A DNA stretch of 64,000 nt from Desulfoplanes formicivorans (GTDB lineage: Bacteria; Desulfobacterota; Desulfovibrionia; Desulfovibrionales; Desulfomicrobiaceae), in NCBI RefSeq assembly GCF_001748225.1, contig NZ_BDFE01000017.1:1-64000 (forward strand), read 5' to 3'. The notes beneath the pieces were generated by a model, which was not told the origin of the DNA, did no database searches, and saw only the letters and a list, made by a program, of their open reading frames with translations. A program made the translations under genes and the position numbers. This document shows positions 1 to 64,000 of this stretch, piece after piece. How positions within the stretch are numbered: position 1 is the stretch's first letter; each line of letters starts with the position of its first letter.

Positions 1-101
1 GCCGGGAATAATTTTGTGCTCACATCATGAAATTATCCGCTTAAGTCTTTCCGTTTACTGTGAGCGACATTTTTACTTTTTGCAGGCAAATCTTAATATT
101 T

Positions 102-1232
102 ATGAAAATTATATTTTGTATATCAAATATGAGTACCAGTACGTCGAATCTTCAGCCATGGCTGACAATATATAACGTAGCACAATATTTAAGTAACAAT
201 GGATTTGACATACATATTATCACAGATGTTAAAAATCCTGAAAACATAAAAAATATAAATATTCATATCGTAAAAAGCTTATTGAGTAACAATTCAAAAG
301 AAATTATCAATATTGTTGATTCTATCGACCCTGAATATATTGTTGTAAGTGTTACTCCATTTAGTTTGTTGTTTAATACATGGTATGATAAACTTAATGG
401 TATTAAAAAAATCGCTTTTTTTTCATATTCTCTTTATACAAAAAAAGAAATATTAAAATCTTTGAAGTTTATTAATTTGAAAAATAGGTTTGAATTTGGG
501 AGAGAGTTAATCATTCCTACTCATTTTTCTCTTTCAATATTATCAAAAAAATTTGATTTTGCCGTATGTCAATCAAATCGGACTTATAATCGTGTTAAAA
601 GGCATTTAAAAGATTTCATAATATACAAAATAGATCCAGGCATTGTTTTGGAAGACTGGGAATACGAGAATAAAACATTTTCAGATCAAACCTTGTTTTT
701 ATACACGGGATCTCCCAAAAAAATCAGAGGGTTCTATACGTTATTAAAAGCCTTTAGCTTGATTTCACAAGAAAATGTTCGTTTAAAAATTTTGGCCCGA
801 GGTACAGAGCCAGAAGCTCTGCATTGCATTGAAAAATATATTCGGCAGAAGAAGCTTGGACACAAGGTTTCTTTGGTTGGGGGCTGGATCGATCGGGCAA
901 CCCTCAACAAGGAATTATTGCATGCCGATCTGCTAACCCTTCCTTTTGTCCTGGTTCCCGCAGAGCTTCCTGTCACGCTCATGGAATCCATAGCCAGTGG
1001 GACACCTGTGCTGGTCACCGACATAGACGGCCTGCCGGATGCAGTGGGTAGGGCAGGGTTGGTTGCTCCCCATGCCGATATAGCCGGTCTGAGCAAGGTT
1101 ATGCTCCATTTTCACCAGAACGTTGCTGAAAAAAAACGATTGCATGACGCATGTCACCATCAAAGAAGCAACATGAAATCATGGAACGATATTGGGAAGC
1201 TATGGGAACAAGCATTGAAACGACACGTATGA
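102..1232 (+). CDS. GT4-type glycosyltransferase (GT-B fold)
   Basis: Likely transfers a nucleotide-activated sugar during exopolysaccharide assembly at the cytoplasmic face of the inner membrane. The ATG at 102 gives 376 residues and starts on the first beta strand (MKIIFCISN); an in-frame GTG at 60 would add 14 residues without a better ribosome site. The C-terminal half carries the donor-site pattern of family 4, PAELPVTLMESIASGTPVLV around residue 290, matching the family's E-rich loop and 'G-x-P-V' strand. The N-terminal acceptor domain is divergent, AT-rich and hard to assign. The gene overlaps the kinase gene behind it by ATGA, so it is translationally coupled. Sugar specificity cannot be read from sequence. 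Family call is confident; role in the glycan is inferred from its neighbours. Confidence 0.85.
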   Translation: MKIIFCISNMSTSTSNLQPWLTIYNVAQYLSNNGFDIHIITDVKNPENIKNINIHIVKSLLSNNSKEIINIVDSIDPEYIVVSVTPFSLLFNTWYDKLNGIKKIAFFSYSLYTKKEILKSLKFINLKNRFEFGRELIIPTHFSLSILSKKFDFAVCQSNRTYNRVKRHLKDFIIYKIDPGIVLEDWEYENKTFSDQTLFLYTGSPKKIRGFYTLLKAFSLISQENVRLKILARGTEPEALHCIEKYIRQKKLGHKVSLVGGWIDRATLNKELLHADLLTLPFVLVPAELPVTLMESIASGTPVLVTDIDGLPDAVGRAGLVAPHADIAGLSKVMLHFHQNVAEKKRLHDACHHQRSNMKSWNDIGKLWEQALKRHV

Positions 1233-1879
1233 AACCTCCGGCACATAAATTATTTTTTGTGGTTGGTGTTGATGGTTCAGGGAAAACAACGATTACAAAT
1301 GAAGTCGTGAGGATTTGTCGTGAAAACAATATCCCTTGTCAAAATATATGGTCACGATTCAATAATTATTTTTCATTGCCAGTGATTGGTGTCACGAAGC
1401 TTTCAGGCCATTGTTATTACAAAATGATCATGGGCAAACCTATGGGGTTTCATGATTATGAAAATTTACCTGTTCTCAGGGAACTGTTTTTTTTCCTGCA
1501 AATAATAGACGTAAATATTGCGACATTTTTCCGCATGACAAGAAAGGTAAACGATCAAATGCTCACCATTTGTGAAAGAGGACCTTATGATACTTTTGTC
1601 GATGTTCTTGCTGATACACGATTAAATACCAAAAAATATTTTAATCTTGAACGCCTGTTTTGTTTTCAGGTCAAAAAAGACACCCAGGTTATATATATCA
1701 GACGAAATTATGAGAATATCATACGTACTCGACCAGAATTGGTGTATGATAAAAAATTGCCATTTCGCATAAAAATGTATGAGCAATTAGCTCAAAAAAA
1801 ATCATGGCATATAGTCGATAACAATGGTCCACTAGAAAAAACGCAAAAAAAAATTCAACAAATTATTTTTGAAAGTTGA
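1229..1879 (+). CDS. Thymidylate-kinase-like P-loop kinase
   Basis: A 216-residue nucleoside-monophosphate-kinase-fold protein. A clear Walker A (GVDGSGKTT) sits about 14 residues in, an ERGPYD segment resembles the DRY-type motif of dTMP kinases, and RRNYENIIRTRPE near the C-terminus resembles a lid/arginine region. The start at 1229 is set by the ATGA overlap with the glycosyltransferase stop; an earlier in-frame ATG at 1151 lies deep inside that gene. It is not the housekeeping tmk: the lid is divergent and the gene sits in a polysaccharide cluster, directly before a nucleotidyltransferase. It may phosphorylate a sugar, nucleotide or lipid precursor rather than dTMP. That substrate shift is inference. 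Confidence 0.75.
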   Translation: MKPPAHKLFFVVGVDGSGKTTITNEVVRICRENNIPCQNIWSRFNNYFSLPVIGVTKLSGHCYYKMIMGKPMGFHDYENLPVLRELFFFLQIIDVNIATFFRMTRKVNDQMLTICERGPYDTFVDVLADTRLNTKKYFNLERLFCFQVKKDTQVIYIRRNYENIIRTRPELVYDKKLPFRIKMYEQLAQKKSWHIVDNNGPLEKTQKKIQQIIFES

Positions 1880-1886
1880 GGAATAC

Positions 1887-2552
1887 ATGAAACCAGTACG
1901 CAGTGGATGGCGGATTTGGCCTGTTGTTATTATTATTCGTTACTGGATTATTCAGGGAATGCTGTTTATGAATAATATTGAACGAATACATCGGTTGTGT
2001 TTGGAAGCGATCTTTTTTGGAGTCATTTTTGCCTTAATGATTGTATTGGATATGCCTTATGCTGTTGTAACATCACTTATTTTGGCACATAGTTGCTCTT
2101 TTTTTTTCAATGGTCATGTGTTTGCCATGATGGCCCATGATCTCTTCTGGTTTAGTCTTTATAAGGATAAAAGAAAGTTTTTGAGATACCTGGATGACAT
2201 GTACCAGCGGATGAATGCCTTGCAGCCTGCATATATTGAAGGAGTTGTATTTTTTGGGTCACTCGCTCGAGGGGTTTTCCGAGAAACATCGGATTTGGAT
2301 GTCAGGTTCATTTCAAAGCCAGGTTTCTGGAACGGAATCAAATCGTCTCATTTAGTCTTCAAAGAACGGTTGCATGCATTGATGGCAGGATTTCCCATTG
2401 ATACGTATATGTTTGCTTGTGAAAAGGAAATAAGAGAGAAAATGGATGTCATAAATGAACACCCCGTATCTCTTTATAACTCAAATGGAAATTTGAAACA
2501 TATCCTTCCTGAAACACAGTCCTTTCAAAGATTCAAGGAAATCATTTCATAA
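1887..2552 (+). CDS. Membrane-anchored Pol-beta-type nucleotidyltransferase
   Basis: 221 residues. The first ~90 residues are strongly hydrophobic, with two or three probable membrane helices (for example VVIIIRYWIIQGMLFM and AIFFGVIFALMIVLDMPYAV). The C-terminal half has the Pol-beta nucleotidyltransferase signature FGSLARGVFRETSDLDVRF: G-S, then D-x-D for two metal ions. The start at 1887 follows GAGGA by about 5 bases; an earlier ATG at 1869 overlaps the kinase. The fold transfers a nucleotidyl group to a small molecule or protein. Together with the preceding kinase it could activate a precursor at the membrane. No antitoxin-like partner (HEPN) is adjacent, so an MNT/HEPN toxin-antitoxin reading is unlikely. 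Confidence 0.7.
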   Translation: MKPVRSGWRIWPVVIIIRYWIIQGMLFMNNIERIHRLCLEAIFFGVIFALMIVLDMPYAVVTSLILAHSCSFFFNGHVFAMMAHDLFWFSLYKDKRKFLRYLDDMYQRMNALQPAYIEGVVFFGSLARGVFRETSDLDVRFISKPGFWNGIKSSHLVFKERLHALMAGFPIDTYMFACEKEIREKMDVINEHPVSLYNSNGNLKHILPETQSFQRFKEIIS

Positions 2553-2553
2553 G

Positions 2554-3018
2554 ATGAAAAAAATATTTAAAACAAAAAAAGCAATGGTTATAGGAGCCGG
2601 TGGAGGACATTTGACTGAGGCTCTTCTTGCTACTGAATCTTTGATTATTCCTCGTGTAATTGTTACTTTTAAATTACCTCATACTTCAATATCATTAAAA
2701 GATGAAGTGTGTTATTTTGTCGTCGATCCACATAAAAATTTGTTAAAGTTTTTTTTTAATGCAATTCAAAGTCTGATTCTGGTAGTAAAAATACGACCAT
2801 GCGTGGTTATCAATACGGGTGGAGGAATCTCCATAGCCTGTTCTCTTTGTGCCAAGCTTTTGGGTGCCAAACTTGTGTTTATCGAATCCGGGGCACGAGT
2901 GATAACGCCTTCAAGGACCGGCAAGTTTTTATACAGGTTTTCCGATTTGTTTATTGTGCAGTGGTCAAACCTGCTACAGTATTATCCGAACGCCGTTTAT
3001 GGAGGTGTGTTGATTTGA
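2554..3018 (+). CDS. pssD: Alg14-like glycosyltransferase subunit (PssD family)
   Basis: 154 residues, the size of bacterial PssD/Alg14-like proteins. The N-terminal Rossmann loop VIGAGGGHLTEAL matches the family's GxGGH motif, and a hydrophobic stretch (FFNAIQSLILVVKI) resembles the Alg14 membrane-associated segment. In eukaryotes Alg14 recruits catalytic Alg13 to the membrane to add the second GlcNAc to a lipid-linked sugar; bacterial PssD/PssE work the same way on undecaprenyl-linked intermediates. It begins one base after the nucleotidyltransferase stop and its stop overlaps the pssE start. Family is solid; the sugar is unknown. Confidence 0.85.
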   Translation: MKKIFKTKKAMVIGAGGGHLTEALLATESLIIPRVIVTFKLPHTSISLKDEVCYFVVDPHKNLLKFFFNAIQSLILVVKIRPCVVINTGGGISIACSLCAKLLGAKLVFIESGARVITPSRTGKFLYRFSDLFIVQWSNLLQYYPNAVYGGVLI

Positions 3019-3482
3019 TAACCGTTTTGTTGGGCACAAATCCTTATTCCTTTGAAAGGTTAATCAGGCAAGTTGATCAAATTGCTTCTAACCATAGTAT
3101 GCAATTTTATGTTCAGCTTGGTAATACACAGTTGGTTCCTCGATTTTGTGAATATGATAGATTTGTTGAACGAAAGATATTATTGCAAAAAATAATGGAA
3201 TCAGATGTTATTGTTTCTCATGGAGGATTTGGGAGTATACATGATGCTTTGGTATGTAAAAAGCCTGTTGTTGCTGTTCCTAGACAACCTCGATTTGGCG
3301 AATCTCAAGATATACAAGAAGAGTTGGTAAGAGAACTTGAAAAAGATAAAAAAATAATTGCTGTATATGATATTAATCAGTTATATGAAAAAATTCAAAA
3401 TGCTTATGCAAAACATATTGATTATGATTCAAGAAATAGTATTTGCAATATAATAAATGATTTTTTGAAAAAAATGTTATAG
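3015..3482 (+). CDS. pssE: Alg13-like glycosyltransferase subunit (PssE family)
   Basis: 155 residues when started at the TTG at 3015. This start overlaps the pssD stop (TTGA) and has GGAGGT eight bases upstream at 3001-3006; the protein then begins MITVLLGTNPYSF, the normal N-terminus of GT28 C-terminal-like Alg13/PssE proteins. The frame is open further upstream, but that part is a shadow of pssD. The donor-binding segment VIVSHGGFGSIHDAL with KKPVVAVPR is the classical UDP-sugar-binding motif. It is the catalytic partner of PssD and should be active only as a heterodimer at the membrane. Confidence 0.88.
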   Translation: MITVLLGTNPYSFERLIRQVDQIASNHSMQFYVQLGNTQLVPRFCEYDRFVERKILLQKIMESDVIVSHGGFGSIHDALVCKKPVVAVPRQPRFGESQDIQEELVRELEKDKKIIAVYDINQLYEKIQNAYAKHIDYDSRNSICNIINDFLKKML

Positions 3483-3515
3483 TATTTTAAAATAAAAAGA
3501 ATGGGTGTTGTAAAT

Positions 3516-4490
3516 ATGAAAAGAATTGTAGTAACTGGAGGTTCTGGGTTTATTGGGACTCATTTTATTGCATTATACAGATCTGCATACGATGAAATGG
3601 CAAATATAGATTTTAAGCCGCCCATGTTGAACGAACAGGCTGATCTATGGCATGATATCGATTTGTTGGATTATGAGAAACTCGAATCCTTTTTGCTCGC
3701 ATTTCAGCCGACCCATATCCTCCATTTGGCTGCAAGAACGGATCTCGATGAAAAAAAAAGTATTGCAGGGTATGCCGCCAATATTGATGGGGTCCGTAAT
3801 CTACTTAAGGCAGGTAAAAAAGTTCAGGCACTCGAACGAGTTGTTATTGCCTCAAGTATGCTGGTTTGTAAGGTCGGACATATACCACAATCTTCGCATG
3901 AATATTCTCCTGGGAATTTATATGCAAAAAGCAAGGTCGAAACAGAATTGATTACAAGGCACGCGAGCATGCCATGCACATGGACAATCGTCCGACCGAC
4001 AACCATTTGGGGGCCGTATCATCATGGACTGAAAAATGGTTTTTTTACTATCTTGCAAAAAAAAATCTATTTTCATCCAGGAAAAAATGAATGCTTGAAA
4101 TCATATGGTTATGTGAAAAATACTGCTTATCAAATACAGGAAATTTTTAATTCTGCAAAAGAAAAAGTACATAAAAAAACAATATATCTTGCTGATGAAC
4201 CCATTAAGCTTCATGAGTGGGTGAATGCATTTTCCGAACGGCTCATCGGGAAAAAAGCATACTCATTGCCATATCCACTTATGAAGTGTGCAGCTGTTTG
4301 TGGCGACATTGCAGAAGTTATTATCGGTAAAAAAATGCCAATGAATACCTTTCGGTTGAAAAATATGACTACTGATAATGTCGTGAACACCTCGCATATT
4401 AAAAATTTATGTCCTTCTTTGCCTTATAGCCAGGAGGATGGGGTCGAAGAAACGTGTTTGTGGCTTCAAAACTGCAACAGGGAAATGTGA
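3516..4490 (+). CDS. NAD-dependent epimerase/dehydratase (extended SDR)
   Basis: 324 residues. N-terminal TGGSGFIG is the NAD-binding glycine motif; the catalytic Tyr-Lys pair appears as YAKSK around residue 140, with SSM upstream as the Ser of the triad. The family modifies nucleotide sugars (4-epimerisation, dehydration, reduction). The ATG at 3516 begins directly at the first strand (MKRIVVTGG); an ATG at 3501 adds five residues and cannot be excluded, since neither has a strong ribosome site. It probably makes or alters the sugar nucleotide for the neighbouring transferases. The exact reaction cannot be assigned. Confidence 0.85.
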   Translation: MKRIVVTGGSGFIGTHFIALYRSAYDEMANIDFKPPMLNEQADLWHDIDLLDYEKLESFLLAFQPTHILHLAARTDLDEKKSIAGYAANIDGVRNLLKAGKKVQALERVVIASSMLVCKVGHIPQSSHEYSPGNLYAKSKVETELITRHASMPCTWTIVRPTTIWGPYHHGLKNGFFTILQKKIYFHPGKNECLKSYGYVKNTAYQIQEIFNSAKEKVHKKTIYLADEPIKLHEWVNAFSERLIGKKAYSLPYPLMKCAAVCGDIAEVIIGKKMPMNTFRLKNMTTDNVVNTSHIKNLCPSLPYSQEDGVEETCLWLQNCNREM

Positions 4491-4507
4491 TTCTTTACAA
4501 ATAGACC

Positions 4508-5506
4508 ATGACCACAACAAATACGAGAAAACAATGGGTTGATACTGCAAAAGGGATAGGTATTATTTTGGTTGTCTACGGCCATGTACTTGTTGGCCTT
4601 CATAGTTCGCAGATCAAAATTTCACCTGTTTTTTTCCGGAATTCTTTTGACTTTATCTGGTCTTTTCACATGCACCTGTTTTTCTTTTTGGCAGGAATGT
4701 TTGCCATACAAAGTTTGGAGAAACGAAATCGACGTGTTTTTGTGATGCATAAGGTCAGGATGATTGCTTATCCTTATTTTTTATGGTCTCTTGTCCAGGG
4801 ATTGTTGCAAGTAATCATGGGTGCATACGTCAATAGCAGTCTTTCTTTTGCTGATATACTCAAGATACCCTATAGACCGCTTCCCAATCAACATTTTTGG
4901 TTTTTGTACGTGTTGTTTGTTTTTTTTGTCATTATGGCTTTTTTCTATACAAATAGATTTTCTCTTGTTTTATTGTCTGTAACAGCAATTGTGTTATTTT
5001 TTTTACCTTTCTCTTCAGATATCAGAGTTCTGCAAAAAATAAAGGTATTCTTTGTGTTTTTTATGATCGGAGCACTATCGTCAAAAATTGATTTGGAACG
5101 TTTTTTGATTGTAATTAAAAAGAAAATCAATTTTTTTAAGATTTTATCTTTGGCTTTGGTCCATATGATGCTGTTCTTTATTGTTTATAATTATTACAGA
5201 GATAATATTTCATTTTTTTTCTTTAGCTTATTTGGAATTTTTAATGTAATTATGTGTTCATGCTTTCTGGATAAAATTTTAAAATCAAATATGATAAATT
5301 TTATTGGAAAATATTCGTTGCAAATTTATATATTGCACTCGATGTCTTTGGCTTCTTCACGAATATTTTTATATCGTTTTTTAGGAATTGAAAATATTTT
5401 TTTACATATTATTCTTGGATTTATTTGTGGTCTTTGCCTGCCGCTATGGATTGGTTACATTGTTCACCAAAAAAATTATAACTATATTTTTCGTTTTGAC
5501 CATTAA
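4508..5506 (+). CDS. Acyltransferase family 3 membrane protein
   Basis: 332 residues with about ten hydrophobic helices. The opening RKQWVDTAKGIGIILVVYGH is the signature of acyltransferase-3 proteins (fucose 4-O-acetylase, OafA/WcaF-like): the 'D-x-x-K-G' and following catalytic-region His are present. These enzymes O-acylate sugars of surface polysaccharides from the inner membrane. It lies 17 bases after the epimerase gene and 5 bases before the GT2 gene, inside one transcription unit. It is very AT-rich. Acetyl is the usual group; this is not shown by the sequence. Confidence 0.85.
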   Translation: MTTTNTRKQWVDTAKGIGIILVVYGHVLVGLHSSQIKISPVFFRNSFDFIWSFHMHLFFFLAGMFAIQSLEKRNRRVFVMHKVRMIAYPYFLWSLVQGLLQVIMGAYVNSSLSFADILKIPYRPLPNQHFWFLYVLFVFFVIMAFFYTNRFSLVLLSVTAIVLFFLPFSSDIRVLQKIKVFFVFFMIGALSSKIDLERFLIVIKKKINFFKILSLALVHMMLFFIVYNYYRDNISFFFFSLFGIFNVIMCSCFLDKILKSNMINFIGKYSLQIYILHSMSLASSRIFLYRFLGIENIFLHIILGFICGLCLPLWIGYIVHQKNYNYIFRFDH

Positions 5507-5511
5507 TAAAT

Positions 5512-6273
5512 ATGAAAATTTCTGTAATTACAGTAAGTTACAACTCGCAGTGTGTCATCGTAAGATGTATTTGCAGTGTATTGGCGCAAAACAAACCATT
5601 TGAATATATTGTTATTGACGGCAATTCTACAGACAAGACTCCATGCATCGTAAAAAAATATCAAAATCACATTGATACATTCATATCAGAGGAAGATGAT
5701 GGCATATACGATGCTATGAACAAGGGTATTCATGAAGCCCAAGGTGAAATAATCGGTTTTATCAACTCTGATGATTTTTATCATGATTCGCGTGTTTTTC
5801 AAAATGTATATGCTGCATTTCAAGAGACTGGTTGCGATTCATGCTATGGTGATCTCATTTATGTGGATACAAGATACCGACCTGTGCGCCACTGGAAATC
5901 AGGAGCTTTTCGGCGCAACAAGCTGTATTGGGGGTGGATGCCGCCTCACCCGACCTTTTTTGTCAAGAAATCGATTTTTGATCGTTACGGAGGGTTTGAC
6001 GCTTCCTTTGGTACTGCAGCCGATTATGAGCTGATGGTCCGTTTTTTGGTACGCCACCGCATTTCATGTACGTATATTCCCAAGGTTTTGGTGTGCATGC
6101 AAACAGGCGGCGCCAGTAACGTCAGTTTGAAAGCTCGCCTGGCAGCCAATCAAAGCGATATGGCCGCATGGGAAAAGAACGGTTTGCATTCGTGTACGTA
6201 TACAACATTTTGTAAGCCTATGAGAAAATTGTATCAATTTTCGACTCTATTGAGGTCTTCGTCCAATGTCTAA
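5512..6273 (+). CDS. GT2-family glycosyltransferase (GT-A fold)
   Basis: 253 residues, typical of WcaA/WcaE-like single-domain GT2 enzymes. Seen: N-terminal ISVITVSYNS, then IVIDGNSTDKT (nucleotide-sugar-binding Asp), DDGIYDAMNKGI, and INSDDFY as the metal-binding DxD equivalent. The C-terminal region WGWMPPHPTFF with a later D-Y-E resembles the acceptor loop of the family. Its 3' end overlaps the exosortase gene by 8 bases, so the two are coupled. The sugar and linkage are unknown. Confidence 0.88.
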   Translation: MKISVITVSYNSQCVIVRCICSVLAQNKPFEYIVIDGNSTDKTPCIVKKYQNHIDTFISEEDDGIYDAMNKGIHEAQGEIIGFINSDDFYHDSRVFQNVYAAFQETGCDSCYGDLIYVDTRYRPVRHWKSGAFRRNKLYWGWMPPHPTFFVKKSIFDRYGGFDASFGTAADYELMVRFLVRHRISCTYIPKVLVCMQTGGASNVSLKARLAANQSDMAAWEKNGLHSCTYTTFCKPMRKLYQFSTLLRSSSNV

Positions 6274-7810
6274 AAAATATGTTATCGACATATACTATAA
6301 AAATGTTGTTTTTTTTATGGTATATTTTATTGTCGTATTTTGTATCCACTACAATAATATTTTGTATTTGATTGGAGTTGACTGGAATAGAACAGATTTT
6401 GACTATTGTATATTGGTTCCTTTTATCTTTATGGTTATCCTTTTCAAAAAACGTTTTTATATTGCAGATATTCCGTCTATCCCGTCCATATCAGGATTAG
6501 TTGTAATCGGATTGGGAGCTTTCCTGTCAGTTGTTGGTGAACTTGCAGGTGAATATCTGCTATCGTATTTGGCTTTGTGGCTTTTGGTTCTTGGTTTTTT
6601 CTGGACCCTGTGGGGTTCGAATAAAACAAGACGTTTGTTGCCATGTTTTCTCTTGCTGCTTACCATGTTTCCCCCGCCCGAGTACCTGTACGCTCGCATG
6701 ACCCTCAAAATGCAGATCGTATCTTCCGTGTTGGCTGAAAAAATGCTTCATTTTATTGGTATTCCGGCATATCGCGAGGGAAATATTATTGATGTCGGGA
6801 CAACCAAGATCCAGGTCGTGGCTGCCTGTAGCGGATTGAGATACCTGATTCCTGTTTTTATCGTTTCATTCACCATGTCTCTTTTGATGGATACCCAAAA
6901 AAGGACGCCCAAAATCCTGTTGATGGTTTTGTCTGTTCCCCTGGCGATTTGCATGAATGGTTTGCGCCTGGCGTTTACCGGGTACTTGAGCAGGGCACAG
7001 GGGCTGTGGGCGATTGAAGGATTTTATCATGATTTGATAGGGTGGGTATTTTTCGGTCTTTCAATTGTTGTTTTGCTTGTCATCATGTCCATGCTGGATT
7101 CGTCCAAGGTCTCGACGGATCACGAAAGTACGATGACGTTTGGATTGAAAGGGTTTGGCAATATTGATCTGAGATACCCCAATGATCTGTTCGCTTCTCT
7201 TTCTCTTTGCCTTGTTCTTTTTCTGTTTGTTTTCCTGTCTTTCAAAACTGTGAACAATGAACATTATGTCGATAAAGTATCTTTTAACTCATTTCCCCTG
7301 CATCTTGGATCATGGCATGGGAAAAAATCTGTCATTCCTCTGGATATGCTGGATGAATTGAATTCATCAAATTATGCTCTTGTTGATTATGAGAACAATG
7401 CAGGTGATGCAATCAATTTTTATATCATACATTATACTCATCAAACAAAGGGAAGTTCCATTCATTCTCCAGAAACATGTTTTCGAGGAGGGGGGTGGCA
7501 ATTTGTACAGACTGATCGTGTGCAAGTCGCCAAAGGCCATTATGCCAATCGATCAATTTTGGCTAATAATGAAAAGCAGGTATTATCGTATTTTTGGTTT
7601 ATCTGTAGAGGGAGGAATCTTACCAATGCTCTGGAATTGAAATTTTACAACTTTTGGGATCGGTTGCTTTCAGGAAGGTCTGATGGATCATTGGTGCGCA
7701 TTATCACGCCCATTATTGACGGAGATGTTTCTTCTGCTGAGGCGAGAATGAGAAATTTCATGCAGCAACTTCTTCCCTTACTTGACGTGTATGTCGCTAA
7801 CAACACGTAG
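6266..7810 (+). CDS. Exosortase fused to EpsI domain (XrtD type)
   Basis: 514 residues. The N-terminal ~280 residues form about eight membrane helices with the exosortase catalytic segment VVAACSGLRYLIPVF (Cys) followed by ICMNGLRLAFTGYL (Arg) and, later, FYHDLIGWVFFG (His): the Cys-Arg-His set of exosortases/archaeosortases. The C-terminal ~200 residues are a periplasmic EpsI domain, including FPLHLGSWHGK and HSPETCFRGGGW. An exosortase fused to EpsI is the arrangement known for the VPLPA-CTERM enzyme XrtD. Exosortases process proteins with short C-terminal sorting signals during export with a polysaccharide. No PEP-CTERM or VPLPA-CTERM substrate was found in this window. It overlaps the GT2 gene by 8 bases. 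Confidence 0.85.
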   Translation: MSKKYVIDIYYKNVVFFMVYFIVVFCIHYNNILYLIGVDWNRTDFDYCILVPFIFMVILFKKRFYIADIPSIPSISGLVVIGLGAFLSVVGELAGEYLLSYLALWLLVLGFFWTLWGSNKTRRLLPCFLLLLTMFPPPEYLYARMTLKMQIVSSVLAEKMLHFIGIPAYREGNIIDVGTTKIQVVAACSGLRYLIPVFIVSFTMSLLMDTQKRTPKILLMVLSVPLAICMNGLRLAFTGYLSRAQGLWAIEGFYHDLIGWVFFGLSIVVLLVIMSMLDSSKVSTDHESTMTFGLKGFGNIDLRYPNDLFASLSLCLVLFLFVFLSFKTVNNEHYVDKVSFNSFPLHLGSWHGKKSVIPLDMLDELNSSNYALVDYENNAGDAINFYIIHYTHQTKGSSIHSPETCFRGGGWQFVQTDRVQVAKGHYANRSILANNEKQVLSYFWFICRGRNLTNALELKFYNFWDRLLSGRSDGSLVRIITPIIDGDVSSAEARMRNFMQQLLPLLDVYVANNT

Positions 7811-7814
7811 GCAT

Positions 7815-9473
7815 ATGAATTATCTTATAGCCTTTTATCTTGAATTTTTTGTTGTCACTCTGCTTATGCCTTTTGCGATCAAGGCCGCGTATCGTATGGG
7901 TATTGTAGACCTTCCTGGATACAGAAAGGTTCACTCCAATCCGATCCCTCGCATTGGTGGTGTGGTCATCGCGATCAGTGTATTGCTTGTTTTTTGTTTC
8001 ATATCTTCAAAATCATTGTTCTTATATGTTTTTATGGTTTCTGGAAGTCTGATTGTAATTGCTGGGCTGATAGATGATTGTGTTTGTTTGAATTACAGAT
8101 ATAAATTTATTGCTCAAGCAGTGGCATCATGTTTTTTTGTTGTCGCTTCGGGAATGCATATTCCATTTCTTGAAACATTATTTGGTTTTGAAGGTCCACT
8201 GTCTGTTTATGCTGACATCTTCATCACATCTGTTTTTATTATCGGGGCGATAAATATCATCAATTTGTCTGACGGATTGGATGCTCTTGCTTCAGGACTG
8301 GCCATCATATCCTTTTTTGTCATTATTTTTATCGCCTATGAGTCCCAGCGCAGCGATATCTTGAGTATTGCCATCCTGATGATAAGTTCCATGCTGGCAT
8401 TTATGCGATTCAATGTTTTTCCAGCCCAAATTTTCATGGGAGATACAGGGAGTCAATTTATCGGGTTCACATTGGGTGCATGTATTGTTGTCCTTTCTTG
8501 CACCAACAATTTTACGGTACTCAATATCGGCATTATTCCGTTTCTTCTTGGTATCCCTTTTCTCGACACACTAAATGTCATTTATTTGCGACTACTTGAA
8601 AGGAAAAATCCTTTTTTGCCAGATAAAAATCATATACATCATAAACTGGTGGCAATGCATTTGACGCAATACCAGGCTGTTGGTTGTATGTATGTGGCCC
8701 ATTTTGTCCTGTTGGGTTTCGGATTGGCCATGCGTGGGTTGGAGCCGCTGTTCATTATCTTCATCTATATTCTTTTTGCGTTTCTTTCTCTTTTTGGATT
8801 GAATAGAATCAATTTTTCCGGCGTATTGAACTTTTTTTCAAAAATTCACCATCTGTCTGTATTTCAAATTCGAATAGGACAATCCTCGATTACCTTGTCC
8901 CGCTATTCTATTTCACGGTTTTTTTGGCATCTTTTTTTTGCTTTTTTGAGTTGTTACTATGTTTTTTTTTCCGCAACCATGACAACAATTGATGTTTCTC
9001 TGCTTTCTGTTTTTGTTGTTGTCTTATTGCTATCTTTGTTTCTATGCATTGTTTGCAAATATGATTATATAGTATTTTATAAAATCATGTTTTATTTTTT
9101 CAATATGGTTATATTGATATATTCAAATGACCATTACCTTTTTGAGATGAATAATGGATTGATTTCCATAAGCTTGATCGATGTGTTTATCATATCCATT
9201 TTTTTCTTATATTTCGTTTGTATAAGTCTTACGTCGGAAAAAGTGCCTGTCAATTCAATTGATTTTTTGATGCTTATCGGACTTTTTCTTCTCATTTTTG
9301 TTTCAGCATATGAATCAAGTATGTTGTATTTTCTTCAGATGTTGTTACGATTTGTTCTCATGAGTTTTTTTATCAATCTCATTTTTTCAAGATTCGAACG
9401 CAACATGAAATATGTTACCGTGTTGATGATTTATTTATTTTTTGTATTTATTGTTAAAGCCATTGCTGCATAA
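7815..9473 (+). CDS. WecA/MraY-type phosphoglycosyl transferase with long C-terminal membrane extension
   Basis: 552 residues. The first ~340 belong to the polyprenyl-phosphate GlcNAc/MurNAc-1-P transferase family: GIVDLPGYRKVHSNPIPRIGG, AGLIDDCVCLNYRYK (Asp pair), NLSDGLDALASG and FMGDTGSQFIGF, plus the cytoplasmic HIHHKL motif. It would start repeat-unit synthesis by moving a sugar-1-phosphate to undecaprenyl phosphate. The family normally ends near residue 350; here about 200 further residues add several membrane helices of unknown role. The ATG at 7815, five bases after the exosortase stop, precedes the conserved first helix; an ATG at 7782 lies inside the exosortase gene. Confidence 0.85.
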   Translation: MNYLIAFYLEFFVVTLLMPFAIKAAYRMGIVDLPGYRKVHSNPIPRIGGVVIAISVLLVFCFISSKSLFLYVFMVSGSLIVIAGLIDDCVCLNYRYKFIAQAVASCFFVVASGMHIPFLETLFGFEGPLSVYADIFITSVFIIGAINIINLSDGLDALASGLAIISFFVIIFIAYESQRSDILSIAILMISSMLAFMRFNVFPAQIFMGDTGSQFIGFTLGACIVVLSCTNNFTVLNIGIIPFLLGIPFLDTLNVIYLRLLERKNPFLPDKNHIHHKLVAMHLTQYQAVGCMYVAHFVLLGFGLAMRGLEPLFIIFIYILFAFLSLFGLNRINFSGVLNFFSKIHHLSVFQIRIGQSSITLSRYSISRFFWHLFFAFLSCYYVFFSATMTTIDVSLLSVFVVVLLLSLFLCIVCKYDYIVFYKIMFYFFNMVILIYSNDHYLFEMNNGLISISLIDVFIISIFFLYFVCISLTSEKVPVNSIDFLMLIGLFLLIFVSAYESSMLYFLQMLLRFVLMSFFINLIFSRFERNMKYVTVLMIYLFFVFIVKAIAA

Positions 9474-9490
9474 ATCATTTTGAGGTCACC

Positions 9491-11854
9491 ATGAAAATTC
9501 GGATATCTTTTGCGTGTATTCTGATGGTATGTTGTATGTGTATTGCTTGTTCAGATCACAATGAGGATAGGGATAAATTTTATAACCTTGCTCAAAAAAC
9601 ATTTGAAGATAAACAATACGATGATTCATTGGTGCACATCAAGAATGCTTTGCGAATTGATCCTCATTTTGCACCTGGATATATTCTTGTGGGAAAAATC
9701 GCTCTTGAGAAACGTGATTTTGTCCAAGCAAAAGATAATTTTGTAAAGGCTATTGCCAGTGAACCTGATTCGCTGGAGGCCAATCTCGGTCTTGTAAAAT
9801 CGTTTATTTATCTTAACCAGCATGAAAATGCCAAGCAATACATCAATAATGTTCTTCGATTGGAACCTGATAATGACGATGTAAAATTTTTGCAAGGAAT
9901 TATCTATTATCGTGAGGGTCGCTTTGATGAATCTTTGCAGGTAGTGTCTTCTCTCCCCGAATCCAAACGCACAACCACGGAGTATTATCTTCTGGGCCAA
10001 AACTATATCAAACTTCATAAACTTGACGATGCATTGAACATCCTTACGCGTGGGCTTGATGCGCCAGGTGGAAAAATGTCCCTGCATCTTGCTCTTGGGA
10101 TGGTCTATGAATCCATGCAGGATTTTGAAAATGCCTCGGTCCATTATGAATATCTTGCCATTCAGGGAAAACAGAATGAAGCCTACCGATATTCCCTGGC
10201 CCGATTCTATGTGCGAACAGGTCAACATCAACGAGCTCAGGAAGTTTTAAGAAAATTAGCCCGGGAAAAATATGATTTTGATGCCCTCAAGGCGTTGTCA
10301 AATATTTTTATTGCTGAAAATGACCTCAGCAATGCTGAGCAGTGCATCCTTGATTATGAAAAAAAATATCAGGATAAGGATGAATTGAAAATATTTTTGA
10401 TAGAATTTTATATAATGCATAATGAATTTGATAAGGCTCTGAGTAAAATTTATAATGAAATGTATGGTGCAGATTCTTTGCATACCAAGAATAAGTATAG
10501 AAAATTGCTTGTAACCATTTTTAATATTAAGAAGAATCAACCCAAAGTTCATGAATACATGCAGGATATCATCAAAGATGATCCTTCTGATTGCGATGCT
10601 TTGTTTTATTTTGCAAATGCAGCTTTGTTGGATGGAGATATCGATCAGGGTATTTTTCAGTTCAGACAAGTAATCCATCTTGAGCCTCATAAAGACCGTG
10701 CCTTTGTGGCCCTGGCCAGGCTTTATTTATCTCGTGGCGACGAGACCATGGCGCGTCAGATTCTCATGGATTGCATTCAAAACAACAACTCCCCCGCAGC
10801 CCGCATCTTATTGTCTCAACTCTACGAAAAAAACAATCAACTGGATGATGCCATTCAGCAACTCACGTCTATTCCAGGTATTTTTTCATCGCGTCTGGAG
10901 CTGTTTCAGAAATTGATTCGGTTGCAGATAAAAAATAAACATTTTTCTCAAGCAGAACAAAACCTTGTTGATGCTTTAAGCGTGGAGGCCTATCAGGAAT
11001 TTTCCGTTCTGACATTGGCAAAACTTTTTGCGCGACAGGGTAATACGATTAAATCTCATGAGTTTTTGGACAAATACATAGATAAAAATGCCGATAATTC
11101 TTTATTGTTGGAACAAAAAATTGGTATTTTTATCTCAAAAAATGAATTTTCCAAAGCAAGTGCATATATAGACAACAAAGTTGCCGACAAATCTTTGCAG
11201 TATTATTTGTACGGGAATCTTTTTACGGCTCAACAAAAGATTGACGAAGCAGTTGATATGTATTCAAAATCATTCGATTTAAAAAACAGACGATCTGTTT
11301 TGATGAAATTATTGCATGTGTATACAAAAGAAGAAAAGTATGCTCAGGCAATAGAACTTGCTTCTACGTATATACAGTCACATGAAAATGATTTTCGCCT
11401 AGCGTTTTTACTCGGATATCTTCATGAAAAAATGAATCAATATGACTCGGCCCGCCAGTTTTATCAACTCGCTTTGGAAAAAAATCCTCATTTTTTCCCT
11501 GCGGTCAATAATCTTGCCTACCTTTATGCCAATCATTTTCCAACAAAGAAGAATCTTGAAGCGGCACTAACGCTTCTCAAGCAGGGAGGGTTCTCCGCGG
11601 ACACGCCGTTTCTGGATACCCTGGGATGGGTTTATGCCCAGCTCGGACACACTGAAAAATCCATAGCCCTCCTGAAAACCATTGTTGCCCAGTCAGAACC
11701 TTCTCCCTTGGTATGCTATCATCTTGGAGTGGCTTACCTGCAGAACGGGCAAGGAGATCTTGCCAGGGAATGGCTGAACAAAGCCGTTAACGCTGAAGAC
11801 AGTTTCCCTGAAAAGCATATTGCCCGCAAACTTCTCAAGGAGATTGCAGGTTAG
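9491..11854 (+). CDS. TPR-repeat lipoprotein, PrsT-like (PEP-CTERM/exosortase system)
   Basis: 787 residues. The N-terminus is a lipoprotein signal: positive MKIR, hydrophobic core, and MCIAC with the acceptor Cys at residue 20. The rest is a tandem array of about 18-20 TPR-type helical hairpins (for example SLEANLGLVKSFIYLNQHE and YDSARQFYQLALEKNPHFF). Length, lipobox and position beside exosortase genes match the PrsT family, thought to act as a periplasmic or outer-membrane scaffold for polysaccharide export. The ribosome site GAGG lies five bases before the ATG. The gene ends the AT-rich cluster and is followed by a strong bidirectional terminator. Confidence 0.8.
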   Translation: MKIRISFACILMVCCMCIACSDHNEDRDKFYNLAQKTFEDKQYDDSLVHIKNALRIDPHFAPGYILVGKIALEKRDFVQAKDNFVKAIASEPDSLEANLGLVKSFIYLNQHENAKQYINNVLRLEPDNDDVKFLQGIIYYREGRFDESLQVVSSLPESKRTTTEYYLLGQNYIKLHKLDDALNILTRGLDAPGGKMSLHLALGMVYESMQDFENASVHYEYLAIQGKQNEAYRYSLARFYVRTGQHQRAQEVLRKLAREKYDFDALKALSNIFIAENDLSNAEQCILDYEKKYQDKDELKIFLIEFYIMHNEFDKALSKIYNEMYGADSLHTKNKYRKLLVTIFNIKKNQPKVHEYMQDIIKDDPSDCDALFYFANAALLDGDIDQGIFQFRQVIHLEPHKDRAFVALARLYLSRGDETMARQILMDCIQNNNSPAARILLSQLYEKNNQLDDAIQQLTSIPGIFSSRLELFQKLIRLQIKNKHFSQAEQNLVDALSVEAYQEFSVLTLAKLFARQGNTIKSHEFLDKYIDKNADNSLLLEQKIGIFISKNEFSKASAYIDNKVADKSLQYYLYGNLFTAQQKIDEAVDMYSKSFDLKNRRSVLMKLLHVYTKEEKYAQAIELASTYIQSHENDFRLAFLLGYLHEKMNQYDSARQFYQLALEKNPHFFPAVNNLAYLYANHFPTKKNLEAALTLLKQGGFSADTPFLDTLGWVYAQLGHTEKSIALLKTIVAQSEPSPLVCYHLGVAYLQNGQGDLAREWLNKAVNAEDSFPEKHIARKLLKEIAG

Positions 11855-11883
11855 CAACGTGGTGGTGTCATATTCAAAGCATA

Positions 11884-11913
11884 AAAAAAGAGTCCCTATG
11901 GGGACTCTTTTTT
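11884..11913. terminator. Bidirectional intrinsic terminator between prsT-like gene and ssb
   Basis: A 13-bp perfect stem with a 4-base loop; the inner AGAGTCCC/GGGACTCT is flanked by A6 on the left and T6 on the right. It therefore gives a U-tract in both directions and can terminate the exopolysaccharide cluster (+) and ssb (-). Confidence 0.85.
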
Positions 11914-11943
11914 CGTCGGTAACGCAATCATGCTTCGTTGTTA

Positions 11944-12426
11944 CTAGAATGGCGTATCATCCATCTCGCTTACTTCTGAAGGAAAGATGGGTCCGGTATC
12001 TTCCGACTGCATGCTTTCTGGAGTGGACATGGATTGTTGCGTGAATCCTGTTTGAGGTGCCTGGACGTAGCCGCCACCGCCTCCGGCATTTTGAGGCTTG
12101 GGATCCAACGGGGTGATGCGAAAAGCCTTGATTTCCGTCCTGTAGCGTTTGTTTCCCTGCTGATCTTCCCACGAGCGGGTCTGCAAGCTGCCTTCCACAA
12201 AAACAAGTCGCCCCTTGGCCAGATAATTCTGGCAAAATTCGGCCTGTTTTCCCCATAGAACAATCTGGTGCCATTCCGTCCGATCGACCTTCTGACCATC
12301 TTTGACATACCCTTCATCCGTGGCCACGGTTATATTGCAGACGGCCATTCCGGACTGGGTGTATTTTATCTCAGGATCTTTTCCCATTCTCCCGATAATC
12401 ATTACCTTATTCAAACTGCCGGCCAT
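11944..12426 (-). CDS. ssb: Single-stranded DNA-binding protein
   Basis: 160 residues. Residues 1-110 are the OB fold (SLNKVMIIGRMGKDPEIKY, WHQIVLWGKQAEFCQNYL, VEGSLQTRSWEDQQGNKRYRTEI). A Gly/Gln-rich linker follows, then the acidic tip EMDDTPF, which recruits repair and replication partners. It coats single-stranded DNA in replication, recombination and repair. The ATG at 12426 has AGGAG eight bases upstream; a GTG three codons earlier would leave no room for that site. It lies about 70 bases downstream of the last gene of the carboxylase operon on the same strand and may be partly co-transcribed. Confidence 0.96.
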   Translation of the reverse strand: MAGSLNKVMIIGRMGKDPEIKYTQSGMAVCNITVATDEGYVKDGQKVDRTEWHQIVLWGKQAEFCQNYLAKGRLVFVEGSLQTRSWEDQQGNKRYRTEIKAFRITPLDPKPQNAGGGGGYVQAPQTGFTQQSMSTPESMQSEDTGPIFPSEVSEMDDTPF

Positions 12427-12496
12427 GAGAGTCACTCCTCTTGTGAAATCGTTGTTGTGATGCGCAATGTATTGATAGCCTCAGCCTCCCATCCGG

Positions 12497-12853
12497 CTAG
12501 GGGAGGGGAGTTTCTTTCTCGAGTTCGTCAAGAAGCTCTTCCAGCTTATCCGAAAGGGTATTTGCCTTTTGGGGATTCCAATCGGCCAAGGCCTGTTCAA
12601 GTTCCTGTTTCAGATGTTTGGCTTGTTCCATGCGCGGACCAAGGACGTTTTGTACAGAAGCATCGATCATGTCAAACCGTACCTGATCGACCAGACTGTC
12701 GACAAGTTCCAGAACACCCTTTTTGCGGGGCATGCCAAGGGATGGTGATGGTGTTGCAGGAAAGGCCAGTGCATGCAGTTTGGGCCAGGCTTTGGCCATG
12801 TCCTCTTTGTCATAGGTATACGCCATGACGCGTATCTGCAGAAATCGGCCCAT
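12497..12853 (-). CDS. Conserved hypothetical protein of the carboxylase operon
   Basis: 118 residues with no recognised domain. The first half is mixed; the second half (residues ~60-115) is a charged amphipathic helix rich in Leu/Glu/Lys (KHLKQELEQAL, KLEELLDELEKE) that could form a coiled coil. No signal peptide or membrane segment. The start has GGAGG eight bases upstream. It begins three bases after the biotinyl-like gene and is surely co-transcribed with it, so a regulatory or structural link to the acyl-CoA carboxylase is plausible but unproven. Confidence 0.7.
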   Translation of the reverse strand: MGRFLQIRVMAYTYDKEDMAKAWPKLHALAFPATPSPSLGMPRKKGVLELVDSLVDQVRFDMIDASVQNVLGPRMEQAKHLKQELEQALADWNPQKANTLSDKLEELLDELEKETPLP

Positions 12854-12856
12854 AGG

Positions 12857-13504
12857 TTATTCCTCCTCTTCCCATTCGCTCTGGATGCGAGCCACAACTT
12901 CGCGAATCGAGGGAAGTTCTTGTTGGGGACAAACTCCGATGAGGGGTTCGTTGCTGTTCACACTTTTGCTTGGCTCGAAATAAATGGTATAGATAAAGCC
13001 TTCCTGCCCCTGATAGGGGATGCTGGTTTCACGTTTCATGCGTGAAAGAATGAAAATGTCATCGCCTGGTCGAACAACAACCGACCGACATCCCTTGGCC
13101 TTGATTTTGGTGTCTATTTCAGGGCTGAAATAATATTTTCCCTTTTCCGGGGCCCGAAAGAGGTGCAGGGCTTGTTTGAGAATGCGCTGGATGACCTCAT
13201 CCTTGGTCAGAAAATGGCGGATGCGGAAGATGGGGGTTCCTGCTTCCACAAACGCATTGTGAACATCGGCAATCTCAACGATCATTCCATTTTGGGGCGC
13301 ATAAATGGGTTTCTTGTTGTGTTCCCGATTGATGGTCCCCAGCAGGGTGCCTGGGTTTTCTTTCCATGTCCCTGAAACTCCGTGAACGCGAGTTCCGGTT
13401 TCCTGGATAATGGTCTCCACGATGCCGCAATGAGGAGCCTTGACGGATATCTCCTCATAGGGGGCTTCTTTGAGTTCATGCAACAGATTTTTTATATTGA
13501 GCAA
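12857..13504 (-). CDS. Biotinyl/lipoyl-like domain protein lacking the biotin lysine motif
   Basis: 215 residues. Residues ~20-100 read as a biotinyl/lipoyl beta-barrel: ISVKAPHCGIVETI at the first strand and APQNGMIVEIADVHNAFVEAGTPIFRI at the last. The hairpin that should carry the modified lysine (EAMKM) is replaced by NREHNKKPIYAP, so no canonical attachment site is seen. The remaining ~110 residues are unassigned. It starts with TTG at 13504, preceded by GAGG at nine bases. It lies between the carboxyltransferase and a small hypothetical gene. It may be a non-biotinylated structural carrier, a regulator, or a BCCP homologue with another modification site; the sequence does not decide. Confidence 0.65.
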   Translation of the reverse strand: MLNIKNLLHELKEAPYEEISVKAPHCGIVETIIQETGTRVHGVSGTWKENPGTLLGTINREHNKKPIYAPQNGMIVEIADVHNAFVEAGTPIFRIRHFLTKDEVIQRILKQALHLFRAPEKGKYYFSPEIDTKIKAKGCRSVVVRPGDDIFILSRMKRETSIPYQGQEGFIYTIYFEPSKSVNSNEPLIGVCPQQELPSIREVVARIQSEWEEEE

Positions 13505-13546
13505 GGCTTGAATCCTCTTGATGGTGGGTCCTGCATGTAGACCGGG

Positions 13547-15793
13547 CTACCGGTAGTAAAGATTGCGTCCACCCATGGTCAGCAGGGCCTGGTGAAGATT
13601 GCTGCGGATTTCTCTGCGATCCCAGATACCCTGGATATGCCCCCGAGAGAGGGCCTTGTAGGCTTTGTGATAGTCCGGGGGGATGTCCAGGCCTGTTGTT
13701 TCCTTGATGACTCCGGGACCGGCAAATCCTATGTTGGATGATCGAACCGCGAACTGATAGGGAGAGCATCCCAGAAAACTCGCAACAGGGCCAGCATATG
13801 AGTTGTTGTCATAAAGAACAATGTACAGCCCACCGGATTCCAGATATCTGCGCACGGCCATGGTACACCGGGGCATCTGGATGACGCCGTTGGTGCCTTC
13901 CTGAATGCGGATGCCAGCCGTGCCATGTACATAGGCAAGAAAGGGCAGATGGCGCTTGCGAGCCAATTCAATGGCTCGGATGAACTTTTCCCCTTCGGCA
14001 GCGCCCACGCTGCCGCCTCTGAATGTGGCCATGAACATGGCCACATTCAAGGTAATCCCCTTGATGCGGGTTTCAAAGGTCATGCATCCGCTTTTTTGGC
14101 CGGTCTTTTTTTTGGCCTCTTCCAGTTTGAGGTCAAGTCCCTCGTAATGCAAGGGGTTGCCGGCTTCAAGTTGCTGATTGAATTTGAAGATGGAGCCTGG
14201 ATCAAACACGTTGTACAGATACCATTCATATTCCATGGGAAAGTGATGGCCGCAAAAAGCGCAAACGCCGGCATTTTCATCAAACAGATCCGGTGCCCAT
14301 TGATCCAGACAGCCATGCTGCGAGCTGTTGGGACAGGTTATGGTCCGGTCCCGCTTGGCCTGGGGGCTGACATAGGCCCACCCGTTGCCGGTATTGCCGG
14401 GCCGTGCTTCCCATGAGGACAATGTGGTCAGTTCTTCCTTGATTTCCTTGTCCTTGCGATGAATAAATGGAAGTTTGTCCTTGAGGCGTTTGCGCCAGTA
14501 TTTTTCCGACCGATCAACAAGCACCTGGAGTTCGGCCTGGACATCTTCAGCCAGCCGGGACACTTTTCGTTGATGCTTGGCAAAGAAATCATAGCGGAAA
14601 AATGAATAGATACCCCATCCAAAGTCGTAAATACCATCGTACCCCTTGCGCCAGACCGACCGCTTGTCCTTGAAGGCCTTTTGGGTCATTTTACGGTATT
14701 TCTTGTATCGTCTCCATATCAGACGATCTTTGGCCCTGGACGTTAATCCCCAGCGGACATAAACGTCATCGCTTTCTAATTTTCGCAGAGCCAGACTGCG
14801 CAACAGCTTCATGCCCCTGACGTCAAGGACGAGTTCATCGGTGCTACGGATAATCTGGCGACGCAACTCCTTGAAAAAATTAAAATGATTTGGTCTTGCC
14901 CCAAGATCAGGTTCCTTGATGATCCCATCTATGGTACCTAGGGCGAGATTGTCGGTTGCCGTGATTTTGAGTTGGCTGGCGCATTTTTCAATCAACCCTT
15001 GCGTGGCTCGTTTTCCCGCACGCAGTCTTCCCTCAATGGCAGCAGCTCCTTCGGGAGAGATGACAGAATAATACCCGTGGGAAAGCATGAGGCGGGTGTC
15101 AGCCAGGCCTATGGCTTCGGCTCCACCCGATCCTCCCTCTGATATGACGGAGATAATTGGTACGCGTATCCCGGCCATTTCATAAAGGTTCTTGGCAATT
15201 TGCTGGGCCGCACCCGGGTAGTCTTCAAGAGGGTAGGCCCCTGGAGTGAAGATGAACGTATGGATGGGGATGCCTTCGGTTTCGGCAACCTTCATGTAAT
15301 GAAGGGCCTTGGCGTTTCCCCACGGCTTGACCGAGCCGCCATTGCGAAATTCCTGCCCGTGTCCCTTTTCCTGACCAATGACCATGACAGGCTGGTGATA
15401 GATTTTTTTCCCTCGCCGCCGAGTGATGTAGGCCCTGGCAATCAGCATGCTGGGATCTATACTGCACTCATCCTGACCGCCGATTTCGGTATAATTGTCA
15501 TAAACGTTTTCCAGGATGTCCTTGAGGCAGATGCGTTGCGGATGGCGGACAATGCGGACCTTGTCCATGGGGGTTAGTTGATATTCAAGCTTTTTTTCCA
15601 GAAACGTGAAGAGGTCTTCCAGCGACCGGAAATGCCTGATGGCATCCTTGGAAGCCAGATCATGCTGTTTATGCATGAATTCCGTTAGTTTGGAGTCCAA
15701 GAGCCGTATGTTTTCATTCTCTTTGGAACCGAAGACATCCTTGATATATGTCAGCCGTTCCTGGAGTTCATGCAATTGCTTTTCTATATCCAT
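13547..15793 (-). CDS. Acetyl-CoA carboxylase carboxyltransferase, fused alpha-beta (AccA-AccD)
   Basis: 748 residues, one chain instead of the usual two. The N-terminal ~340 residues match AccA (SEGGSGGAEAIGLADTR and YYSVISPEGAAAIEGR). A linker follows, then a four-Cys zinc ribbon (TCPNSSQHGC ... CAFCGH) near residue 470 and the AccD domain (AGPVASFLGC, NIGFAGPGVIKETTG). The enzyme moves CO2 from carboxybiotin to acetyl-CoA to make malonyl-CoA, the first step of fatty acid synthesis in the cytoplasm. Fused forms are known in Desulfovibrio relatives. It sits 64 bases after accC and 42 bases before the biotinyl-like gene. Another acyl-CoA substrate cannot be excluded. Confidence 0.88.
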   Translation of the reverse strand: MDIEKQLHELQERLTYIKDVFGSKENENIRLLDSKLTEFMHKQHDLASKDAIRHFRSLEDLFTFLEKKLEYQLTPMDKVRIVRHPQRICLKDILENVYDNYTEIGGQDECSIDPSMLIARAYITRRRGKKIYHQPVMVIGQEKGHGQEFRNGGSVKPWGNAKALHYMKVAETEGIPIHTFIFTPGAYPLEDYPGAAQQIAKNLYEMAGIRVPIISVISEGGSGGAEAIGLADTRLMLSHGYYSVISPEGAAAIEGRLRAGKRATQGLIEKCASQLKITATDNLALGTIDGIIKEPDLGARPNHFNFFKELRRQIIRSTDELVLDVRGMKLLRSLALRKLESDDVYVRWGLTSRAKDRLIWRRYKKYRKMTQKAFKDKRSVWRKGYDGIYDFGWGIYSFFRYDFFAKHQRKVSRLAEDVQAELQVLVDRSEKYWRKRLKDKLPFIHRKDKEIKEELTTLSSWEARPGNTGNGWAYVSPQAKRDRTITCPNSSQHGCLDQWAPDLFDENAGVCAFCGHHFPMEYEWYLYNVFDPGSIFKFNQQLEAGNPLHYEGLDLKLEEAKKKTGQKSGCMTFETRIKGITLNVAMFMATFRGGSVGAAEGEKFIRAIELARKRHLPFLAYVHGTAGIRIQEGTNGVIQMPRCTMAVRRYLESGGLYIVLYDNNSYAGPVASFLGCSPYQFAVRSSNIGFAGPGVIKETTGLDIPPDYHKAYKALSRGHIQGIWDRREIRSNLHQALLTMGGRNLYYR

Positions 15794-15857
15794 ACAATCC
15801 GAATTGAGTTGGAGTGTTTATTGTTGCGAAGCAGCGGTTGCCACCATGAAGGCATGT

Positions 15858-17276
15858 TCAAAACAGGAGAATGTTCGCGGTCATTTCCTTGAGATATTCC
15901 ACGTTGGAGCGCAGGGGTTCTCCCGAAGCATTGCGCCCTTCAAGCTGCAATTGTTCAAGAAAGGTTATGCCGCGTTGTTTGGCTTGTTCCAGGTCGGCTC
16001 CCCAAATGATCGCCAGGGCGAGATTGGGATCGTATTCCGTCGGTATTTCATAGGTGGTATGCAGGGGGACATGGGTGTATACGTCCGCCCACAGTTTTTG
16101 TTCCCACGCAAATTTTTCAATGGTCCCGACCCAAGGCGCAAATCCGTTGTGCGGGTCTTCGGCAATAATGCGGTACTCGATCCCCACGCCTTCAAAAGAA
16201 ACATCCTTTTGGGTGTACCCGAGGGGTTCGCCCAGCCCAAGCCGGATCTGTTCAGCTATGATGTCCACTTTCTTGACATTGCGACGCCGGGCAATGGCCG
16301 CTGAAACCCCGTTTTCAACCTGGATTCTCGTGTTGACCTCCATGAGGAATGGTTCTCCCGTGGGGCTGACAATCCACTCCCAGGTTCCCACATTATCATA
16401 GCCGACTTCACGGGCCATGCGCAATGAATATTCCGTGATGTCGGCCATGACTTTTTGGGCGTCAAATGCGTACGAAATCTGCTGTGGCGTAAATCCCGGT
16501 GCAACTTCGAGACGTTTTTGGCGTCCTGTGCTCTGGATAGAGCAATTGCGGGTGCCGTAGTGCACAATGTGCTTGCCACTTCGGTCCGCCACGATCTGGA
16601 CCTCGAGATGGTTGAAATCAAAGATGCGTTGTTCAATGAGTACGCCGTCATCCCGGAACTGGCGTTTGGCGTAGTTTCTGATCGAACGGAGCACGGTTCT
16701 GAATTTGTCGAAGTCATCAACTTCCTCAATGCCCATACCGCCGCCGCCAGCCGATGCCTTGACCAGAACAACGGGATTGGCAATGCCCTGTTCTTTTTGG
16801 AAGGCAAAGAGGTTTTTGGCCAGTTCTTCGGCCTCAATCTCGTCGTGCATGGGACGATCTGATCCCGGAACCGTGGGGATACCCAGCCGGCGCGCCAGTC
16901 GCTTGGTGTTGATCTTGTCTCCCAGCTCGCGGATGACCTGCCATGAGGGGCCGATAAAAACGAGTTTTCTTTTGCGCTGGACCGCGCGTCTGGCAAACCT
17001 GTAATCCTCGGCAAAAAAACCGTAACCGGGGTGAATGGCCGTAGCTCCGGAGGCATCGGCCACGGCAAACATTTCATTGGCATCCAGATAGGAACTGATG
17101 GCATAAAGGCTTTTTCCCTTGCCCAATTCCCGGGCCAGACTGCAATGACGTGAGTGTTTGTCGACCTCGGTATGCACGCAGACAAAATCCAGGCCGAGCT
17201 TGACACATGCCTGGATGATGCGCACAGCGATTTCACCTCGATTGGCGATGAGTATTTTATGTTTTTTGCGTATCAC
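15858..17276 (-). CDS. accC: Biotin carboxylase (AccC-type)
   Basis: 472 residues, close to the 450 of E. coli AccC. Seen: N-terminal KILIANRGEIAVRI, HPGYGFFAED, the ATP-grasp loop KASAGGGGMGIEEV near residue 170, and FLMEVNTRIQVENGVS with the catalytic Glu-Asn-Arg set near residue 315. It carboxylates biotin on a carrier using ATP and bicarbonate. The start is a GTG at 17276, 20 bases inside the upstream pilZ gene, so translation is coupled to it. No upstream in-frame ATG was found. The obvious partner is the fused carboxyltransferase just downstream; a normal biotin carrier is missing from the operon. Confidence 0.9.
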   Translation of the reverse strand: MIRKKHKILIANRGEIAVRIIQACVKLGLDFVCVHTEVDKHSRHCSLARELGKGKSLYAISSYLDANEMFAVADASGATAIHPGYGFFAEDYRFARRAVQRKRKLVFIGPSWQVIRELGDKINTKRLARRLGIPTVPGSDRPMHDEIEAEELAKNLFAFQKEQGIANPVVLVKASAGGGGMGIEEVDDFDKFRTVLRSIRNYAKRQFRDDGVLIEQRIFDFNHLEVQIVADRSGKHIVHYGTRNCSIQSTGRQKRLEVAPGFTPQQISYAFDAQKVMADITEYSLRMAREVGYDNVGTWEWIVSPTGEPFLMEVNTRIQVENGVSAAIARRRNVKKVDIIAEQIRLGLGEPLGYTQKDVSFEGVGIEYRIIAEDPHNGFAPWVGTIEKFAWEQKLWADVYTHVPLHTTYEIPTEYDPNLALAIIWGADLEQAKQRGITFLEQLQLEGRNASGEPLRSNVEYLKEMTANILLF

Positions 17277-17661
17277 AATAGTGGCTTCTTTGTTTTTCGT
17301 TGATCTGTTGTTTTTGAATTTCCAGTATCAATTTGTCGAGCAGGATTTCCGTGCGTGGGGGGAGATTAATAAAAGCTCCGCCAAGGCTTGAAGGCGTTAT
17401 ATGCACACATTGCATGTCCACTTTGTCAATGAGCACCTTACCGTTTTGGATGATGGCAATCTCAAGGATCATATTGGGAGCGATTTTGGGTGCATCCTGA
17501 CTGTTCTTGGCAATGCTGATACCTCCTGCGCTGATGTTGCGAATGGGAAAAAGCTGGCCAGATGGTCCCAAGCGAATGGATAATTGACCACGTGGAGTGA
17601 CCCGCAGGGTTTTTCGTTGCGAGCTCGGCGTGTACTCAATGGTGAAATCATTTGTTCTCAC
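17257..17661 (-). CDS. PilZ-domain protein
   Basis: 134 residues. It carries RKTLRVTPRG near residue 17, a weak RxxxR, and IRNISAGGISIA near residue 42, matching the PilZ D/NxSxxG motif; the domain covers most of the chain. PilZ proteins bind cyclic di-GMP and often act on flagellar stators or polysaccharide export. Its start overlaps the motB stop by 4 bases, so it is coupled to the stator genes, which suggests c-di-GMP control of motility. The RxxxR half is imperfect, so nucleotide binding is not certain. Confidence 0.75.
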   Translation of the reverse strand: MRTNDFTIEYTPSSQRKTLRVTPRGQLSIRLGPSGQLFPIRNISAGGISIAKNSQDAPKIAPNMILEIAIIQNGKVLIDKVDMQCVHITPSSLGGAFINLPPRTEILLDKLILEIQKQQINEKQRSHYCDTQKT

Positions 17662-18401
17662 GGCAGGGTCCCTCCTCCAATCATTTTTTCCAGAATAAAC
17701 TCGACTCGTCTGTTTTTGGCGCGATTTTCCGGAGTGTTGTTGGGAAATGCCGGCTGAAAGGAACCCATTCCTGTGGCCGTCAGCCGTTGGGGCTTGATGC
17801 CGAGTTTGAGTAACAGTTTGAGAACGGCTACCGCGCGCATGGACGACAATTCCCAGTTGTCCTTCCAGCGGCCTCCTGGTGCAGGCACCAGGTCGTCTGT
17901 ATGCCCTTTGATATTGATTTTGAGGTCATGATGAATCAGAAAATAGTCTTTAAGTAAACTTATGACCCGAATGGCTTCCGGGGTCAATGTGGCAGAATTG
18001 GATTTGAAAAGGGTATCTGCCGGAGCTTTGAGAGTAATGATGCCTGATTCGAGATTCGCTCCGATAATACCCTCAATACCATGTTCTGTGCTGAACTGTT
18101 GAAAGCTGGAGAAGTTGTTTTCCTGTTCCGCCATGATTTGACGGTATTTCTGGACTTCATCCATGAAGACGCCGTTTGCATCATTCTGGAGAACAATGGG
18201 ACTACCCGTGACCGTACCCAAAGCTGCCTTGATGGATGAAAATGAAGCCAAATATTTTCCTTTGTCTATATAGGACATGGAATAGAGCAAGACAAAGAAG
18301 ACCAGAAGTAGGGTGGTCAGATCGGCAAAGGTTGTTTGCCAGGTTTGGAGCTCCTCTTCCTCTTCGTCGTTCTGGTTGAAATCGTTGAGGTCATCTATCA
18401 T
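17658..18401 (-). CDS. motB: Flagellar stator protein MotB (OmpA/MotB family)
   Basis: 247 residues. An acidic cytoplasmic tail (NDEEEEEL) leads into one membrane helix, WQTTFADLTTLLLVFFVLLYSM, whose Asp is the proton- or sodium-carrying residue of stators. The C-terminal OmpA-like domain (INIKGHTDD ... NRRVEFIL) binds peptidoglycan. The ATG at 18401 follows AGGAAAGG and overlaps the end of motA by about 11 bases; longer starts read into motA. With MotA it makes the ion channel that drives the flagellar motor. H+ versus Na+ use cannot be told from the sequence. Confidence 0.92.
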   Translation of the reverse strand: MIDDLNDFNQNDEEEEELQTWQTTFADLTTLLLVFFVLLYSMSYIDKGKYLASFSSIKAALGTVTGSPIVLQNDANGVFMDEVQKYRQIMAEQENNFSSFQQFSTEHGIEGIIGANLESGIITLKAPADTLFKSNSATLTPEAIRVISLLKDYFLIHHDLKINIKGHTDDLVPAPGGRWKDNWELSSMRAVAVLKLLLKLGIKPQRLTATGMGSFQPAFPNNTPENRAKNRRVEFILEKMIGGGTLP

Positions 18402-19146
18402 AGCGCCTTTCCTGTGGGGGTACGAATGATGAGAGTTTGTCGTAGACAGTACGAGGGTTATTGTTCTCGAGAATACATTTTGCGCCTTCAAAAATGATCT
18501 CAAGATGAAGGCTTTCGTGGAGACTCCTGCTTTTGAGTTTTCCAGCCAAAGGTTGAAAGATGAGTGTCGACATAATGGTGCCGTAGAAGGTAGTCAATAG
18601 CGCAACGGCCATGGCCGGTCCGATGGCTGAGGGGTCACTCAATCTTGAAAGCATTTGTACAAGCCCAATGAGTGTACCGATCATGCCAAAAGAAGGGGAA
18701 TAGGTTGCTAATTTTTTGAAAACATCCTGACAGATGGCATGACGTTTTTTCATGGAGGCGATTTCAATGCGCAGAGCATCCCTGATGACGTTAGAATCAG
18801 CATTGTCCGCAATGAGCAGGCAAGCTTTTTTGAGAAAAGGATTTTGCGTCTTGATGTTTTCAAGGGCCAGCAAGCCTTCGCGTCTACTTATCTCGGCTAT
18901 GCGCACCATGGTGGTGACAACTTCATTGGTTGTTGTCTTTCTTGAACTGAAAATTTTGATGGCCGCTTTGATGGATTGGACAATTTCTCCCATCGGGAAG
19001 TTGACACACGTGGCTGCAAAACTTCCCCCCACGACGATCATCATGCCGGGGATATTGATGAAAATAGCTGTTGTACCTCCCAGTACAATTGCTCCGATGA
19101 CCAACGAAAAACCAATGATGATCCCAAAAAGAGTTGCAATATCCAT
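18391..19146 (-). CDS. motA: Flagellar stator protein MotA
   Basis: 251 residues with four membrane helices: two N-terminal (TLFGIIIGFSLVIGAIVL, NIPGMMIVVGGSFAATCV) and two C-terminal (YSPSFGMIGTLIGLVQML, IGPAMAVALLTTFYGTIM), with the usual large cytoplasmic loop between them. The P-S-F-G-M-I-G-T-L-I-G segment is the MotA/PomA signature. It is first in a chain of overlapping genes motA-motB-pilZ-accC. It is divergent from the purine nucleoside phosphorylase gene, about 100 bases away. Confidence 0.93.
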   Translation of the reverse strand: MDIATLFGIIIGFSLVIGAIVLGGTTAIFINIPGMMIVVGGSFAATCVNFPMGEIVQSIKAAIKIFSSRKTTTNEVVTTMVRIAEISRREGLLALENIKTQNPFLKKACLLIADNADSNVIRDALRIEIASMKKRHAICQDVFKKLATYSPSFGMIGTLIGLVQMLSRLSDPSAIGPAMAVALLTTFYGTIMSTLIFQPLAGKLKSRSLHESLHLEIIFEGAKCILENNNPRTVYDKLSSFVPPQERRYDR

Positions 19147-19248
19147 TCGTTTTTTTTATTTTTTTAAAGTTCGTTGTGCAAAGTGATCTGGCAGGCAAGT
19201 TTGACATATTGCCTGGACAGTTTACCTCAACCTAAAGGTTTAATCTTC

Positions 19249-20085
19249 ATGCAAAAAAGCAAAAAAGTCCAGACCGCTGTCAATCATATTCAAAAAAGAT
19301 TTGCTCCTGGTTATTCTCCTGTGCTCGGCATTACTCTGGGAAGTGGGCTGGGTAGCTTCGTGGACATGTTCTCATCGGCACTGTGGCTTGATTTTGAGGA
19401 CATTCCGGGATTTCCCCGCTCGACCGTCAAGGGCCACACCGGCCGCCTGGGTATTGTTCGGCATGGACAAACAGATTGCCTAGTTCTCCAGGGGCGCAAC
19501 CATTTGTATGAGGGCTATTCCCCTGATGAGGTCTGCTTTGCAACCAGGGTGCTGGCCGGTCTTGGCGTGAACACGATTATTTTAACCAATGCAGCTGGTG
19601 CCCTCAACCCACTTTTTGAAGTGAGGGGCATCATGCTCATTACGGATCATGTCAATCTTATGGGCACCAACCCTCTGGTGGGAGCCAATGTGGATGCCTG
19701 GGGACCGCGTTTCCCGGACATGACCGAGGTGTATTGCCCTGTTTTGCGTGACAAGGTACTGGATGTGGCTCTGGATGTGGGCGTTAGGTTGGAGCAAGGG
19801 GTGTATGTCGGCGTTCATGGCCCCTGTCTGGAGACCCCGGCTGAAACGCGGGCGTATCGTCTCTTGGGTGGGGACGCCATTGGCATGTCCACGGTTATGG
19901 AAGCAATCGCTGCTCATCATATGGGTGTCAAGGTCATAGGCCTTTCGTGTCTGACAAACAAGAATCTCCCGGATTGTATGGCCCAAACCTCCCATGATGC
20001 CATCCTGGAACAGGCGAATCGCACGGCAAATAATTTGACAAATGTTTTACAGGCCATCATCGTGTCCGGCATGTTTGCCTCGTGA
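19249..20085 (+). CDS. Purine nucleoside phosphorylase
   Basis: 278 residues, the size of trimeric PNPs (PunA/XapA type). Seen: LGITLGSGLGSFVD (phosphate loop), GFPRSTVKGHTGRL with the phosphate-binding His, QGRNHLYEGYS, ILTNAAGALN, and GISTVMEA-like GMSTVMEAIAAHH near the C-terminus. It splits purine nucleosides with phosphate to give base and ribose-1-phosphate, a cytoplasmic salvage step. The ATG at 19249 is preceded by AAAGG; an upstream in-frame ATG at 19174 would add 25 unconserved residues. It is divergent from motA. Confidence 0.92.
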   Translation: MQKSKKVQTAVNHIQKRFAPGYSPVLGITLGSGLGSFVDMFSSALWLDFEDIPGFPRSTVKGHTGRLGIVRHGQTDCLVLQGRNHLYEGYSPDEVCFATRVLAGLGVNTIILTNAAGALNPLFEVRGIMLITDHVNLMGTNPLVGANVDAWGPRFPDMTEVYCPVLRDKVLDVALDVGVRLEQGVYVGVHGPCLETPAETRAYRLLGGDAIGMSTVMEAIAAHHMGVKVIGLSCLTNKNLPDCMAQTSHDAILEQANRTANNLTNVLQAIIVSGMFAS

Positions 20086-20166
20086 ACGTTTGTGACGTAT
20101 ATTATGACATGATTGTTGTTGTGGCAGAAATCATGGGCTGTATTAGCTGACCGGGTATCTAGAGAG

Positions 20167-21561
20167 ATGACTTTTTTCCCCGTAGAACTTTCCAGGATAT
20201 TTGCATCGCCACGGCATTTGGCCGTCCTGTTTGATCCGTTGCCTGTCGGGGTCGCCGTCATCTCTCCGGACTTGCAGATTCTGTTCATGAATACGGCCAT
20301 GGAAGGCCTGACCGGATTCAACCGAAGCGCCATTCAGGGCAAACCCTGCTATCATGTGTGCCGTGGCAATTTGTGCATGGAACAATGTCCGGTGAAAAAT
20401 CACGAGGTGGGGACGGAAAGCATCTGTCTTGACGGCAATATCTTGGACAAGAATCGGCAGAAGATTCCCACGCGGCATACCCTTGCCACCATTCGGGATA
20501 AGGCCGGCACCCTGCTGGGTTACATGGATGCGGTTGAAGATCTTCGTCCGGCTCGGCACGTAGAAGAGACCAAGATCGAGTCCTCGGGATACAAGCAGAT
20601 CATTGGTCAATGTCCTTCCATGGACAAGGTTTTTCAGATTCTTCCGGTCATTGCCCAGACGGATTCATCGGTACTCGTTACCGGAGAAACAGGCACTGGC
20701 AAGGATCTTGTGGCCGAGGCCATCCATCAGCACTCGGCTCGGGCCAAGGGGCCATTCATCAAGGTCAATTGCGGCGCCTTGCCGGAAAATCTGCTTGAAT
20801 CGGAATTATTTGGTCACCGTAAGGGTGCCTTTACCGGTGCCGTGGAAAACAAGCCGGGATGGTTCAAGCTGGCCCACAACGGCACCTTGTTTTTGACGGA
20901 AGTGGGGGATCTCCCCATGGCCCTACAGGTCAAGCTGTTGACCTTTCTTGATGACAAGGTCATTTACCCTCTGGGCAGTACCCGCGGAAGAAAGGTCAAT
21001 GTCCGGGTCATTGCCGCCACGCACCGGGATCTTGAAGCCATGGTCAGGGACCACCGGTTCCGTCAGGATCTCTTGTTCCGGCTGAACGTCATTCGGGTGG
21101 AAATGCCGCCATTGCGTGACAGGGGTGAGGATCTGACCCTCTTGATCAACCATTTTGTTCGCCAGATGGCCGAACAGCTCAAGAAAAATATCATCGGATT
21201 TGATGCCGAGGCCATGCGGCGGCTCGCTTCCTATTCCTTTCCCGGCAATGTCCGGGAACTTCGTAACATTATTGAGTATGCAGTCACAGTATGTCAGGGC
21301 CAGGAGCTGGGTATGCGGCACTTGCCCGCGTATGTGCGTGACCTTGAGACCGAGCATTCTTCCCCCCAGCCGGTTGAGTCCCCTCTTTCCCAGAGCCATT
21401 TCCAGTCAGTGTATGCCGTGGAGAACTGGGAGGTTATGGAACGACAAATGATCATGGACGCTCTGGTCCGTGCCGGCGGACGCAAATCCCGGGCAGCTGA
21501 CATGTTGGGGTGGGGCCGGTCCACGTTGTGGCGTAAAATGAAAAAGCACCAGCTGGACTAG
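20167..21561 (+). CDS. PAS-domain sigma-54-dependent transcriptional activator
   Basis: 464 residues. A PAS domain (residues ~15-125) contains a Cys-rich insert, CYHVCRGNLCMEQC (Cys 61, 65, 70, 74), that could hold a metal or sense redox. The AAA+ domain follows: Walker A GETGTGKD at 173-180, the sigma-54 loop GAFTGA at 220-225, and FRLNVIRVEMPPLRDR. The C-terminus is a Fis-type helix-turn-helix (RAADMLGWGRSTLWRKM). Walker B reads LFLTE at 241-245: Thr replaces the usual Asp. The ATG at 20167 starts just before the PAS; an earlier TTG at 20113 is less likely. The NifX/NafY-type gene lies downstream, as in the Desulfovibrio orp (orange protein) locus, which may be its target. Confidence 0.9.
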   Translation: MTFFPVELSRIFASPRHLAVLFDPLPVGVAVISPDLQILFMNTAMEGLTGFNRSAIQGKPCYHVCRGNLCMEQCPVKNHEVGTESICLDGNILDKNRQKIPTRHTLATIRDKAGTLLGYMDAVEDLRPARHVEETKIESSGYKQIIGQCPSMDKVFQILPVIAQTDSSVLVTGETGTGKDLVAEAIHQHSARAKGPFIKVNCGALPENLLESELFGHRKGAFTGAVENKPGWFKLAHNGTLFLTEVGDLPMALQVKLLTFLDDKVIYPLGSTRGRKVNVRVIAATHRDLEAMVRDHRFRQDLLFRLNVIRVEMPPLRDRGEDLTLLINHFVRQMAEQLKKNIIGFDAEAMRRLASYSFPGNVRELRNIIEYAVTVCQGQELGMRHLPAYVRDLETEHSSPQPVESPLSQSHFQSVYAVENWEVMERQMIMDALVRAGGRKSRAADMLGWGRSTLWRKMKKHQLD

Positions 21562-21750
21562 TTTTCTGAAACCCCGATCTGGTTATCATGACAGGACTTC
21601 CAGGACTGTATGCTGTATGCAATCCTTGGCATATTCCCTCTGTCGTAAGCCGCAAACCTACCTGGAGCGTTCCTGTTCTTGTGCTTTTGGGCATAGCTCT
21701 GGTTGTGCGGGATTGGGTTGCATGCCTGTGCGTTGGAGGAGAACGCATCC

Positions 21751-22050
21751 ATGAAGATTCTTGTACCTGTTTCCGGTGGCGAGGTGGCCCCCCGGTTTGA
21801 TATGGCGCCCGAAGTCCTTATTGTCACAACCGATGACAACAACACTGTCGTTGCCACCCGTACCATGGTGCTGCCCCAGGCCTCGGCCGATGACCTGTGT
21901 TCCCTCATCCTTACTGAACGCATTGATGTGGTCGCCTGCAACGGTATAGAGGAGGAGTACTACCGTTTTCTGACCTGGAAAAAGATCAGGGTCGTGGATT
22001 CCATCATGGATACGGTGGAAAACGCCCTTGAGCTTGTTTGTTCGTCATAA
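21751..22050 (+). CDS. Dinitrogenase iron-molybdenum cofactor-type protein (NifX/NafY family)
   Basis: 99 residues, a single-domain member of the family: MKILVPVSGGEVAPRFDMAPEVLIV is the classical opening, and the fold is ribonuclease-H-like. Members bind or carry Mo/Fe or Mo/Cu sulfide clusters (NifX, NafY, the orange protein ORP). The start at 21751 has GGAGGAG nine bases upstream; an in-frame ATG at 21703 has none. The usual nif genes are absent, so nitrogenase maturation is not implied. It follows the sigma-54 activator by 190 bases. Confidence 0.82.
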   Translation: MKILVPVSGGEVAPRFDMAPEVLIVTTDDNNTVVATRTMVLPQASADDLCSLILTERIDVVACNGIEEEYYRFLTWKKIRVVDSIMDTVENALELVCSS

Positions 22051-22099
22051 CGTTCCTGCTTGCAGCCTATAGCGTTACCCCGATATCTTCTTGAACTCC

Positions 22100-22801
22100 A
22101 TGCATTGTCCCCTTTGTGGTCACCATGAGGTGAGCCTGTTTTTTGCCGACAGGGTTCGGGAATATTATTGCTGTTCCCGATGTCAGCTCGTTCATGTGCC
22201 GTTGCGGTTTCATCTTGATCCTTCGGCGGAAAAGGCAAGATACGACACCCACCGCAATGATCCCGCGGATGAGGGGTATCGTTGTTTCCTGTCCAGGCTT
22301 GCCCGACCCTTGCAGGCAGTGGTGCCGTCTGGATGCCAGGGGCTCGATTTTGGTTCCGGGCCGGGACCGACTCTTTCGGTCATGCTTGAGGAAATGGGCT
22401 ACCAGGTTGCCATCTATGACAAGTATTACGCCTGCAGGCCAGAACTGCTCACCCGGACATACGACTTCATTACTGCAACCGAAGTTGTGGAGCACCTGAG
22501 TGATCCAGCCGGGGAACTCGACAGGTTATGGGCCTGTTTGCGTCCCGGCGGAGTACTGGCCATCATGACCAAGCTGGTTTTGGACCAACAGGCCTTTGCC
22601 AACTGGCATTATATACGCGATCTGACCCATATCAGTTTTTTCTCCCATCCGACTTTTATCTGGCTGGCAACGCATCTGTCCGCGCGCCTGAATAGGGTGG
22701 ACAAGGACGTGATCATGCTTCACAAACCGCTTTGTTCGGATGTCACTCCCGACGTTCCGGACAATCCAACCATCAACCAACCGGAAACACATCATTTATG
22801 A
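22100..22801 (+). CDS. Class I SAM-dependent methyltransferase with N-terminal zinc ribbon
   Basis: 233 residues. An N-terminal zinc ribbon (CPLCGH ... CCSRCQ) is followed by a Rossmann methyltransferase domain: GLDFGSGPGPTLSVM (motif I), YDFITATEVVEHLSDP (motif IV region) and LRPGGVLAIMT. The layout resembles UbiG-like and sugar- or tRNA-modifying enzymes; the substrate is unknown. No strong ribosome site; the ATG at 22100 is preferred over a TTG at 22091. Its stop overlaps the ettA start by ATGA. Confidence 0.85.
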   Translation: MHCPLCGHHEVSLFFADRVREYYCCSRCQLVHVPLRFHLDPSAEKARYDTHRNDPADEGYRCFLSRLARPLQAVVPSGCQGLDFGSGPGPTLSVMLEEMGYQVAIYDKYYACRPELLTRTYDFITATEVVEHLSDPAGELDRLWACLRPGGVLAIMTKLVLDQQAFANWHYIRDLTHISFFSHPTFIWLATHLSARLNRVDKDVIMLHKPLCSDVTPDVPDNPTINQPETHHL

Positions 22802-24480
22802 GCGACGAACCCAACAAGATCATCTATTCCATGGTCCGGGTGACCAAACACCACGACAAAAGGCCAATCATCGAAGACATTTCCCTTTCCTTTTTTTACG
22901 GGGCCAAGATTGGGGTGCTCGGTTTGAATGGAGCGGGAAAAAGCACGTTGCTACGGATCATGGCCGGAGAAGATCAGGATTTCGGAGGGGAGATCGTGGC
23001 TTCTCCCGGGTATTCCATCGGATATCTGGAGCAGGAACCACGTCTTGATCCGGACAAGAATGTCCGGCAGATCGTGGAGGAGGGCGTGGGGGAAACCGTT
23101 GCCCTGCTTGAGGAGTTCAATGCCATCAATGCCCGGTTTGCCGAACCCATGTCCGATGATGAAATGACCAGACTCATAGAGTGGCAGGGTGAGGTCCAGG
23201 AACGTCTGGACGCATGCGATGCCTGGGAGCTTGATTCCCGTCTTGAAATGGCTATGGATGCCCTGCGGTGTCCCGAGCCCGAAACCCCCATCAGGGTTCT
23301 TTCGGGCGGCGAAAAACGGCGGGTCGCCCTGTGCCGGTTGCTGCTCCAGAAACCCGATATTCTTCTCCTGGACGAGCCCACCAACCATCTGGATGCCGAG
23401 TCCGTGGCCTGGCTGGAACACCATCTCCAGCAGTACGCGGGAACGGTCATTGCCGTGACCCATGACAGATATTTTCTGGACAATGTGGCCGGGTGGATTC
23501 TGGAACTTGATCGTGGCCGGGGTATTCCCTGGAAGGGCAATTATTCCTCCTGGCTGGAGCAGAAACAGCAACGCCTGGCCATGGAGGAAAAACAGGAAAG
23601 CGCCCGACAGAAGACCCTCAAAAATGAACTTGAATGGATACGCATGTCTCCCAAGGGACGGCATGCCAAATCCAAGGCCAGAATCACGGCCTACGAGTCG
23701 CTCCTTGGGCAGGGCAAGCGCGCACAGATCAACGACATGAGCCTGTTCATTCCACCGGGTCCCCGTCTTGGTGATATGGTCATTGAGGCGGATCAGGTCA
23801 CCAAGGGGTATGGCAACACGATTCTGGTGGAGGATATGAGCTTTTTGCTGCCTCCCGGTGGCATTATCGGGGTCATTGGACCCAATGGCGCCGGGAAATC
23901 AACCTTGTTCAAGATGATTACCGGACAGGAACAACCGGACAAGGGAACGATCCGGGTAGGTGAATCCGTACGCCTGGCCCATGTGGATCAGGAACGCGAA
24001 CGCCTTGATCCGGAAAAAACCGTTTGGGAAATGGTTTCAGGCGGATCGGATATCCTCACTATCGGCGGTCGTGAGATCAATTCCCGCGCCTATGTGGGCA
24101 AATTCAATTTTTCCGGAGCGGCCCAGCAGAAAAAGGTGGGCATGCTCTCGGGCGGGGAACGAAATCGCTTGCACCTGGCCCTCATGCTCACCAGGGAGGC
24201 CAATGTGCTCCTGCTGGATGAACCGACCAACGATCTTGATGTGAACACCATCCGGGCCCTGGAAGACGGTATCGAGAACTTTCCGGGATGCGCGGTGATC
24301 ATTTCCCATGATCGCTGGTTTCTGGATCGCATTGCCACCCACATCCTGGCCTTTGAAGGCGACAGCCGTGTGGTCTGGTTCGAGGGCAACTATTCCGAAT
24401 ACGAAAGGGACAAGCGCAAACGACTGGGCAAGGATGCCGAGATTCCCAAGCGAATCCGCTACAGGCATCTGACCAGATAG
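22798..24480 (+). CDS. ettA: Energy-dependent translational throttle protein EttA (ABC-F)
   Basis: 560 residues, as in E. coli EttA (555). Two ABC domains without membrane parts: Walker A GLNGAGKST and GPNGAGKST, signatures LSGGEKRRV and LSGGERNRL, Walker B ILLLDEPTNHLD and VLLLDEPTNDLD, and the linker between them. It binds the ribosomal E site and gates the first peptide bond by ATP/ADP ratio. The ATG at 22798 overlaps the methyltransferase stop; a longer frame upstream is that gene's shadow. C-terminal KRIRYRHLTR is typical of the family. Confidence 0.95.
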   Translation: MSDEPNKIIYSMVRVTKHHDKRPIIEDISLSFFYGAKIGVLGLNGAGKSTLLRIMAGEDQDFGGEIVASPGYSIGYLEQEPRLDPDKNVRQIVEEGVGETVALLEEFNAINARFAEPMSDDEMTRLIEWQGEVQERLDACDAWELDSRLEMAMDALRCPEPETPIRVLSGGEKRRVALCRLLLQKPDILLLDEPTNHLDAESVAWLEHHLQQYAGTVIAVTHDRYFLDNVAGWILELDRGRGIPWKGNYSSWLEQKQQRLAMEEKQESARQKTLKNELEWIRMSPKGRHAKSKARITAYESLLGQGKRAQINDMSLFIPPGPRLGDMVIEADQVTKGYGNTILVEDMSFLLPPGGIIGVIGPNGAGKSTLFKMITGQEQPDKGTIRVGESVRLAHVDQERERLDPEKTVWEMVSGGSDILTIGGREINSRAYVGKFNFSGAAQQKKVGMLSGGERNRLHLALMLTREANVLLLDEPTNDLDVNTIRALEDGIENFPGCAVIISHDRWFLDRIATHILAFEGDSRVVWFEGNYSEYERDKRKRLGKDAEIPKRIRYRHLTR

Positions 24481-24490
24481 GGCTGTTTGT

Positions 24491-24526
24491 CCTGCCCCTC
24501 CGTCAGGGTGGAGTGGGACAGGTTTT
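24491..24526 (+). terminator. Probable intrinsic terminator after ettA
   Basis: An imperfect GC-rich hairpin: CCTG-C-CCC...CTCC pairs with GGAG...GGG-A-CAGG, with a mismatch and a bulge, followed by TTTT. It lies 10 bases after the ettA stop. Stability was judged by eye only. Confidence 0.45.
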
Positions 24527-24723
24527 GACTGATCGTTTTATTGATGCACGCAGCCGGGGCATCCGGGTGATACGATGCCTCCTCCAAGGCACGCTTCGTG
24601 TGGTTGTTGTAACTTTGAAAAGGATATGCACAGATTGATGCACATGGGAAAACGAAATGCCCCGTGGGGGGCTTTGATAGGGGCAGGAGGCAATGACGCG
24701 ATCAAAGGGGGAGGATGTCTGCC

Positions 24724-25323
24724 ATGACACCTGCATCTTTTCCCACGCGCAAGCGTTTGCCCAGGGAGATGATCAATGATTTTCCCCTGCGCCACTATGA
24801 TGGTCCCATTACCCTGGTGACCGATCCAGAGGATGTGGGTTATGCGTGCGCGTGCTTATCGCGCGAAAGGGTCCTGGGTTTTGATACGGAAACCAAACCG
24901 GCCTTTAAAAAGGGCCAGTCCTTTCGGCCGGCCCTTTTGCAGCTTGCAGGCAGTGATTGCGTGTATCTTTTTCAGCTCACCAAGACATCTCTTGTGGATC
25001 CCCTTGTTTCCCTTCTGACAGATGAGTCCATCGTCAAGGCCGGGGTTGCCGTGCGTGATGATATCAAAGGCCTTAATGCGCACAGGTGTTTTCATGCCGG
25101 CGGGTTTGTGGATTTGAGTGTCATCAGCAACCAGCATGGTTTTATGACCCGCGGTCTCAGGAACATGTCTGCCAATTTTCTGGGCTTTCGCATTGGCAAA
25201 GGGGCGCAACGCAGTAATTGGGGTCGATCGGTCCTGACCCGGAAACAACAGGTTTATGCGGCCACCGATGCCTGGGTCAGCCGCCATTTGTACCTGTGTT
25301 TCCAGCGGTTGTCCTTGCTCTGA
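24724..25323 (+). CDS. RNase D-like 3'-5' exonuclease domain protein
   Basis: 199 residues, only the DEDDy exonuclease domain. Seen: VLGFDTETKPAF (Asp-Glu of Exo I), VKAGVAVRDDIKGL (Exo II region Asp), LSVISNQHG, and QVYAATDAWVSR (Tyr and Asp of Exo III). Full-length RNase D has extra HRDC domains that are missing here, as in many short bacterial homologues. It trims RNA or DNA 3' ends; the substrate is unknown. GGAGG at 24710-24714 is nine bases from the ATG at 24724 but touches an earlier ATG at 24715, so 24724 is the start. Confidence 0.85.
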   Translation: MTPASFPTRKRLPREMINDFPLRHYDGPITLVTDPEDVGYACACLSRERVLGFDTETKPAFKKGQSFRPALLQLAGSDCVYLFQLTKTSLVDPLVSLLTDESIVKAGVAVRDDIKGLNAHRCFHAGGFVDLSVISNQHGFMTRGLRNMSANFLGFRIGKGAQRSNWGRSVLTRKQQVYAATDAWVSRHLYLCFQRLSLL

Positions 25324-25381
25324 CGGCCCTGGGGCATTTTGCTGTCATGTTCAAGAAGACGGAAAAAGTGCTCCCTTGAGG

Positions 25382-25411
25382 TTGACAGAAGGAAATTCTG
25401 CTCAATATATA
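25382..25411 (+). promoter_or_regulatory. Putative sigma-70 promoter upstream of fmdB-like gene
   Basis: TTGACA (perfect -35) at 25382-25387 and TATATA at 25406-25411, 18 bases apart. It would give a leader of about 190 bases before the zinc-ribbon gene. Confidence 0.45.
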
Positions 25412-25523
25412 TACCCGTCCGTTTATCACAGGAGCTGGCAAGGTTGGGCGTGTCTCGGGGTGTCCGCGCGTACCATGCTTGTTGGCCTTTTTTGCGGGTA
25501 AAGGATGCAGCCCCGTTAGGTGT

Positions 25524-25544
25524 AACACCCGCTTTGCGGGTGTT
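25524..25544 (+). other. Leader hairpin ahead of fmdB-like gene
   Basis: Perfect 9-bp stem AACACCCGC/GCGGGTGTT with a TTT loop, followed after a few bases by a short T-run (ATATTTTG). It lies between the putative promoter and the coding start, so it could be a weak attenuator or a stability element. It could also be the terminator of the upstream exonuclease gene. Confidence 0.4.
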
Positions 25545-25609
25545 CAGATATTTTGTCAGGGTCAACCCGGGTATTTCCATGAATATCCGGAATACAATGG
25601 AGTAGGATA

Positions 25610-25894
25610 ATGCCTATTTACGAGTATTGCTGTGAAGATTGCGGTCACATTTTCGAAGAGTGGCAGAGCGGGTTTGAGGAAAAACATTTTCCCTGTCCCA
25701 TTTGTACGGGTGATTCCAAACGGATTGTTTCCCATACCTCGTTCGTCCTCAAAGGGAGTGGTTGGTATGTGACGGATTATTGCAACAAACACTCGTCACC
25801 CAGTTCTTCGGGCAACGGGAGCAAGGAAAAGTCCTCCACCTCCTCCACGACCTCGTCCACCACGACCTCATCGGCGAGCAATTCGGCATCATAG
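25610..25894 (+). CDS. FmdB-family zinc-ribbon protein with Ser/Thr-rich tail
   Basis: 94 residues. MPIYEYCCEDCGHIFEEW with a second CPIC pair is the FmdB/CxxC-CxxC regulatory zinc ribbon; LKGSGWYVTDY is the conserved family tail. The last ~35 residues are almost only Ser, Thr and Gly (low complexity), perhaps disordered. The role is not known in general; the first members were linked to formamidase and amidase regulation. The ribosome site is GGAG about seven bases before the ATG. Confidence 0.88.
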   Translation: MPIYEYCCEDCGHIFEEWQSGFEEKHFPCPICTGDSKRIVSHTSFVLKGSGWYVTDYCNKHSSPSSSGNGSKEKSSTSSTTSSTTTSSASNSAS

Positions 25895-25932
25895 TCGTGT
25901 GATCAGTATTTGCTCCCGCAAGAGCCGGACTG

Positions 25933-25986
25933 CCAAAACACCAGGGGCCGTGTCAGAAAAATCTGACACGGCCCCTGGTGTTTTGG
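25933..25986. terminator. Long perfect-hairpin bidirectional terminator
   Basis: A 25-bp perfect inverted repeat with an AAAA loop. The outer arms carry AAAA and TTTT runs, so either strand ends in a U-containing arm. It lies between the convergent fmdB-like gene (+) and a hypothetical gene (-). Confidence 0.8.
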
Positions 25987-26018
25987 ATCTTTGGCACATG
26001 CCGGAAAGGGCATGATGA

Positions 26019-26498
26019 TCAGGAGGCCGGGGAAATGGACAGGTCACTGAGCATGGCTTCAAAGGCAGCAAGGCGTTCCATCATTCTTACCGCAAGCTGT
26101 TGGGCCTGTTGTTCCCTGGCATCTTTGTTTCTGGAGATCTTATTGACAATCTGCGTTGCCGTGAACTCAAAGGCTGTTGGGGAAAAATCGGCGAGCATGG
26201 CTTCATATTCCATGACCAGGCCAACCATGCGTTCGTATTCTCCTTTTTGTTTGCGAAAGCATTCCTTCAGTCCCTTGAGATAGGCGTCCCTGACCGTGTC
26301 CGAAACATCCTGGTGAAGCTTGTCCAGGGCATGGACCCACAAGGTCAAAAACAGGGGCTTGTACAATTCGGAAAATTGTTCCCGTTTGAAAGTACGGTGC
26401 GGGCCAATGCCCAGAATGGCCAATTCTTCTTCCAGGGTTGCATCCAGATAATAGCGGTTGAATTCCTTGATTACATCGTTGACGTTCACGTCGCGCAT
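26019..26498 (-). CDS. Conserved hypothetical, mostly helical protein
   Basis: 159 residues, no recognised domain. Predicted almost entirely alpha-helical and charged (VIKEFNRYYLDATLEEELAIL, EYERMVGLVMEYEAML, QQAQQLAVRMMERLAAFEAML). No signal peptide and no membrane helix. The ATG at 26498 has AAGGA seven bases upstream; an in-frame ATG at 26636 would add 46 residues lying over the start of the next region and is rejected. The neighbour upstream on the same strand is a DUF4139 protein 125 bases away. Confidence 0.7.
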   Translation of the reverse strand: MRDVNVNDVIKEFNRYYLDATLEEELAILGIGPHRTFKREQFSELYKPLFLTLWVHALDKLHQDVSDTVRDAYLKGLKECFRKQKGEYERMVGLVMEYEAMLADFSPTAFEFTATQIVNKISRNKDAREQQAQQLAVRMMERLAAFEAMLSDLSISPAS

Positions 26499-26623
26499 AT
26501 GTTTTCCTTGTTGGTTAAATGAGAAAGATCCCTTGTCTTCCTGACATGGGAAGCCGTACGGGTTGGGCAACCGTGTTGGCCGGTTTTCCCGTTCTTCGAC
26601 ACAATGCATCGCATTGTGGGGGA

Positions 26624-28189
26624 TTACCAGCGCCATCCCGGATCAACAATCATGTCCTTGGGGGCCTTGGCTTCGACATGCACGGAAAGGGTGGCATTGG
26701 TTCCAGGGTCAAGGTCCAGGGACCAGTGCATGATTTCCGGTGCATCATGTTCCTTGGCAGGCGCCGGCGTGCCGGAAACGGTCAGGACGATATCCTTGTC
26801 GCGGGAAATGGGCCGTGGTTCCTCGACCATCGCCTTGATGGCCTGGGACTTGTTGTTGGTGATGAGCAGGTCCCAGTCCCATGTCCATGTTGCTTTTTGG
26901 GAGAATACACCGGTGCTTCCGGTTTGTTTGTCCCGGAGCACGGATTTGGCCTGGACCAGAGGATCGGGTCCGAAAAAAAGGTCGAGCTGCTTTCCGGAAA
27001 AGGAAAAGGCCTGTTTATGCAGGAATGCGCCATCTACCAGAAACATGGCCTCGCCACGGGGAAGGTCGAGGGCTGTGCGAGGGGTGATCCGGGTGTGCAG
27101 GAATCCGAAGCCGCTCACGCTTGGTCGGATGATATAGGCAAATGACGCGGGCCAGACAGCTTCCTTGATGCCGAGCCGGACATGGTCGCCCGCCACAATG
27201 GTTCGGGATCCGAGATCCCAGGTGGAATAGGTTCCCTTGCGCTGTTCCACGGCCTGGTTGGCAGCCGCCTTGGTAACTTGCTGCATGGCCGCACGAGGCA
27301 TTGCTGCTTCTTCCAGCATGTACGACCTGCTGTCAATCCCCACGGGTTGCCGCGGTTTGAGAATCCACGGTCTGATGCGCGGCGGCGTGGAATGCATGTG
27401 GGTTTTGCCCGTTGCCAGGGACAGTTGCACATTGTTCCAATCCCTGCCCGTCCCCTGATGCACAAGGGCTTGCCAGGTGAAAAGGACCTTGTTGCGGGCT
27501 GGCAGGGCTTCAAGACGGTAAAGAGGGTTCCAACCGCATTCTTTGACCGAGTATGACCAGGAGCAGGGAAGAGCGGTTCGGGGGCCGGGTGAAAATCCAA
27601 GAAGAATTTTCCAGTTTTTGGTTTGGGACCCTTGAATGGCGGCCATGCGTTTTTGAATTCTTTCGATGTCTTGCGCATTTTTTTTCAATTCGTTGGCTAT
27701 ATGATGGGTTTCGATCATGGCCTTTTCTATTTCCTGATCCATGGTCAAGGCCATTTTTCTGAATGCATCAAGTGATCCCTGCGTGGTATTCTGACGTGAC
27801 CGCCAGAAATCGATGCGTGCCCCAAGCGCCTTGTTGCGGGCTTCAAGCCGTCCCTTGCGCGCATCAAGAGCCTGTAATTCCTTCCTGAGTTCGGCGAGTT
27901 GGCGGGAATCTGTTACAACAACGGATGTTGGAGACAAATCGGTCAAGGCAACCCCCTTGGGGGGAAATAACGTCAGGGAAGAGGGATCAGCCTGTCCAGG
28001 GAGTATGATCTCCCCCAAACGCTTATCCCCGACAGTGGTTACCGTAATGGTTCCCTGTTCCTTGATGGTTGCCGAATCCGGAAACAGGGTCACTTCCGAA
28101 ATAACGGCAAGGACCGGACCAGCAGGAGCAAAAACGCAAAACATCGACCAGAACATGAGCAAAAGGAGCAGGCGACATGGCTTGAGCAT
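26624..28189 (-). CDS. DUF4139/DUF4140 exported protein (MuiA-like)
   Basis: 521 residues. An N-terminal signal peptide (LLLLLMFWSMFCVFAPAGPVLA) is followed by the DUF4140 strand VISEVTLFPDSATIKEQGTI, a long coiled-coil stretch (residues ~95-185) and the DUF4139 beta-domain (GWNPLYRLEAL ... LVHQGTGRDWNNVQLSLATG). The family, sometimes called mucoidy inhibitor MuiA, is periplasmic or outer-membrane associated and of unknown biochemical role. The ATG at 28189 has AAGGAG eight bases upstream. It is divergent from the small gene at 28445. Confidence 0.82.
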   Translation of the reverse strand: MLKPCRLLLLLMFWSMFCVFAPAGPVLAVISEVTLFPDSATIKEQGTITVTTVGDKRLGEIILPGQADPSSLTLFPPKGVALTDLSPTSVVVTDSRQLAELRKELQALDARKGRLEARNKALGARIDFWRSRQNTTQGSLDAFRKMALTMDQEIEKAMIETHHIANELKKNAQDIERIQKRMAAIQGSQTKNWKILLGFSPGPRTALPCSWSYSVKECGWNPLYRLEALPARNKVLFTWQALVHQGTGRDWNNVQLSLATGKTHMHSTPPRIRPWILKPRQPVGIDSRSYMLEEAAMPRAAMQQVTKAAANQAVEQRKGTYSTWDLGSRTIVAGDHVRLGIKEAVWPASFAYIIRPSVSGFGFLHTRITPRTALDLPRGEAMFLVDGAFLHKQAFSFSGKQLDLFFGPDPLVQAKSVLRDKQTGSTGVFSQKATWTWDWDLLITNNKSQAIKAMVEEPRPISRDKDIVLTVSGTPAPAKEHDAPEIMHWSLDLDPGTNATLSVHVEAKAPKDMIVDPGWRW

Positions 28190-28354
28190 ACAGGTTTCTC
28201 CTTGTTTGGAATGCAGCATGAAGGTTGTACCGGGTCAAGTCTGGCATCCTTTGGAAGGGATTTCAAGATGGTTATGGCTCCTGGTTTTGGTTTGCCATGG
28301 GGACAAGTTGGGCTGTTTCCTGCCTGTGAAACAATCTTGCTTCAGGGCCTTGCC

Positions 28355-28383
28355 TTGACAGTCTCTGGATGAATACATAATTT
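28355..28383 (+). promoter_or_regulatory. Putative sigma-70 promoter
   Basis: Perfect TTGACA at 28355-28360, with AT-rich -10 candidates at 28376-28381 (CATAAT, 15-base spacer) or 28378-28383 (TAATTT, 17-base spacer). It is placed 60-70 bases before the coding start at 28445. Confidence 0.4.
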
Positions 28384-28444
28384 GCATGATCGTTTTTGCG
28401 TATACAATCAACCTTTGAACATACTTCCTTCCAAGGAGAAACTC

Positions 28445-28804
28445 ATGGCCCTTGAAATCCGTCTGGTTAAACTTATCAATGGCGATATGGTCATTGGCAA
28501 ATGGGATGTCGAGAACAACAAAATTCAGGACCCAGCCATTTTGCAGACCATACCCACCCAGCAGGGTGGAGTGCAGATGATGCTCCTGCCTTTTGGCTAT
28601 CCTTTTGACAATGAAATCGAGGGCGAAATCTCCATGGAGCATGTCCTTTACCAGTATAAATCGGTTCCCGAGGAGCTCAAGACCAAATATCTCGAGGCAT
28701 CCAGCAATTTGACCCTTTCCACGGCCAATGATCTTCGCAACCTTGAAAATCTCGGTCAGGGAGGCGGCAACGTCTCCAATATTGGTGATCTTTTCAGAAA
28801 ATAG
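28445..28804 (+). CDS. Conserved hypothetical, Sm-like small protein
   Basis: 119 residues. EIRLVKLINGDMVIGKWDVENNKIQDP looks like an Sm/LSm-type beta strand pair (a 'G-D-x-x-x-G' turn), but the assignment is weak. The C-terminus is Gly/Asn-rich and looks disordered. No signal peptide. AAGGAG lies seven bases before the ATG. It is 102 bases upstream of the radical SAM gene and likely in the same transcript. The function is unknown. Confidence 0.7.
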   Translation: MALEIRLVKLINGDMVIGKWDVENNKIQDPAILQTIPTQQGGVQMMLLPFGYPFDNEIEGEISMEHVLYQYKSVPEELKTKYLEASSNLTLSTANDLRNLENLGQGGGNVSNIGDLFRK

Positions 28805-28906
28805 TTGTTTGCTGTTTTTCGTGGCTTCCCAAGGCACAAAGGAATTTTGCCGCTCCTTTGTGCCTTTTGCGTGTCTGCCAACCGTCACTTATCGAGCGTC
28901 ACTACC

Positions 28907-31444
28907 ATGAAAGAACTCCTGCCCCTGTTTCCCAGGCCCAGCCATTATCTTGGCAACGAAATCAATGCCGTGCACAAGGATCCACACAAGGTCGCGGTCC
29001 ACCTTGCCCTGGCTTTTCCGGATCTTTACGATGTGGGCATGTCCTATCTCGGCCAGAAAATTCTCTATGAGATTGCCAACCAGAGGGATGATGTCTGGGC
29101 GGAACGGGTTTTTGCGCCCACCCAAGAGGTGGCTGCCATTCTCAAGGAGCACCAGACACCCCTGGCGTCCCTGGAGTCGGATACCCCCCTGGGGGAGTTG
29201 GATGCCATTGCCTTTAGCATCACCCATGAACTTTGCTATACGAACATCCTGTACATGCTTGATCTGGCCGGTATTCCCCTGTGGTCCAGGGATCGTGGCG
29301 ATGGAGATCCCCTGATCATTGCCGGTGGTGGGTGTACGTTGAACGCCGAACCCGTGGCCCCGTTTTGTGATGTCATGGTTCTGGGTGATGGTGAAGAGAC
29401 CCTGATGGATCTGATGGATGTCATTCGAAGCGGCAAAAGAAACCAACTTTCCCGTGAAGCCATGTTGCGGGAAATGGCATCCATTGCCGGGGTGTATATT
29501 CCTGCCTTTTTCCAGGACGAGGGGCCGGGGAAGCCCTTGCGTCCCCTTTATCCGGATCTGCCCATGCCGGAAAGGCGCAGTGTGGCGGATATCAATACCA
29601 TTGATTTTCCCGTGAAACAGATTCTTCCCTACGGGAAACCGGTACATGACAGATTGACCGTGGAAATCGCCCGGGGATGTACCCGGGGATGCCGTTTCTG
29701 TCACGCGGGCATGGTGTACAGGCCGGTGCGCGAGCGCTCCCTGGACGAGCTCAAACGCATTATCGACCAGGGGCTTGAACAAACAGGGTATGAGGAGATC
29801 TCCTTTCTTTCGCTCAGTACGGGTGATTTTTCCGCATTTCAGAAGCTTTTCATGCAGACCTTTGCCCAGTGCAGAAGCCAGCAGGTTTCCATTTCCCTGC
29901 CATCCCTGCGGGCCGGATCGGTCAACGAATCCCTTCTCACCCGCATGGCCGAGATCCGGCATACGGGCATGACCGTGGCTCCCGAGGCCGGAACCCAGCG
30001 ACTCCGGGATGTTATCAACAAGGGGATCACCCAGGAAGAAATTCTGGAGCATTCCCGCATGGTCTTTGCCCATGGGTGGCAGAGCATCAAGCTCTACTTC
30101 ATGATCGGTCTGCCCACGGAAACCAGGGAAGACCTGGACGGGATCCTGGATCTCTGTCTGAAAGTGCGGGATACGGCCGGGAAAAAGGCCAAACGCATGC
30201 AGATCACGGCAGCCATTTCCCCGTTTGTGCCCAAACCCTTTACCCCGTTTCAGTGGGAACCCCAGATAACCGTGCAGGAAATTGAAGAACGGCTCCAATA
30301 CCTCAGAGAGATCTTCAAGCCCTACGGGTTTTTGCACCTCAAATGGCATCATTCGCACATGAGTTTTCTGGAAGGCATTTTTTCACGAGGTGACAGGAAG
30401 CTGGCGCAGGTCATTGCCAGGGCGTTTCACAAGGGGGCCTTGTTTTCCAGCTGGTCCGATCACCTCTGTCTGGACCTCTGGCTGGAGGCCATGGACGAAT
30501 GCGGGTGTGATCCCGAGGCATATATCGGGGGTCGTGACCTGGAAGCTGCTTTGCCCTGGGATCATATCAATGCCGGGGTGAGCAAACGGTTTTTACGCAC
30601 GGAACGCGCAAGGGCCCTGGGGGAGAAATCTTCCCCGGACTGCAGGTACAACCCCTGCCGTCATTGCGGTGTGTGCGGTATGGACGGACAGGCATCCATC
30701 CTCACCCAGACCGAATCCCCCTTGCAACCGATTCTGAACAATGCGGACAGGGATCAACACCATGAGGAACCGTGCGAAGATGTGCCCAACCCGGATCAGG
30801 AGAAGTTGATCCACAAGGCCTGCCATTACCGGGTGTGGTATCGGAAAATGGGATTGTCCATTTATCTGAGCCAGCTTGAACTGCAGAGAATTTTCGAGCG
30901 GGCCCTGCGTCGGGCCGGGTTGGCAACAACCTTTTCCGCCGGATTTCATCCCATGCCCCTCATGTCCTTTGGCATGGCCCTGCCCGTGGGGGTCGGCAGT
31001 CAGGCCGAGTGGGTGAATATCTATTTTCGGGAGGAATTGAGCGAAGAGGACATCCTGACGCGCATGGACGGACAATTACCCCAGGGCATGCGTGTTCTGG
31101 CGGCCCAGCCATTGAGCATGGGCAAGAAACAGCCCCAAGCCGTTGCCGAGGAGTATTCCATTTGCTTCCAGGGCACAGAGGAACACCAAGCCCGGGCCAT
31201 GCAGGCGTGGCAGGATTTCATTTCCAGGGATACGTTTTTGATTGACAGAACCAACAAGCGAGGCAGGGTGGTGCAGGTTGATCTGCGATCCTTTGTCCGT
31301 TCGAGCAGTATGGAAGGGGAGAGGGTCAAGGTGGTCTTTGACTGGGCACAAGGGTACACCAATCCCTTGAATCTGCTCATGGCCGTGTGTCCTCATTTGT
31401 CGCCCATGCATTTTACCATGGTAAAGGAGCGGCAGATCATGTGA
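28907..31444 (+). CDS. Radical SAM protein (TIGR03960-like) fused to DUF2344
   Basis: 845 residues. The order is: an N-terminal B12-binding-like domain (KVAVHLALAFPDLYDVGMSYLG; VLGDGEETLMDL), a radical SAM core with the cluster motif CTRGCRFC near residue 265 and YEEISFLSLSTGD, and a C-terminal ~220-residue DUF2344 domain (YRVWYRKMGLSIYLSQLELQRIFERALRR). The two halves are separate genes in some bacteria. The substrate is unknown; a [4Fe-4S]/SAM-dependent modification is expected. The ATG at 28907 begins right before conserved LFPRPSHYLGNEINAV; the frame is open 34 codons upstream without a ribosome site. Confidence 0.9.
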   Translation: MKELLPLFPRPSHYLGNEINAVHKDPHKVAVHLALAFPDLYDVGMSYLGQKILYEIANQRDDVWAERVFAPTQEVAAILKEHQTPLASLESDTPLGELDAIAFSITHELCYTNILYMLDLAGIPLWSRDRGDGDPLIIAGGGCTLNAEPVAPFCDVMVLGDGEETLMDLMDVIRSGKRNQLSREAMLREMASIAGVYIPAFFQDEGPGKPLRPLYPDLPMPERRSVADINTIDFPVKQILPYGKPVHDRLTVEIARGCTRGCRFCHAGMVYRPVRERSLDELKRIIDQGLEQTGYEEISFLSLSTGDFSAFQKLFMQTFAQCRSQQVSISLPSLRAGSVNESLLTRMAEIRHTGMTVAPEAGTQRLRDVINKGITQEEILEHSRMVFAHGWQSIKLYFMIGLPTETREDLDGILDLCLKVRDTAGKKAKRMQITAAISPFVPKPFTPFQWEPQITVQEIEERLQYLREIFKPYGFLHLKWHHSHMSFLEGIFSRGDRKLAQVIARAFHKGALFSSWSDHLCLDLWLEAMDECGCDPEAYIGGRDLEAALPWDHINAGVSKRFLRTERARALGEKSSPDCRYNPCRHCGVCGMDGQASILTQTESPLQPILNNADRDQHHEEPCEDVPNPDQEKLIHKACHYRVWYRKMGLSIYLSQLELQRIFERALRRAGLATTFSAGFHPMPLMSFGMALPVGVGSQAEWVNIYFREELSEEDILTRMDGQLPQGMRVLAAQPLSMGKKQPQAVAEEYSICFQGTEEHQARAMQAWQDFISRDTFLIDRTNKRGRVVQVDLRSFVRSSSMEGERVKVVFDWAQGYTNPLNLLMAVCPHLSPMHFTMVKERQIM

Positions 31445-31479
31445 TTATTGCCTGAGGTTCTCGCAGGGAATGCATACAC

Positions 31480-31513
31480 AAACGCGGTTTCATCGTCTGA
31501 TGAAACCGCGTTT
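31480..31513. terminator. Bidirectional terminator after radical SAM gene
   Basis: Perfect 15-bp stem AAACGCGGTTTCATC/GATGAAACCGCGTTT with a GTCT loop. It lies between convergent genes ending at 31444 (+) and 31541 (-). Confidence 0.8.
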
Positions 31514-31540
31514 GCTTGTTTGAGGGGACAAGGAAAATGA

Positions 31541-32455
31541 TCATTCCCGGTCTTTTTGTTTGAGCCAGTCAAGGATTTCGTCATCCTCTTCGCGTACAGG
31601 GGCTGGCCGAGCAGCTTCTCCGGCATCAGTCGGGGGAGGTAATGCGGATTTGCGGCGCATGATGATCAGGATGACAACAAGAAAGAAGGTTACCCCGACA
31701 ATGGTCAGCAATCCGTAGATGACCACCTGGGTCAGGGATTGGTGAATGTTTTCCAATTCCATCCTGGATTGCTGCTGCAGACCGGACAAAGTGGCGTTGA
31801 TGTTTTCAAGGGACGAAAGATGGCCAAGGGTTTTGGCCTTTTGGGAGGTGATGAAGGCCTCGATCTCGCCGATGGCTTGCTGTTGCCCGGTCAGTCCGTT
31901 TTCAAGGAGCACTATTTTTTTCTGCAAGGTGACAATCTGTTCGTCCTGATGGGCAGTGGTCTTTTGCAATTGCTCAATCGTGGTTTCAAGGGCCGCGTTT
32001 TTTTGGATCAGCAGATCCTTGTTGGCCACCACCATATTTTTTTGCTTGTCAATGGCCGCCAGCAGTTCCTTTTTCTGGGCCTCAAGCCCGGTGCGCAGGG
32101 TTGCGAAGTGCTTGGCGTGGGCGGTTTGTGTTGTTTTCATGGCCGCCAGCTCCTGGCTGACGGTTTCATTGATTTCCAGAATGGACGCATTCAGCCCGTT
32201 GATGGCGTCCAGAGCCTTGAGAATATCCTGGCCGTGTGTGGAGGAGGCCTGCCGGAGTTCTTCAAGGTTCATGGACAGGGTTTCCACCTGTTGTTGCAGG
32301 GATCGGGAAATCTTCTGAAATGCAAACAGCTGATTCTGCATTTCAAGGATGTCGGATTGCCGGGTATTCTCCAGGGGCATGGTCGTGTTTTGTCCAAACG
32401 TCGGGTTGCACGGGATCGCCAGAAGAAGAAACAAAACAAGCGTTTTCCAGAACAT
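31541..32455 (-). CDS. Exported coiled-coil protein with C-terminal membrane anchor
   Basis: 304 residues. Signal peptide (MFWKTLVLFLLLAIPCNPTFG), then about 210 residues of heptad-like coiled coil (LQQQVETLSMNLEELRQ ... LEAQKKELLAAIDKQKN), one membrane helix near residue 255 (VVIYGLLTIVGVTFFLVVILIIM) and a short cytoplasmic tail ending DDEILDWLKQKDRE. It resembles no named family. The topology suggests a periplasmic rod tethered to the inner membrane. It lies downstream of the vWA-OmpA gene on the same strand, with a terminator between them. Confidence 0.75.
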   Translation of the reverse strand: MFWKTLVLFLLLAIPCNPTFGQNTTMPLENTRQSDILEMQNQLFAFQKISRSLQQQVETLSMNLEELRQASSTHGQDILKALDAINGLNASILEINETVSQELAAMKTTQTAHAKHFATLRTGLEAQKKELLAAIDKQKNMVVANKDLLIQKNAALETTIEQLQKTTAHQDEQIVTLQKKIVLLENGLTGQQQAIGEIEAFITSQKAKTLGHLSSLENINATLSGLQQQSRMELENIHQSLTQVVIYGLLTIVGVTFFLVVILIIMRRKSALPPPTDAGEAARPAPVREEDDEILDWLKQKDRE

Positions 32456-32573
32456 GACCGTTGCCTCGTGAAAAGTTGATGGGTTGCAAGAAAAGTGCAT
32501 CACGTGACATAGCCGCAACCTTTGCATTTGTCCAAGAAAACAGAGGAGCGCAAAAAGCTGATCCTGCAACGCA

Positions 32574-32607
32574 AAAAGGCCTTCCAGAATGATCTGGAAG
32601 GCCTTTT
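32574..32607 (-). terminator. Terminator after vWA-OmpA gene
   Basis: 15-bp stem AAAAGGCCTTCCAGA/TCTGGAAGGCCTTTT with an ATGA loop. It lies 30 bases downstream of the OmpA-family stop (- strand) and runs into a T-tract on that strand. It separates that gene from the coiled-coil gene. Confidence 0.8.
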
Positions 32608-32636
32608 GTACACGGGTAACCGGTTTCAGCCGCTAA

Positions 32637-33941
32637 CTAACGGGCCTGATAGGCTTCTGAAATGACAACCAGGACGCGTCGGTTTTTCTGTCGTCCTTCG
32701 GCCGTCTTGTTGCTGGCGATGGGACGATCCTCGCCGTAGCCACGGGTCTTGAGGATGGACGGATCCACACCGAATTGTTCCGTGAGATAGGAGGCAACGT
32801 TCTGGGCACGCTTCAGGGACAATTGCTGATTGTAGGCAGCCGCACCGCGATTGTCGGTATGCCCCTCGATCGTTGCGGTGACCCCGGAATGCTGCTTCAG
32901 GTAAAGGGCCACTTCTTCCAGTTTGTGGTGATATTTCTGCTTGATGATGGCCTTGTCGTGATCAAATTCGATCCCCAGATCGATTTTAATGGGCAGGGGG
33001 CATCCCCTGGCATCCACGGCAAAATCGGCAGGGGTTTGCGGGCATGCGTCCATATAATCGTACACGCCGTCACCGTCGGTATCCAGGGGACATCCGGACG
33101 CGTTGACCTGCACGCCCTCGGGGGTATCCGGGCATTTATCCATGTAATCGTAGACACCGTCGCCATCCGAATCAAAGGGACAGCCCCTGTCATCCACGGC
33201 AACACCCATGGGTGTGTCAGGGCAGTGGTCAGCGGTATCGATAACACCGTCATGATCGCTGTCTGTGGCCATATCATAGAAAACTTTCTGGATGAATGCA
33301 GCACGCTTGGCCTGATTTTGCATCTCTTCGTAGGTTATGCTCGCTGAACAGGAACTCAGGGAGGCCATGTGGTTCACCAGTTGGTGCTCCTGGGCCGTCT
33401 GAGCCAGGCTGACCACATGGATGCACAGGTCGGGATAATGCTTTTCATACAGGGCCTGGGCGACCATGATGGGTTCCTTGCCCTGGTTGTGGCCGCCGTC
33501 GGTAACGAGAATGAGGGCCTTGGAACCAGGCATGCAGCCAATGATGGAGTCCATGGCCGAAAGACCTTTACCCAGAGGGGTCGGGTTGCCGATGAATCCC
33601 CAGGTGAGAATGTCTGTGGGAATCATGTCGATGGCTTGTCCATAGGACGAGGTGTCGTACACGGTTGGCGGGGCGTAGGTCTTGAGCGGTGCCATGGTTT
33701 CCAGACTGGAGACATAGCCGAGTTCGGGGATGTGACGATTGAGCTGGGACAGGATCTCCTTGGCCAGCATGATCTTGGTCTTGCCGGTTTCCTTGTACTC
33801 CCAGCCCATGGAACCGGAGCTGTCCACAAGAAAGATGAAATTGTCGATTTTGGGAACCAGGTCCATGGCAGAAACGGAATGCAGACCGCCATATATGAGA
33901 ATCATTGCTGCAACTACAAGGGAAAATAGTGTTTTCCGCAT
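32637..33941 (-). CDS. vWA - calcium-repeat - OmpA envelope protein
   Basis: 434 residues. Signal peptide (residues 1-25), then a von Willebrand A domain with the MIDAS motif DSSGSM near residue 40, three thrombospondin-type-3-like calcium repeats (DSDHDGVIDTADHCPDTP, DSDGDGVYDYMDKCPDTPEG, DTDGDGVYDYMDACPQTP) and a C-terminal OmpA domain (ATIEGHTDNRGAAAYN ... KNRRVLVVI) that binds peptidoglycan. This suggests an outer-membrane or periplasmic adhesion or scaffold protein whose rigid stalk needs Ca2+. It is followed by a terminator and the coiled-coil gene; mscS lies 43 bases upstream. Confidence 0.88.
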   Translation of the reverse strand: MRKTLFSLVVAAMILIYGGLHSVSAMDLVPKIDNFIFLVDSSGSMGWEYKETGKTKIMLAKEILSQLNRHIPELGYVSSLETMAPLKTYAPPTVYDTSSYGQAIDMIPTDILTWGFIGNPTPLGKGLSAMDSIIGCMPGSKALILVTDGGHNQGKEPIMVAQALYEKHYPDLCIHVVSLAQTAQEHQLVNHMASLSSCSASITYEEMQNQAKRAAFIQKVFYDMATDSDHDGVIDTADHCPDTPMGVAVDDRGCPFDSDGDGVYDYMDKCPDTPEGVQVNASGCPLDTDGDGVYDYMDACPQTPADFAVDARGCPLPIKIDLGIEFDHDKAIIKQKYHHKLEEVALYLKQHSGVTATIEGHTDNRGAAAYNQQLSLKRAQNVASYLTEQFGVDPSILKTRGYGEDRPIASNKTAEGRQKNRRVLVVISEAYQAR

Positions 33942-33984
33942 GAGTAAACCTCCTTTTTGAGTTTGTATCGGGTTGTAGGGTTGA

Positions 33985-34821
33985 TTAATTCGTTACCGCG
34001 GACGGTTCTGCCTTGTATACATGAATATCCTGCTGGGGAAAGGGAAAGTTGATCCCCTCGGCATCGAAACGGTTTTTAATGGTTTCCAGAAGGTTGAAAT
34101 ACACATCCCAGTAATCCGCCGCTTTGACCCAGGGTCTCACGGCAAAATTGACGCTGCTGTCGGCCAGTTCCGCCAGTCCGATGGTCGGAGCTGGATCGGC
34201 AAGAATCCGTGCATCCTTGGCCAGAATATCGGCCAAAACCGCCTTGGCCTTGTCAATGGGATCTCCATAGCCAATGCCGATGGTCAGGTCCACACGGCGA
34301 ATGTCTTTCATGGAATAATTGATGATATTATCAGAGAGCAGTTTGGAGTTGGGGATGATAATGACCTTGTTGTCCGGTGTCTTGGCCATGGTGGAGAAAA
34401 CCTGAATCTCTTCGACCGTGCCTGCTATGCCGGCACCCTCGAAGTAATCGCCCACGCGGATGGGACGAAAGAGGATGATCAATATGCCTGCCGCAAAATT
34501 GGATAACGACCCCTGCAGGGCCAGACCGACAGCCAGGCCGGCGGCACCGAGAACAGCGATGAGGGAGGTGGTCTGGATGCCCAGGGCGCCCAGGGCGGCG
34601 ATGATGACCACGAGCAGAAGTACGGTATAGGTGATGTTGAGGGCAAAGGGGATGATGGTTGCATCCACGCCGGCTTTGGTCATGATCCGTCCAAGGAGCT
34701 TCTTGAGCATCTTGGCTACCCACCGCCCGATAATGAAAATAAAGATGGCCGCGAGAATTTTGAGACCGTACAGGGTGAGCATGTTTTGAAGCACGGTCAA
34801 AAGAGCGCTGACATCGAACAT
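33985..34821 (-). CDS. mscS: Small-conductance mechanosensitive channel (MscS family)
   Basis: 278 residues, standard MscS size (E. coli 286). Three N-terminal membrane helices; the pore helix is GLAVGLALQGSLSNFAAGILIILFRP, the family's Gly/Ala-rich TM3, followed by RVGDYFEGAGIAGTVEEI (beta domain) and PNSKLLSDNIINYS. It opens under membrane tension to release solutes during hypo-osmotic shock. It is probably the first gene of a two-gene unit with the vWA-OmpA gene. Confidence 0.95.
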   Translation of the reverse strand: MFDVSALLTVLQNMLTLYGLKILAAIFIFIIGRWVAKMLKKLLGRIMTKAGVDATIIPFALNITYTVLLLVVIIAALGALGIQTTSLIAVLGAAGLAVGLALQGSLSNFAAGILIILFRPIRVGDYFEGAGIAGTVEEIQVFSTMAKTPDNKVIIIPNSKLLSDNIINYSMKDIRRVDLTIGIGYGDPIDKAKAVLADILAKDARILADPAPTIGLAELADSSVNFAVRPWVKAADYWDVYFNLLETIKNRFDAEGINFPFPQQDIHVYKAEPSAVTN

Positions 34822-35227
34822 GGATGTACCTCCTGGTGTTGCATGCTGAAAGGTGTGTGCACCGGTATCGGCCTGCCGTCATGAGATGACAAGACTACAT
34901 TCCCATTTACATAATTTGAAAGGGTATTGCAAAGAAAATTTGTCAAAAAGGGGTTTCTCATGCCGATTGGGCAGGATGTCGGGTAAAAGAATATTGCCGA
35001 TCCCGGATGGAGCAGCCATGGCGGTGGTGGCGAAAAAACATGCTCTTGCGCGCTGTTTTCTGCAAACAGTCTTGGATTTGTTGGAGGTTTTTGTCCATGT
35101 TTCCAGGAGAAAACCGTGTCAACGCCAAAAATGAGCGATATATTGGTCTGTTGCACATGGCATGAATTTTTCATCTCTTGTTCTTCAGATGCCACGATGA
35201 ACAAACATGGTACCAGGAGGTAGATCC
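34822..35227. other. Intergenic region with no recognised gene
   Basis: 406 bases between divergent mscS (-) and the PilZ gene (+). Several short frames are open, but none has a ribosome site or a sensible protein. No convincing promoter hexamer pair was found. It presumably holds the promoters of both genes and leader sequence. Confidence 0.5.
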
Positions 35228-35545
35228 ATGCCAGGGTCAAAAGATCGAAGGAGTTTCAAAAGATATCCGTACAAAACACCTGTGGAAGTACGGTATGAGA
35301 ACAAGGGGGATATCCATTATGGACAAATGCGCAATTACAGTAACAAGGGGATGTGTATTGAGACCAGTGAACCTTTCAAGTTGGACAATAATGTCTACAT
35401 TCGCATGAAAGAATACCATCCTGGACGCAAGGGGGTTAATTCCTACGAATGGTACGGGGGGAAAGTTCGCTGGGTTCGTGAAGAAGGCGAAAAAGGAATG
35501 GATTTTGTTGTTGGCATTCAATTTCCATCTCCCATGATGTATTGA
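35228..35545 (+). CDS. PilZ-domain protein
   Basis: 105 residues, a single PilZ domain. KDRRSFKRYPYKTPVEV gives the RRxxxR c-di-GMP arm and NYSNKGMCIET the (D/N)xSxxG turn, so cyclic di-GMP binding is well supported. AGGAGG lies seven bases before the ATG. It is monocistronic, between divergent mscS and convergent FKBP. No output domain; it would act by protein contact. Confidence 0.88.
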   Translation: MPGSKDRRSFKRYPYKTPVEVRYENKGDIHYGQMRNYSNKGMCIETSEPFKLDNNVYIRMKEYHPGRKGVNSYEWYGGKVRWVREEGEKGMDFVVGIQFPSPMMY

Positions 35546-35678
35546 GAATCACGGGAGATGGATTGGGGAAGGTGTTGGGGACGATGATTCAAAAAGATCT
35601 CATTACCTACCTGATTTGGCACCAGACAAAAGAACAGAAACCCGGGCAGTATCTGCTGAAAGATGATTGGCAGGCCCA

Positions 35679-36140
35679 TCAGGCCTTGTCAGGGGCAGGC
35701 CCGGATTCCGGAGGGGTGACGTCCACCACGGTGATGGTGTATTGAAGTGTTTCGCCTGCCAGGGGATGATTGGCATCAATGGTGATGATGTCGTTATCCA
35801 TGTCCAGAATGATTCCTGGCAGTTCTTCACCCTCAGGGGTTCGCAGGATGATTTCCTGTCCCGGAGTGATGGGCCCCAAAGGAGGCATGGCCTCCTTGGC
35901 AATGGTGAGGAGCCTGTCGTCCCGGTATTCTCCGAATCCTTCTTCCGGACTGACCTCAATGGTTCGGGTCTCGTCCTTGTCCATGGTCCGGATGGTTGAT
36001 TCCAGTTTTTCCAGGATTTCGTGATTGCCAAGGCAAACGGACATGGGGTCGCTTGCAAAGGTTGATTCAAATATCTCGCCGTCGCTGAGTTTTCCTTCAA
36101 AATGGATGGTTATGCGACTTCCATCGGGGTGTGCTGTCAT
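35679..36140 (-). CDS. FKBP-type peptidyl-prolyl isomerase (SlyD-like)
   Basis: 153 residues. ITIHFEGKLSDGEIFESTF, PMSVCLGNHEILEKLE and EVSPEEGFGEYRDD are the FKBP core of the SlyD/FkpB group, with an inserted 'flap' domain (residues ~75-125). It catalyses cis-trans isomerisation of proline peptide bonds and acts as a chaperone. There is no His-rich metal tail as in E. coli SlyD. The ATG at 36140 has AAGGA seven bases upstream; a longer frame has no ribosome site. Confidence 0.9.
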   Translation of the reverse strand: MTAHPDGSRITIHFEGKLSDGEIFESTFASDPMSVCLGNHEILEKLESTIRTMDKDETRTIEVSPEEGFGEYRDDRLLTIAKEAMPPLGPITPGQEIILRTPEGEELPGIILDMDNDIITIDANHPLAGETLQYTITVVDVTPPESGPAPDKA

Positions 36141-36283
36141 GGTGCATCCTTGGGGCGCTGTCTGCCGGTTGGTTGTTGGGAAAAAGAAACAATGACACCG
36201 CGTTGGTATCATGTTGAAATTGTCAATCATTGGGGGTAGGAAAGTCAATTCCTTTCACCATTTAAAACGGAGCAATCCATCAC

Positions 36284-36958
36284 ATGCTAAATAGGTACTG
36301 CCGTTTTCCGGGACTCATGCGCCTTGTGGCCGGACTTGTTGTTTTGTTGAGTCAGAGTGTTGGTGTTCAGGCCGGCAACATGGTCATGATAGGAGATTTT
36401 TCCTCCGAAAACCTGCAGGGATGGGAGGCAAAATCCTTTGCCGGCCAAACGGCATACAGCTTTGCCAGCGTGGATGGGAACATCATGCTCAAGGCCGAAA
36501 GCAACCAAAGCGCTTCGGGATTGACCCGAAAGATCAAGGTCGACCTGACCAGAACACCGTATCTGAACTGGTCGTGGCGGGTGGATTCCGTCCTGTCGGC
36601 CAGAAATGAGACGTCCAAGGATGGCGATGACTATCCGGCCCGTGTATATGTGCTTGTGAGCGGGGGAATCGCCTTTTGGAAAACCAGGGCACTCAACTAT
36701 GTGTGGTCGAGCTCCATGCCCAAGGGTGCCTCATGGCCCAACGCCTTTCTCTCCAACGCGCGCATGCTGGTTGTCCGATCGGGTCCGGCGGAAACCGGTC
36801 AGGTCGTGTTTGAAAAACGCAATGTTCTTGAGGATCTGAAAACCTATCTGCATCTTGATGCCGACCAGATCGATGGCGTGGCCATCATGACCGATACGGA
36901 CAACGGCGGTGGCCATGTAACGGCCTATTACGGAGATATCTATTGTACCGCACAATGA
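36284..36958 (+). CDS. DUF3047 exported protein
   Basis: 224 residues. Signal peptide to about residue 30 (LVAGLVVLLSQSVGVQA), then a DUF3047 beta-sandwich: IGDFSSENLQGWEAKSF, LNWSWRVD, RVYVLVSGGIAFWKTRALNYVWSS, DGVAIMTDTDNGGGHVTAYYGDI. The family is periplasmic and of unknown function; the fold resembles carbohydrate-binding modules. The gene is monocistronic. Confidence 0.85.
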   Translation: MLNRYCRFPGLMRLVAGLVVLLSQSVGVQAGNMVMIGDFSSENLQGWEAKSFAGQTAYSFASVDGNIMLKAESNQSASGLTRKIKVDLTRTPYLNWSWRVDSVLSARNETSKDGDDYPARVYVLVSGGIAFWKTRALNYVWSSSMPKGASWPNAFLSNARMLVVRSGPAETGQVVFEKRNVLEDLKTYLHLDADQIDGVAIMTDTDNGGGHVTAYYGDIYCTAQ

Positions 36959-36962
36959 TTCC

Positions 36963-36996
36963 TTGGGTCAGGACAGGAATTGGGTCAGGACAGGAA
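36963..36996. repeat. Tandem duplication of a 17-bp unit
   Basis: TTGGGTCAGGACAGGAA occurs twice with no spacer, directly after the DUF3047 stop. It is perfect and looks like a recent slippage or duplication. No function is evident. Confidence 0.9.
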
Positions 36997-37108
36997 AAGG
37001 GCGGCCATCCATGTCCCGGGGGGCAGAAACATGAAGACCAGACTGGTGTCTGATCCTGCATCCTGTTGTCGCCCTGGTGCAGGTGACGTCCACCAGCGCG
37101 GCATGCAT

Positions 37109-37309
37109 TCATCTTTTCATCAGCCAGAAAATCAGGGAGGCCACCACCGAGATCACCAGCGACGTGGTGATGGGAAACCATATTTTCACGTTTTCCCTGT
37201 TGATGAGGATATCCCCGGGCAGTCTACCCAGGGGAAGTTTGCTCACCAGGGGCCAGGCAAGGCCAAGGATTACAATGATCACGCCCATGATGATCAGGGT
37301 GCGTTGCAT
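37109..37309 (-). CDS. DUF2905 small membrane protein
   Basis: 66 residues with two membrane helices (TLIIMGVIIVILGLAWPLVSK and FPITTSLVISVVASLIFWLM) separated by the conserved short loop LPLGRLPGDILINRENVKIW of DUF2905. The function is unknown. GGAGGA lies six bases before the ATG at 37309; the frame is open five codons earlier. It is followed at once on the same strand by the MrfA-like gene's downstream side. Confidence 0.88.
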   Translation of the reverse strand: MQRTLIIMGVIIVILGLAWPLVSKLPLGRLPGDILINRENVKIWFPITTSLVISVVASLIFWLMKR

Positions 37310-37359
37310 GGTGTTCCTCCTCACTTATTGTCGGTTCAGGGGCATGGTCAGGGGTGTGC

Positions 37360-40269
37360 TTATGCCTTATTCCAATCAACGGGCAGGCGCACGGTTTGCC
37401 GGGCTTTGTTGGTGAAAAGAAGATACCCGTTGTCGCGTCCGTATCGGTACAGCCCTCTGGTCACGGCAACGTCCTGGGTGCAGTACTTGATGATCCTGTC
37501 CAGTTTTCCCTGCTTCCACCATTGAAGGGCCAGCAGACCATTGGCGGTTTTTTGTTCGCCCAGGGTGGCCTTGGCCAGATGGTCCAGGGAAAGGCGGTAG
37601 CCCAGTTGCCGGTGGACGTGTTCGAGAATGTCCAAAGTGGGCAACCCTGAAAAATCAAAATCCACGAGTCCCGAAAGCACCTTGTAATCAAAGCGTTTGA
37701 TATTGAATCCCACCACCAGATCCATGGTTTGCAGATGGTGAACCATGGATCGCATGTCTTCCTGAAGATAGGCCGTATAGTCTTTTTTCAGGGAATCATA
37801 CACCACCACGCAACTGACCCCCATCTTGTGGGCCTTGTTCCAGCCGCCGACTTCCTGGGCCGAACGCCGGGTTTCAACATCCAGGACGCCATAGTGCACA
37901 GGGTGATGCCTGGGGGATTCCTCCCTTGGGGACTGGTGGTCTGTTGAGGGGTGAGGGCTGGGCATTGAAACGTGCACGGGCTGATCCTGGGGCAGGATGT
38001 TCACCTTGCCCGGTTCCCTGGCAGGACCCCGGCGCAAACGTTTCAGGATCTCCAGGGCCGCATGTTTGTCTATGGGGCGGTTGCCTGATCCGCATTTGGG
38101 CGAATGCACGCAGGCCGGACAGCCTGTCTTGCAGGGGCAGGATTCAATGACCTGCAGGGTCCTTGCAAGGAGTTCCCGGCCTCGGTCAAAGGCCTGCCTG
38201 CATAGCCCGGCTCCTCCGGGAGTGCCGTCGTAAATGAATACGGCTGCCTGGTTTGTCTGGGGATGCAGGGGGATGGAAATGCCACCCAGGTCGTTGCGGT
38301 CCGTGAGAACCAGCAGGGGCAAAATGCCGATGGCCGCATGTTCACAGGCATGGATACCGCCCATGAAATGCAGGTTGTCCTGTTCCAAGGACTGTCTGAC
38401 CCGGTCGGGAATATCAAACCAGATGCCCTCGGTCTCGAAAACCAGGGGAGGGAGGTCCAGGGGGATCGTGCCCAGAAAGGTGCCGTTGTTGGAACGTTTT
38501 TCATATTCCGTGACCTGTTCGGTGATTCTGAGCCGTCCCAGATACAGGGTGGTGGACCAGATAGATTTGCGATCCCTGACCTGAAGGATTTCCGTTGTCT
38601 TGGACGTGTGGGGACGGGTATAGAATCCCACCTTGCGGGGTGTGGCAAAGGCCGTTGAGGTTTCAAGATCCAGGGATTCGATCACATACGTTCTGGTGTT
38701 GTGCAGATAGACCGCACCGGGATGGGTTTCGTGAAAGGCCCGCATTTTGTCGATCTGGCCCATGACCTCGCCCGAGACGGCGTCCACAATGGAAAAACCG
38801 TGTCCCGAGCCGCGCAGACTGACCTCCCGCTGCGGGTATTTGCGTGCGGCATACCAGGTGGCACCATCTTCCGAACACAGGAGTTTTCCCTGACGTTCCA
38901 GTTTCTGCAGGGTGGTCTGAACACGTGCAGATTCGGCAAAAGGTTCGTCCCTTGCAATGGGCATGTCTGCTGCGGCACAGGTGATATGGGAAGCCATGAT
39001 GAACGGATTGAAGGGATTGATCACCGCTGCTTCAGGGGGAATGGAAAAAAATTCCTCGGGATGGCGCATGAAGTATTGGTCCATGGCGTCCTCGTGGCCG
39101 ATGAGAATGACCGCGGATGTTTTCCCGGCCCGGCCGACCCGACCGGCCCGCTGCCAGGTGGCCATGATTGATCCGGGATATCCCAGCAGGATACACAGAT
39201 CCAGGGAGCCGATGTCAATACCCAGTTCCAGGGCACTGGTGCTGACCACGGCCAGGAGCCGACCGCTGACCAGATCCGCCTCAATGGCCCTGCGTTCCTC
39301 GGGCAGGTACCCGGCCCTGTAAGGACTGATCCGTTTGCCAAGTTTTCCCGCTTTCTGGGCGGCCCACACGGAGATGAGTTCGGCCATTTTTCTGGACTGG
39401 GTGAAGACCAGGGTTCTGAGTTGGCGGGCCAGTGCCGCCTGCAGGAGAACAATGGCGGTTTGGGATGCGCCTGCGCTCTGGCCGTCAAGAAAGACAACAT
39501 GCCGCTTGGAGGATGGTCCTCCACTTTTGTCCACGACCTCCACATCCAGGCCTGTCAGGGCCGAGGCCAGTTCGCCCGGATTGGCGATTGTTGCCGAGGA
39601 AAAAATAAAGGTCGGATGCTTTCCATAGGCCGCACAGATGCGGAGCAGCCTTCTGAACACCCAGGCCATGTGTGAACCCATGACCCCGCGATAGGTGTGT
39701 ACCTCGTCCACAATGACGAAATCCAGATTTTTGAAAAAGGTTTGCCACGTAGTGTGGTGGGGAAGGATGCCCAGATGGAGCATATCCGGGTTGGTCACCA
39801 GCACGCCAGGTGGATTGTTTCTGATTTTTGCCCGGTGCCAGGAGGAGGTGTCCCCGTCATAGATGGCTGCCAGCGGATGGGGCAATCCCATGAGATGCCC
39901 GGCAAGGTTCTGCAGATTCTTGAGCTGGTCCTGGGCCAGGGCCTTGAGGGGGAAGAGAAACAGCGCCCTGGCCTGCGGTTTTCTGAGTAACGTGTCCAGA
40001 ACCGGCAGGGCATAGATGAGGGTCTTGCCACTGGCTGTGGGCGTGGCAACCACGCAATGCCTGCCCGAACGAACAAGATCAACGGCCCTTGCCTGATGGG
40101 TGTAGAGCCTGTCCAGTTTCAGTGTGGCCAGCATGGCGTTGATCTGCGGATGCCAGGGACGCTCGGGATCGGCGTAGATGGCGTTCTTGGCCGGCAGAAC
40201 GGCATGGTGAACCAGGTCGGGAGCAAGGGATGGATAGTTTTTGAGCCTGGAGATGTAATCGTCGATCAT
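37360..40269 (-). CDS. MrfA-type helicase fused to MrfB-type RNase H-like exonuclease
   Basis: 969 residues. N-terminal SF2 helicase: Walker A ATPTASGKT at 75-83, DEVH at 188-191, FSSATIANP, then GYPGSIMATWQRAGRVGR (motif VI). The DUF1998 region follows, with a Cys cluster CPCKTGCPACVHSPKCG near 709-728 that probably binds zinc. After a Pro/His-rich linker comes an RNase H-like exonuclease domain (from about residue 793): YGVLDVETRRS, VVGFNIKRFDYKVL, LPTLDIL, YCTQDVAVTRGLY, the DEDD set of MrfB/YprB. In Bacillus, MrfA and MrfB are two proteins for mitomycin C lesion repair; here they are one chain. Confidence 0.9.
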   Translation of the reverse strand: MIDDYISRLKNYPSLAPDLVHHAVLPAKNAIYADPERPWHPQINAMLATLKLDRLYTHQARAVDLVRSGRHCVVATPTASGKTLIYALPVLDTLLRKPQARALFLFPLKALAQDQLKNLQNLAGHLMGLPHPLAAIYDGDTSSWHRAKIRNNPPGVLVTNPDMLHLGILPHHTTWQTFFKNLDFVIVDEVHTYRGVMGSHMAWVFRRLLRICAAYGKHPTFIFSSATIANPGELASALTGLDVEVVDKSGGPSSKRHVVFLDGQSAGASQTAIVLLQAALARQLRTLVFTQSRKMAELISVWAAQKAGKLGKRISPYRAGYLPEERRAIEADLVSGRLLAVVSTSALELGIDIGSLDLCILLGYPGSIMATWQRAGRVGRAGKTSAVILIGHEDAMDQYFMRHPEEFFSIPPEAAVINPFNPFIMASHITCAAADMPIARDEPFAESARVQTTLQKLERQGKLLCSEDGATWYAARKYPQREVSLRGSGHGFSIVDAVSGEVMGQIDKMRAFHETHPGAVYLHNTRTYVIESLDLETSTAFATPRKVGFYTRPHTSKTTEILQVRDRKSIWSTTLYLGRLRITEQVTEYEKRSNNGTFLGTIPLDLPPLVFETEGIWFDIPDRVRQSLEQDNLHFMGGIHACEHAAIGILPLLVLTDRNDLGGISIPLHPQTNQAAVFIYDGTPGGAGLCRQAFDRGRELLARTLQVIESCPCKTGCPACVHSPKCGSGNRPIDKHAALEILKRLRRGPAREPGKVNILPQDQPVHVSMPSPHPSTDHQSPREESPRHHPVHYGVLDVETRRSAQEVGGWNKAHKMGVSCVVVYDSLKKDYTAYLQEDMRSMVHHLQTMDLVVGFNIKRFDYKVLSGLVDFDFSGLPTLDILEHVHRQLGYRLSLDHLAKATLGEQKTANGLLALQWWKQGKLDRIIKYCTQDVAVTRGLYRYGRDNGYLLFTNKARQTVRLPVDWNKA

Positions 40270-40448
40270 GGGGCAACCTGTTGGCAGGAGAGTGCATATT
40301 TACATGCCGTGCATTGCGTTATGCGTCAGTTTGATATAACGGAAGACCAATCTGCAAATTGTTTGCTCCCTCCAGTGAAATGGCAAACGGTTCCCTTGTC
40401 AATCATTGTGATCTGGAAGCATCCACTCCATCAACCAAGGAGGTTGCC

Positions 40449-40664
40449 ATGTCCGACACAAAGTATCGCATCAAGACTGCCTGTCCCCAATGCGGCTGCA
40501 GCGCAGCGGCTGTTATGACCGAGGAAGAGATCAAAAAACGGTATGGGGATGCCCCCAACATTCACATGACCTGTGATGCATGCCAGGCCGAATACGAGGC
40601 CAACATGGCCGAGGCCTGTCCTGAATGGGACAAGGCATGTCAGATGGCCAAAAGCAATACCTGA
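40449..40664 (+). CDS. Small zinc-ribbon protein
   Basis: 71 residues with two Cys pairs: CPQCGC near residue 12 and CDAC near residue 43, spaced like a rubredoxin-type zinc ribbon. A Cys (CPEW) follows. No DNA-binding arm is obvious. AAGGAGG is five bases before the ATG. No named family was recognised. Confidence 0.75.
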   Translation: MSDTKYRIKTACPQCGCSAAAVMTEEEIKKRYGDAPNIHMTCDACQAEYEANMAEACPEWDKACQMAKSNT

Positions 40665-40812
40665 TGCAGGTTTTCAGGATAGAGAGGCAGAAATTCCGAG
40701 ACGGCATCCCGAACACAGGCCGCAAGGTTTCGTGAGCAGCATGACTGCGCGTTGCACGTTGTGCAGGCGTTCGGGATGCCGAGACAAAGACTTTTCAGCC
40801 CAGGGAGCATTC

Positions 40813-41358
40813 ATGAAAAAATGGTGGTTGGTCTTCTGCATGTTTTTGTTCGTTCCCTCAGCCTTTGCCGGAGGAGAGCTGGAGATCGGTCAGGATTTTC
40901 CCGGTCTTCTTCTGCCCCGACCCAGCGAACAGGCAATGACTGCGTATCTTGGTCTTGCCGACGGGGTCAGGGAATTCAACGTTTCCCAGATCAAGGCTGA
41001 TCTGATCGTGGTGGAATTTTTCAGCATGTACTGCCCTCACTGCCAGCACGAGGCCCCCTTGTTGAACGACCTGTATGACCTTCTTCGCAAGGAAGGCTTG
41101 GACGCGCAGGTCAAGATGATGGGAATCGGGATTGGTAATTCCGCGTATGAAGTGGGCATTTTCCAAGAAAAATTCGAGATTCCCTTTCCTCTTTTTGCGG
41201 ATGAAGACTACATCTGGCATGCGGAGGTCGGGCAGGTGGGTACCCCTTATTTTGTCTTTGTCACCCTGGATCAAGGCGTGGGCAAGGTGGCCTTCACCCA
41301 CATCGGAAGAATTGACAGTGCCTCGTGGTTTTTGATGAAGGTCAAAAAATACCTGTAG
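40813..41358 (+). CDS. Exported thioredoxin-like protein (TlpA-type)
   Basis: 181 residues. Signal peptide MKKWWLVFCMFLFVPSAFA; a thioredoxin fold with VVEFFSMYCPHCQHEAPLLN (active CPHC) and cis-Pro VGTPYFVFVT. It sits in the periplasm. The CPHC dithiol resembles DsbA-like oxidising proteins, while its partner gene at 42123 has CGPC. The upstream frame is open, but GGGAG before 40813 and the signal peptide set the start. First of three consecutive exported redox genes. Confidence 0.85.
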   Translation: MKKWWLVFCMFLFVPSAFAGGELEIGQDFPGLLLPRPSEQAMTAYLGLADGVREFNVSQIKADLIVVEFFSMYCPHCQHEAPLLNDLYDLLRKEGLDAQVKMMGIGIGNSAYEVGIFQEKFEIPFPLFADEDYIWHAEVGQVGTPYFVFVTLDQGVGKVAFTHIGRIDSASWFLMKVKKYL

Positions 41359-41406
41359 ACACGGCACAAGATGGCCGCATGCATCCTCAATCGTATGGAG
41401 ACGTTC

Positions 41407-41994
41407 ATGAAATGTTGCGCAACCCTGATGATTTGTCTGATGCTGATTGCCGGGAGCGTTCAGGGATGGGCCGCCCAGTTCCCCAAACATCCGGTGTACA
41501 AGACAGGCCAGCTCGAACCGCTTGATAGCGTTCTCAAGGTTCAGGTCGGGCAGATGGCACCTGATTTCACCCTTCCGTCCACCAATGGCAGCCGGGTTTC
41601 CCTGGGAGACTATCGCGGCAGGAAAAACGTGATGCTTTCCTTTGTTCCGGCAGCATTCACCCCGGTTTGTTCGGATCAGTGGCCGGGCTATGATCTGATC
41701 CAGGAGATATTCGAAAGTCACAATACCATGATTCTGGGCATCAGTACGGACAATATACCCAGTCTGTATGCCTGGACAACGGCCATGGGCGGGTTGTGGT
41801 TTCCGGTTCTGTCCGACTTCTGGCCCCATGGGGCCGTGGCAAGCATGTACGGGGTTCTCCGATCGAGCGGGATCTCGGAACGGGCCATCTTCATCATCGA
41901 TGTCAAGGGCATCATCCGGTACATTGATGTTCATGACATCAACTCCCGGCCCAAACTGCAGCCCATCATCGAGGCCCTGGAAGGATTGCAGTGA
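41407..41994 (+). CDS. Exported peroxiredoxin (AhpC/TSA type)
   Basis: 195 residues. Signal peptide [20 protein letters not shown], then the peroxiredoxin domain: [34 protein letters not shown] with the peroxidatic Cys (PxxxT/SxxC-type), [15 protein letters not shown]. No clear resolving Cys; the electron donor is probably an adjacent periplasmic thioredoxin. It reduces H2O2 or organic peroxides, unusual for a periplasmic location. GGAG lies six bases before the ATG. Confidence 0.87.
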
Positions 41995-42122
41995 CATGAT
42001 CTGTCTTGCCTTCACCCGACGGCTTTTGTACGGATGGCCCTTTGGATGGTAGAGACGGGAATGCGAACCGTTCGGATCGCCATGACCGGCCATCCGGGCT
42101 TACAACATGCGAGGACACTGGA

Positions 42123-42614
42123 TTGATACGCTCATTGATTATCACGATGCTGGTTGTCGGGTGCCTTGGCTGGGCCGTTCCTGATACGGCCCGGGCCGAG
42201 TACAGGGGAACGCTTTCGGGCGAGCAGTTTGTGGATATGGTCACCCAAACCACGGCACGGGTGGTTGTGGTCAATTTCTGGGCCACGTGGTGCGGGCCCT
42301 GTCGGCAGGAGTTTCCCTCTCTGATGGCGCTGCGCGATCAGTATGATGACAAGGATCTTTTGCTCATGGGCATCTCTCTGGATTACAATGCCGAAGCGGT
42401 ACGGTTTTTCTCGGACCGGGTGGGGTTCAACTATCCCATTTATCTTGATGGGGGAGAGATTGCCTCGGCCTTCAATGTCACGGCCATACCGCGTTTGCTC
42501 GTGTTTGCCGATGGCAAGCTCCGGGCCAGTCACGTGGGATACATACCGAAAGACACCCTCAACCAAGTGATCCAGTCATTGCTGGATGCCGATGCCAAGG
42601 GAGAAGAGTCATGA
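42123..42614 (+). CDS. Exported thioredoxin-like protein (ResA/TlpA type)
   Basis: 163 residues. Starts at TTG 42123 with GAGGA seven bases upstream; then signal peptide (SLIITMLVVGCLGWAVPDTARA) and a TlpA/ResA thioredoxin domain: VVVNFWATWCGPCRQEFP (CGPC) and cis-Pro AIPRLLVFADG. Periplasmic disulfide reductase of the ResA/CcmG type. The upstream open frame has no ribosome site. Its stop overlaps the following gene by ATGA. Confidence 0.85.
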   Translation: MIRSLIITMLVVGCLGWAVPDTARAEYRGTLSGEQFVDMVTQTTARVVVVNFWATWCGPCRQEFPSLMALRDQYDDKDLLLMGISLDYNAEAVRFFSDRVGFNYPIYLDGGEIASAFNVTAIPRLLVFADGKLRASHVGYIPKDTLNQVIQSLLDADAKGEES

Positions 42615-43006
42615 CAATGTGGCGCCATGCTTGTGTGGGGATCAGCGGGATATTGTGCATGCTCTGGTCATGCGCTTGCATGGCCCAGCAGACCGGGCAG
42701 CCGGCCATGGGAGAGGTGAACACCCCCTTTCAGCTCTGCTGCGCAAGTCAACGGGCCGATGCCGAAGCCCTGGCCAAGCGGCTTGTTGCCATCATTCCCG
42801 GATTGCAGACACGCATTGTCAGGGAATCCTGTCAGGATTCCCTGGGCAGTGATGTGGATTTTTACGGCCTGTATGTCTGGCATGCAGCCATGACTCCCGA
42901 GGAGATCTGTCGGGAATTGGGAAAAAAGGAGTGCGAGCGGTGCCGGCAGCACGTCCGGGATGTCTGTCCGGAGACGCTGGGATCGTCAGGGGATCAGGGA
43001 AACTAG
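42611..43006 (+). CDS. Exported Cys-rich protein of unknown function
   Basis: 131 residues. Signal peptide of about 25 residues ending near SCACMA. The mature part has seven cysteines, including LCCASQ, VRESCQDS, EICRELGKKECERCRQ and DVCPETLG. This pattern could be disulfide-bonded helices or a metal site. No family was recognised. It is translationally coupled (ATGA) to the thioredoxin gene and is probably its substrate or partner. Confidence 0.65.
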   Translation: MTMWRHACVGISGILCMLWSCACMAQQTGQPAMGEVNTPFQLCCASQRADAEALAKRLVAIIPGLQTRIVRESCQDSLGSDVDFYGLYVWHAAMTPEEICRELGKKECERCRQHVRDVCPETLGSSGDQGN

Positions 43007-43031
43007 GTCAGGGAAAGAAACTTCCCGTGCC

Positions 43032-43925
43032 TCACGAAAGGGACGCGGGCCGTCTGTCTTGGTTGCGGGCGAGGCCGGGTTGATCGATCCCCTTGATCTC
43101 AAAGGAAATCGCATCGAATTTACACGCCTGGTAGCATTTGAGACATCGGATGCATTCCAGGCTGTTGGGGGTCTCGTAAAAGCTGACCCCCATGGGGCAG
43201 ATGGCTTCACAGGCCTTGCAATGGGTGCACGCGTCCTTGTCCCAATGCATGGTAAAGAGGCTGACCTTGTTGAACAGGGAATAGATGGCCCCCAGAGGAC
43301 ACATGGTTCGGCAGAAGGGCCGACTGGTAACGACCATCCAGATCAGAAGCAGGATCAGGATGGTCATTTTGTTGAAAAAAAGTCCACCCACCAGGGCCCT
43401 CAGGTCCGGTCGCATGGCCAAAAGGGGAATACCCGCTTCCAGCGTGCCTGCCGGACAGATATATTTGCAAAACCAGGTGGAACCAAAACCGAATTCATCC
43501 ACCACAACCAGCGGCAGGATGATCACGAACAGGGCCAGGATCGCGTATTTGATCCATGTCAGGGGTTTCCAGATCCCGTATTTCGGGGAAGGAATCTTGT
43601 GCATCAGATCCTGGAACAACCCGAAGGGACACAGCCACCCGCAGGGCATGCGGCCGACCAGGCTGCCAATGATTCCGAGAAATCCGACAACATACAAGCC
43701 GAATCGGTACTGGCCGCTGGCCCATGTCAGTCGGATGGAGGCCAGAAAGTTCTGGATCGCGCCCACAGGGCATCCACCCACTGCAGCCGGACAGGACCAG
43801 CAATTGAGCCCGGGAACACACACGGATTTGAGCTTGCCCGTGTAGATGCCCAGGGGGCCCAGCGGGAAAAGCCAGTAGGCATTGGTGATGAACGTGGCCA
43901 GGATTTGGACGATTCGTCGGGTCAT
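43032..43925 (-). CDS. NapH-like membrane ferredoxin (4Fe-4S)
   Basis: 297 residues. Several membrane helices interleaved with Cys clusters: CWSCPAAVGGCPVGA, MPCGWLCPFGL, CKYICPAGTLEAGIP, FCRTMCPLGA. A C-terminal ferredoxin pair CTHCKACEAICPMG and CIRCLKCYQACKFDA follows. The NapH/RdxA group moves electrons from the quinone pool or cytoplasm across the membrane to periplasmic acceptors. It starts at 43925, five bases after the CXXC micro-protein stop; an ATG at 43949 lies inside that gene. Confidence 0.88.
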   Translation of the reverse strand: MTRRIVQILATFITNAYWLFPLGPLGIYTGKLKSVCVPGLNCWSCPAAVGGCPVGAIQNFLASIRLTWASGQYRFGLYVVGFLGIIGSLVGRMPCGWLCPFGLFQDLMHKIPSPKYGIWKPLTWIKYAILALFVIILPLVVVDEFGFGSTWFCKYICPAGTLEAGIPLLAMRPDLRALVGGLFFNKMTILILLLIWMVVTSRPFCRTMCPLGAIYSLFNKVSLFTMHWDKDACTHCKACEAICPMGVSFYETPNSLECIRCLKCYQACKFDAISFEIKGIDQPGLARNQDRRPASLS

Positions 43926-43930
43926 ATGGC

Positions 43931-44074
43931 TCACCCTATCCCGATGCAACTCAGGCAGATGGCCACGCCCTTTTCAAAGACGCTGTCCACTTCCCCGAGA
44001 TTGATGCCAAGGATGAAAAGAACCAGAAAGAAGAACAGCACAAGGTAGGAGATCAACGTTGAACGGTTGGGCAT
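43931..44074 (-). CDS. CD1871A-type CXXC micro-protein
   Basis: 47 residues, too short for most gene finders. Reads MPNRSTLISYLVLFFFLVLF then ILGINLGEVDSVFEKGVAIC, ending LSCIGIG. One N-terminal membrane helix, a family-typical 'GE...VxxKxxxICLxCIGIG' end with a CxxC pair. This matches the CD1871A family of CXXC micro-proteins, which are regularly encoded beside NapH-like 4Fe-4S proteins. AAGGAT lies seven bases before the ATG. It may pass electrons or thiols between the ferredoxin and periplasmic partners. Confidence 0.8.
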   Translation of the reverse strand: MPNRSTLISYLVLFFFLVLFILGINLGEVDSVFEKGVAICLSCIGIG

Positions 44075-44320
44075 GGGAGATCCTTTTGAACATCATCGTG
44101 ATGTACCTGCCAGGAAATGGACAGTAATCCTGTATTCCCGGCTGCATTTTTTTGAACCCGGAGCATGGTTTCCATGCACCCAACGGGTCTTGCCTGTTTC
44201 ATACGATGAGCCCGTTGTTAATGCTTTTACACCATGTGTGCAAGTCATGACGGTATCAGAAACGGGTTCCTGTGGACTTTACCCCTTGCCCCCGGCGTCA
44301 CCCGCGTCTATACCTCCTGC

Positions 44321-46120
44321 ATGTCCTCTCTTTTTTCGCAATCCCCTTCCCTTGAGCAACCCCGATTTGTGCCCATGACCCGGGTGGAAATGGACCGGCT
44401 TGGCTGGGATGAACTTGATGTTCTGCTGGTCAGCGGTGATGCCTATGTGGATCACCCTTCCTTTGCCATGGCCCTGCTCGGGCGTCTTCTCATTGCCCAT
44501 GGTTTCAGAACCGGAATTGTCACTCAGCCCAGGTGGGACACCACCCGGGATCTGCTTGTCATGGGCCGGCCACGGCTGTTTGCCGGTATTGGGGCCGGTG
44601 CCCTGGATTCCATGCTCGCTCATTACACGGCCTTTCGCAAGAAACGCTCCGACGATGCCTATACGCCAGGAGGTCTGGCCGGTGCCCGACCCAACCGGGC
44701 GTGCATCGTATACACCAATCTCGTGCATCGGGCATTTCCCGGACTTCCTGTTGTGCTGGGCGGCATTGAGGCTTCTTTGCGGCGCATCACCCATTATGAT
44801 TTCTGGTCCGACAAATTGCGTAAACCCATCATTCTTGATGCCAAGGCAGACATGGTTGTCTATGGCATGGGTGAACGAGCCCTGGTGAAGATTGCCCGGC
44901 AGCTCGAGCAGGGGGTTGATCCTTCAGGGATATGCGGGACGGTCATGGTTGATGAGCCCGTGCCCGAGGGGGTGGAGTGTGAGGAACTGCCCTCTCACGA
45001 AGCCATGCTCGCGGATCCGTTCTTGCTGATGCAGGCAACATTGACCATGGAACGGCTGGTTCATCAGGGCAACAAATGGGCCACTCAAAAGGTCGGCAAT
45101 CGCACCGTGGTGCTGGCGCCACCTGCAGCTCCTCTGCAGCAGGAGGAAATGGATGGGCTCTACGCCCTGCCTTATGCCAGAAAGGCCCATCCTCTGTACT
45201 CGAAGAACATTCCGGCCGAGGCCATGATCAGGGATTCCATCACCAGTCATAGGGGGTGCGGCGGGGGGTGCTCGTTTTGTACCCTGGCATTGCATCAGGG
45301 GCGGCGAATTTCCTCTCGCAGCCGTGCATCCATCATGCACGAAGTCGATCGCATGGCCAGGATGCCCGGATTCAAGGGAAACATTTCCGATGTGGGCGGG
45401 CCAAGCGCCAACATGTGGGGAGGGTGGTGCACCCGGACAAAGGGGCCGTGCCAGCGTTCCAGCTGTATGACCCCGACCCTGTGTTCCCATTTCCGGGTGG
45501 ATCAGAAGGCCCATCTTGATCTGCTTCGGTCGGTGCGACAACGTCGCGGCATCCGCAATGTTCGCGTGGCCAGCGGGGTGAGGTTCGATCTCGCCCTTAA
45601 GGACCTGCAGGCCCTGACCGGCTATCTGGATGATTTTGTGGGGGGGCAGCTCAAGATCGCCCCCGAACATGTCTGCGACCATATCTTGCGGCTGATGCGC
45701 AAGCCAGGACATGTCCTGTTCGAGCGTTTTCTGGATATTTTTGCACGGCAGGCTGCCAGGGCAGGGAAAAAGCAGTATGTGATTCCCTATCTCATGAGCG
45801 GTTTTCCCGGTACAACGGACAAGGATATGCACGCCTTGGCCCTTTGGCTTGCCAAGCGGGGCTGGCGACCCCGACAGGTGCAATGTTTCATTCCCATTCC
45901 CGGTGCTGTTGCAACGGCCATGTTCTACACCCGGCGTGCCCCAGACGGCACCCGGATCCCTGTTGCCACAACCGATGCCGAGCGTATCCGGCAGCATCGC
46001 ATTCTGGTTCCTTCCCAACCATCAGATCGCCGCATGCACAAGCATACCCCCGGTTCAGCCTGCAAAGCACGCACAAAACGTCCACGGCATCACCTTCGTG
46101 GCAAGGGCACACCCCGTTGA
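44321..46120 (+). CDS. YgiQ-family radical SAM protein
   Basis: 599 residues. Opening VPMTRVEMDRLGWDELDVLLVSGDAYVDHPSF is the YgiQ N-terminal signature; the radical SAM motif is CGGGCSFC near residue 315, followed by GGPSANMWG and CxxxxxxxxC near 373-395, and GFPGTTDKDM. The C-terminal basic tail (KARTKRPRHHL) is variable. The substrate is unknown; cobalamin-type accessory domain at the N-terminus. The start could be 44321 or the later ATG at 44375; there is no clear ribosome site. Confidence 0.88.
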   Translation: MSSLFSQSPSLEQPRFVPMTRVEMDRLGWDELDVLLVSGDAYVDHPSFAMALLGRLLIAHGFRTGIVTQPRWDTTRDLLVMGRPRLFAGIGAGALDSMLAHYTAFRKKRSDDAYTPGGLAGARPNRACIVYTNLVHRAFPGLPVVLGGIEASLRRITHYDFWSDKLRKPIILDAKADMVVYGMGERALVKIARQLEQGVDPSGICGTVMVDEPVPEGVECEELPSHEAMLADPFLLMQATLTMERLVHQGNKWATQKVGNRTVVLAPPAAPLQQEEMDGLYALPYARKAHPLYSKNIPAEAMIRDSITSHRGCGGGCSFCTLALHQGRRISSRSRASIMHEVDRMARMPGFKGNISDVGGPSANMWGGWCTRTKGPCQRSSCMTPTLCSHFRVDQKAHLDLLRSVRQRRGIRNVRVASGVRFDLALKDLQALTGYLDDFVGGQLKIAPEHVCDHILRLMRKPGHVLFERFLDIFARQAARAGKKQYVIPYLMSGFPGTTDKDMHALALWLAKRGWRPRQVQCFIPIPGAVATAMFYTRRAPDGTRIPVATTDAERIRQHRILVPSQPSDRRMHKHTPGSACKARTKRPRHHLRGKGTPR

Positions 46121-46157
46121 TGCATCTGCCATCTTCCCAGTGACCAGACAGACAATG

Positions 46158-46202
46158 ATGCACAAAGGCCGGTTCGGGATACCCGAACCGGCCTTTGTGC
46201 AT
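46158..46202. terminator. Long perfect-hairpin bidirectional terminator
   Basis: A 21-bp perfect stem with an ATA loop lies between the convergent ygiQ-like gene (+) and the operon ending at 46220 (-). Arms are GC-rich (GGCCGGTTCGGG), capped by CAAAG/CTTTG. Confidence 0.8.
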
Positions 46203-46219
46203 CTGGTTGGTGGTGGTTG

Positions 46220-46942
46220 CTACATTTCCTTCTTGCTGCCCGAGCTCATCTGCAATCCGATGCCTTCGAAAAGGTAGAAGATGGCAAATCCCCATAGCAG
46301 GGTGTAGATCACGTAAAAAGTCAGCGAAAACACGAGCATTCCTGCCTTGCTGGTGGAACTTTGGGGAACGACTCCAAAAAAGTTGTACCCCACCTCAATG
46401 CCCCGCTTGACCACTTCGGAGACAAACTTGGCCGCCTTGAAGTCCTTGGCATGCTTGAGCTCCACATCCATGGTCGTGAAGGTCTTCCACCAGACATAAA
46501 GGGCCTCTTTGCCTGACATCCCGTATTGGGCTTCAAGAAGGTCGTCCTTGTTGTTGAACATGTTCTGGGCATCCTCGATGGCCTGATGTATCGCCGTGTG
46601 CAGATCCCCGTTGACAACAACGGATGCTCCCTGGTTTTGGGCCATCATGCCGGCCTGATTCAGGATGAGGGCGCTTTTTTCAGCCAAGTCTTCGGTGCCC
46701 AGGTGCAGGGTCAGATCGATGGTATGTCCCTTATATGCGTTATTGCCTTCCTTGAGCCGGGGGAAATAATTGGTCGATCCCTTGGCAATGGAATTGAACA
46801 GGTTGTCCGAAGCGTGGAAGGCGTTTACCATTTCTCCATGTGCTCCCTTGAAGGAAGGAGAAAACATGTACGTGAGAACACTAAAGAATATGATAGTGAG
46901 AATAATTCCCATGGAAAAGTGTTTCTTGTCGTAAACAAGCAT
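46220..46942 (-). CDS. Hypothetical two-helix membrane protein of the TauE operon
   Basis: 240 residues. One N-terminal helix (MGIILTIIFFSVLTYMF) and one C-terminal helix (MLVFSLTFYVIYTLLWGFAIFYLF) frame a ~170-residue extracytoplasmic domain: KGSTNYFPRLKEGNNAYKGH, LHTAIHQAIEDAQNMF, YVWWKTFTTMDVELKHA. No family was recognised. It begins after GGGAGG and lies 2 bases after the TauE/SafE stop, so the two are co-transcribed and may form a complex. Perhaps a periplasmic partner of the exporter. Confidence 0.75.
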   Translation of the reverse strand: MLVYDKKHFSMGIILTIIFFSVLTYMFSPSFKGAHGEMVNAFHASDNLFNSIAKGSTNYFPRLKEGNNAYKGHTIDLTLHLGTEDLAEKSALILNQAGMMAQNQGASVVVNGDLHTAIHQAIEDAQNMFNNKDDLLEAQYGMSGKEALYVWWKTFTTMDVELKHAKDFKAAKFVSEVVKRGIEVGYNFFGVVPQSSTSKAGMLVFSLTFYVIYTLLWGFAIFYLFEGIGLQMSSGSKKEM

Positions 46943-46944
46943 GG

Positions 46945-48219
46945 TTAGACCTCCCCTCTGAGCAATTTGATATTGACGAGAAATTTGCCGATGACCCAGA
47001 CTGCAAAGAACCCGATAATGACAAAGAAAGCCCAGTTTCCGACATTGGCCAGCAGGGAGGTGGTCGTGTCGGAAATGGTGATGACCTTCATCTCTCCCAG
47101 TTTTCCGGGGAGGGCGAACAATCGGTTGATGAACCCGGCAAGAATGGCCGTGGCATAGAATCCGCGAATGTAGATACCTTTGACAACCTTGGTGGTCAGG
47201 GCGCCCACCTGGATGCCGAGCAGGGATCCGATGAGCATGCCCATGGCCAGGGTATAGAAAATGAATCCGTAAATGGCGTATTGGCTGATGGAAGCAAATC
47301 CGGCCGTGAAGATGATCTGCAGGATATCCGTTCCAACAGCGGTGAACGAGGATACGCCAAGCACGTACACGAACATGGGAAAGGTCACGAAACCACCGCC
47401 CACACCCATGATGGCGGCCAGAAAGCCGACAAGGCCACCGCACAGGGCCACGAACCAGGCCGAGATTTTCTTGCCGCCCGGAAAAAGATCCTCATCAAAG
47501 GTGATCATGGGAGGGATGACGGCAGACTGCAGCTTGGCGGGAAGACCGGTTCCTTCTGCAGCGCCTTTTCCCTTGGATGCTGCCGGTTTGGATTCTGCGT
47601 TGCGCAGCTTGAGAAAGTCGATAAGGGCGTAGGCCCCCAGAAATCCCAAGAGCACCACGTAGATAATGCTGATGAAGGTGTCACTCATGACAGGATTGAG
47701 TTCATAGATCCAGCGGTTCAGGATACCGCCGGCAAATACGCCCCCCATGGAACCGACCAGAAAGGCAATGGCCAGGGCCACGGAAACATTACCGAGTTTC
47801 TTGTGGATGGTCGTGCCCATGATGGCCTTGGCGAAAATGTGAAAAAGGTCCGTGCCCACGGCCAGGATACCCTTGATACCCGCACTCATGAGGGCCGGGG
47901 TGATGATGAATCCGCCGCCGGCTCCGATGCATCCGGTAATCAGACCGGCACACAGGCCGATGAGCATGGATGCGATAAAGATTCCCGGGGTGTAGAAGGC
48001 CGGGGCATAGGCCTTTTTGCCGCCGAGAATGGATGGAAGATCAGCGGGATCGGCCGCTGCAAAGGCGATGGACGCGAGGATGATCGGAACGAGCATGAAG
48101 GCGAGCAAGCGCAGTTTTTTCTTGTTGTGCAAAATGGACATGGACGTTTCATAGTCCCAGCGTGCATGCGCGGTAGTAGCCGCCATGAGAGCATCATAGA
48201 TTCTTTTTCCAAAAGCCAT
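46945..48219 (-). CDS. TauE/SafE-family anion exporter
   Basis: 424 residues, longer than the ~260 of minimal members. Eight or nine membrane helices with the duplicated family motif: GLITGCIGAGGGFIITPALM and GFLAAIMGVGGGFVTFPMFV, each followed by AVGTD (GILAVGTDLFHIF and FTAVGTDILQII). The family exports sulfite, sulfoacetate or other organosulfur anions. A cytoplasmic Ala/Lys-rich loop separates the two halves. It belongs to the histidine kinase/receiver operon and is the likely output. Confidence 0.88.
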   Translation of the reverse strand: MAFGKRIYDALMAATTAHARWDYETSMSILHNKKKLRLLAFMLVPIILASIAFAAADPADLPSILGGKKAYAPAFYTPGIFIASMLIGLCAGLITGCIGAGGGFIITPALMSAGIKGILAVGTDLFHIFAKAIMGTTIHKKLGNVSVALAIAFLVGSMGGVFAGGILNRWIYELNPVMSDTFISIIYVVLLGFLGAYALIDFLKLRNAESKPAASKGKGAAEGTGLPAKLQSAVIPPMITFDEDLFPGGKKISAWFVALCGGLVGFLAAIMGVGGGFVTFPMFVYVLGVSSFTAVGTDILQIIFTAGFASISQYAIYGFIFYTLAMGMLIGSLLGIQVGALTTKVVKGIYIRGFYATAILAGFINRLFALPGKLGEMKVITISDTTTSLLANVGNWAFFVIIGFFAVWVIGKFLVNIKLLRGEV

Positions 48220-48286
48220 ACGTATTCCTCCTTGGAAATGCGAAAAAGCATCAAAACGTTATATCGTATCGAACATGGGGTGGTCT

Positions 48287-48721
48287 TCATGTGGTCATCT
48301 TTTTGCGTTCTGCCTCCTTCTTGAGTTGCAGGGTTTTTCTCTCGTGAAGCAGACGTTTGTGATAGGCGTCCTCCAGTTTGAACAGGAGATCGTCTATGTC
48401 CGTGGGCTTCATGAGATAGTCAAAGGCACCAAATTCCATCCCTTCCAGGGCCGCTTCTATGTTGGCATGCCCCGTAAGCATGATCACTTCGGTCAGGGGA
48501 TGCTGTTTTTTGATGGCTGTCAGGGTCTCGATGCCGTCCATGCCGGGCATCTTCACGTCCAGCACGACAATATCCCGGGGATTCTCGCGCATCATGGCCA
48601 GGGCCTCCTCACCCCCCGAGGCTCCGGCAATGTCGATTTTGCGTTTGGCAAGTCGCTTGATAAGGGTTGAGCGGAAATCGTCCTCGTCATCAACGATCAG
48701 TACGGAAAAATCGCGTTCCAT
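48287..48721 (-). CDS. Stand-alone response regulator receiver (RR1)
   Basis: 144 residues: one CheY-like receiver plus a helical tail (KLEDAYHKRLLHERKTLQLKKEAERKK). Phospho-acceptor VVLDVKMPGMDG, Asp about 55; signalling Thr LTGH and Lys YLMKP are present. No DNA-binding domain. The ATG at 48721 has GGAGG eight bases upstream; a GTG at 48730 overlaps RR2 but has no spacing. Third receiver after the kinase. Confidence 0.88.
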   Translation of the reverse strand: MERDFSVLIVDDEDDFRSTLIKRLAKRKIDIAGASGGEEALAMMRENPRDIVVLDVKMPGMDGIETLTAIKKQHPLTEVIMLTGHANIEAALEGMEFGAFDYLMKPTDIDDLLFKLEDAYHKRLLHERKTLQLKKEAERKKMTT

Positions 48722-48726
48722 GGCTG

Positions 48727-49116
48727 TCACCTCCCGGCCGGGATGGCCTTGTTGATCTTGGCGATCAATTCATCGAGGTCACAGGGTTTGGTCAGATAAT
48801 CCATGGCTCCGTGCTTGAGACCTTCTTCAGCCGCCTGTTCCGAGCCATGCCCGGTGAGCATGATCACAGGAAGGTCCGGGGCCATTTTCTTGATGATCTT
48901 GAGCACCTCGATTCCATCCATGTCCTCGAGTTTGAGGTCGAGCACCGCGATATCAAAGTCCTTTTTTCGTAGCACCTGCAACGCCTCGGTGCCCGTCAAC
49001 ACCCCGGTAACCTCGATACCCCGTCTGGCCATGCGTTTGGCCAGAACGTTCACGAATCCATCTTCGTCGTCCACGAGCAGCAAAGAGATGGGGTCACCTG
49101 ATGGTTCTTGTTTCAT
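48727..49116 (-). CDS. Stand-alone response regulator receiver (RR2)
   Basis: 129 residues, a bare CheY-like receiver. Asp about 60 in AVLDLKLEDMDG, Thr in IMLTGHGS, Lys in YLTKPCDLDELI. It is the most divergent of the three receivers around the acceptor site (KLEDMDG instead of KMPGMDG) and lacks the long C-terminal helix. It lies 3 bases after RR3. No output domain, so it must act by protein contact or as a phosphate sink. Confidence 0.9.
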   Translation of the reverse strand: MKQEPSGDPISLLLVDDEDGFVNVLAKRMARRGIEVTGVLTGTEALQVLRKKDFDIAVLDLKLEDMDGIEVLKIIKKMAPDLPVIMLTGHGSEQAAEEGLKHGAMDYLTKPCDLDELIAKINKAIPAGR

Positions 49117-49119
49117 GGT

Positions 49120-49554
49120 TCAATCCCAGGACTGTCTTGAGGTTATTTCCCGCATCTGGGCGTCAATGATCTTTTCCTCATGCTTGAGTTTTTTGGTCTT
49201 GGCCTCGTCAATCTTGGCTATGAGCTGGTCGATGTCACAGGGTTTCATCAGGTAATCAAAAGCCCCCATCTTCATCCCGTCTATGGCCGATTCCACGGTT
49301 GCATGACCGGTGAGCATGATCACCTCCACCAGGGGATAATCCTTTTTGATGGCCTTGAGGGTTTCAATGCCGTCCATGCCGGGCATTTTCACATCCAGCA
49401 CGGCCACGTCGATGAGGTTGTTCCCTGCCAGGACATCCAGGGCTTCCTGGCCGCTAAAGGCCTTGATCACCTCCATTTCCCGCTTGCCGAGCCGTTTGGC
49501 CATTGTCTGAACAAAGCCTTCTTCATCGTCGATCAAAAGAACTGTTGTCGCCAT
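49120..49554 (-). CDS. Stand-alone response regulator receiver (RR3)
   Basis: 144 residues, a CheY-like receiver with a charged helical tail (EAKTKKLKHEEKIIDAQMRE). Asp 54 in AVLDVKMPGMDG, LTGHATVESA, YLMKPCDIDQLI. Closest in sequence to RR1, so the pair looks like a duplication. It begins 15 bases after the kinase stop and is the first receiver of the operon. Confidence 0.9.
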   Translation of the reverse strand: MATTVLLIDDEEGFVQTMAKRLGKREMEVIKAFSGQEALDVLAGNNLIDVAVLDVKMPGMDGIETLKAIKKDYPLVEVIMLTGHATVESAIDGMKMGAFDYLMKPCDIDQLIAKIDEAKTKKLKHEEKIIDAQMREITSRQSWD

Positions 49555-49569
49555 GTATGCCTCCTCTCC

Positions 49570-51267
49570 TTATGTATCTTGCCGGGTCACGGGAATGTGT
49601 ACGTGGAAGACGGTTCCCTTGCCCACGGCACTGTTGACTGAAATTTCTCCGCCGATTTTTTTGATGATCCCGTAGCAGATGGACAGCCCGAGGCCCGTCC
49701 CCTTGCCCACGGCCTTGGTGGTGAAAAAGGGATCAAAGATCCGTTGCAGGTTGGCCGGGGCAATGCCCGAACCCGTGTCCTCGATATCAACAACAATCAT
49801 CTGGTCTTCCAGACGGGTGGACAGGGTGATGGATCCACCTTTTTTGGAATCTATGGCATCAACGGCGTTGTTGATCAGGTTGAGAAAGACCTGCTGCATT
49901 TCCGACGGGGAAACATGCACGGTGGGCAGGTTGGCGGCAAGATTGCTGATGATCTCCACATTGCCGAACCGGGCCCTTTTTTCCGACAATCCCACCACTT
50001 CCTCGATGATGGTGTTCAGTTGGACATCCTGGATGCGCGAATCGATCTTGCGGGCAAAGCTCAACAGCTTGTGGGTAATCTCCTTGCACCTGATGCCCTG
50101 ATTCCTGATCTGGTTGAGGGCGCGTTGGTATTCCTTGAAGTTGTCGCTGTTCTTGAACTCTTCCTCCTCGAGAATATCGCCCATCCAGCCGGCTTCCTCC
50201 ACCATGATGGCCACCGGATTGTTGATTTCGTGGGCGATGCCTGCGGCCAGCTCGCCCAAGGACGCCAGTTTGCCGGCCTCGATGATCTGTTCGTTCATCA
50301 ATTCCTTTTCCTGGTCGGACTTTCTGATCTGATCGACCATCTTGCGGGAGAGAAAGATGGCCATGACAAAAATGCTGCAACTGCCCAGGAAAAAGATGAC
50401 AATGCCCAGATTGCGCGTCTGATAAAGATCGGAAAAGGCATCCTTTTCATCCTGTTGGAAGATCAGGACCCATTTGCCGTTGTTAAGCGTGGTAACAAGA
50501 TATATGGACTGGTGGTCAGCGGAATAGGAGCCCTCGAAGACCTCGACGCCTTCAGCAGGAATGTTTTTACTGAGAATATGCTTCTTGATGGTCTCGGTAT
50601 CGGGCTGATTGGCCTGCAGCTTGGTTTGCAGCTCTCCCTTACGGTTGACGATGAACGCCCGGCCTGTCTCGCCGATGCGGATGTTTTTGACCAGTTCGTT
50701 GAACAGGACAAAATCAATGGTTGTCCGCACGATCCAGTTCCTGGTGCCGTCTGTCTTCCGAATGGCGATGATGAAATGCGGTAGTCCCCGAATGCCCAGA
50801 AAGACATCACTGATGTAGAACTCCTTTTCCATGGCCTCCCTGAACCATTCGGCCTGGGAGTAGTTGACACGGCCGAGGTTGAAGGGGCCGACATAGTCGG
50901 TCTGGATGCCCTCGTCATTGATCAGCCCGATATCCACGAAAAAGGGGCCGTATTCCTCTCTGAGTTGTTCAAGTTTGGACTGCAATGCGTTTTCGTCATC
51001 CAGTTGCGGGATGGAGCAGGTTTTGGAAAGGAACAGGATGTTGGCCAGTTTTTCCTTGAGGAAATTGTCGATATTCTGTTTGTGTTTCTCCACCAGTTCC
51101 TGAATGTGGGCAATGACCTTGGCTTTGTACGCATTGTTGTACTTGTACGAGGTTATGAAGGTGATCAGGATGAGCGGCGTGAACGAGGCAATGATCATCT
51201 TGATGACAAGATTCCTGGTAAGATTGTGATAATAGGCTTCATCGTGGGTGATTTCTTCGCAGTTCAT
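49570..51267 (-). CDS. Sensor histidine kinase with extracytoplasmic Cache-like domain
   Basis: 565 residues. TM1 near 22-40 (MIIASFTPLILITFITSY), a ~240-residue periplasmic Cache-like domain (FFVDIGLINDEGIQTDYVGP, GRAFIVNRKGEL, WVLIFQQDEKDAF), TM2 near 287-308, then HisKA with the acceptor ELAAGIAHEINNPVAI (His about 346) and an HATPase domain: LINNAVDAIDSKKG (N box), VDIEDTGSGIAP (G1), GKGTGLGLSICYGI (G2). No receiver is fused; three receivers follow in the operon. GAGGA precedes the ATG. Confidence 0.93.
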   Translation of the reverse strand: MNCEEITHDEAYYHNLTRNLVIKMIIASFTPLILITFITSYKYNNAYKAKVIAHIQELVEKHKQNIDNFLKEKLANILFLSKTCSIPQLDDENALQSKLEQLREEYGPFFVDIGLINDEGIQTDYVGPFNLGRVNYSQAEWFREAMEKEFYISDVFLGIRGLPHFIIAIRKTDGTRNWIVRTTIDFVLFNELVKNIRIGETGRAFIVNRKGELQTKLQANQPDTETIKKHILSKNIPAEGVEVFEGSYSADHQSIYLVTTLNNGKWVLIFQQDEKDAFSDLYQTRNLGIVIFFLGSCSIFVMAIFLSRKMVDQIRKSDQEKELMNEQIIEAGKLASLGELAAGIAHEINNPVAIMVEEAGWMGDILEEEEFKNSDNFKEYQRALNQIRNQGIRCKEITHKLLSFARKIDSRIQDVQLNTIIEEVVGLSEKRARFGNVEIISNLAANLPTVHVSPSEMQQVFLNLINNAVDAIDSKKGGSITLSTRLEDQMIVVDIEDTGSGIAPANLQRIFDPFFTTKAVGKGTGLGLSICYGIIKKIGGEISVNSAVGKGTVFHVHIPVTRQDT

Positions 51268-51407
51268 GTCCTGTCCTCTTTCCTGATGTTCTCTCGGTTC
51301 TCCGGTCTTGCCCGACCTTGCTGGAGTACAACTCCCGGGCTGTGCGCCCTGTCCCGGCCAAGGCCCGGGGAAATCGAACGAAGTCGAGAGCTAAACGCTG
51401 TTTGCCT

Positions 51408-51417
51408 ATACCTGTTT
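51408..51417. promoter_or_regulatory. Half of an inverted repeat at the sigma-54 promoter (downstream arm)
   Basis: ATACCTGTTT on + reads AAACAGGTAT on -. It lies just downstream of the predicted start site. Its partner is at 51493-51508. Possible binding site of the enhancer-binding protein or a repressor. Confidence 0.35.
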
Positions 51418-51427
51418 CAAAACAAAG

Positions 51428-51443
51428 GGCAATGCCCGTGCCA
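51428..51443 (-). promoter_or_regulatory. Sigma-54 (-24/-12) promoter of the histidine kinase operon
   Basis: Reading the - strand: TGGCACGGGCATTGCC. TGGCAC, five bases, TTGC is a full match to the sigma-54 consensus TGGCAC-N5-TTGC, including the GG and GC anchors ten bases apart. It lies about 160 bases upstream of the kinase start and points at it. Confidence 0.8.
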
Positions 51444-51492
51444 AAACGTTTTGTTGATTTGATTTTTCGCAGTCCCTTGAAATCAAATTAAA

Positions 51493-51508
51493 AACAGGTA
51501 CAGGTATC
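51493..51508. promoter_or_regulatory. Candidate upstream activator site (tandem ACAGGT)
   Basis: AAACAGGTACAGGTAT: two direct ACAGGT units, complementary to the arm at 51408-51417. It lies about 50-65 bases upstream of the -24 element, where an enhancer-binding protein could sit. Confidence 0.4.
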
Positions 51509-51558
51509 CCCAGTTGAAACGTTATGGAACGAAAAAAAAATGTGACATGTCAGAAAAT

Positions 51559-51586
51559 TTTACAGAATGTAAATGAATGATATATG
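51559..51586 (+). promoter_or_regulatory. Putative sigma-70 promoter of comEC
   Basis: TTTACA at 51559-51564 and TATATG at 51581-51586 with a 16-base spacer, 30 bases before the start codon. Confidence 0.3.
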
Positions 51587-51617
51587 TCTATTTTGATTGC
51601 AATTCCGGAGAGATAGA

Positions 51618-54101
51618 TTGGGAAAATACGCCTCGGAATCCAGCTGCTCCCTGCTTCCCTGGCATATACTGCTGATTTTTTTTGTCGTGGGATGTCTGGG
51701 CCATGCCTACCCGGTCCCGGCTGTTTCCGGAGCCGTGCTCGCGTACATGCTGCTGCGAAGTTGTAGTCGGACACCGGGACTTTTGGTGATCGCTGCTGTG
51801 GCCTGTCTTGGCCTTGTCTATGCCTGGTGGCGTATTCCCCATCCTCCGTCCATGGAACAGATGCACCTGGATACAAAAAAACGGGTGTTCATTTCGGGGC
51901 AGGTCCATGATACCCGATGGCGCTTTGCCAACCGGTTGTACCTTGTGGCCCGGGACGTACGGGTTGCCGGAGAACATGGTCCTGTTCTTCCGGGCAGGCT
52001 CCTTGTGTCGGTTCGCCATGCGGAGAGTGCCCCTCTCTTGGGGCAACGGTTTCATGGACAGGTCCGGTTGCGATCCGTGCATGCACTCAAAAATCCGGGG
52101 TGCTGGGATGGTGAAGCCTATTGGGGACGCAAGGGCATCTGGTTCCGGACGTATATTGATGATCTGTCCTGTCTTACCTTTGAACCCCAAAAGGTTGATG
52201 CTCTCCAGGCCCTGCGCCGGGAGCTGCGACATGGCATCCGAAGCACGCTGCCTCCGGGAAAAGGCAGGGCCCTGACGCTGGCTCTGCTTCTGGGAGAACG
52301 TTCCGAGCTCGACAACAAGCTGTACGAAGTGTTGCAGCGGGCGGGCATTGTGCATTCCCTGGCCCTGTCAGGCCTTCATCTGGGATTCATGGTCTTTTTC
52401 GGGTGGGTTCTGGCCCGGGGTGTGGGATGGCTCTGGCCGAATGTTTATCTGGTCATTGCCCGTCCCAAACTGGCCGTCATCCTGGCCAGTCCCCTGGTGG
52501 TATTCTACATGTGGATAGGCGGGTGGACCCCGTCCCTGTTGCGGGCCGGGATCATGTTTGGATCGTGGGGACTGCTGCTTCTTCTGAACAGGACACGGAT
52601 TCTTCTGGATGGACTGTTTTTGGCCGTATTGGTCATTGTACTCTGGTCACCCCAGGAGATTTTTTCCCTCAGTCTGCAGTTCTCGGTCCTGGCTGTTGCA
52701 GGTATTGTTCTTCTGGTCCCGCCCATCCAGTCGCGTTGTGCTGCCTGGGCCGGTGAAAGCGTTTGCAAAAAACTGGTTGTTTCGACCGCCATGCTCATGG
52801 TTGTGAGCTGGGTGGCCAGTCTGGCGATCCTGCCGGTCCAGGTCTGGAACTTTGGCACCTTGACCCTGCATCAGTACTACAATGTTGTCTGGATTCCCCT
52901 GCTGGGTTTTGTGCTCCTTCCCCTGGGGTTTATGGGCCTGATGCTGTCGCTGGTCCCCGGCATGGAGTGGCTGGGATCAGGGGCCTTGCTTGCGGTCAAT
53001 CATGTCATGAACCTGTGGTGTCATGCGCTTGGAATAGCCCAGGAACATGGCTGGCTGGAGATGATCCAGGTTGTGCGGCCAAGATGGCCCACCATGCTCG
53101 GGTTCTATGCCATGGGCGTGCTCGCCCTTGTAATCTGGAAGCAGGGACTTACATCCCGGCGTTTGGGCATGGCAGCCTGGGGGGCAGCCTTGTGCCTGCT
53201 GGTTCTGCCTGCCATGGTAACGGAAAGTTCCCTGACAACCCGTTCATCCAGGATTCTGGTCATGGATACCGGCATGAGTCAGGCCGTGTATGTGGAACTG
53301 CCGGGAAATCAACGGGTACTCGTGGATGGGGGAGGGTCGTGGAACAGGGATTTCGACATGGGCAAGGCCGTGGTCACCCCGGTTCTCACCTGGGGCCGAC
53401 CGCCAAGGCTTGATGCGGTTTTTTTGACCCACAGTGATTGCGATCATTTGCGTGGCCTCTTTCATCCCCTTGCCACCTGTTCGGTGGGCGCCATGTACTG
53501 GAATGGGCAGTTTCCCCGCAACCCGTGGGACAGGCAGTTGCTTGAAGATGTGTTTGCCAGCAAGCGGATGGCTGTGCATCAGGTCCGGTGTGGAATGCGT
53601 GTGGATATGGGAGAAGGCGTGGAGATAGAGGTTCTGCATCCGTCTCGGGACGCAGCCGCCATGTCCAGGAACAACGGTTCCCTGGTTCTGCGTTTTCTTA
53701 TTGACGGCAAGGGCGTGCTGCTCATTCCGGGGGATATCGAGGCCCGGGGGATCGAGGAGGTGCTGGCCAAAAATGACGATCTTCAGGCCGATGTATTGAT
53801 CCTGCCCCACCACGGAAGCGCATCAAGCTGGTCCGAAGCCCTGTATGATCGGGTCAGTCCCCGCTTGGCCGTGGCCGCGGCCGGGTGGAACAACAGGTAT
53901 GGTTTTCCTTCCAGCAAGGTGGTTGCGTCACTCATTGAACGCGGTGTCCCGGTGTTGAGCACGGGCATGCATGGTGCCATTGAAGTGGTGTGGAAGGGCA
54001 ATCAGGAGCTGGATGTTCGTCCCATGCGACCTGTTCCTGCGCCAAGTTTCTTGAAAAGGAATGTGATACCTGGGCGTTGCAATGGTGTGTCACAAGAATG
54101 A
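51618..54101 (+). CDS. comEC: ComEC/Rec2 DNA-uptake channel with metallo-beta-lactamase-like domain
   Basis: 827 residues. Domain order: N-terminal membrane helices with an OB-like extracytoplasmic domain (FISGQVHDTRWRFANRLYLVARDV), the competence channel (ALLLGERSELDNKLYEVLQRAGIVHSLALSGLHLG), about ten helices, and a C-terminal metallo-beta-lactamase domain with FLTHSDCDHLRGL (HxDxDH) and LPHHGSASSW. It moves one DNA strand across the inner membrane in natural transformation. The start is a TTG at 51618 with GGAGAG five bases upstream. Confidence 0.93.
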   Translation: MGKYASESSCSLLPWHILLIFFVVGCLGHAYPVPAVSGAVLAYMLLRSCSRTPGLLVIAAVACLGLVYAWWRIPHPPSMEQMHLDTKKRVFISGQVHDTRWRFANRLYLVARDVRVAGEHGPVLPGRLLVSVRHAESAPLLGQRFHGQVRLRSVHALKNPGCWDGEAYWGRKGIWFRTYIDDLSCLTFEPQKVDALQALRRELRHGIRSTLPPGKGRALTLALLLGERSELDNKLYEVLQRAGIVHSLALSGLHLGFMVFFGWVLARGVGWLWPNVYLVIARPKLAVILASPLVVFYMWIGGWTPSLLRAGIMFGSWGLLLLLNRTRILLDGLFLAVLVIVLWSPQEIFSLSLQFSVLAVAGIVLLVPPIQSRCAAWAGESVCKKLVVSTAMLMVVSWVASLAILPVQVWNFGTLTLHQYYNVVWIPLLGFVLLPLGFMGLMLSLVPGMEWLGSGALLAVNHVMNLWCHALGIAQEHGWLEMIQVVRPRWPTMLGFYAMGVLALVIWKQGLTSRRLGMAAWGAALCLLVLPAMVTESSLTTRSSRILVMDTGMSQAVYVELPGNQRVLVDGGGSWNRDFDMGKAVVTPVLTWGRPPRLDAVFLTHSDCDHLRGLFHPLATCSVGAMYWNGQFPRNPWDRQLLEDVFASKRMAVHQVRCGMRVDMGEGVEIEVLHPSRDAAAMSRNNGSLVLRFLIDGKGVLLIPGDIEARGIEEVLAKNDDLQADVLILPHHGSASSWSEALYDRVSPRLAVAAAGWNNRYGFPSSKVVASLIERGVPVLSTGMHGAIEVVWKGNQELDVRPMRPVPAPSFLKRNVIPGRCNGVSQE

Positions 54102-54317
54102 TTGCCTGCACCAGAGGAACTTGCATCTTGCCACATGCTTTTTTCATGTATGCGGGCAGGGATAGGGGTGAATACGGAGTGAAAACACACGGAAATTTGC
54201 TGGAGTATTTGAGCTTGAACAGCCCAGGATGTTTCCCTGCCGGCCAACAGGAGGGAGTGAGACAGGGAAGAAATTGGGGAGTGGCAGAGGAAAAGCTTGA
54301 GAAAGAGAGCAATACAA

Positions 54318-54353
54318 GATAGGAGTAACCTCTTTGTTAAGAGGCCTCCTATC
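54318..54353. terminator. Two-part hairpin between comEC and mucR-like gene
   Basis: GATAGGAG pairs with CTCCTATC (8 bp); inside, CCTCTT pairs with AAGAGG (6 bp) around a TGTT loop, with a small asymmetric internal loop. A stable structure but without a strong U-tract, so terminator function is likely but not proven. Confidence 0.55.
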
Positions 54354-54372
54354 CTGCATTGCAGGTACAAGA

Positions 54373-54396
54373 CATGGCTGATTGTGGTCAGCCATG
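54373..54396. other. Second hairpin between comEC and mucR-like gene
   Basis: Perfect 9-bp stem CATGGCTGA/TCAGCCATG with a 6-base TTGTGG loop, 20 bases beyond the first hairpin. No U-tract on either side. It may be a processing or stability element. Confidence 0.4.
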
Positions 54397-54417
54397 AAGA
54401 ATCCTGTCTGTGATCAT

Positions 54418-54816
54418 CTAGCTGGAGTGCGTTCGTCTTTTTTCCCAGAGCTTCATGTCTTTCATCTTTTTGCGGCGTTCACGGGCAAGGGCTTTGGCCA
54501 CAAGAGACGTGCCCTTTTTGTAACCCCATTTGGCTCTGTATTCTTCAGGGGTGAGGCCGTGAGAAGCCAGATGCTTTTTGGTCAGCACCTTGAAGCTTTT
54601 GCCACATTCGAGGCAGATAACGCTTTTTTCCCTGATGGCCTTTTTGGGATCAACAGGGGGTTCCACATTGGTGGCAACTTCTGCGTTGTCTTCGGCAATA
54701 TTGCGAATTCCTTTGGACAAAGACTGGACCATGGATGTAATTTCTTCTTCCGTCATGGTCCGCACACTCGCCTGAGCCTTTACAATCTCCAAAGCTTCTT
54801 TGAGATAATCTTCCAT
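54418..54816 (-). CDS. MucR/Ros-family zinc-finger transcriptional regulator
   Basis: 132 residues. The zinc finger is CLECGKSFKVLTKKHLASHG (two Cys, two His), followed by LTPEEYRAKWGYKKGTSLVAKALARERR, the MucR/Ros DNA-binding arm. Such proteins bind AT-rich DNA and often repress exopolysaccharide and virulence genes. The ATG at 54816 has GGAGG six bases upstream; the next ATG upstream (54828) does not. It might regulate the AT-rich exopolysaccharide cluster, but that is only a suggestion. Confidence 0.92.
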   Translation of the reverse strand: MEDYLKEALEIVKAQASVRTMTEEEITSMVQSLSKGIRNIAEDNAEVATNVEPPVDPKKAIREKSVICLECGKSFKVLTKKHLASHGLTPEEYRAKWGYKKGTSLVAKALARERRKKMKDMKLWEKRRTHSS

Positions 54817-54857
54817 TATTTCCTCCATGATATTGTAGTATCACAAAAACATCTATA

Positions 54858-54886
54858 AGAATAATTTGTTGAAAAATAATTGTCAA
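54858..54886 (-). promoter_or_regulatory. Putative sigma-70 promoter of mucR-like gene
   Basis: On the - strand TTGACA (54886-54881), a 17-base AT-rich spacer and TATTCT (54863-54858), 42 bases before the start. The region is AT-rich, so self-binding by MucR is plausible. Confidence 0.5.
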
Positions 54887-54952
54887 TGCTTTTTATTTTT
54901 GAATCATCACATTTTATTGAATCGAATACATTACTCAATGCAAGGAGCGTAC

Positions 54953-55447
54953 ATGGCACCGACAAAGAAAATTGTGAGCGACCTCTCGTCCGTGGTCAAA
55001 TTTGAACAATGGATGCGTTTCTACTTCATCAAAAAGGATGGAGATGATTTGATTATCGCACCGGAACCCGAGCATATGAATAGAATCAAGACGTTATACG
55101 CCGAATATTACGAGCTTGCTGAAGCCATGTGCCTGGTCAAGATGACCCCCCAAACATCTCAGCGCCTGATTCTCGATTTCATCAGAGATCATTTTGACGG
55201 CCAGGAGTACAAGTCCACGCAGATCCACAAGGCATTGGACAGCAAGGACTTCTCCACGGAGATGTATCTTTTCAATATGTGGCTGGAACTGCACGACACG
55301 CAGCTTGGTGAACAGATCATTGGATATGATGAATGGATCGGACTTTACGAAGCATGGAAGAATTCGGAACAGGGACAAAAAGTTCTGCTTTCCATGGAAT
55401 CGGGTTCGACTGCAGGAGGAGATGACTCCTCGTCAACGGTCCATTGA
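54953..55447 (+). CDS. Conserved hypothetical, helical cytoplasmic protein
   Basis: 164 residues, no recognised domain. Mostly alpha-helical and acidic (LYAEYYELAEAMCLVKM, ILDFIRDHFDGQEYKSTQIHKAL), with an aromatic-rich IGYDEWIGLYEAWKNSEQG and a low-complexity Ser tail. No signal peptide. AAGGAG precedes the ATG at 54953; in-frame upstream starts have none. It is divergent from mucR-like and ends at a strong terminator. Confidence 0.7.
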   Translation: MAPTKKIVSDLSSVVKFEQWMRFYFIKKDGDDLIIAPEPEHMNRIKTLYAEYYELAEAMCLVKMTPQTSQRLILDFIRDHFDGQEYKSTQIHKALDSKDFSTEMYLFNMWLELHDTQLGEQIIGYDEWIGLYEAWKNSEQGQKVLLSMESGSTAGGDDSSSTVH

Positions 55448-55474
55448 TTTTTCACATCGTTCAGGTCGAGTCGG

Positions 55475-55512
55475 AAAAAAGGGATGGTCCCCGCAGGGAC
55501 CATCCCTTTTTT
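55475..55512. terminator. Bidirectional intrinsic terminator
   Basis: 17-bp stem (A6 plus GGGATGGTCCC pairing with GGGACCATCCC plus T6) with a CGCA loop. Gives U6 in the + direction after the gene ending at 55447 and A6/U6 in the other. Confidence 0.85.
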
Positions 55513-55703
55513 CGCGTGTACGGCACTCGGGTATGCTCTCACCCCATGCGGTGTACGCCTCTGACCGGGCGTCACCGGGTGTCTGGGACAGGGAGACACG
55601 GGAGTCCTGTTGGTGTCTGGAGATAGGGCGGGAAAAAAGGCATGCGGATTCCTTGGCCTGCAAGGCACAAGGGAGCTTTCGGAAGGGGGAACCGGCTGGG
55701 CGG

Positions 55704-56219
55704 TTATTGGCGCAGGGCTTCCTGGCTGGCGAAAAAGACCTGGGCGTTCTGGGACTTTAGGGGATTGCGCTTTTCCGTAGAAGGCCGTTGGGCCAAAAGG
55801 ATCATTCTGTATCCAAAGGTGATGGCAGGGGTATCCACGGGCCTGGTCGTGGTCAATGTGAAGGTGAACGGAATCCCTGCTGCCGGTGGAAACGACATGG
55901 GGGGGTGTTTGAATGTCTGCCGGAGAAGGACCCTGCCGGAAGGATCACTGATATAGGCGGTAATGACCAGCTCGGACATCCAGGATGACCAGGCGGGAAA
56001 GCGTTCGGTTCTGGGCAGGGCCGTGCCTGTGATGACAAAGCGGTTGCCGTCCCGGGCACAGGAATAATCCATGGTCCAGAATTTCAGGGCCACTCGTGTG
56101 GGGGTGTCAGCCTGCCATGGTCTGGGAGAAAGATGGTTGACGTTCAGGGTGGAACATCCCCCGAGAAAGATGCAGGCGACAAGAAAAACAACAGGAAAAA
56201 GGGCTTTTCGAGAGTACAT
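55704..56219 (-). CDS. Hypothetical lipoprotein
   Basis: 171 residues. Lipoprotein signal with lipobox FLGGC (Cys about 22), then a beta-rich domain (VALKFWTMDYSCARDGNRFVITGTA, VITAYISDPSGRVLLRQTF). No family was recognised. It lies downstream of the cysteine-cluster gene on the same strand, 9 bases away, and may be co-transcribed with it. The region 55513-55703 beside it holds no recognised gene. Confidence 0.75.
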   Translation of the reverse strand: MYSRKALFPVVFLVACIFLGGCSTLNVNHLSPRPWQADTPTRVALKFWTMDYSCARDGNRFVITGTALPRTERFPAWSSWMSELVITAYISDPSGRVLLRQTFKHPPMSFPPAAGIPFTFTLTTTRPVDTPAITFGYRMILLAQRPSTEKRNPLKSQNAQVFFASQEALRQ

Positions 56220-56228
56220 GCAACGCCA

Positions 56229-56828
56229 TTACATCTTTGGAGGTCCTTGTACAAGCATTTCCGCTAGGGTCATGTTCACCCGGGGAAGGGTTCGCAATCG
56301 CTTGGCACCCACAAATCCCTGTTCCAGTTGAACAAGACGGATATACAGGGGGGTTCTGTCAAGGATGGGAGGGGATGCCATGGTTCGGATGCGTTCCTGG
56401 CTTTTGAAGCAGCCCGGAAAGGAACGTGTGGTGCCATTAGGGGTCGTAATGCTGTTGGGGACGCCATGCATCCGGCAGATCATGAGCCGGTGGGAATAGA
56501 GTCCGCATAGGCCGTCCTGGTTCAGGGGGCACATGATGTGCGGCCGCTTGCCTGCCGCAAGATCCAGATTGGCCCTGGCCACATAGGCGCGGGCCTTGTC
56601 CAGGAACATGTCCCGGTCAGCCTGGGGCAGGGTGTTCATGCCTTTCCACAGGTAGGCCCACTCCACATAGGTATGGTGCATGAAGTAACTGGTGCAGCAG
56701 TTGTCCTCGCAATTCTTGCAGGACAATCCCATGTTTCTGGCCACATGGCTGTAGGCATCTTCCATGTCCTGATACAATGCGGCCAGTTTCCTGAACACGG
56801 CGGATCTGTTTTCCTTGTGTGTTTTCAT
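56229..56828 (-). CDS. YkgJ-type cysteine-cluster protein
   Basis: 199 residues. The Cys cluster is GLSCKNCEDNCCTSYF near residue 35, then IMCPLNQDGLCGLYSHRLMICRMHG: CxxC...CC with C...C...C later, matching the zinc/iron-chelating YkgJ (PF03692-type) family. The function is unknown, perhaps metal binding. The ATG at 56828 is the first in a good position; no strong ribosome site is visible, and a GTG or ATG upstream has no better one. It is downstream of aroK. Confidence 0.78.
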   Translation of the reverse strand: MKTHKENRSAVFRKLAALYQDMEDAYSHVARNMGLSCKNCEDNCCTSYFMHHTYVEWAYLWKGMNTLPQADRDMFLDKARAYVARANLDLAAGKRPHIMCPLNQDGLCGLYSHRLMICRMHGVPNSITTPNGTTRSFPGCFKSQERIRTMASPPILDRTPLYIRLVQLEQGFVGAKRLRTLPRVNMTLAEMLVQGPPKM

Positions 56829-56883
56829 GATCGGTTCATCAATGTTGATGGTTGGTGAGGCTGGCCGGCCAGGATCTGACGCA

Positions 56884-57435
56884 TCAGGTGGTGGTGTCGG
56901 TCCGGGGAGCTGGCAGGCGGTCAAGAATGGTCGCCACACAGGCCTGGACGCTCTGCGTGTCCGTACGGACAATCATGTCTGCGGCCTGTTCGTAAAGGGC
57001 CTCCCTTTCCCTGTACAGGTCTTTGATGGACTGGCCCGGGGCCATGGCCAATCCCCGCAAAGGGTTTTGGGCAATGCGTTGCTCAATGGTCGATAGTTGA
57101 GCCTTGAGGTAGATGCAGATGCCCAACTCCTTGAGATGCGCGACAGATGCCGGGTCATAGATAACGCTTCCCCCCGTGGAAATGACCGCTCGCCTGATGT
57201 CCAGGGACTGGATGAGGCGGGCTTCGGCATTGAGAAACTGTTCTCTGGAAAGGGTATCAGCCAGGGTCTGCAAATCCATGCCCCACCAGGCCTCGAGCAG
57301 GTGGTCCGTGTCCACATGGGCGAATCCCAATGTCCTGGCCAATGTTTTGCCAAGGGTGGACTTGCCGGCACCGGCCATGCCGATGAGAACAAGGGAACGA
57401 GTCGTATGTGTTGCAGGCTGAACAAGTGCAGACAT
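56884..57435 (-). CDS. aroK: Shikimate kinase
   Basis: 183 residues. Walker A LIGMAGAGKSTLGKTLA near residue 19, DTDHLLEAWWG (DxD for shikimate), VISTGGSVIYDP (the GGG loop reads GGS), and LRGLAMAPGQSIKDLYREREALYEQAAD (lid). It phosphorylates shikimate at the 3-OH in aromatic amino acid synthesis. The ATG at 57435 has AAGGG about ten bases upstream; a longer frame to 57519 is not supported. Confidence 0.88.
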   Translation of the reverse strand: MSALVQPATHTTRSLVLIGMAGAGKSTLGKTLARTLGFAHVDTDHLLEAWWGMDLQTLADTLSREQFLNAEARLIQSLDIRRAVISTGGSVIYDPASVAHLKELGICIYLKAQLSTIEQRIAQNPLRGLAMAPGQSIKDLYREREALYEQAADMIVRTDTQSVQACVATILDRLPAPRTDTTT

Positions 57436-57534
57436 GCCAGAAAACCCTTTGAAGATTGGGGAAAGCGGTTTGATGCCGGAAGGTCTGGGATCAAACAGGA
57501 ACGGTTGTGGATTAAACACTTTCCCGGCAAATGA

Positions 57535-57569
57535 AAAGCCCGAAATTCCTGCACGAAATTTCGGGCTTT
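57535..57569 (-). terminator. Terminator after the liv operon
   Basis: 13-bp stem AAAGCCCGAAATT/AATTTCGGGCTTT with a 9-base loop, about 40 bases downstream of livF (-) and followed by TTTTC on that strand. Confidence 0.75.
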
Positions 57570-57605
57570 AGATGATGGGGGACAGGCTAAACGGGATGGC
57601 GTCAA

Positions 57606-58331
57606 TCACCCGCCCAGATAGGCCTTTTTGACATCGGGGTTTTCGCTCAGTTCCTTTGCCGTGCCATGGGCCACGATCTCACCGGTATCCATGACATAGC
57701 CCCGGTGGGCAAATTGCAGGGCCAACCGGGCGTTCTGCTCAATGAGCAAAATGGTCATGCCCTGCTGGTTGAGCTTTTTGAGGGCCCGGAACATGTCGTA
57801 CATGAGCAGGGGGGCCAGACCCATGGAGGGCTCGTCCAAAAGCAGAAAATCGCACCCTGTCATGAGGGCCCGGCCCACGGCAAGCATCTGCTGTTCCCCG
57901 CCGCTTAGGGATTCGCTGCGTTGTTTCTTGCGTTCCACCAGCCGCGGAAAGAGGTCATAGACCCGCTTGTAATCGGCCTTGATGGCCTCGGTATCCTTGC
58001 GGGCATAGGTGGCCAGCTGCAGGTTTTCCTCCACCGTGAGGTTGCCGAAGATGTGCCGCCCTTCGGGAGCCAGGGCGATCTTGTATTTCTGGACAATGGT
58101 GTGGGCCTCGATGTCCAGCAGGCTCTCTCCATTGTACAGGATGTCGCCGCCGGAGACCTTGGGGCCTTCGGGCGGGGGAACGCGGGTGATGGTGTTGAGG
58201 GTGGTGGTTTTGCCGGCGCCGTTGGCGCCGATAAGGGTCACGGCTTCGCCCTTGTCAACGGTGAGGGAAACGCCGTGCAGTGCCTCGATATTGCCATATC
58301 GTACGTAAAGGTCTTTGATTTCAAGCAGCAT
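57606..58331 (-). CDS. livF: Branched-chain amino acid ABC transporter, ATP-binding LivF
   Basis: 241 residues. Walker A GANGAGKTT, signature LSGGEQQML, Walker B FLLLDEPSMGLAPLL, the last being a LivF hallmark. One of two ATPases that power uptake of Leu/Ile/Val. Its start overlaps the livG stop (TGATG). Last gene of livKHMGF, then a terminator. Confidence 0.95.
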   Translation of the reverse strand: MLLEIKDLYVRYGNIEALHGVSLTVDKGEAVTLIGANGAGKTTTLNTITRVPPPEGPKVSGGDILYNGESLLDIEAHTIVQKYKIALAPEGRHIFGNLTVEENLQLATYARKDTEAIKADYKRVYDLFPRLVERKKQRSESLSGGEQQMLAVGRALMTGCDFLLLDEPSMGLAPLLMYDMFRALKKLNQQGMTILLIEQNARLALQFAHRGYVMDTGEIVAHGTAKELSENPDVKKAYLGG

Positions 58332-59098
58332 CAGATTGCATCGTCTCCAAGATAGGCTTTGATCACGTCGGGATTGTTCTGGATCTCGTCCGGGGTTCCA
58401 TCGGCAATGGTCGCACCAAAATCAATGACCTTGAGTCGGGAACACAGGGTCATGACCACGGTCATCTGGTGTTCGATCATCCAGATGGTGATGTCGAATT
58501 CCCGGTGGATGCGCTGGATCAGGCTGATGAGGTCCTTGACGTCGGCGGAATTGAGGCCGGCTGCGGGTTCGTCCAGCAGAAGCAGGGACGGCTTGATGGA
58601 CAGGGCCCGGGCGATCTCCACCTTGCGCTGCAAACCATAGGGAAGGTTGGGAGGAACTTCATCGGCGTACCGGGCAAGATCCAGGGCTTCCAGGATGTTC
58701 ATGGCCTCGGTGACAATACGCTTTTCCTGCTTGAGATATCTTTTGGTGCGCAGCAGGGCGTCCATGAGGCTGTATCCCATGTTGTAGTGCTGGGACACGC
58801 AGATGTTTTCCAGCACGGTCATGTGATTCCACAACCGGATGTTCTGAAAGGTTCTGGCTATGCCCCGGCCGGTTATTTCATGGGGCTTGAGCCCGGCAAT
58901 GGACGAGCCCTTGAAGATGATTTTTCCCTGGGTCGGCTTGTAGAATCCGCTGACAAGATTGAATACCGTGGTCTTGCCTGCGCCATTGGGTCCGATGAGT
59001 CCGACGAGTTCACCGGATTCTAGGGCCACGGAAAAATCCGAAACAGCGCACAGCCCGCCGAAATACTGCGTTAACTCGTGTATTTCCAATAATGGCAT
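58331..59098 (-). CDS. livG: Branched-chain amino acid ABC transporter, ATP-binding LivG
   Basis: 255 residues. Walker A GPNGAGKTT, the LivG segment GRGIARTFQNIRLW, LPYGLQRKVEIARAL (signature variant) and LLLLDEPAAGLNSAD. Second ATPase of the complex. The Asn/Gly-rich LivG-specific 'ARTFQN' motif separates it from LivF. It follows livM by 65 bases. Confidence 0.95.
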   Translation of the reverse strand: MPLLEIHELTQYFGGLCAVSDFSVALESGELVGLIGPNGAGKTTVFNLVSGFYKPTQGKIIFKGSSIAGLKPHEITGRGIARTFQNIRLWNHMTVLENICVSQHYNMGYSLMDALLRTKRYLKQEKRIVTEAMNILEALDLARYADEVPPNLPYGLQRKVEIARALSIKPSLLLLDEPAAGLNSADVKDLISLIQRIHREFDITIWMIEHQMTVVMTLCSRLKVIDFGATIADGTPDEIQNNPDVIKAYLGDDAI

Positions 59099-59163
59099 TA
59101 TCTTTCCTTGTATCCTGTTTGCTGGCTATTCCGCCATCTCTGCACGTTCTCAATTATCCAAAA

Positions 59164-60240
59164 TTACTTGAAAGAATAGAATTTTTTCAATTTTGGAAAA
59201 AAATCGGACAATTCCCGGTTGCCCATGATGCCTTCGGGCCGGAACTGCATGAGCAGGATCAGGATCATGGGGATGAACACCCATTTCCAGACCTGGCTCA
59301 GGTGATACCCGTCGGGAAGGAGGTACGCCCAGTGCATCACCGTATCCATCCAGGGGATGACAAACCGGAGCACTTCCAGGAGCAGGGTGAACAAAATGGC
59401 CGAGATAACCGACCCGCTCAGGGAGCCCATGCCGCCGAGGTAAACCATGACCAGGCATTCCGTGGACTTGAGAATGCCAAAGGAACCGGGATTGATGTAC
59501 CCCAGGATGTGGGCGTAAAGTCCTCCGGCAATGCCGGCCAGTCCCGAGGAGAGCATAAAGGCGATGAGCTTCATCTTGTTGGTGTTCACGCTCATGATCT
59601 CCGCAGCTACCTCGTCCTGGCAGATGGCTATGATGCCCTTGCCATAGGTGGAACTGACAAACCTGCGGATGATCCAGATGGTCAACACCGTGCTGATAAC
59701 CACCCAGATGAGGATCCAGGGAAGATCCACGGTATCGGACATGGCAAAGAGGATCTTCTTCATGCCCATAAATCCCCTGGCCCCGCCAATGCTGTCCATG
59801 TTGATGATGGTGCTGGTGACAATGTAGTTGGCCGCAATGGTGATGATGGCCAGATAGTCGCCTCTGGTTTTAAACGAGGGGATGGCAATGAGAATGCCGG
59901 CCAGGGCGGCCACAACCCCGCCTGCCAGCAGCACCACGGGAAAGAAATACAGGGCCAGATCCGGCGAAAGCACCGGAGGCCCGAAAAACTTGTCCTGGGT
60001 GAACAGCCATACGTTCAGGGTGGAGGACACATAGGCCCCAACCGCCATGAAGGCTGCGTGGCCGCAGGCGAATTCTCCCATGTACCCGTTGACGATGTTC
60101 AGGCTGCTGGAAAGGATGATGTTGATGCCCATGAACAGGACAATGGACTGGATGTACAGATCCATGAATCCTGTTTGTGCACAGGCCACAAGGCCGACAA
60201 GAAGAACAACCACAAGAAATGGAACTGAATACTTTTGCAT
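59164..60240 (-). CDS. livM: Branched-chain amino acid ABC transporter, permease LivM
   Basis: 358 residues, about ten membrane helices. It has the LivM C-terminal EAA-like loop (CLVMVYLGGMGSLSGSVISAILF) and YGKGIIAICQDEVAAEIMSVNTNKMKL. The Asn-rich N-terminus FMGINIILSSSLNIVNGYMGEFACGHAAFM is typical. It pairs with LivH to make the channel. Confidence 0.94.
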   Translation of the reverse strand: MQKYSVPFLVVVLLVGLVACAQTGFMDLYIQSIVLFMGINIILSSSLNIVNGYMGEFACGHAAFMAVGAYVSSTLNVWLFTQDKFFGPPVLSPDLALYFFPVVLLAGGVVAALAGILIAIPSFKTRGDYLAIITIAANYIVTSTIINMDSIGGARGFMGMKKILFAMSDTVDLPWILIWVVISTVLTIWIIRRFVSSTYGKGIIAICQDEVAAEIMSVNTNKMKLIAFMLSSGLAGIAGGLYAHILGYINPGSFGILKSTECLVMVYLGGMGSLSGSVISAILFTLLLEVLRFVIPWMDTVMHWAYLLPDGYHLSQVWKWVFIPMILILLMQFRPEGIMGNRELSDFFPKLKKFYSFK

Positions 60241-60306
60241 AGACCTTACTTGTTTCCTGCTAAGGGGTGAATACGAAGATCATGTTTCGCATACGGAGGT
60301 GCGGCA

Positions 60307-61218
60307 TCAGATCTTGGTTGTCTTGGCCACGCCAAAAAGCCCTGTGGGTTTGATGCACAAAATGACCAGCAAAATGGAAAAGGCGATGAGATCCCGGTAG
60401 GTGGACGGGAAAAAGGCCACCACCAGAATTTCTACGAATCCCAGCAAAAAGCCGCCGAAAAAGGCGCCCCGGATGTCGCCGATGCCGCCCACAACAGCCG
60501 CGATAAAGGCCTTCCAGCCGATCATGGCTCCCATATAGGGGTCGAGAATGGGATAGGACAGGGCAAAGAGGAGCCCGGCCAACCCGGCAAAGGCCGATCC
60601 CAGCACAAAGGTGAACACGATGACCGTGTCAATGGGAATGCCCATGAGGGGGACAGCAAATTTGTCATAGGATATGGCCCGCATGGCCATGCCGATCTTG
60701 GTCTTGGTGACGATGAACTGGAGGATGGCAAAGGTCAGCAGGGCCGAAAGAATAACCGCCACCTTGAGGTTGGTCATGGTCACGGTGCCCACGGTATAGA
60801 CCACCTTGTCAATGAGCTCGGGAAAACTCTTGCGGCTGGCGCCCAGCAGGGCCAGGTTGCCGTTTTCCAGCACAAGACCGCACATGAGGGCGGTGATGAC
60901 CACGTAGAGCCTGTGAGCGCCCTTGCGGCGCAGGGGGCGGTAGGCAATGCGTTCCAGGGAGACTCCCACCAGGGCCGTGAGGATCATGCCCAAGGGAATG
61001 GTCAGGGCAAGAACCATCCATCCCGGCAGGGTGGTCATGGACAGGAAAAAGGTGGCCACGAAAAAGGCGATGTACGCCCCCACCATGAAGATGTCGCCGT
61101 GGGCAAAGTTGATGAGCAGCAGGACACCGTACACCAGGGTGTATCCCAGGGCGATGAGGGAATAGAAGCTCCCCCATTGCAGGGCGTTGATGATGTTTTG
61201 AAGAATACTTGCGAGCAC
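60307..61218 (-). CDS. livH: Branched-chain amino acid ABC transporter, permease LivH
   Basis: 303 residues, eight or nine membrane helices: ALQWGSFYSLIALGYTLVYGVLLLINFAHGDIFMVGA is the LivH opening, and FIAAVVGGIGDIRGAFFGGFLLG the cytoplasmic ATPase-contact loop. The start is a GTG at 61218 with GAGGGG six bases upstream; a GTG at 61257 would add 13 unconserved residues. Confidence 0.94.
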   Translation of the reverse strand: MLASILQNIINALQWGSFYSLIALGYTLVYGVLLLINFAHGDIFMVGAYIAFFVATFFLSMTTLPGWMVLALTIPLGMILTALVGVSLERIAYRPLRRKGAHRLYVVITALMCGLVLENGNLALLGASRKSFPELIDKVVYTVGTVTMTNLKVAVILSALLTFAILQFIVTKTKIGMAMRAISYDKFAVPLMGIPIDTVIVFTFVLGSAFAGLAGLLFALSYPILDPYMGAMIGWKAFIAAVVGGIGDIRGAFFGGFLLGFVEILVVAFFPSTYRDLIAFSILLVILCIKPTGLFGVAKTTKI

Positions 61219-61329
61219 AGAAATCCCCTCTTGAAGAGTCGTGATTGGCAGGCGCACCTGGGTGATGAAGGTATTGTCCCCGGGTCGGATGGTTTTGACC
61301 CGGGGACAGGGACGCGCAATGGGAAACCT

Positions 61330-62514
61330 TTAGGGGCAGACGGACTTGGTGAATTCGAATTTGCCGTTGTCATTGATTTTGACAACCACGGCGCATTTGA
61401 TGGGATCACCCTGGGCATCAAACTTCATGGTTCCGGTTATCCCATGGAATTCGGCCACATTGGCCAGGGCGTCACGCAGGTTCTTGCGGTTTTCCTTGAG
61501 GTCGTTACCAAGGGAACCCATGTCCTGGATGGCCTTGAGCAGAATGTTGGTGGCATCCCAGGTCAGGGCAGCCACGTCGGCGGGTTCGTACCCGTATTTG
61601 GCCGTGTACTTGTCGATGAATTCCTTGGTGGCACCGGTGGCTCCGGCAGCAGCGTAATGGGTGGAGAAGTACTGGCCCTTGCAGTCATCGCCGCACAGGG
61701 TCATGAGTTCGGAGTTGCCCCAGGCGTCGGCACCCATGAAGGGACCGGTCCAGCCAAGGTCATGGGCCTGTTTCACGATAAGGGCCACTTCATTATAGTT
61801 GTTGGGTAAAAAGATGAAATCGGGCTTGGCCGCAATGATCTTGGTCAGCTGGGCGCTGAAGTCCTGATCCTTGTCGCCGTAGCTTTCAAAGGCCACCACC
61901 GAACCGGGTCCGTTCTTTTTTTCAAAATCGGCCTGAAAGATCTCGGCCAGTCCCTTGCTGTAGTCGTTGGCCAAGGCAAAGAGCACGGCCGCTGTTTTGG
62001 CGCCGAACTGTTCCATGGCAAAATCAGCAGCAACAGGCCCCTGAAAGGGATCAAGAAAGGCGGCCCGGAAAACCCAGGGTCGGTTCAGGGTTGCGTCGGG
62101 GTTGGTGGACCAGGGTGAGATCATGGGGGTGCGGTTGTCGTCACAGGCCTGGCCGGCAGGAACCGCCTGCTTGCTTGAATTGGGACCCACAATGGCCAGA
62201 ACCTGGTCCTTTTCAATGAGCTTGAGGGCCACGGACACGGCTGACTCGGCCTTGGATTCGTTGTCCGCGTAGACAAAATTCAGTTTGTACTTCTGGCCGC
62301 CGACTTCCAATCCTCCGGCCGCGTTGATGGCCTCCTTGAGCATCTCGCCTGCAAACTTGGATTCCTCGCCAACCTTGGGAATGTCGCCGGTCAGGGGAAT
62401 GTTGAAACCGATCTTGATTTCCTTGGGGGCTGCACTGTCTTTTTTGGAACAGGCTGTCAGGCACAGGACTGATGCAGCAAAGACCACAACCAACATTGCG
62501 AACCATTTTTTCAC
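61330..62514 (-). CDS. livK: Branched-chain amino acid-binding lipoprotein LivK
   Basis: 394 residues. Lipoprotein signal with lipobox LTAC (Cys 22), then a periplasmic-binding fold of type I (IKIGFNIPLTGDIPKVGEESKFAGEMLKEAINAAGG, ILAIVGPNSSKQAVPAGQACDD, PMISPWSTNPDAT). It captures Leu/Ile/Val or similar and delivers it to LivHM. A lipid-anchored binding protein is the usual form when no outer membrane release is needed. First gene of the operon; the 184 bases upstream are shared with divergent gmhA. Confidence 0.93.
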   Translation of the reverse strand: MKKWFAMLVVVFAASVLCLTACSKKDSAAPKEIKIGFNIPLTGDIPKVGEESKFAGEMLKEAINAAGGLEVGGQKYKLNFVYADNESKAESAVSVALKLIEKDQVLAIVGPNSSKQAVPAGQACDDNRTPMISPWSTNPDATLNRPWVFRAAFLDPFQGPVAADFAMEQFGAKTAAVLFALANDYSKGLAEIFQADFEKKNGPGSVVAFESYGDKDQDFSAQLTKIIAAKPDFIFLPNNYNEVALIVKQAHDLGWTGPFMGADAWGNSELMTLCGDDCKGQYFSTHYAAAGATGATKEFIDKYTAKYGYEPADVAALTWDATNILLKAIQDMGSLGNDLKENRKNLRDALANVAEFHGITGTMKFDAQGDPIKCAVVVKINDNGKFEFTKSVCP

Positions 62515-62698
62515 GGGCGCCTCCTCGAGTTGGATGAAATAAAACAGGTAGTGGTTTCGTACACAAAAGTGTCAAAAATGAAAAGCGCATTCTCAATTTG
62601 AAGTTTATCAGGAAATTGGATAACCACATGAGTCTTTCCCGTGACCGTGAGGATATACTCGGCCAACGGTTCATCATTTCAGCCCCCAAGGATGGTGC

Positions 62699-63313
62699 AT
62701 GGAAGATCGTACCCTGACGATTCTCAAGGAACATGCCGAAGCAGGCGCAACCCTTCGCCAGCGTTTTTTTGAACGCAACGCCGATCTTCTGGCCGAAATT
62801 GCCAAATCCATGGCCGTGACCATGGCGCGTGAAGGCAAAATCCTGCTTTGCGGAAACGGCGGCAGTGCGGCGGATTGCCAGCATATTGCCGCCGAATTCA
62901 CCAATCGATTCCTTCTTGAACGGCCTCCGCTGCCAGCCTTGTCCTTGACCACGGATACCTCGGCCCTGACCGCCATTGGCAATGATTATGGATTTGATCA
63001 GGTTTTCGAGAAACAGCTGCGTGCCCTCGGGCGTACGGGCGATGTGCTGGTGGCCATATCCACATCTGGAAACAGTGCCAATATTGTCAATGCGGTGCAG
63101 GCTGCCAGGGAAATGGGGATCGTTGTTGTGGGCCTGAGCGGTCGGGATGGGGGTGCCATGGCCCCCCTGTGCGATTATCTCCTCCTTGTTGAGGACAGGA
63201 ACACGCCGCTTATTCAGGAAATACACATAGCTGCCGGACATCTCCTGTGCAGGCTGGTGGACTATTATCTGTTTGAAAATGTCGCCCTGATCCAGCCCTA
63301 TCTCGGTGGATGA
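62699..63313 (+). CDS. gmhA: Phosphoheptose isomerase (GmhA)
   Basis: 204 residues, a SIS-domain isomerase: LLCGNGGSAADCQHIAAEF (substrate loop with zinc-binding His and Glu), DVLVAISTSGNSANIVNAV, and IQEIHIAAGHLLC (catalytic Glu/His). It converts sedoheptulose-7-phosphate to heptose-7-phosphate for LPS inner core. AAGGA precedes the ATG. It is divergent from livK. Confidence 0.94.
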   Translation: MEDRTLTILKEHAEAGATLRQRFFERNADLLAEIAKSMAVTMAREGKILLCGNGGSAADCQHIAAEFTNRFLLERPPLPALSLTTDTSALTAIGNDYGFDQVFEKQLRALGRTGDVLVAISTSGNSANIVNAVQAAREMGIVVVGLSGRDGGAMAPLCDYLLLVEDRNTPLIQEIHIAAGHLLCRLVDYYLFENVALIQPYLGG

Positions 63314-63393
63314 TCCCTTGGAGCCGGACGAACACGTTGTGGTACAGCCCGGGACAGCATGCCAACATACAACCAGTTTGAGGTTTGACGCAT

Positions 63394-63645
63394 ATGCCTA
63401 TTTACGAATTTGAATGTTTGAAATGCAAAAGTCAGTTTGAAGAAGTGGTTCTTGGAGACAGTGATCAGATCAAGTGCCCCCATTGCGATTCGAGCCAGGT
63501 CAAAAAGCTCATGTCAACAGGGTCCTTTGTCACGGGTGGCCCCATTGTCATGGGCAAAGCCGGTTCAAGCGCCATCACCACCAGGGGATCCAGCCCCTGT
63601 GCCTCCTGCCGGGGCGGGAGCTGTGCAACGTGTGGTGTGAAATAG
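63394..63645 (+). CDS. FmdB-family zinc-ribbon protein (second copy)
   Basis: 83 residues. MPIYEFECLKCKSQFEEV with CPHC gives the FmdB zinc ribbon; a Gly/Ser linker follows and the tail has a second Cys-rich motif CASCRGGSCATCG. Unlike the other FmdB in the window (25610), the C-terminus is Cys-rich, not Ser/Thr-rich. GAGG precedes the start. The function is unknown. Confidence 0.85.
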   Translation: MPIYEFECLKCKSQFEEVVLGDSDQIKCPHCDSSQVKKLMSTGSFVTGGPIVMGKAGSSAITTRGSSPCASCRGGSCATCGVK

Positions 63646-63783
63646 GCGCAGAGTATTGCCGCTTCAATGCATCCCTTCATGGGAGCAACCCGAAACAACG
63701 GCGAGCATCTGTGGTGTTCCTTGGGGGCACCATCCCCGATGGGGGATGCAGGACTGCATGGATGCGCCATGAACGAGGAATCA

Positions 63784-64000
63784 ATGGATCAGATTCGCAT
63801 AGCCACCCGAGGAAGCAAACTGGCCCTGTGGCAGGCCGAGCATATCAAGGGACTTCTGCAGGCAACCTACCCGGACATGAAGGTGGGTTTGGTAATCATC
63901 AAGACCAAGGGGGACAAGATTCAGGATGTCCCTCTGGCCCAGGTGGGCGGCAAGGGTCTTTTTGTCAAGGAAATCGAGGAGGCCCTTTTGGACGGGAGGG
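63784..64000 (+). CDS. hemC: Porphobilinogen deaminase (HemC), 5' part only
   Basis: The first 72 residues: [52 protein letters not shown] are the diagnostic N-terminal motifs of hydroxymethylbilane synthase (about 310 residues in full). It polymerises four porphobilinogens in tetrapyrrole synthesis. The ATG at 63784 has GAGGA four or five bases upstream; ATG 63769 is an alternative. The gene runs off the window. Confidence 0.92.

Follow-up and report, generated by a model that had tools for sequence, protein, structure and literature searches.

A YprA-family helicase tethered in one chain to a putative DEDDy exonuclease, probably assembled independently of MrfA-MrfB, in Desulfobacterota

The gene at positions 37360-40269 (minus strand) of the window, that is, of the whole 64,000-nucleotide stretch of Desulfoplanes formicivorans DNA analysed here, probably encodes a housekeeping single-chain enzyme in which a 3'-5' helicase of the YprA family carries, on a flexible linker, an exonuclease of the phage/polymerase-proofreading DEDDy type. 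Under this explanation, the protein is MrfAB-like but was assembled independently and is not a fusion of MrfA with MrfB. Sequence comparison establishes the architecture, the intact catalytic residues of both halves, their phylogenetic placement apart from MrfA-MrfB and the near-obligatory linkage of the two parts within the phylum, while a role in the repair of mitomycin damage is suggested by analogy only.

A sequence-only reading of the window had proposed a helicase and a DEDD exonuclease in one chain, and both the ORF and its Pfam domains bear this out: the window's ORF list holds a single 969-aa ORF spanning exactly the above positions. From the N-terminus, and all on the minus strand, the chain comprises a RecA1/DEAD domain (residues 57-229, positions 39583..40101; Pfam PF00270, 104 bits) with a Walker A motif, PTASGKT, at residues 77-83 and DEVH at 188-191, most motif columns being invariant or nearly so in a 30-sequence alignment; a RecA2/Helicase_C domain (residues 280-382, 39124..39432; PF00271, 58 bits); an HRQ1-type winged helix (WHD_HRQ1, residues 418-487, 38809..39018; PF22982, 37.7 bits); and an MZB (MrfA Zn-binding)/DUF1998 domain (residues 643-721, 38107..38343; PF09369, 80.3 bits). 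The DUF1998-type Cys cluster that the reading had named, CPCKTGCPACVHSPKC (residues 711-726, 38092..38139), is a Zn-binding cluster in which C711, C713, C717, C720 and C726 are invariant across the 30 sequences. The Pro/His-rich linker was also described correctly; it occupies residues 736-793 (37891..38064), with residues 762-788 predicted to be disordered (pLDDT under 50 in the full-length model), and its length among 99 relatives is 41-160 aa (median 50). The remainder of the chain is a predicted DEDDy 3'-5' exonuclease domain (residues 794-969, 37363..37890) recognized through RNase_H_2, phrog_403 and Foldseek, the Pfam RNase_H_2 match lying at residues 831-942. The AlphaFold model has a pLDDT of 86.8 and a pTM of 0.84 for the whole chain, and the model of the exonuclease domain has a pLDDT of 94.6. 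Elsewhere in the window, an 879-aa ORF at 28805-31444 (+) reads like a radical SAM protein with a DUF2344-like domain.

The helicase half combines intact SF2 motifs, a DUF1998/MZB domain with its Cys cluster and the MrfA fold, and hence belongs to the YprA/MrfA family. Its best PDB sequence match, over residues 40-723, is B. subtilis MrfA/YprA (6znp; E 1.5e-148), which is also the first Foldseek match of the whole-chain model (E 2e-69, TM 0.73 on the target, 36% identity), and the best family models are of the repair type (TIGR03817, MrfA). B. subtilis MrfA (6znp, 6znq, 6zns) has the same RecA1-RecA2-winged helix-DUF1998(MZB) set with a Cys cluster; the protein studied here differs in having an exonuclease at its C-terminus and a Cys cluster with a longer end, PKCGSGNRPIDK, and falls in a separate clade.

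The catalytic set of the exonuclease half, based on a 113-sequence alignment, is D797, E799, D861, Y929 and D933. The Exo I motif, D797-x-E799, lies within DVETRRSAQEVGGW (37873..37881), the Exo II aspartate, D861, within GFNIKRFDY (37687..37689), and Exo III, Y929-x3-D933, at 37471..37485 gives the DEDDy signature; E799, D861 and Y929 are each present in 113/113 sequences, and D797 and D933 each in 112/113. When the domain model was searched against the PDB with Foldseek, the proofreading domains of archaeal family-B and T7 DNA polymerases came out at the top, MrfB (8un9) being outside the top 50. These polymerase domains, which also use DEDDy chemistry, are thus the best fold match, albeit at only 10-20% identity and with no polymerase in the present protein.

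The main functional rival to our preferred explanation is that the enzyme processes replication forks or recombination ends in the manner of WRN, rather than mitomycin-type adducts. WRN joins a RecQ helicase to a DEDDy exonuclease, that is, the same combination of an SF2 3'-5' helicase and a DEDDy exonuclease, and both the proofreading-type fold and a gene neighbourhood without a link to excision-repair genes would suit such a role. The anatomy is compatible with the explanation that we prefer, and it is the substrate that differs; on that point, the helicase belongs with MrfA, and the member of that family studied in B. subtilis acts on damage caused by mitomycin. We treat a WRN-like role as a tentative alternative that is rather unlikely yet deserves serious weight. 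WRN and DinG of S. aureus, the latter a helicase with an exonuclease (PMC12345164), resemble the fused protein in having a helicase and a DEDD exonuclease in one chain, but belong to other helicase families and carry the nuclease at the N-terminus.

A second alternative is that MrfA and MrfB were literally fused and that the exonuclease later drifted from DEDDh to DEDDy. The sequence-only reading had indeed assigned the nuclease to the YprB/MrfB type, and of this assignment the DEDD residues hold (112-113 of 113 sequences) while the subfamily does not. MrfB/YprB (8un9) and the fused domain have in common the DEDD 3'-5' exonuclease superfamily, Pfam RNase_H_2 (i.e., they are homologous at the superfamily level) and a YprA-family helicase as partner. 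MrfB of B. subtilis, however, is the product of a separate gene, is a DEDDh enzyme (D107, E109, D172, H258, D262) and carries a TPR domain at its C-terminus (PMC11194089); the His is invariant in 20 MrfB sequences at the site equivalent to the Tyr of the fused domain, and the fused protein ends 36 residues past D933, with no TPR found by Pfam in the query. The profile check that the reading had proposed gave a divided answer: RNase_H_2 matches at 41.6 bits (curated cut-off, 22 bits), compared to 142 bits for a genuine MrfB of the same phylum. When the exonuclease domain of such MrfB proteins was searched against the PDB, 8un9 came up at E 2.2e-67; this entry is absent from the PDB matches of the fused-domain profile, where polymerase matches were only marginal. 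The fused exonuclease domain by itself, searched by sequence against the PDB, returned nothing meaningful. Split mrfA-mrfB pairs, with an MrfB ORF of ~440 aa beside a helicase gene of ~800 aa (e.g., at loci L059 and L047), occur in the same phylum, and the suggestion that the fusion is a single-polypeptide version outside Firmicutes, with the implication that MrfAB is a Firmicutes system, accordingly fails.

The fused exonuclease instead groups with phage proteins. The domain matches phrog_403 (DNA polymerase exonuclease subunit) at 56.9 bits, and its matches in phage genomes include a putative exonuclease from Bdellovibrio phage phi1422; the first match among viral models in the fold search was H9C0I0 (TM 0.82, 214 aa), which, judging from its length, is probably the phi1422 protein. 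The phage stand-alone exonucleases (phi1422 gp06; IMG/VR loci L175-L181; phrog_403) consist of a DEDDy domain of ~170-220 aa with no helicase joined; the IMG/VR relatives mostly share 28-37% identity with the fused domain, and most carry the same DxETRxxAxEVGGW and YCxxDVxLT motifs. In profile comparisons, the fused domain matched phi1422 at 98.3% (E 1.7e-14) and MrfB at 84.8% (E 6.5e-6), and MrfB matched a small RNase_H_2 family at 97.9% (E 3.2e-13). A tree of 56 sequences and 191 columns placed the fused domain and the phage proteins on one side, and MrfB, including that of B. subtilis, together with the small RNase_H_2 family on the other (support 100/98). The fused clade (95/90) is nested among the phage proteins (99/97), although its exact phage sister is unsure due to the few phage sequences, the long branches (phi1422, 2.55; L176, 1.64) and the 191 columns. 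Based on the profile comparison and this grouping, MrfB is the wrong name for the fused domain. Two of the phage exonucleases, L175:3962-4570 and L178:3977-4579 (IMG/VR), have the motif form DLETRxLAxEVGGW and lie between two genes of ~600-640 aa, which may be packaging or portal genes. The phylum holds a second stand-alone RNase_H_2 family (L056-L058, L061, L063, L065 and relatives), which is also DEDDy (YNxxDV) and is nearer to MrfB than to the fused domain.

The helicase tree (53 rows, rooted on one distant haloarchaeal row) gave a parallel picture. One clade (100) unites B. subtilis MrfA with the other helicases encoded in mrfAB pairs; the fused proteins lie outside it on a branch of their own with moderate support (SH-aLRT 90), their sister group being helicase-only proteins of the same phylum (both together, 100); the deeper order is uncertain because the rooting depends on that single haloarchaeal row. 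The MrfA identity proposed by the reading is therefore right at the level of the YprA family and wrong at the level of the B. subtilis MrfA clade. Two further loci, L042:2-2673 and L043:273-4015, reverse the usual mrfA-mrfB order, with an MrfB-like gene lying upstream and the helicase gene after it; their helicases, labelled helicase-only in the tree despite that upstream gene, branch with neither the fused clade nor the MrfA clade. Taken against a literal MrfA-MrfB fusion, the placement of both halves in the two trees, the Tyr fixed in 113/113 sequences, the absent TPR tail and an RNase_H_2 score ~100 bits lower outweigh the common superfamily, the 85% probability of the profile comparison and the mention of fused MrfB/YprB homologs in a preprint (PMC12458937), and we consider such a fusion improbable.

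The independently assembled single-chain enzyme that we favor is widespread in the phylum. Among 297 Desulfobacterota genomes surveyed, 132 have a whole-protein match at E <= 1e-30 and 86 have the C-terminal exonuclease domain, nearly always within a long helicase frame; these genome counts come from samples, and a single peptide pattern recovered at least 580 relatives from genome contigs. In the best 80 of these relatives, all named loci, helicase and exonuclease are one ORF in 75; three of the other five are cut by contig ends, a fourth is apparently frameshifted and the fifth is a genuine stand-alone exonuclease. Since the one-ORF arrangement recurs so often, the fusion is neither chance nor an assembly error. 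The hosts among the matches listed are overwhelmingly sulfate-reducing Desulfobacterota (named genera: Desulfobacter, Desulfobacula, Desulfosarcina, Desulfoluna, Solidesulfovibrio and Desulfomicrobium), and the gene is usually single-copy and spread over many families. That is, the survey counts, the one-ORF loci and the host names make this architecture an ordinary one among sulfate-reducing members of the phylum. Outside Desulfobacterota, the plasmid matches listed (actinobacteria, haloarchaea) cover the helicase only. The proposal that helicase and nuclease work on one substrate fits with how rarely the two parts occur apart in the phylum. One fragment of the fused gene (L110:3-1382) was found on a contig labelled as a Gammaproteobacteria MAG, which is probably misbinned or a case of transfer.

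Around the 80 loci we found no widely shared neighbour gene, any one neighbour occurring in at most 14/80, and the lack of a conserved neighbourhood fits a solitary housekeeping gene rather than a defence cassette. YprA helicases are central to several anti-phage defence systems (PMC12458937), and a component comparable to those of DISARM, Dpd, Druantia, ARMADA or TALON would also be in line with weak cross-matches to the BrxHI, DruE and DpdJ models; with no conserved defence operon or recurrent partner genes in the 80 loci, repair-type best models and a gene that is mostly single-copy across many families, we regard this explanation as very improbable. TALON offers a partial likeness, as its YprA helicases, largely from Chloroflexota, also have a C-terminal RNase H-fold domain, but an inactivated one, and are accompanied by NERD, TPR-CSD and TBP genes (PMC12458937), whereas the active site of the fused protein appears intact by sequence and those neighbours are absent. 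An inactive exonuclease domain, kept as a vestigial or structural appendage, is equally far-fetched, given that all catalytic residues are kept in 112/113 sequences and that stand-alone versions persist (L036, L132), even if one fused relative (L054:2995-5955, G073) has Asn in place of both D797 and D933 and thus probably a dead nuclease on a retained helicase.

The two stand-alone exonucleases differ in their settings. The first (L036:4971-5630, G228) is 219 aa long, shares 58% identity with the fused domain and lies directly downstream of a gene that, read by eye, is dGTPase-like; G228 had no helicase match in the survey, and a remnant of the helicase N-terminus, looked for at this locus, did not score above shuffles. 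The second (L132:2290-2901, from a Desulfobacterales MAG) is 203 aa long and immediately follows a holA-like gene; it opens with INEYIDSLISS, which resembles the N-terminus of the fused helicases more than shuffled sequences do (score 49 vs. a shuffle maximum of 39), and the gene looks as if it arose by an in-frame deletion of the helicase.

MrfA travels along DNA in the 3'-5' direction, and the removal of nucleotides by MrfB-type DEDD enzymes likewise proceeds from 3' to 5'. Because these directions agree on one strand, the tethered exonuclease could degrade, from its 3' end, the strand that the helicase tracks. Specifically, the helicase would load at a lesion or a damaged end and move 3' to 5' along one strand, opening the duplex ahead, while the exonuclease would remove the 3' end of the helicase's own strand behind it, such that the damaged strand may be unwound and degraded in a single pass. 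A similar arrangement, with a free 3' end near the MrfB active site, was proposed from a model of the B. subtilis MrfA-MrfB complex (PMC11194089). In the literature searched, we found no experiments on any member of the fused family, and searching it for Desulfovibrio phenotypes related to mitomycin or fitness returned nothing relevant. As for origin, the two parts were probably brought together a single time, in the ancestor of a subset of the phylum, with a stand-alone phage-type exonuclease as the source of the nuclease. The fuller scenario, in which a proofreading-like exonuclease of phage type was captured once in that ancestor and joined to a YprA-family helicase, giving a WRN-like single-chain enzyme that replaced the MrfA-MrfB used by other Desulfobacterota, has in our judgement about an even chance of being correct.

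The fused architecture itself is not new, since YprA helicases "fused to MrfB/YprB homologs" have been mentioned before, in a preprint of 2025 (PMC12458937); the identity and origin of the fused nuclease appear to be new. If borne out, they would also carry a warning, namely that RNase_H_2 annotation lumps different nucleases together as MrfB. The contact between helicase and nuclease in B. subtilis has only been modelled, and the fused protein offers a one-chain object for studying the MrfAB mechanism. Further, if our explanation is true, evolution has combined a DUF1998 helicase and a 3'-5' DEDD exonuclease on two or more occasions, drawing on different nuclease subfamilies, and such a repeated origin would be a stronger sign of joint action than a simple gene fusion.
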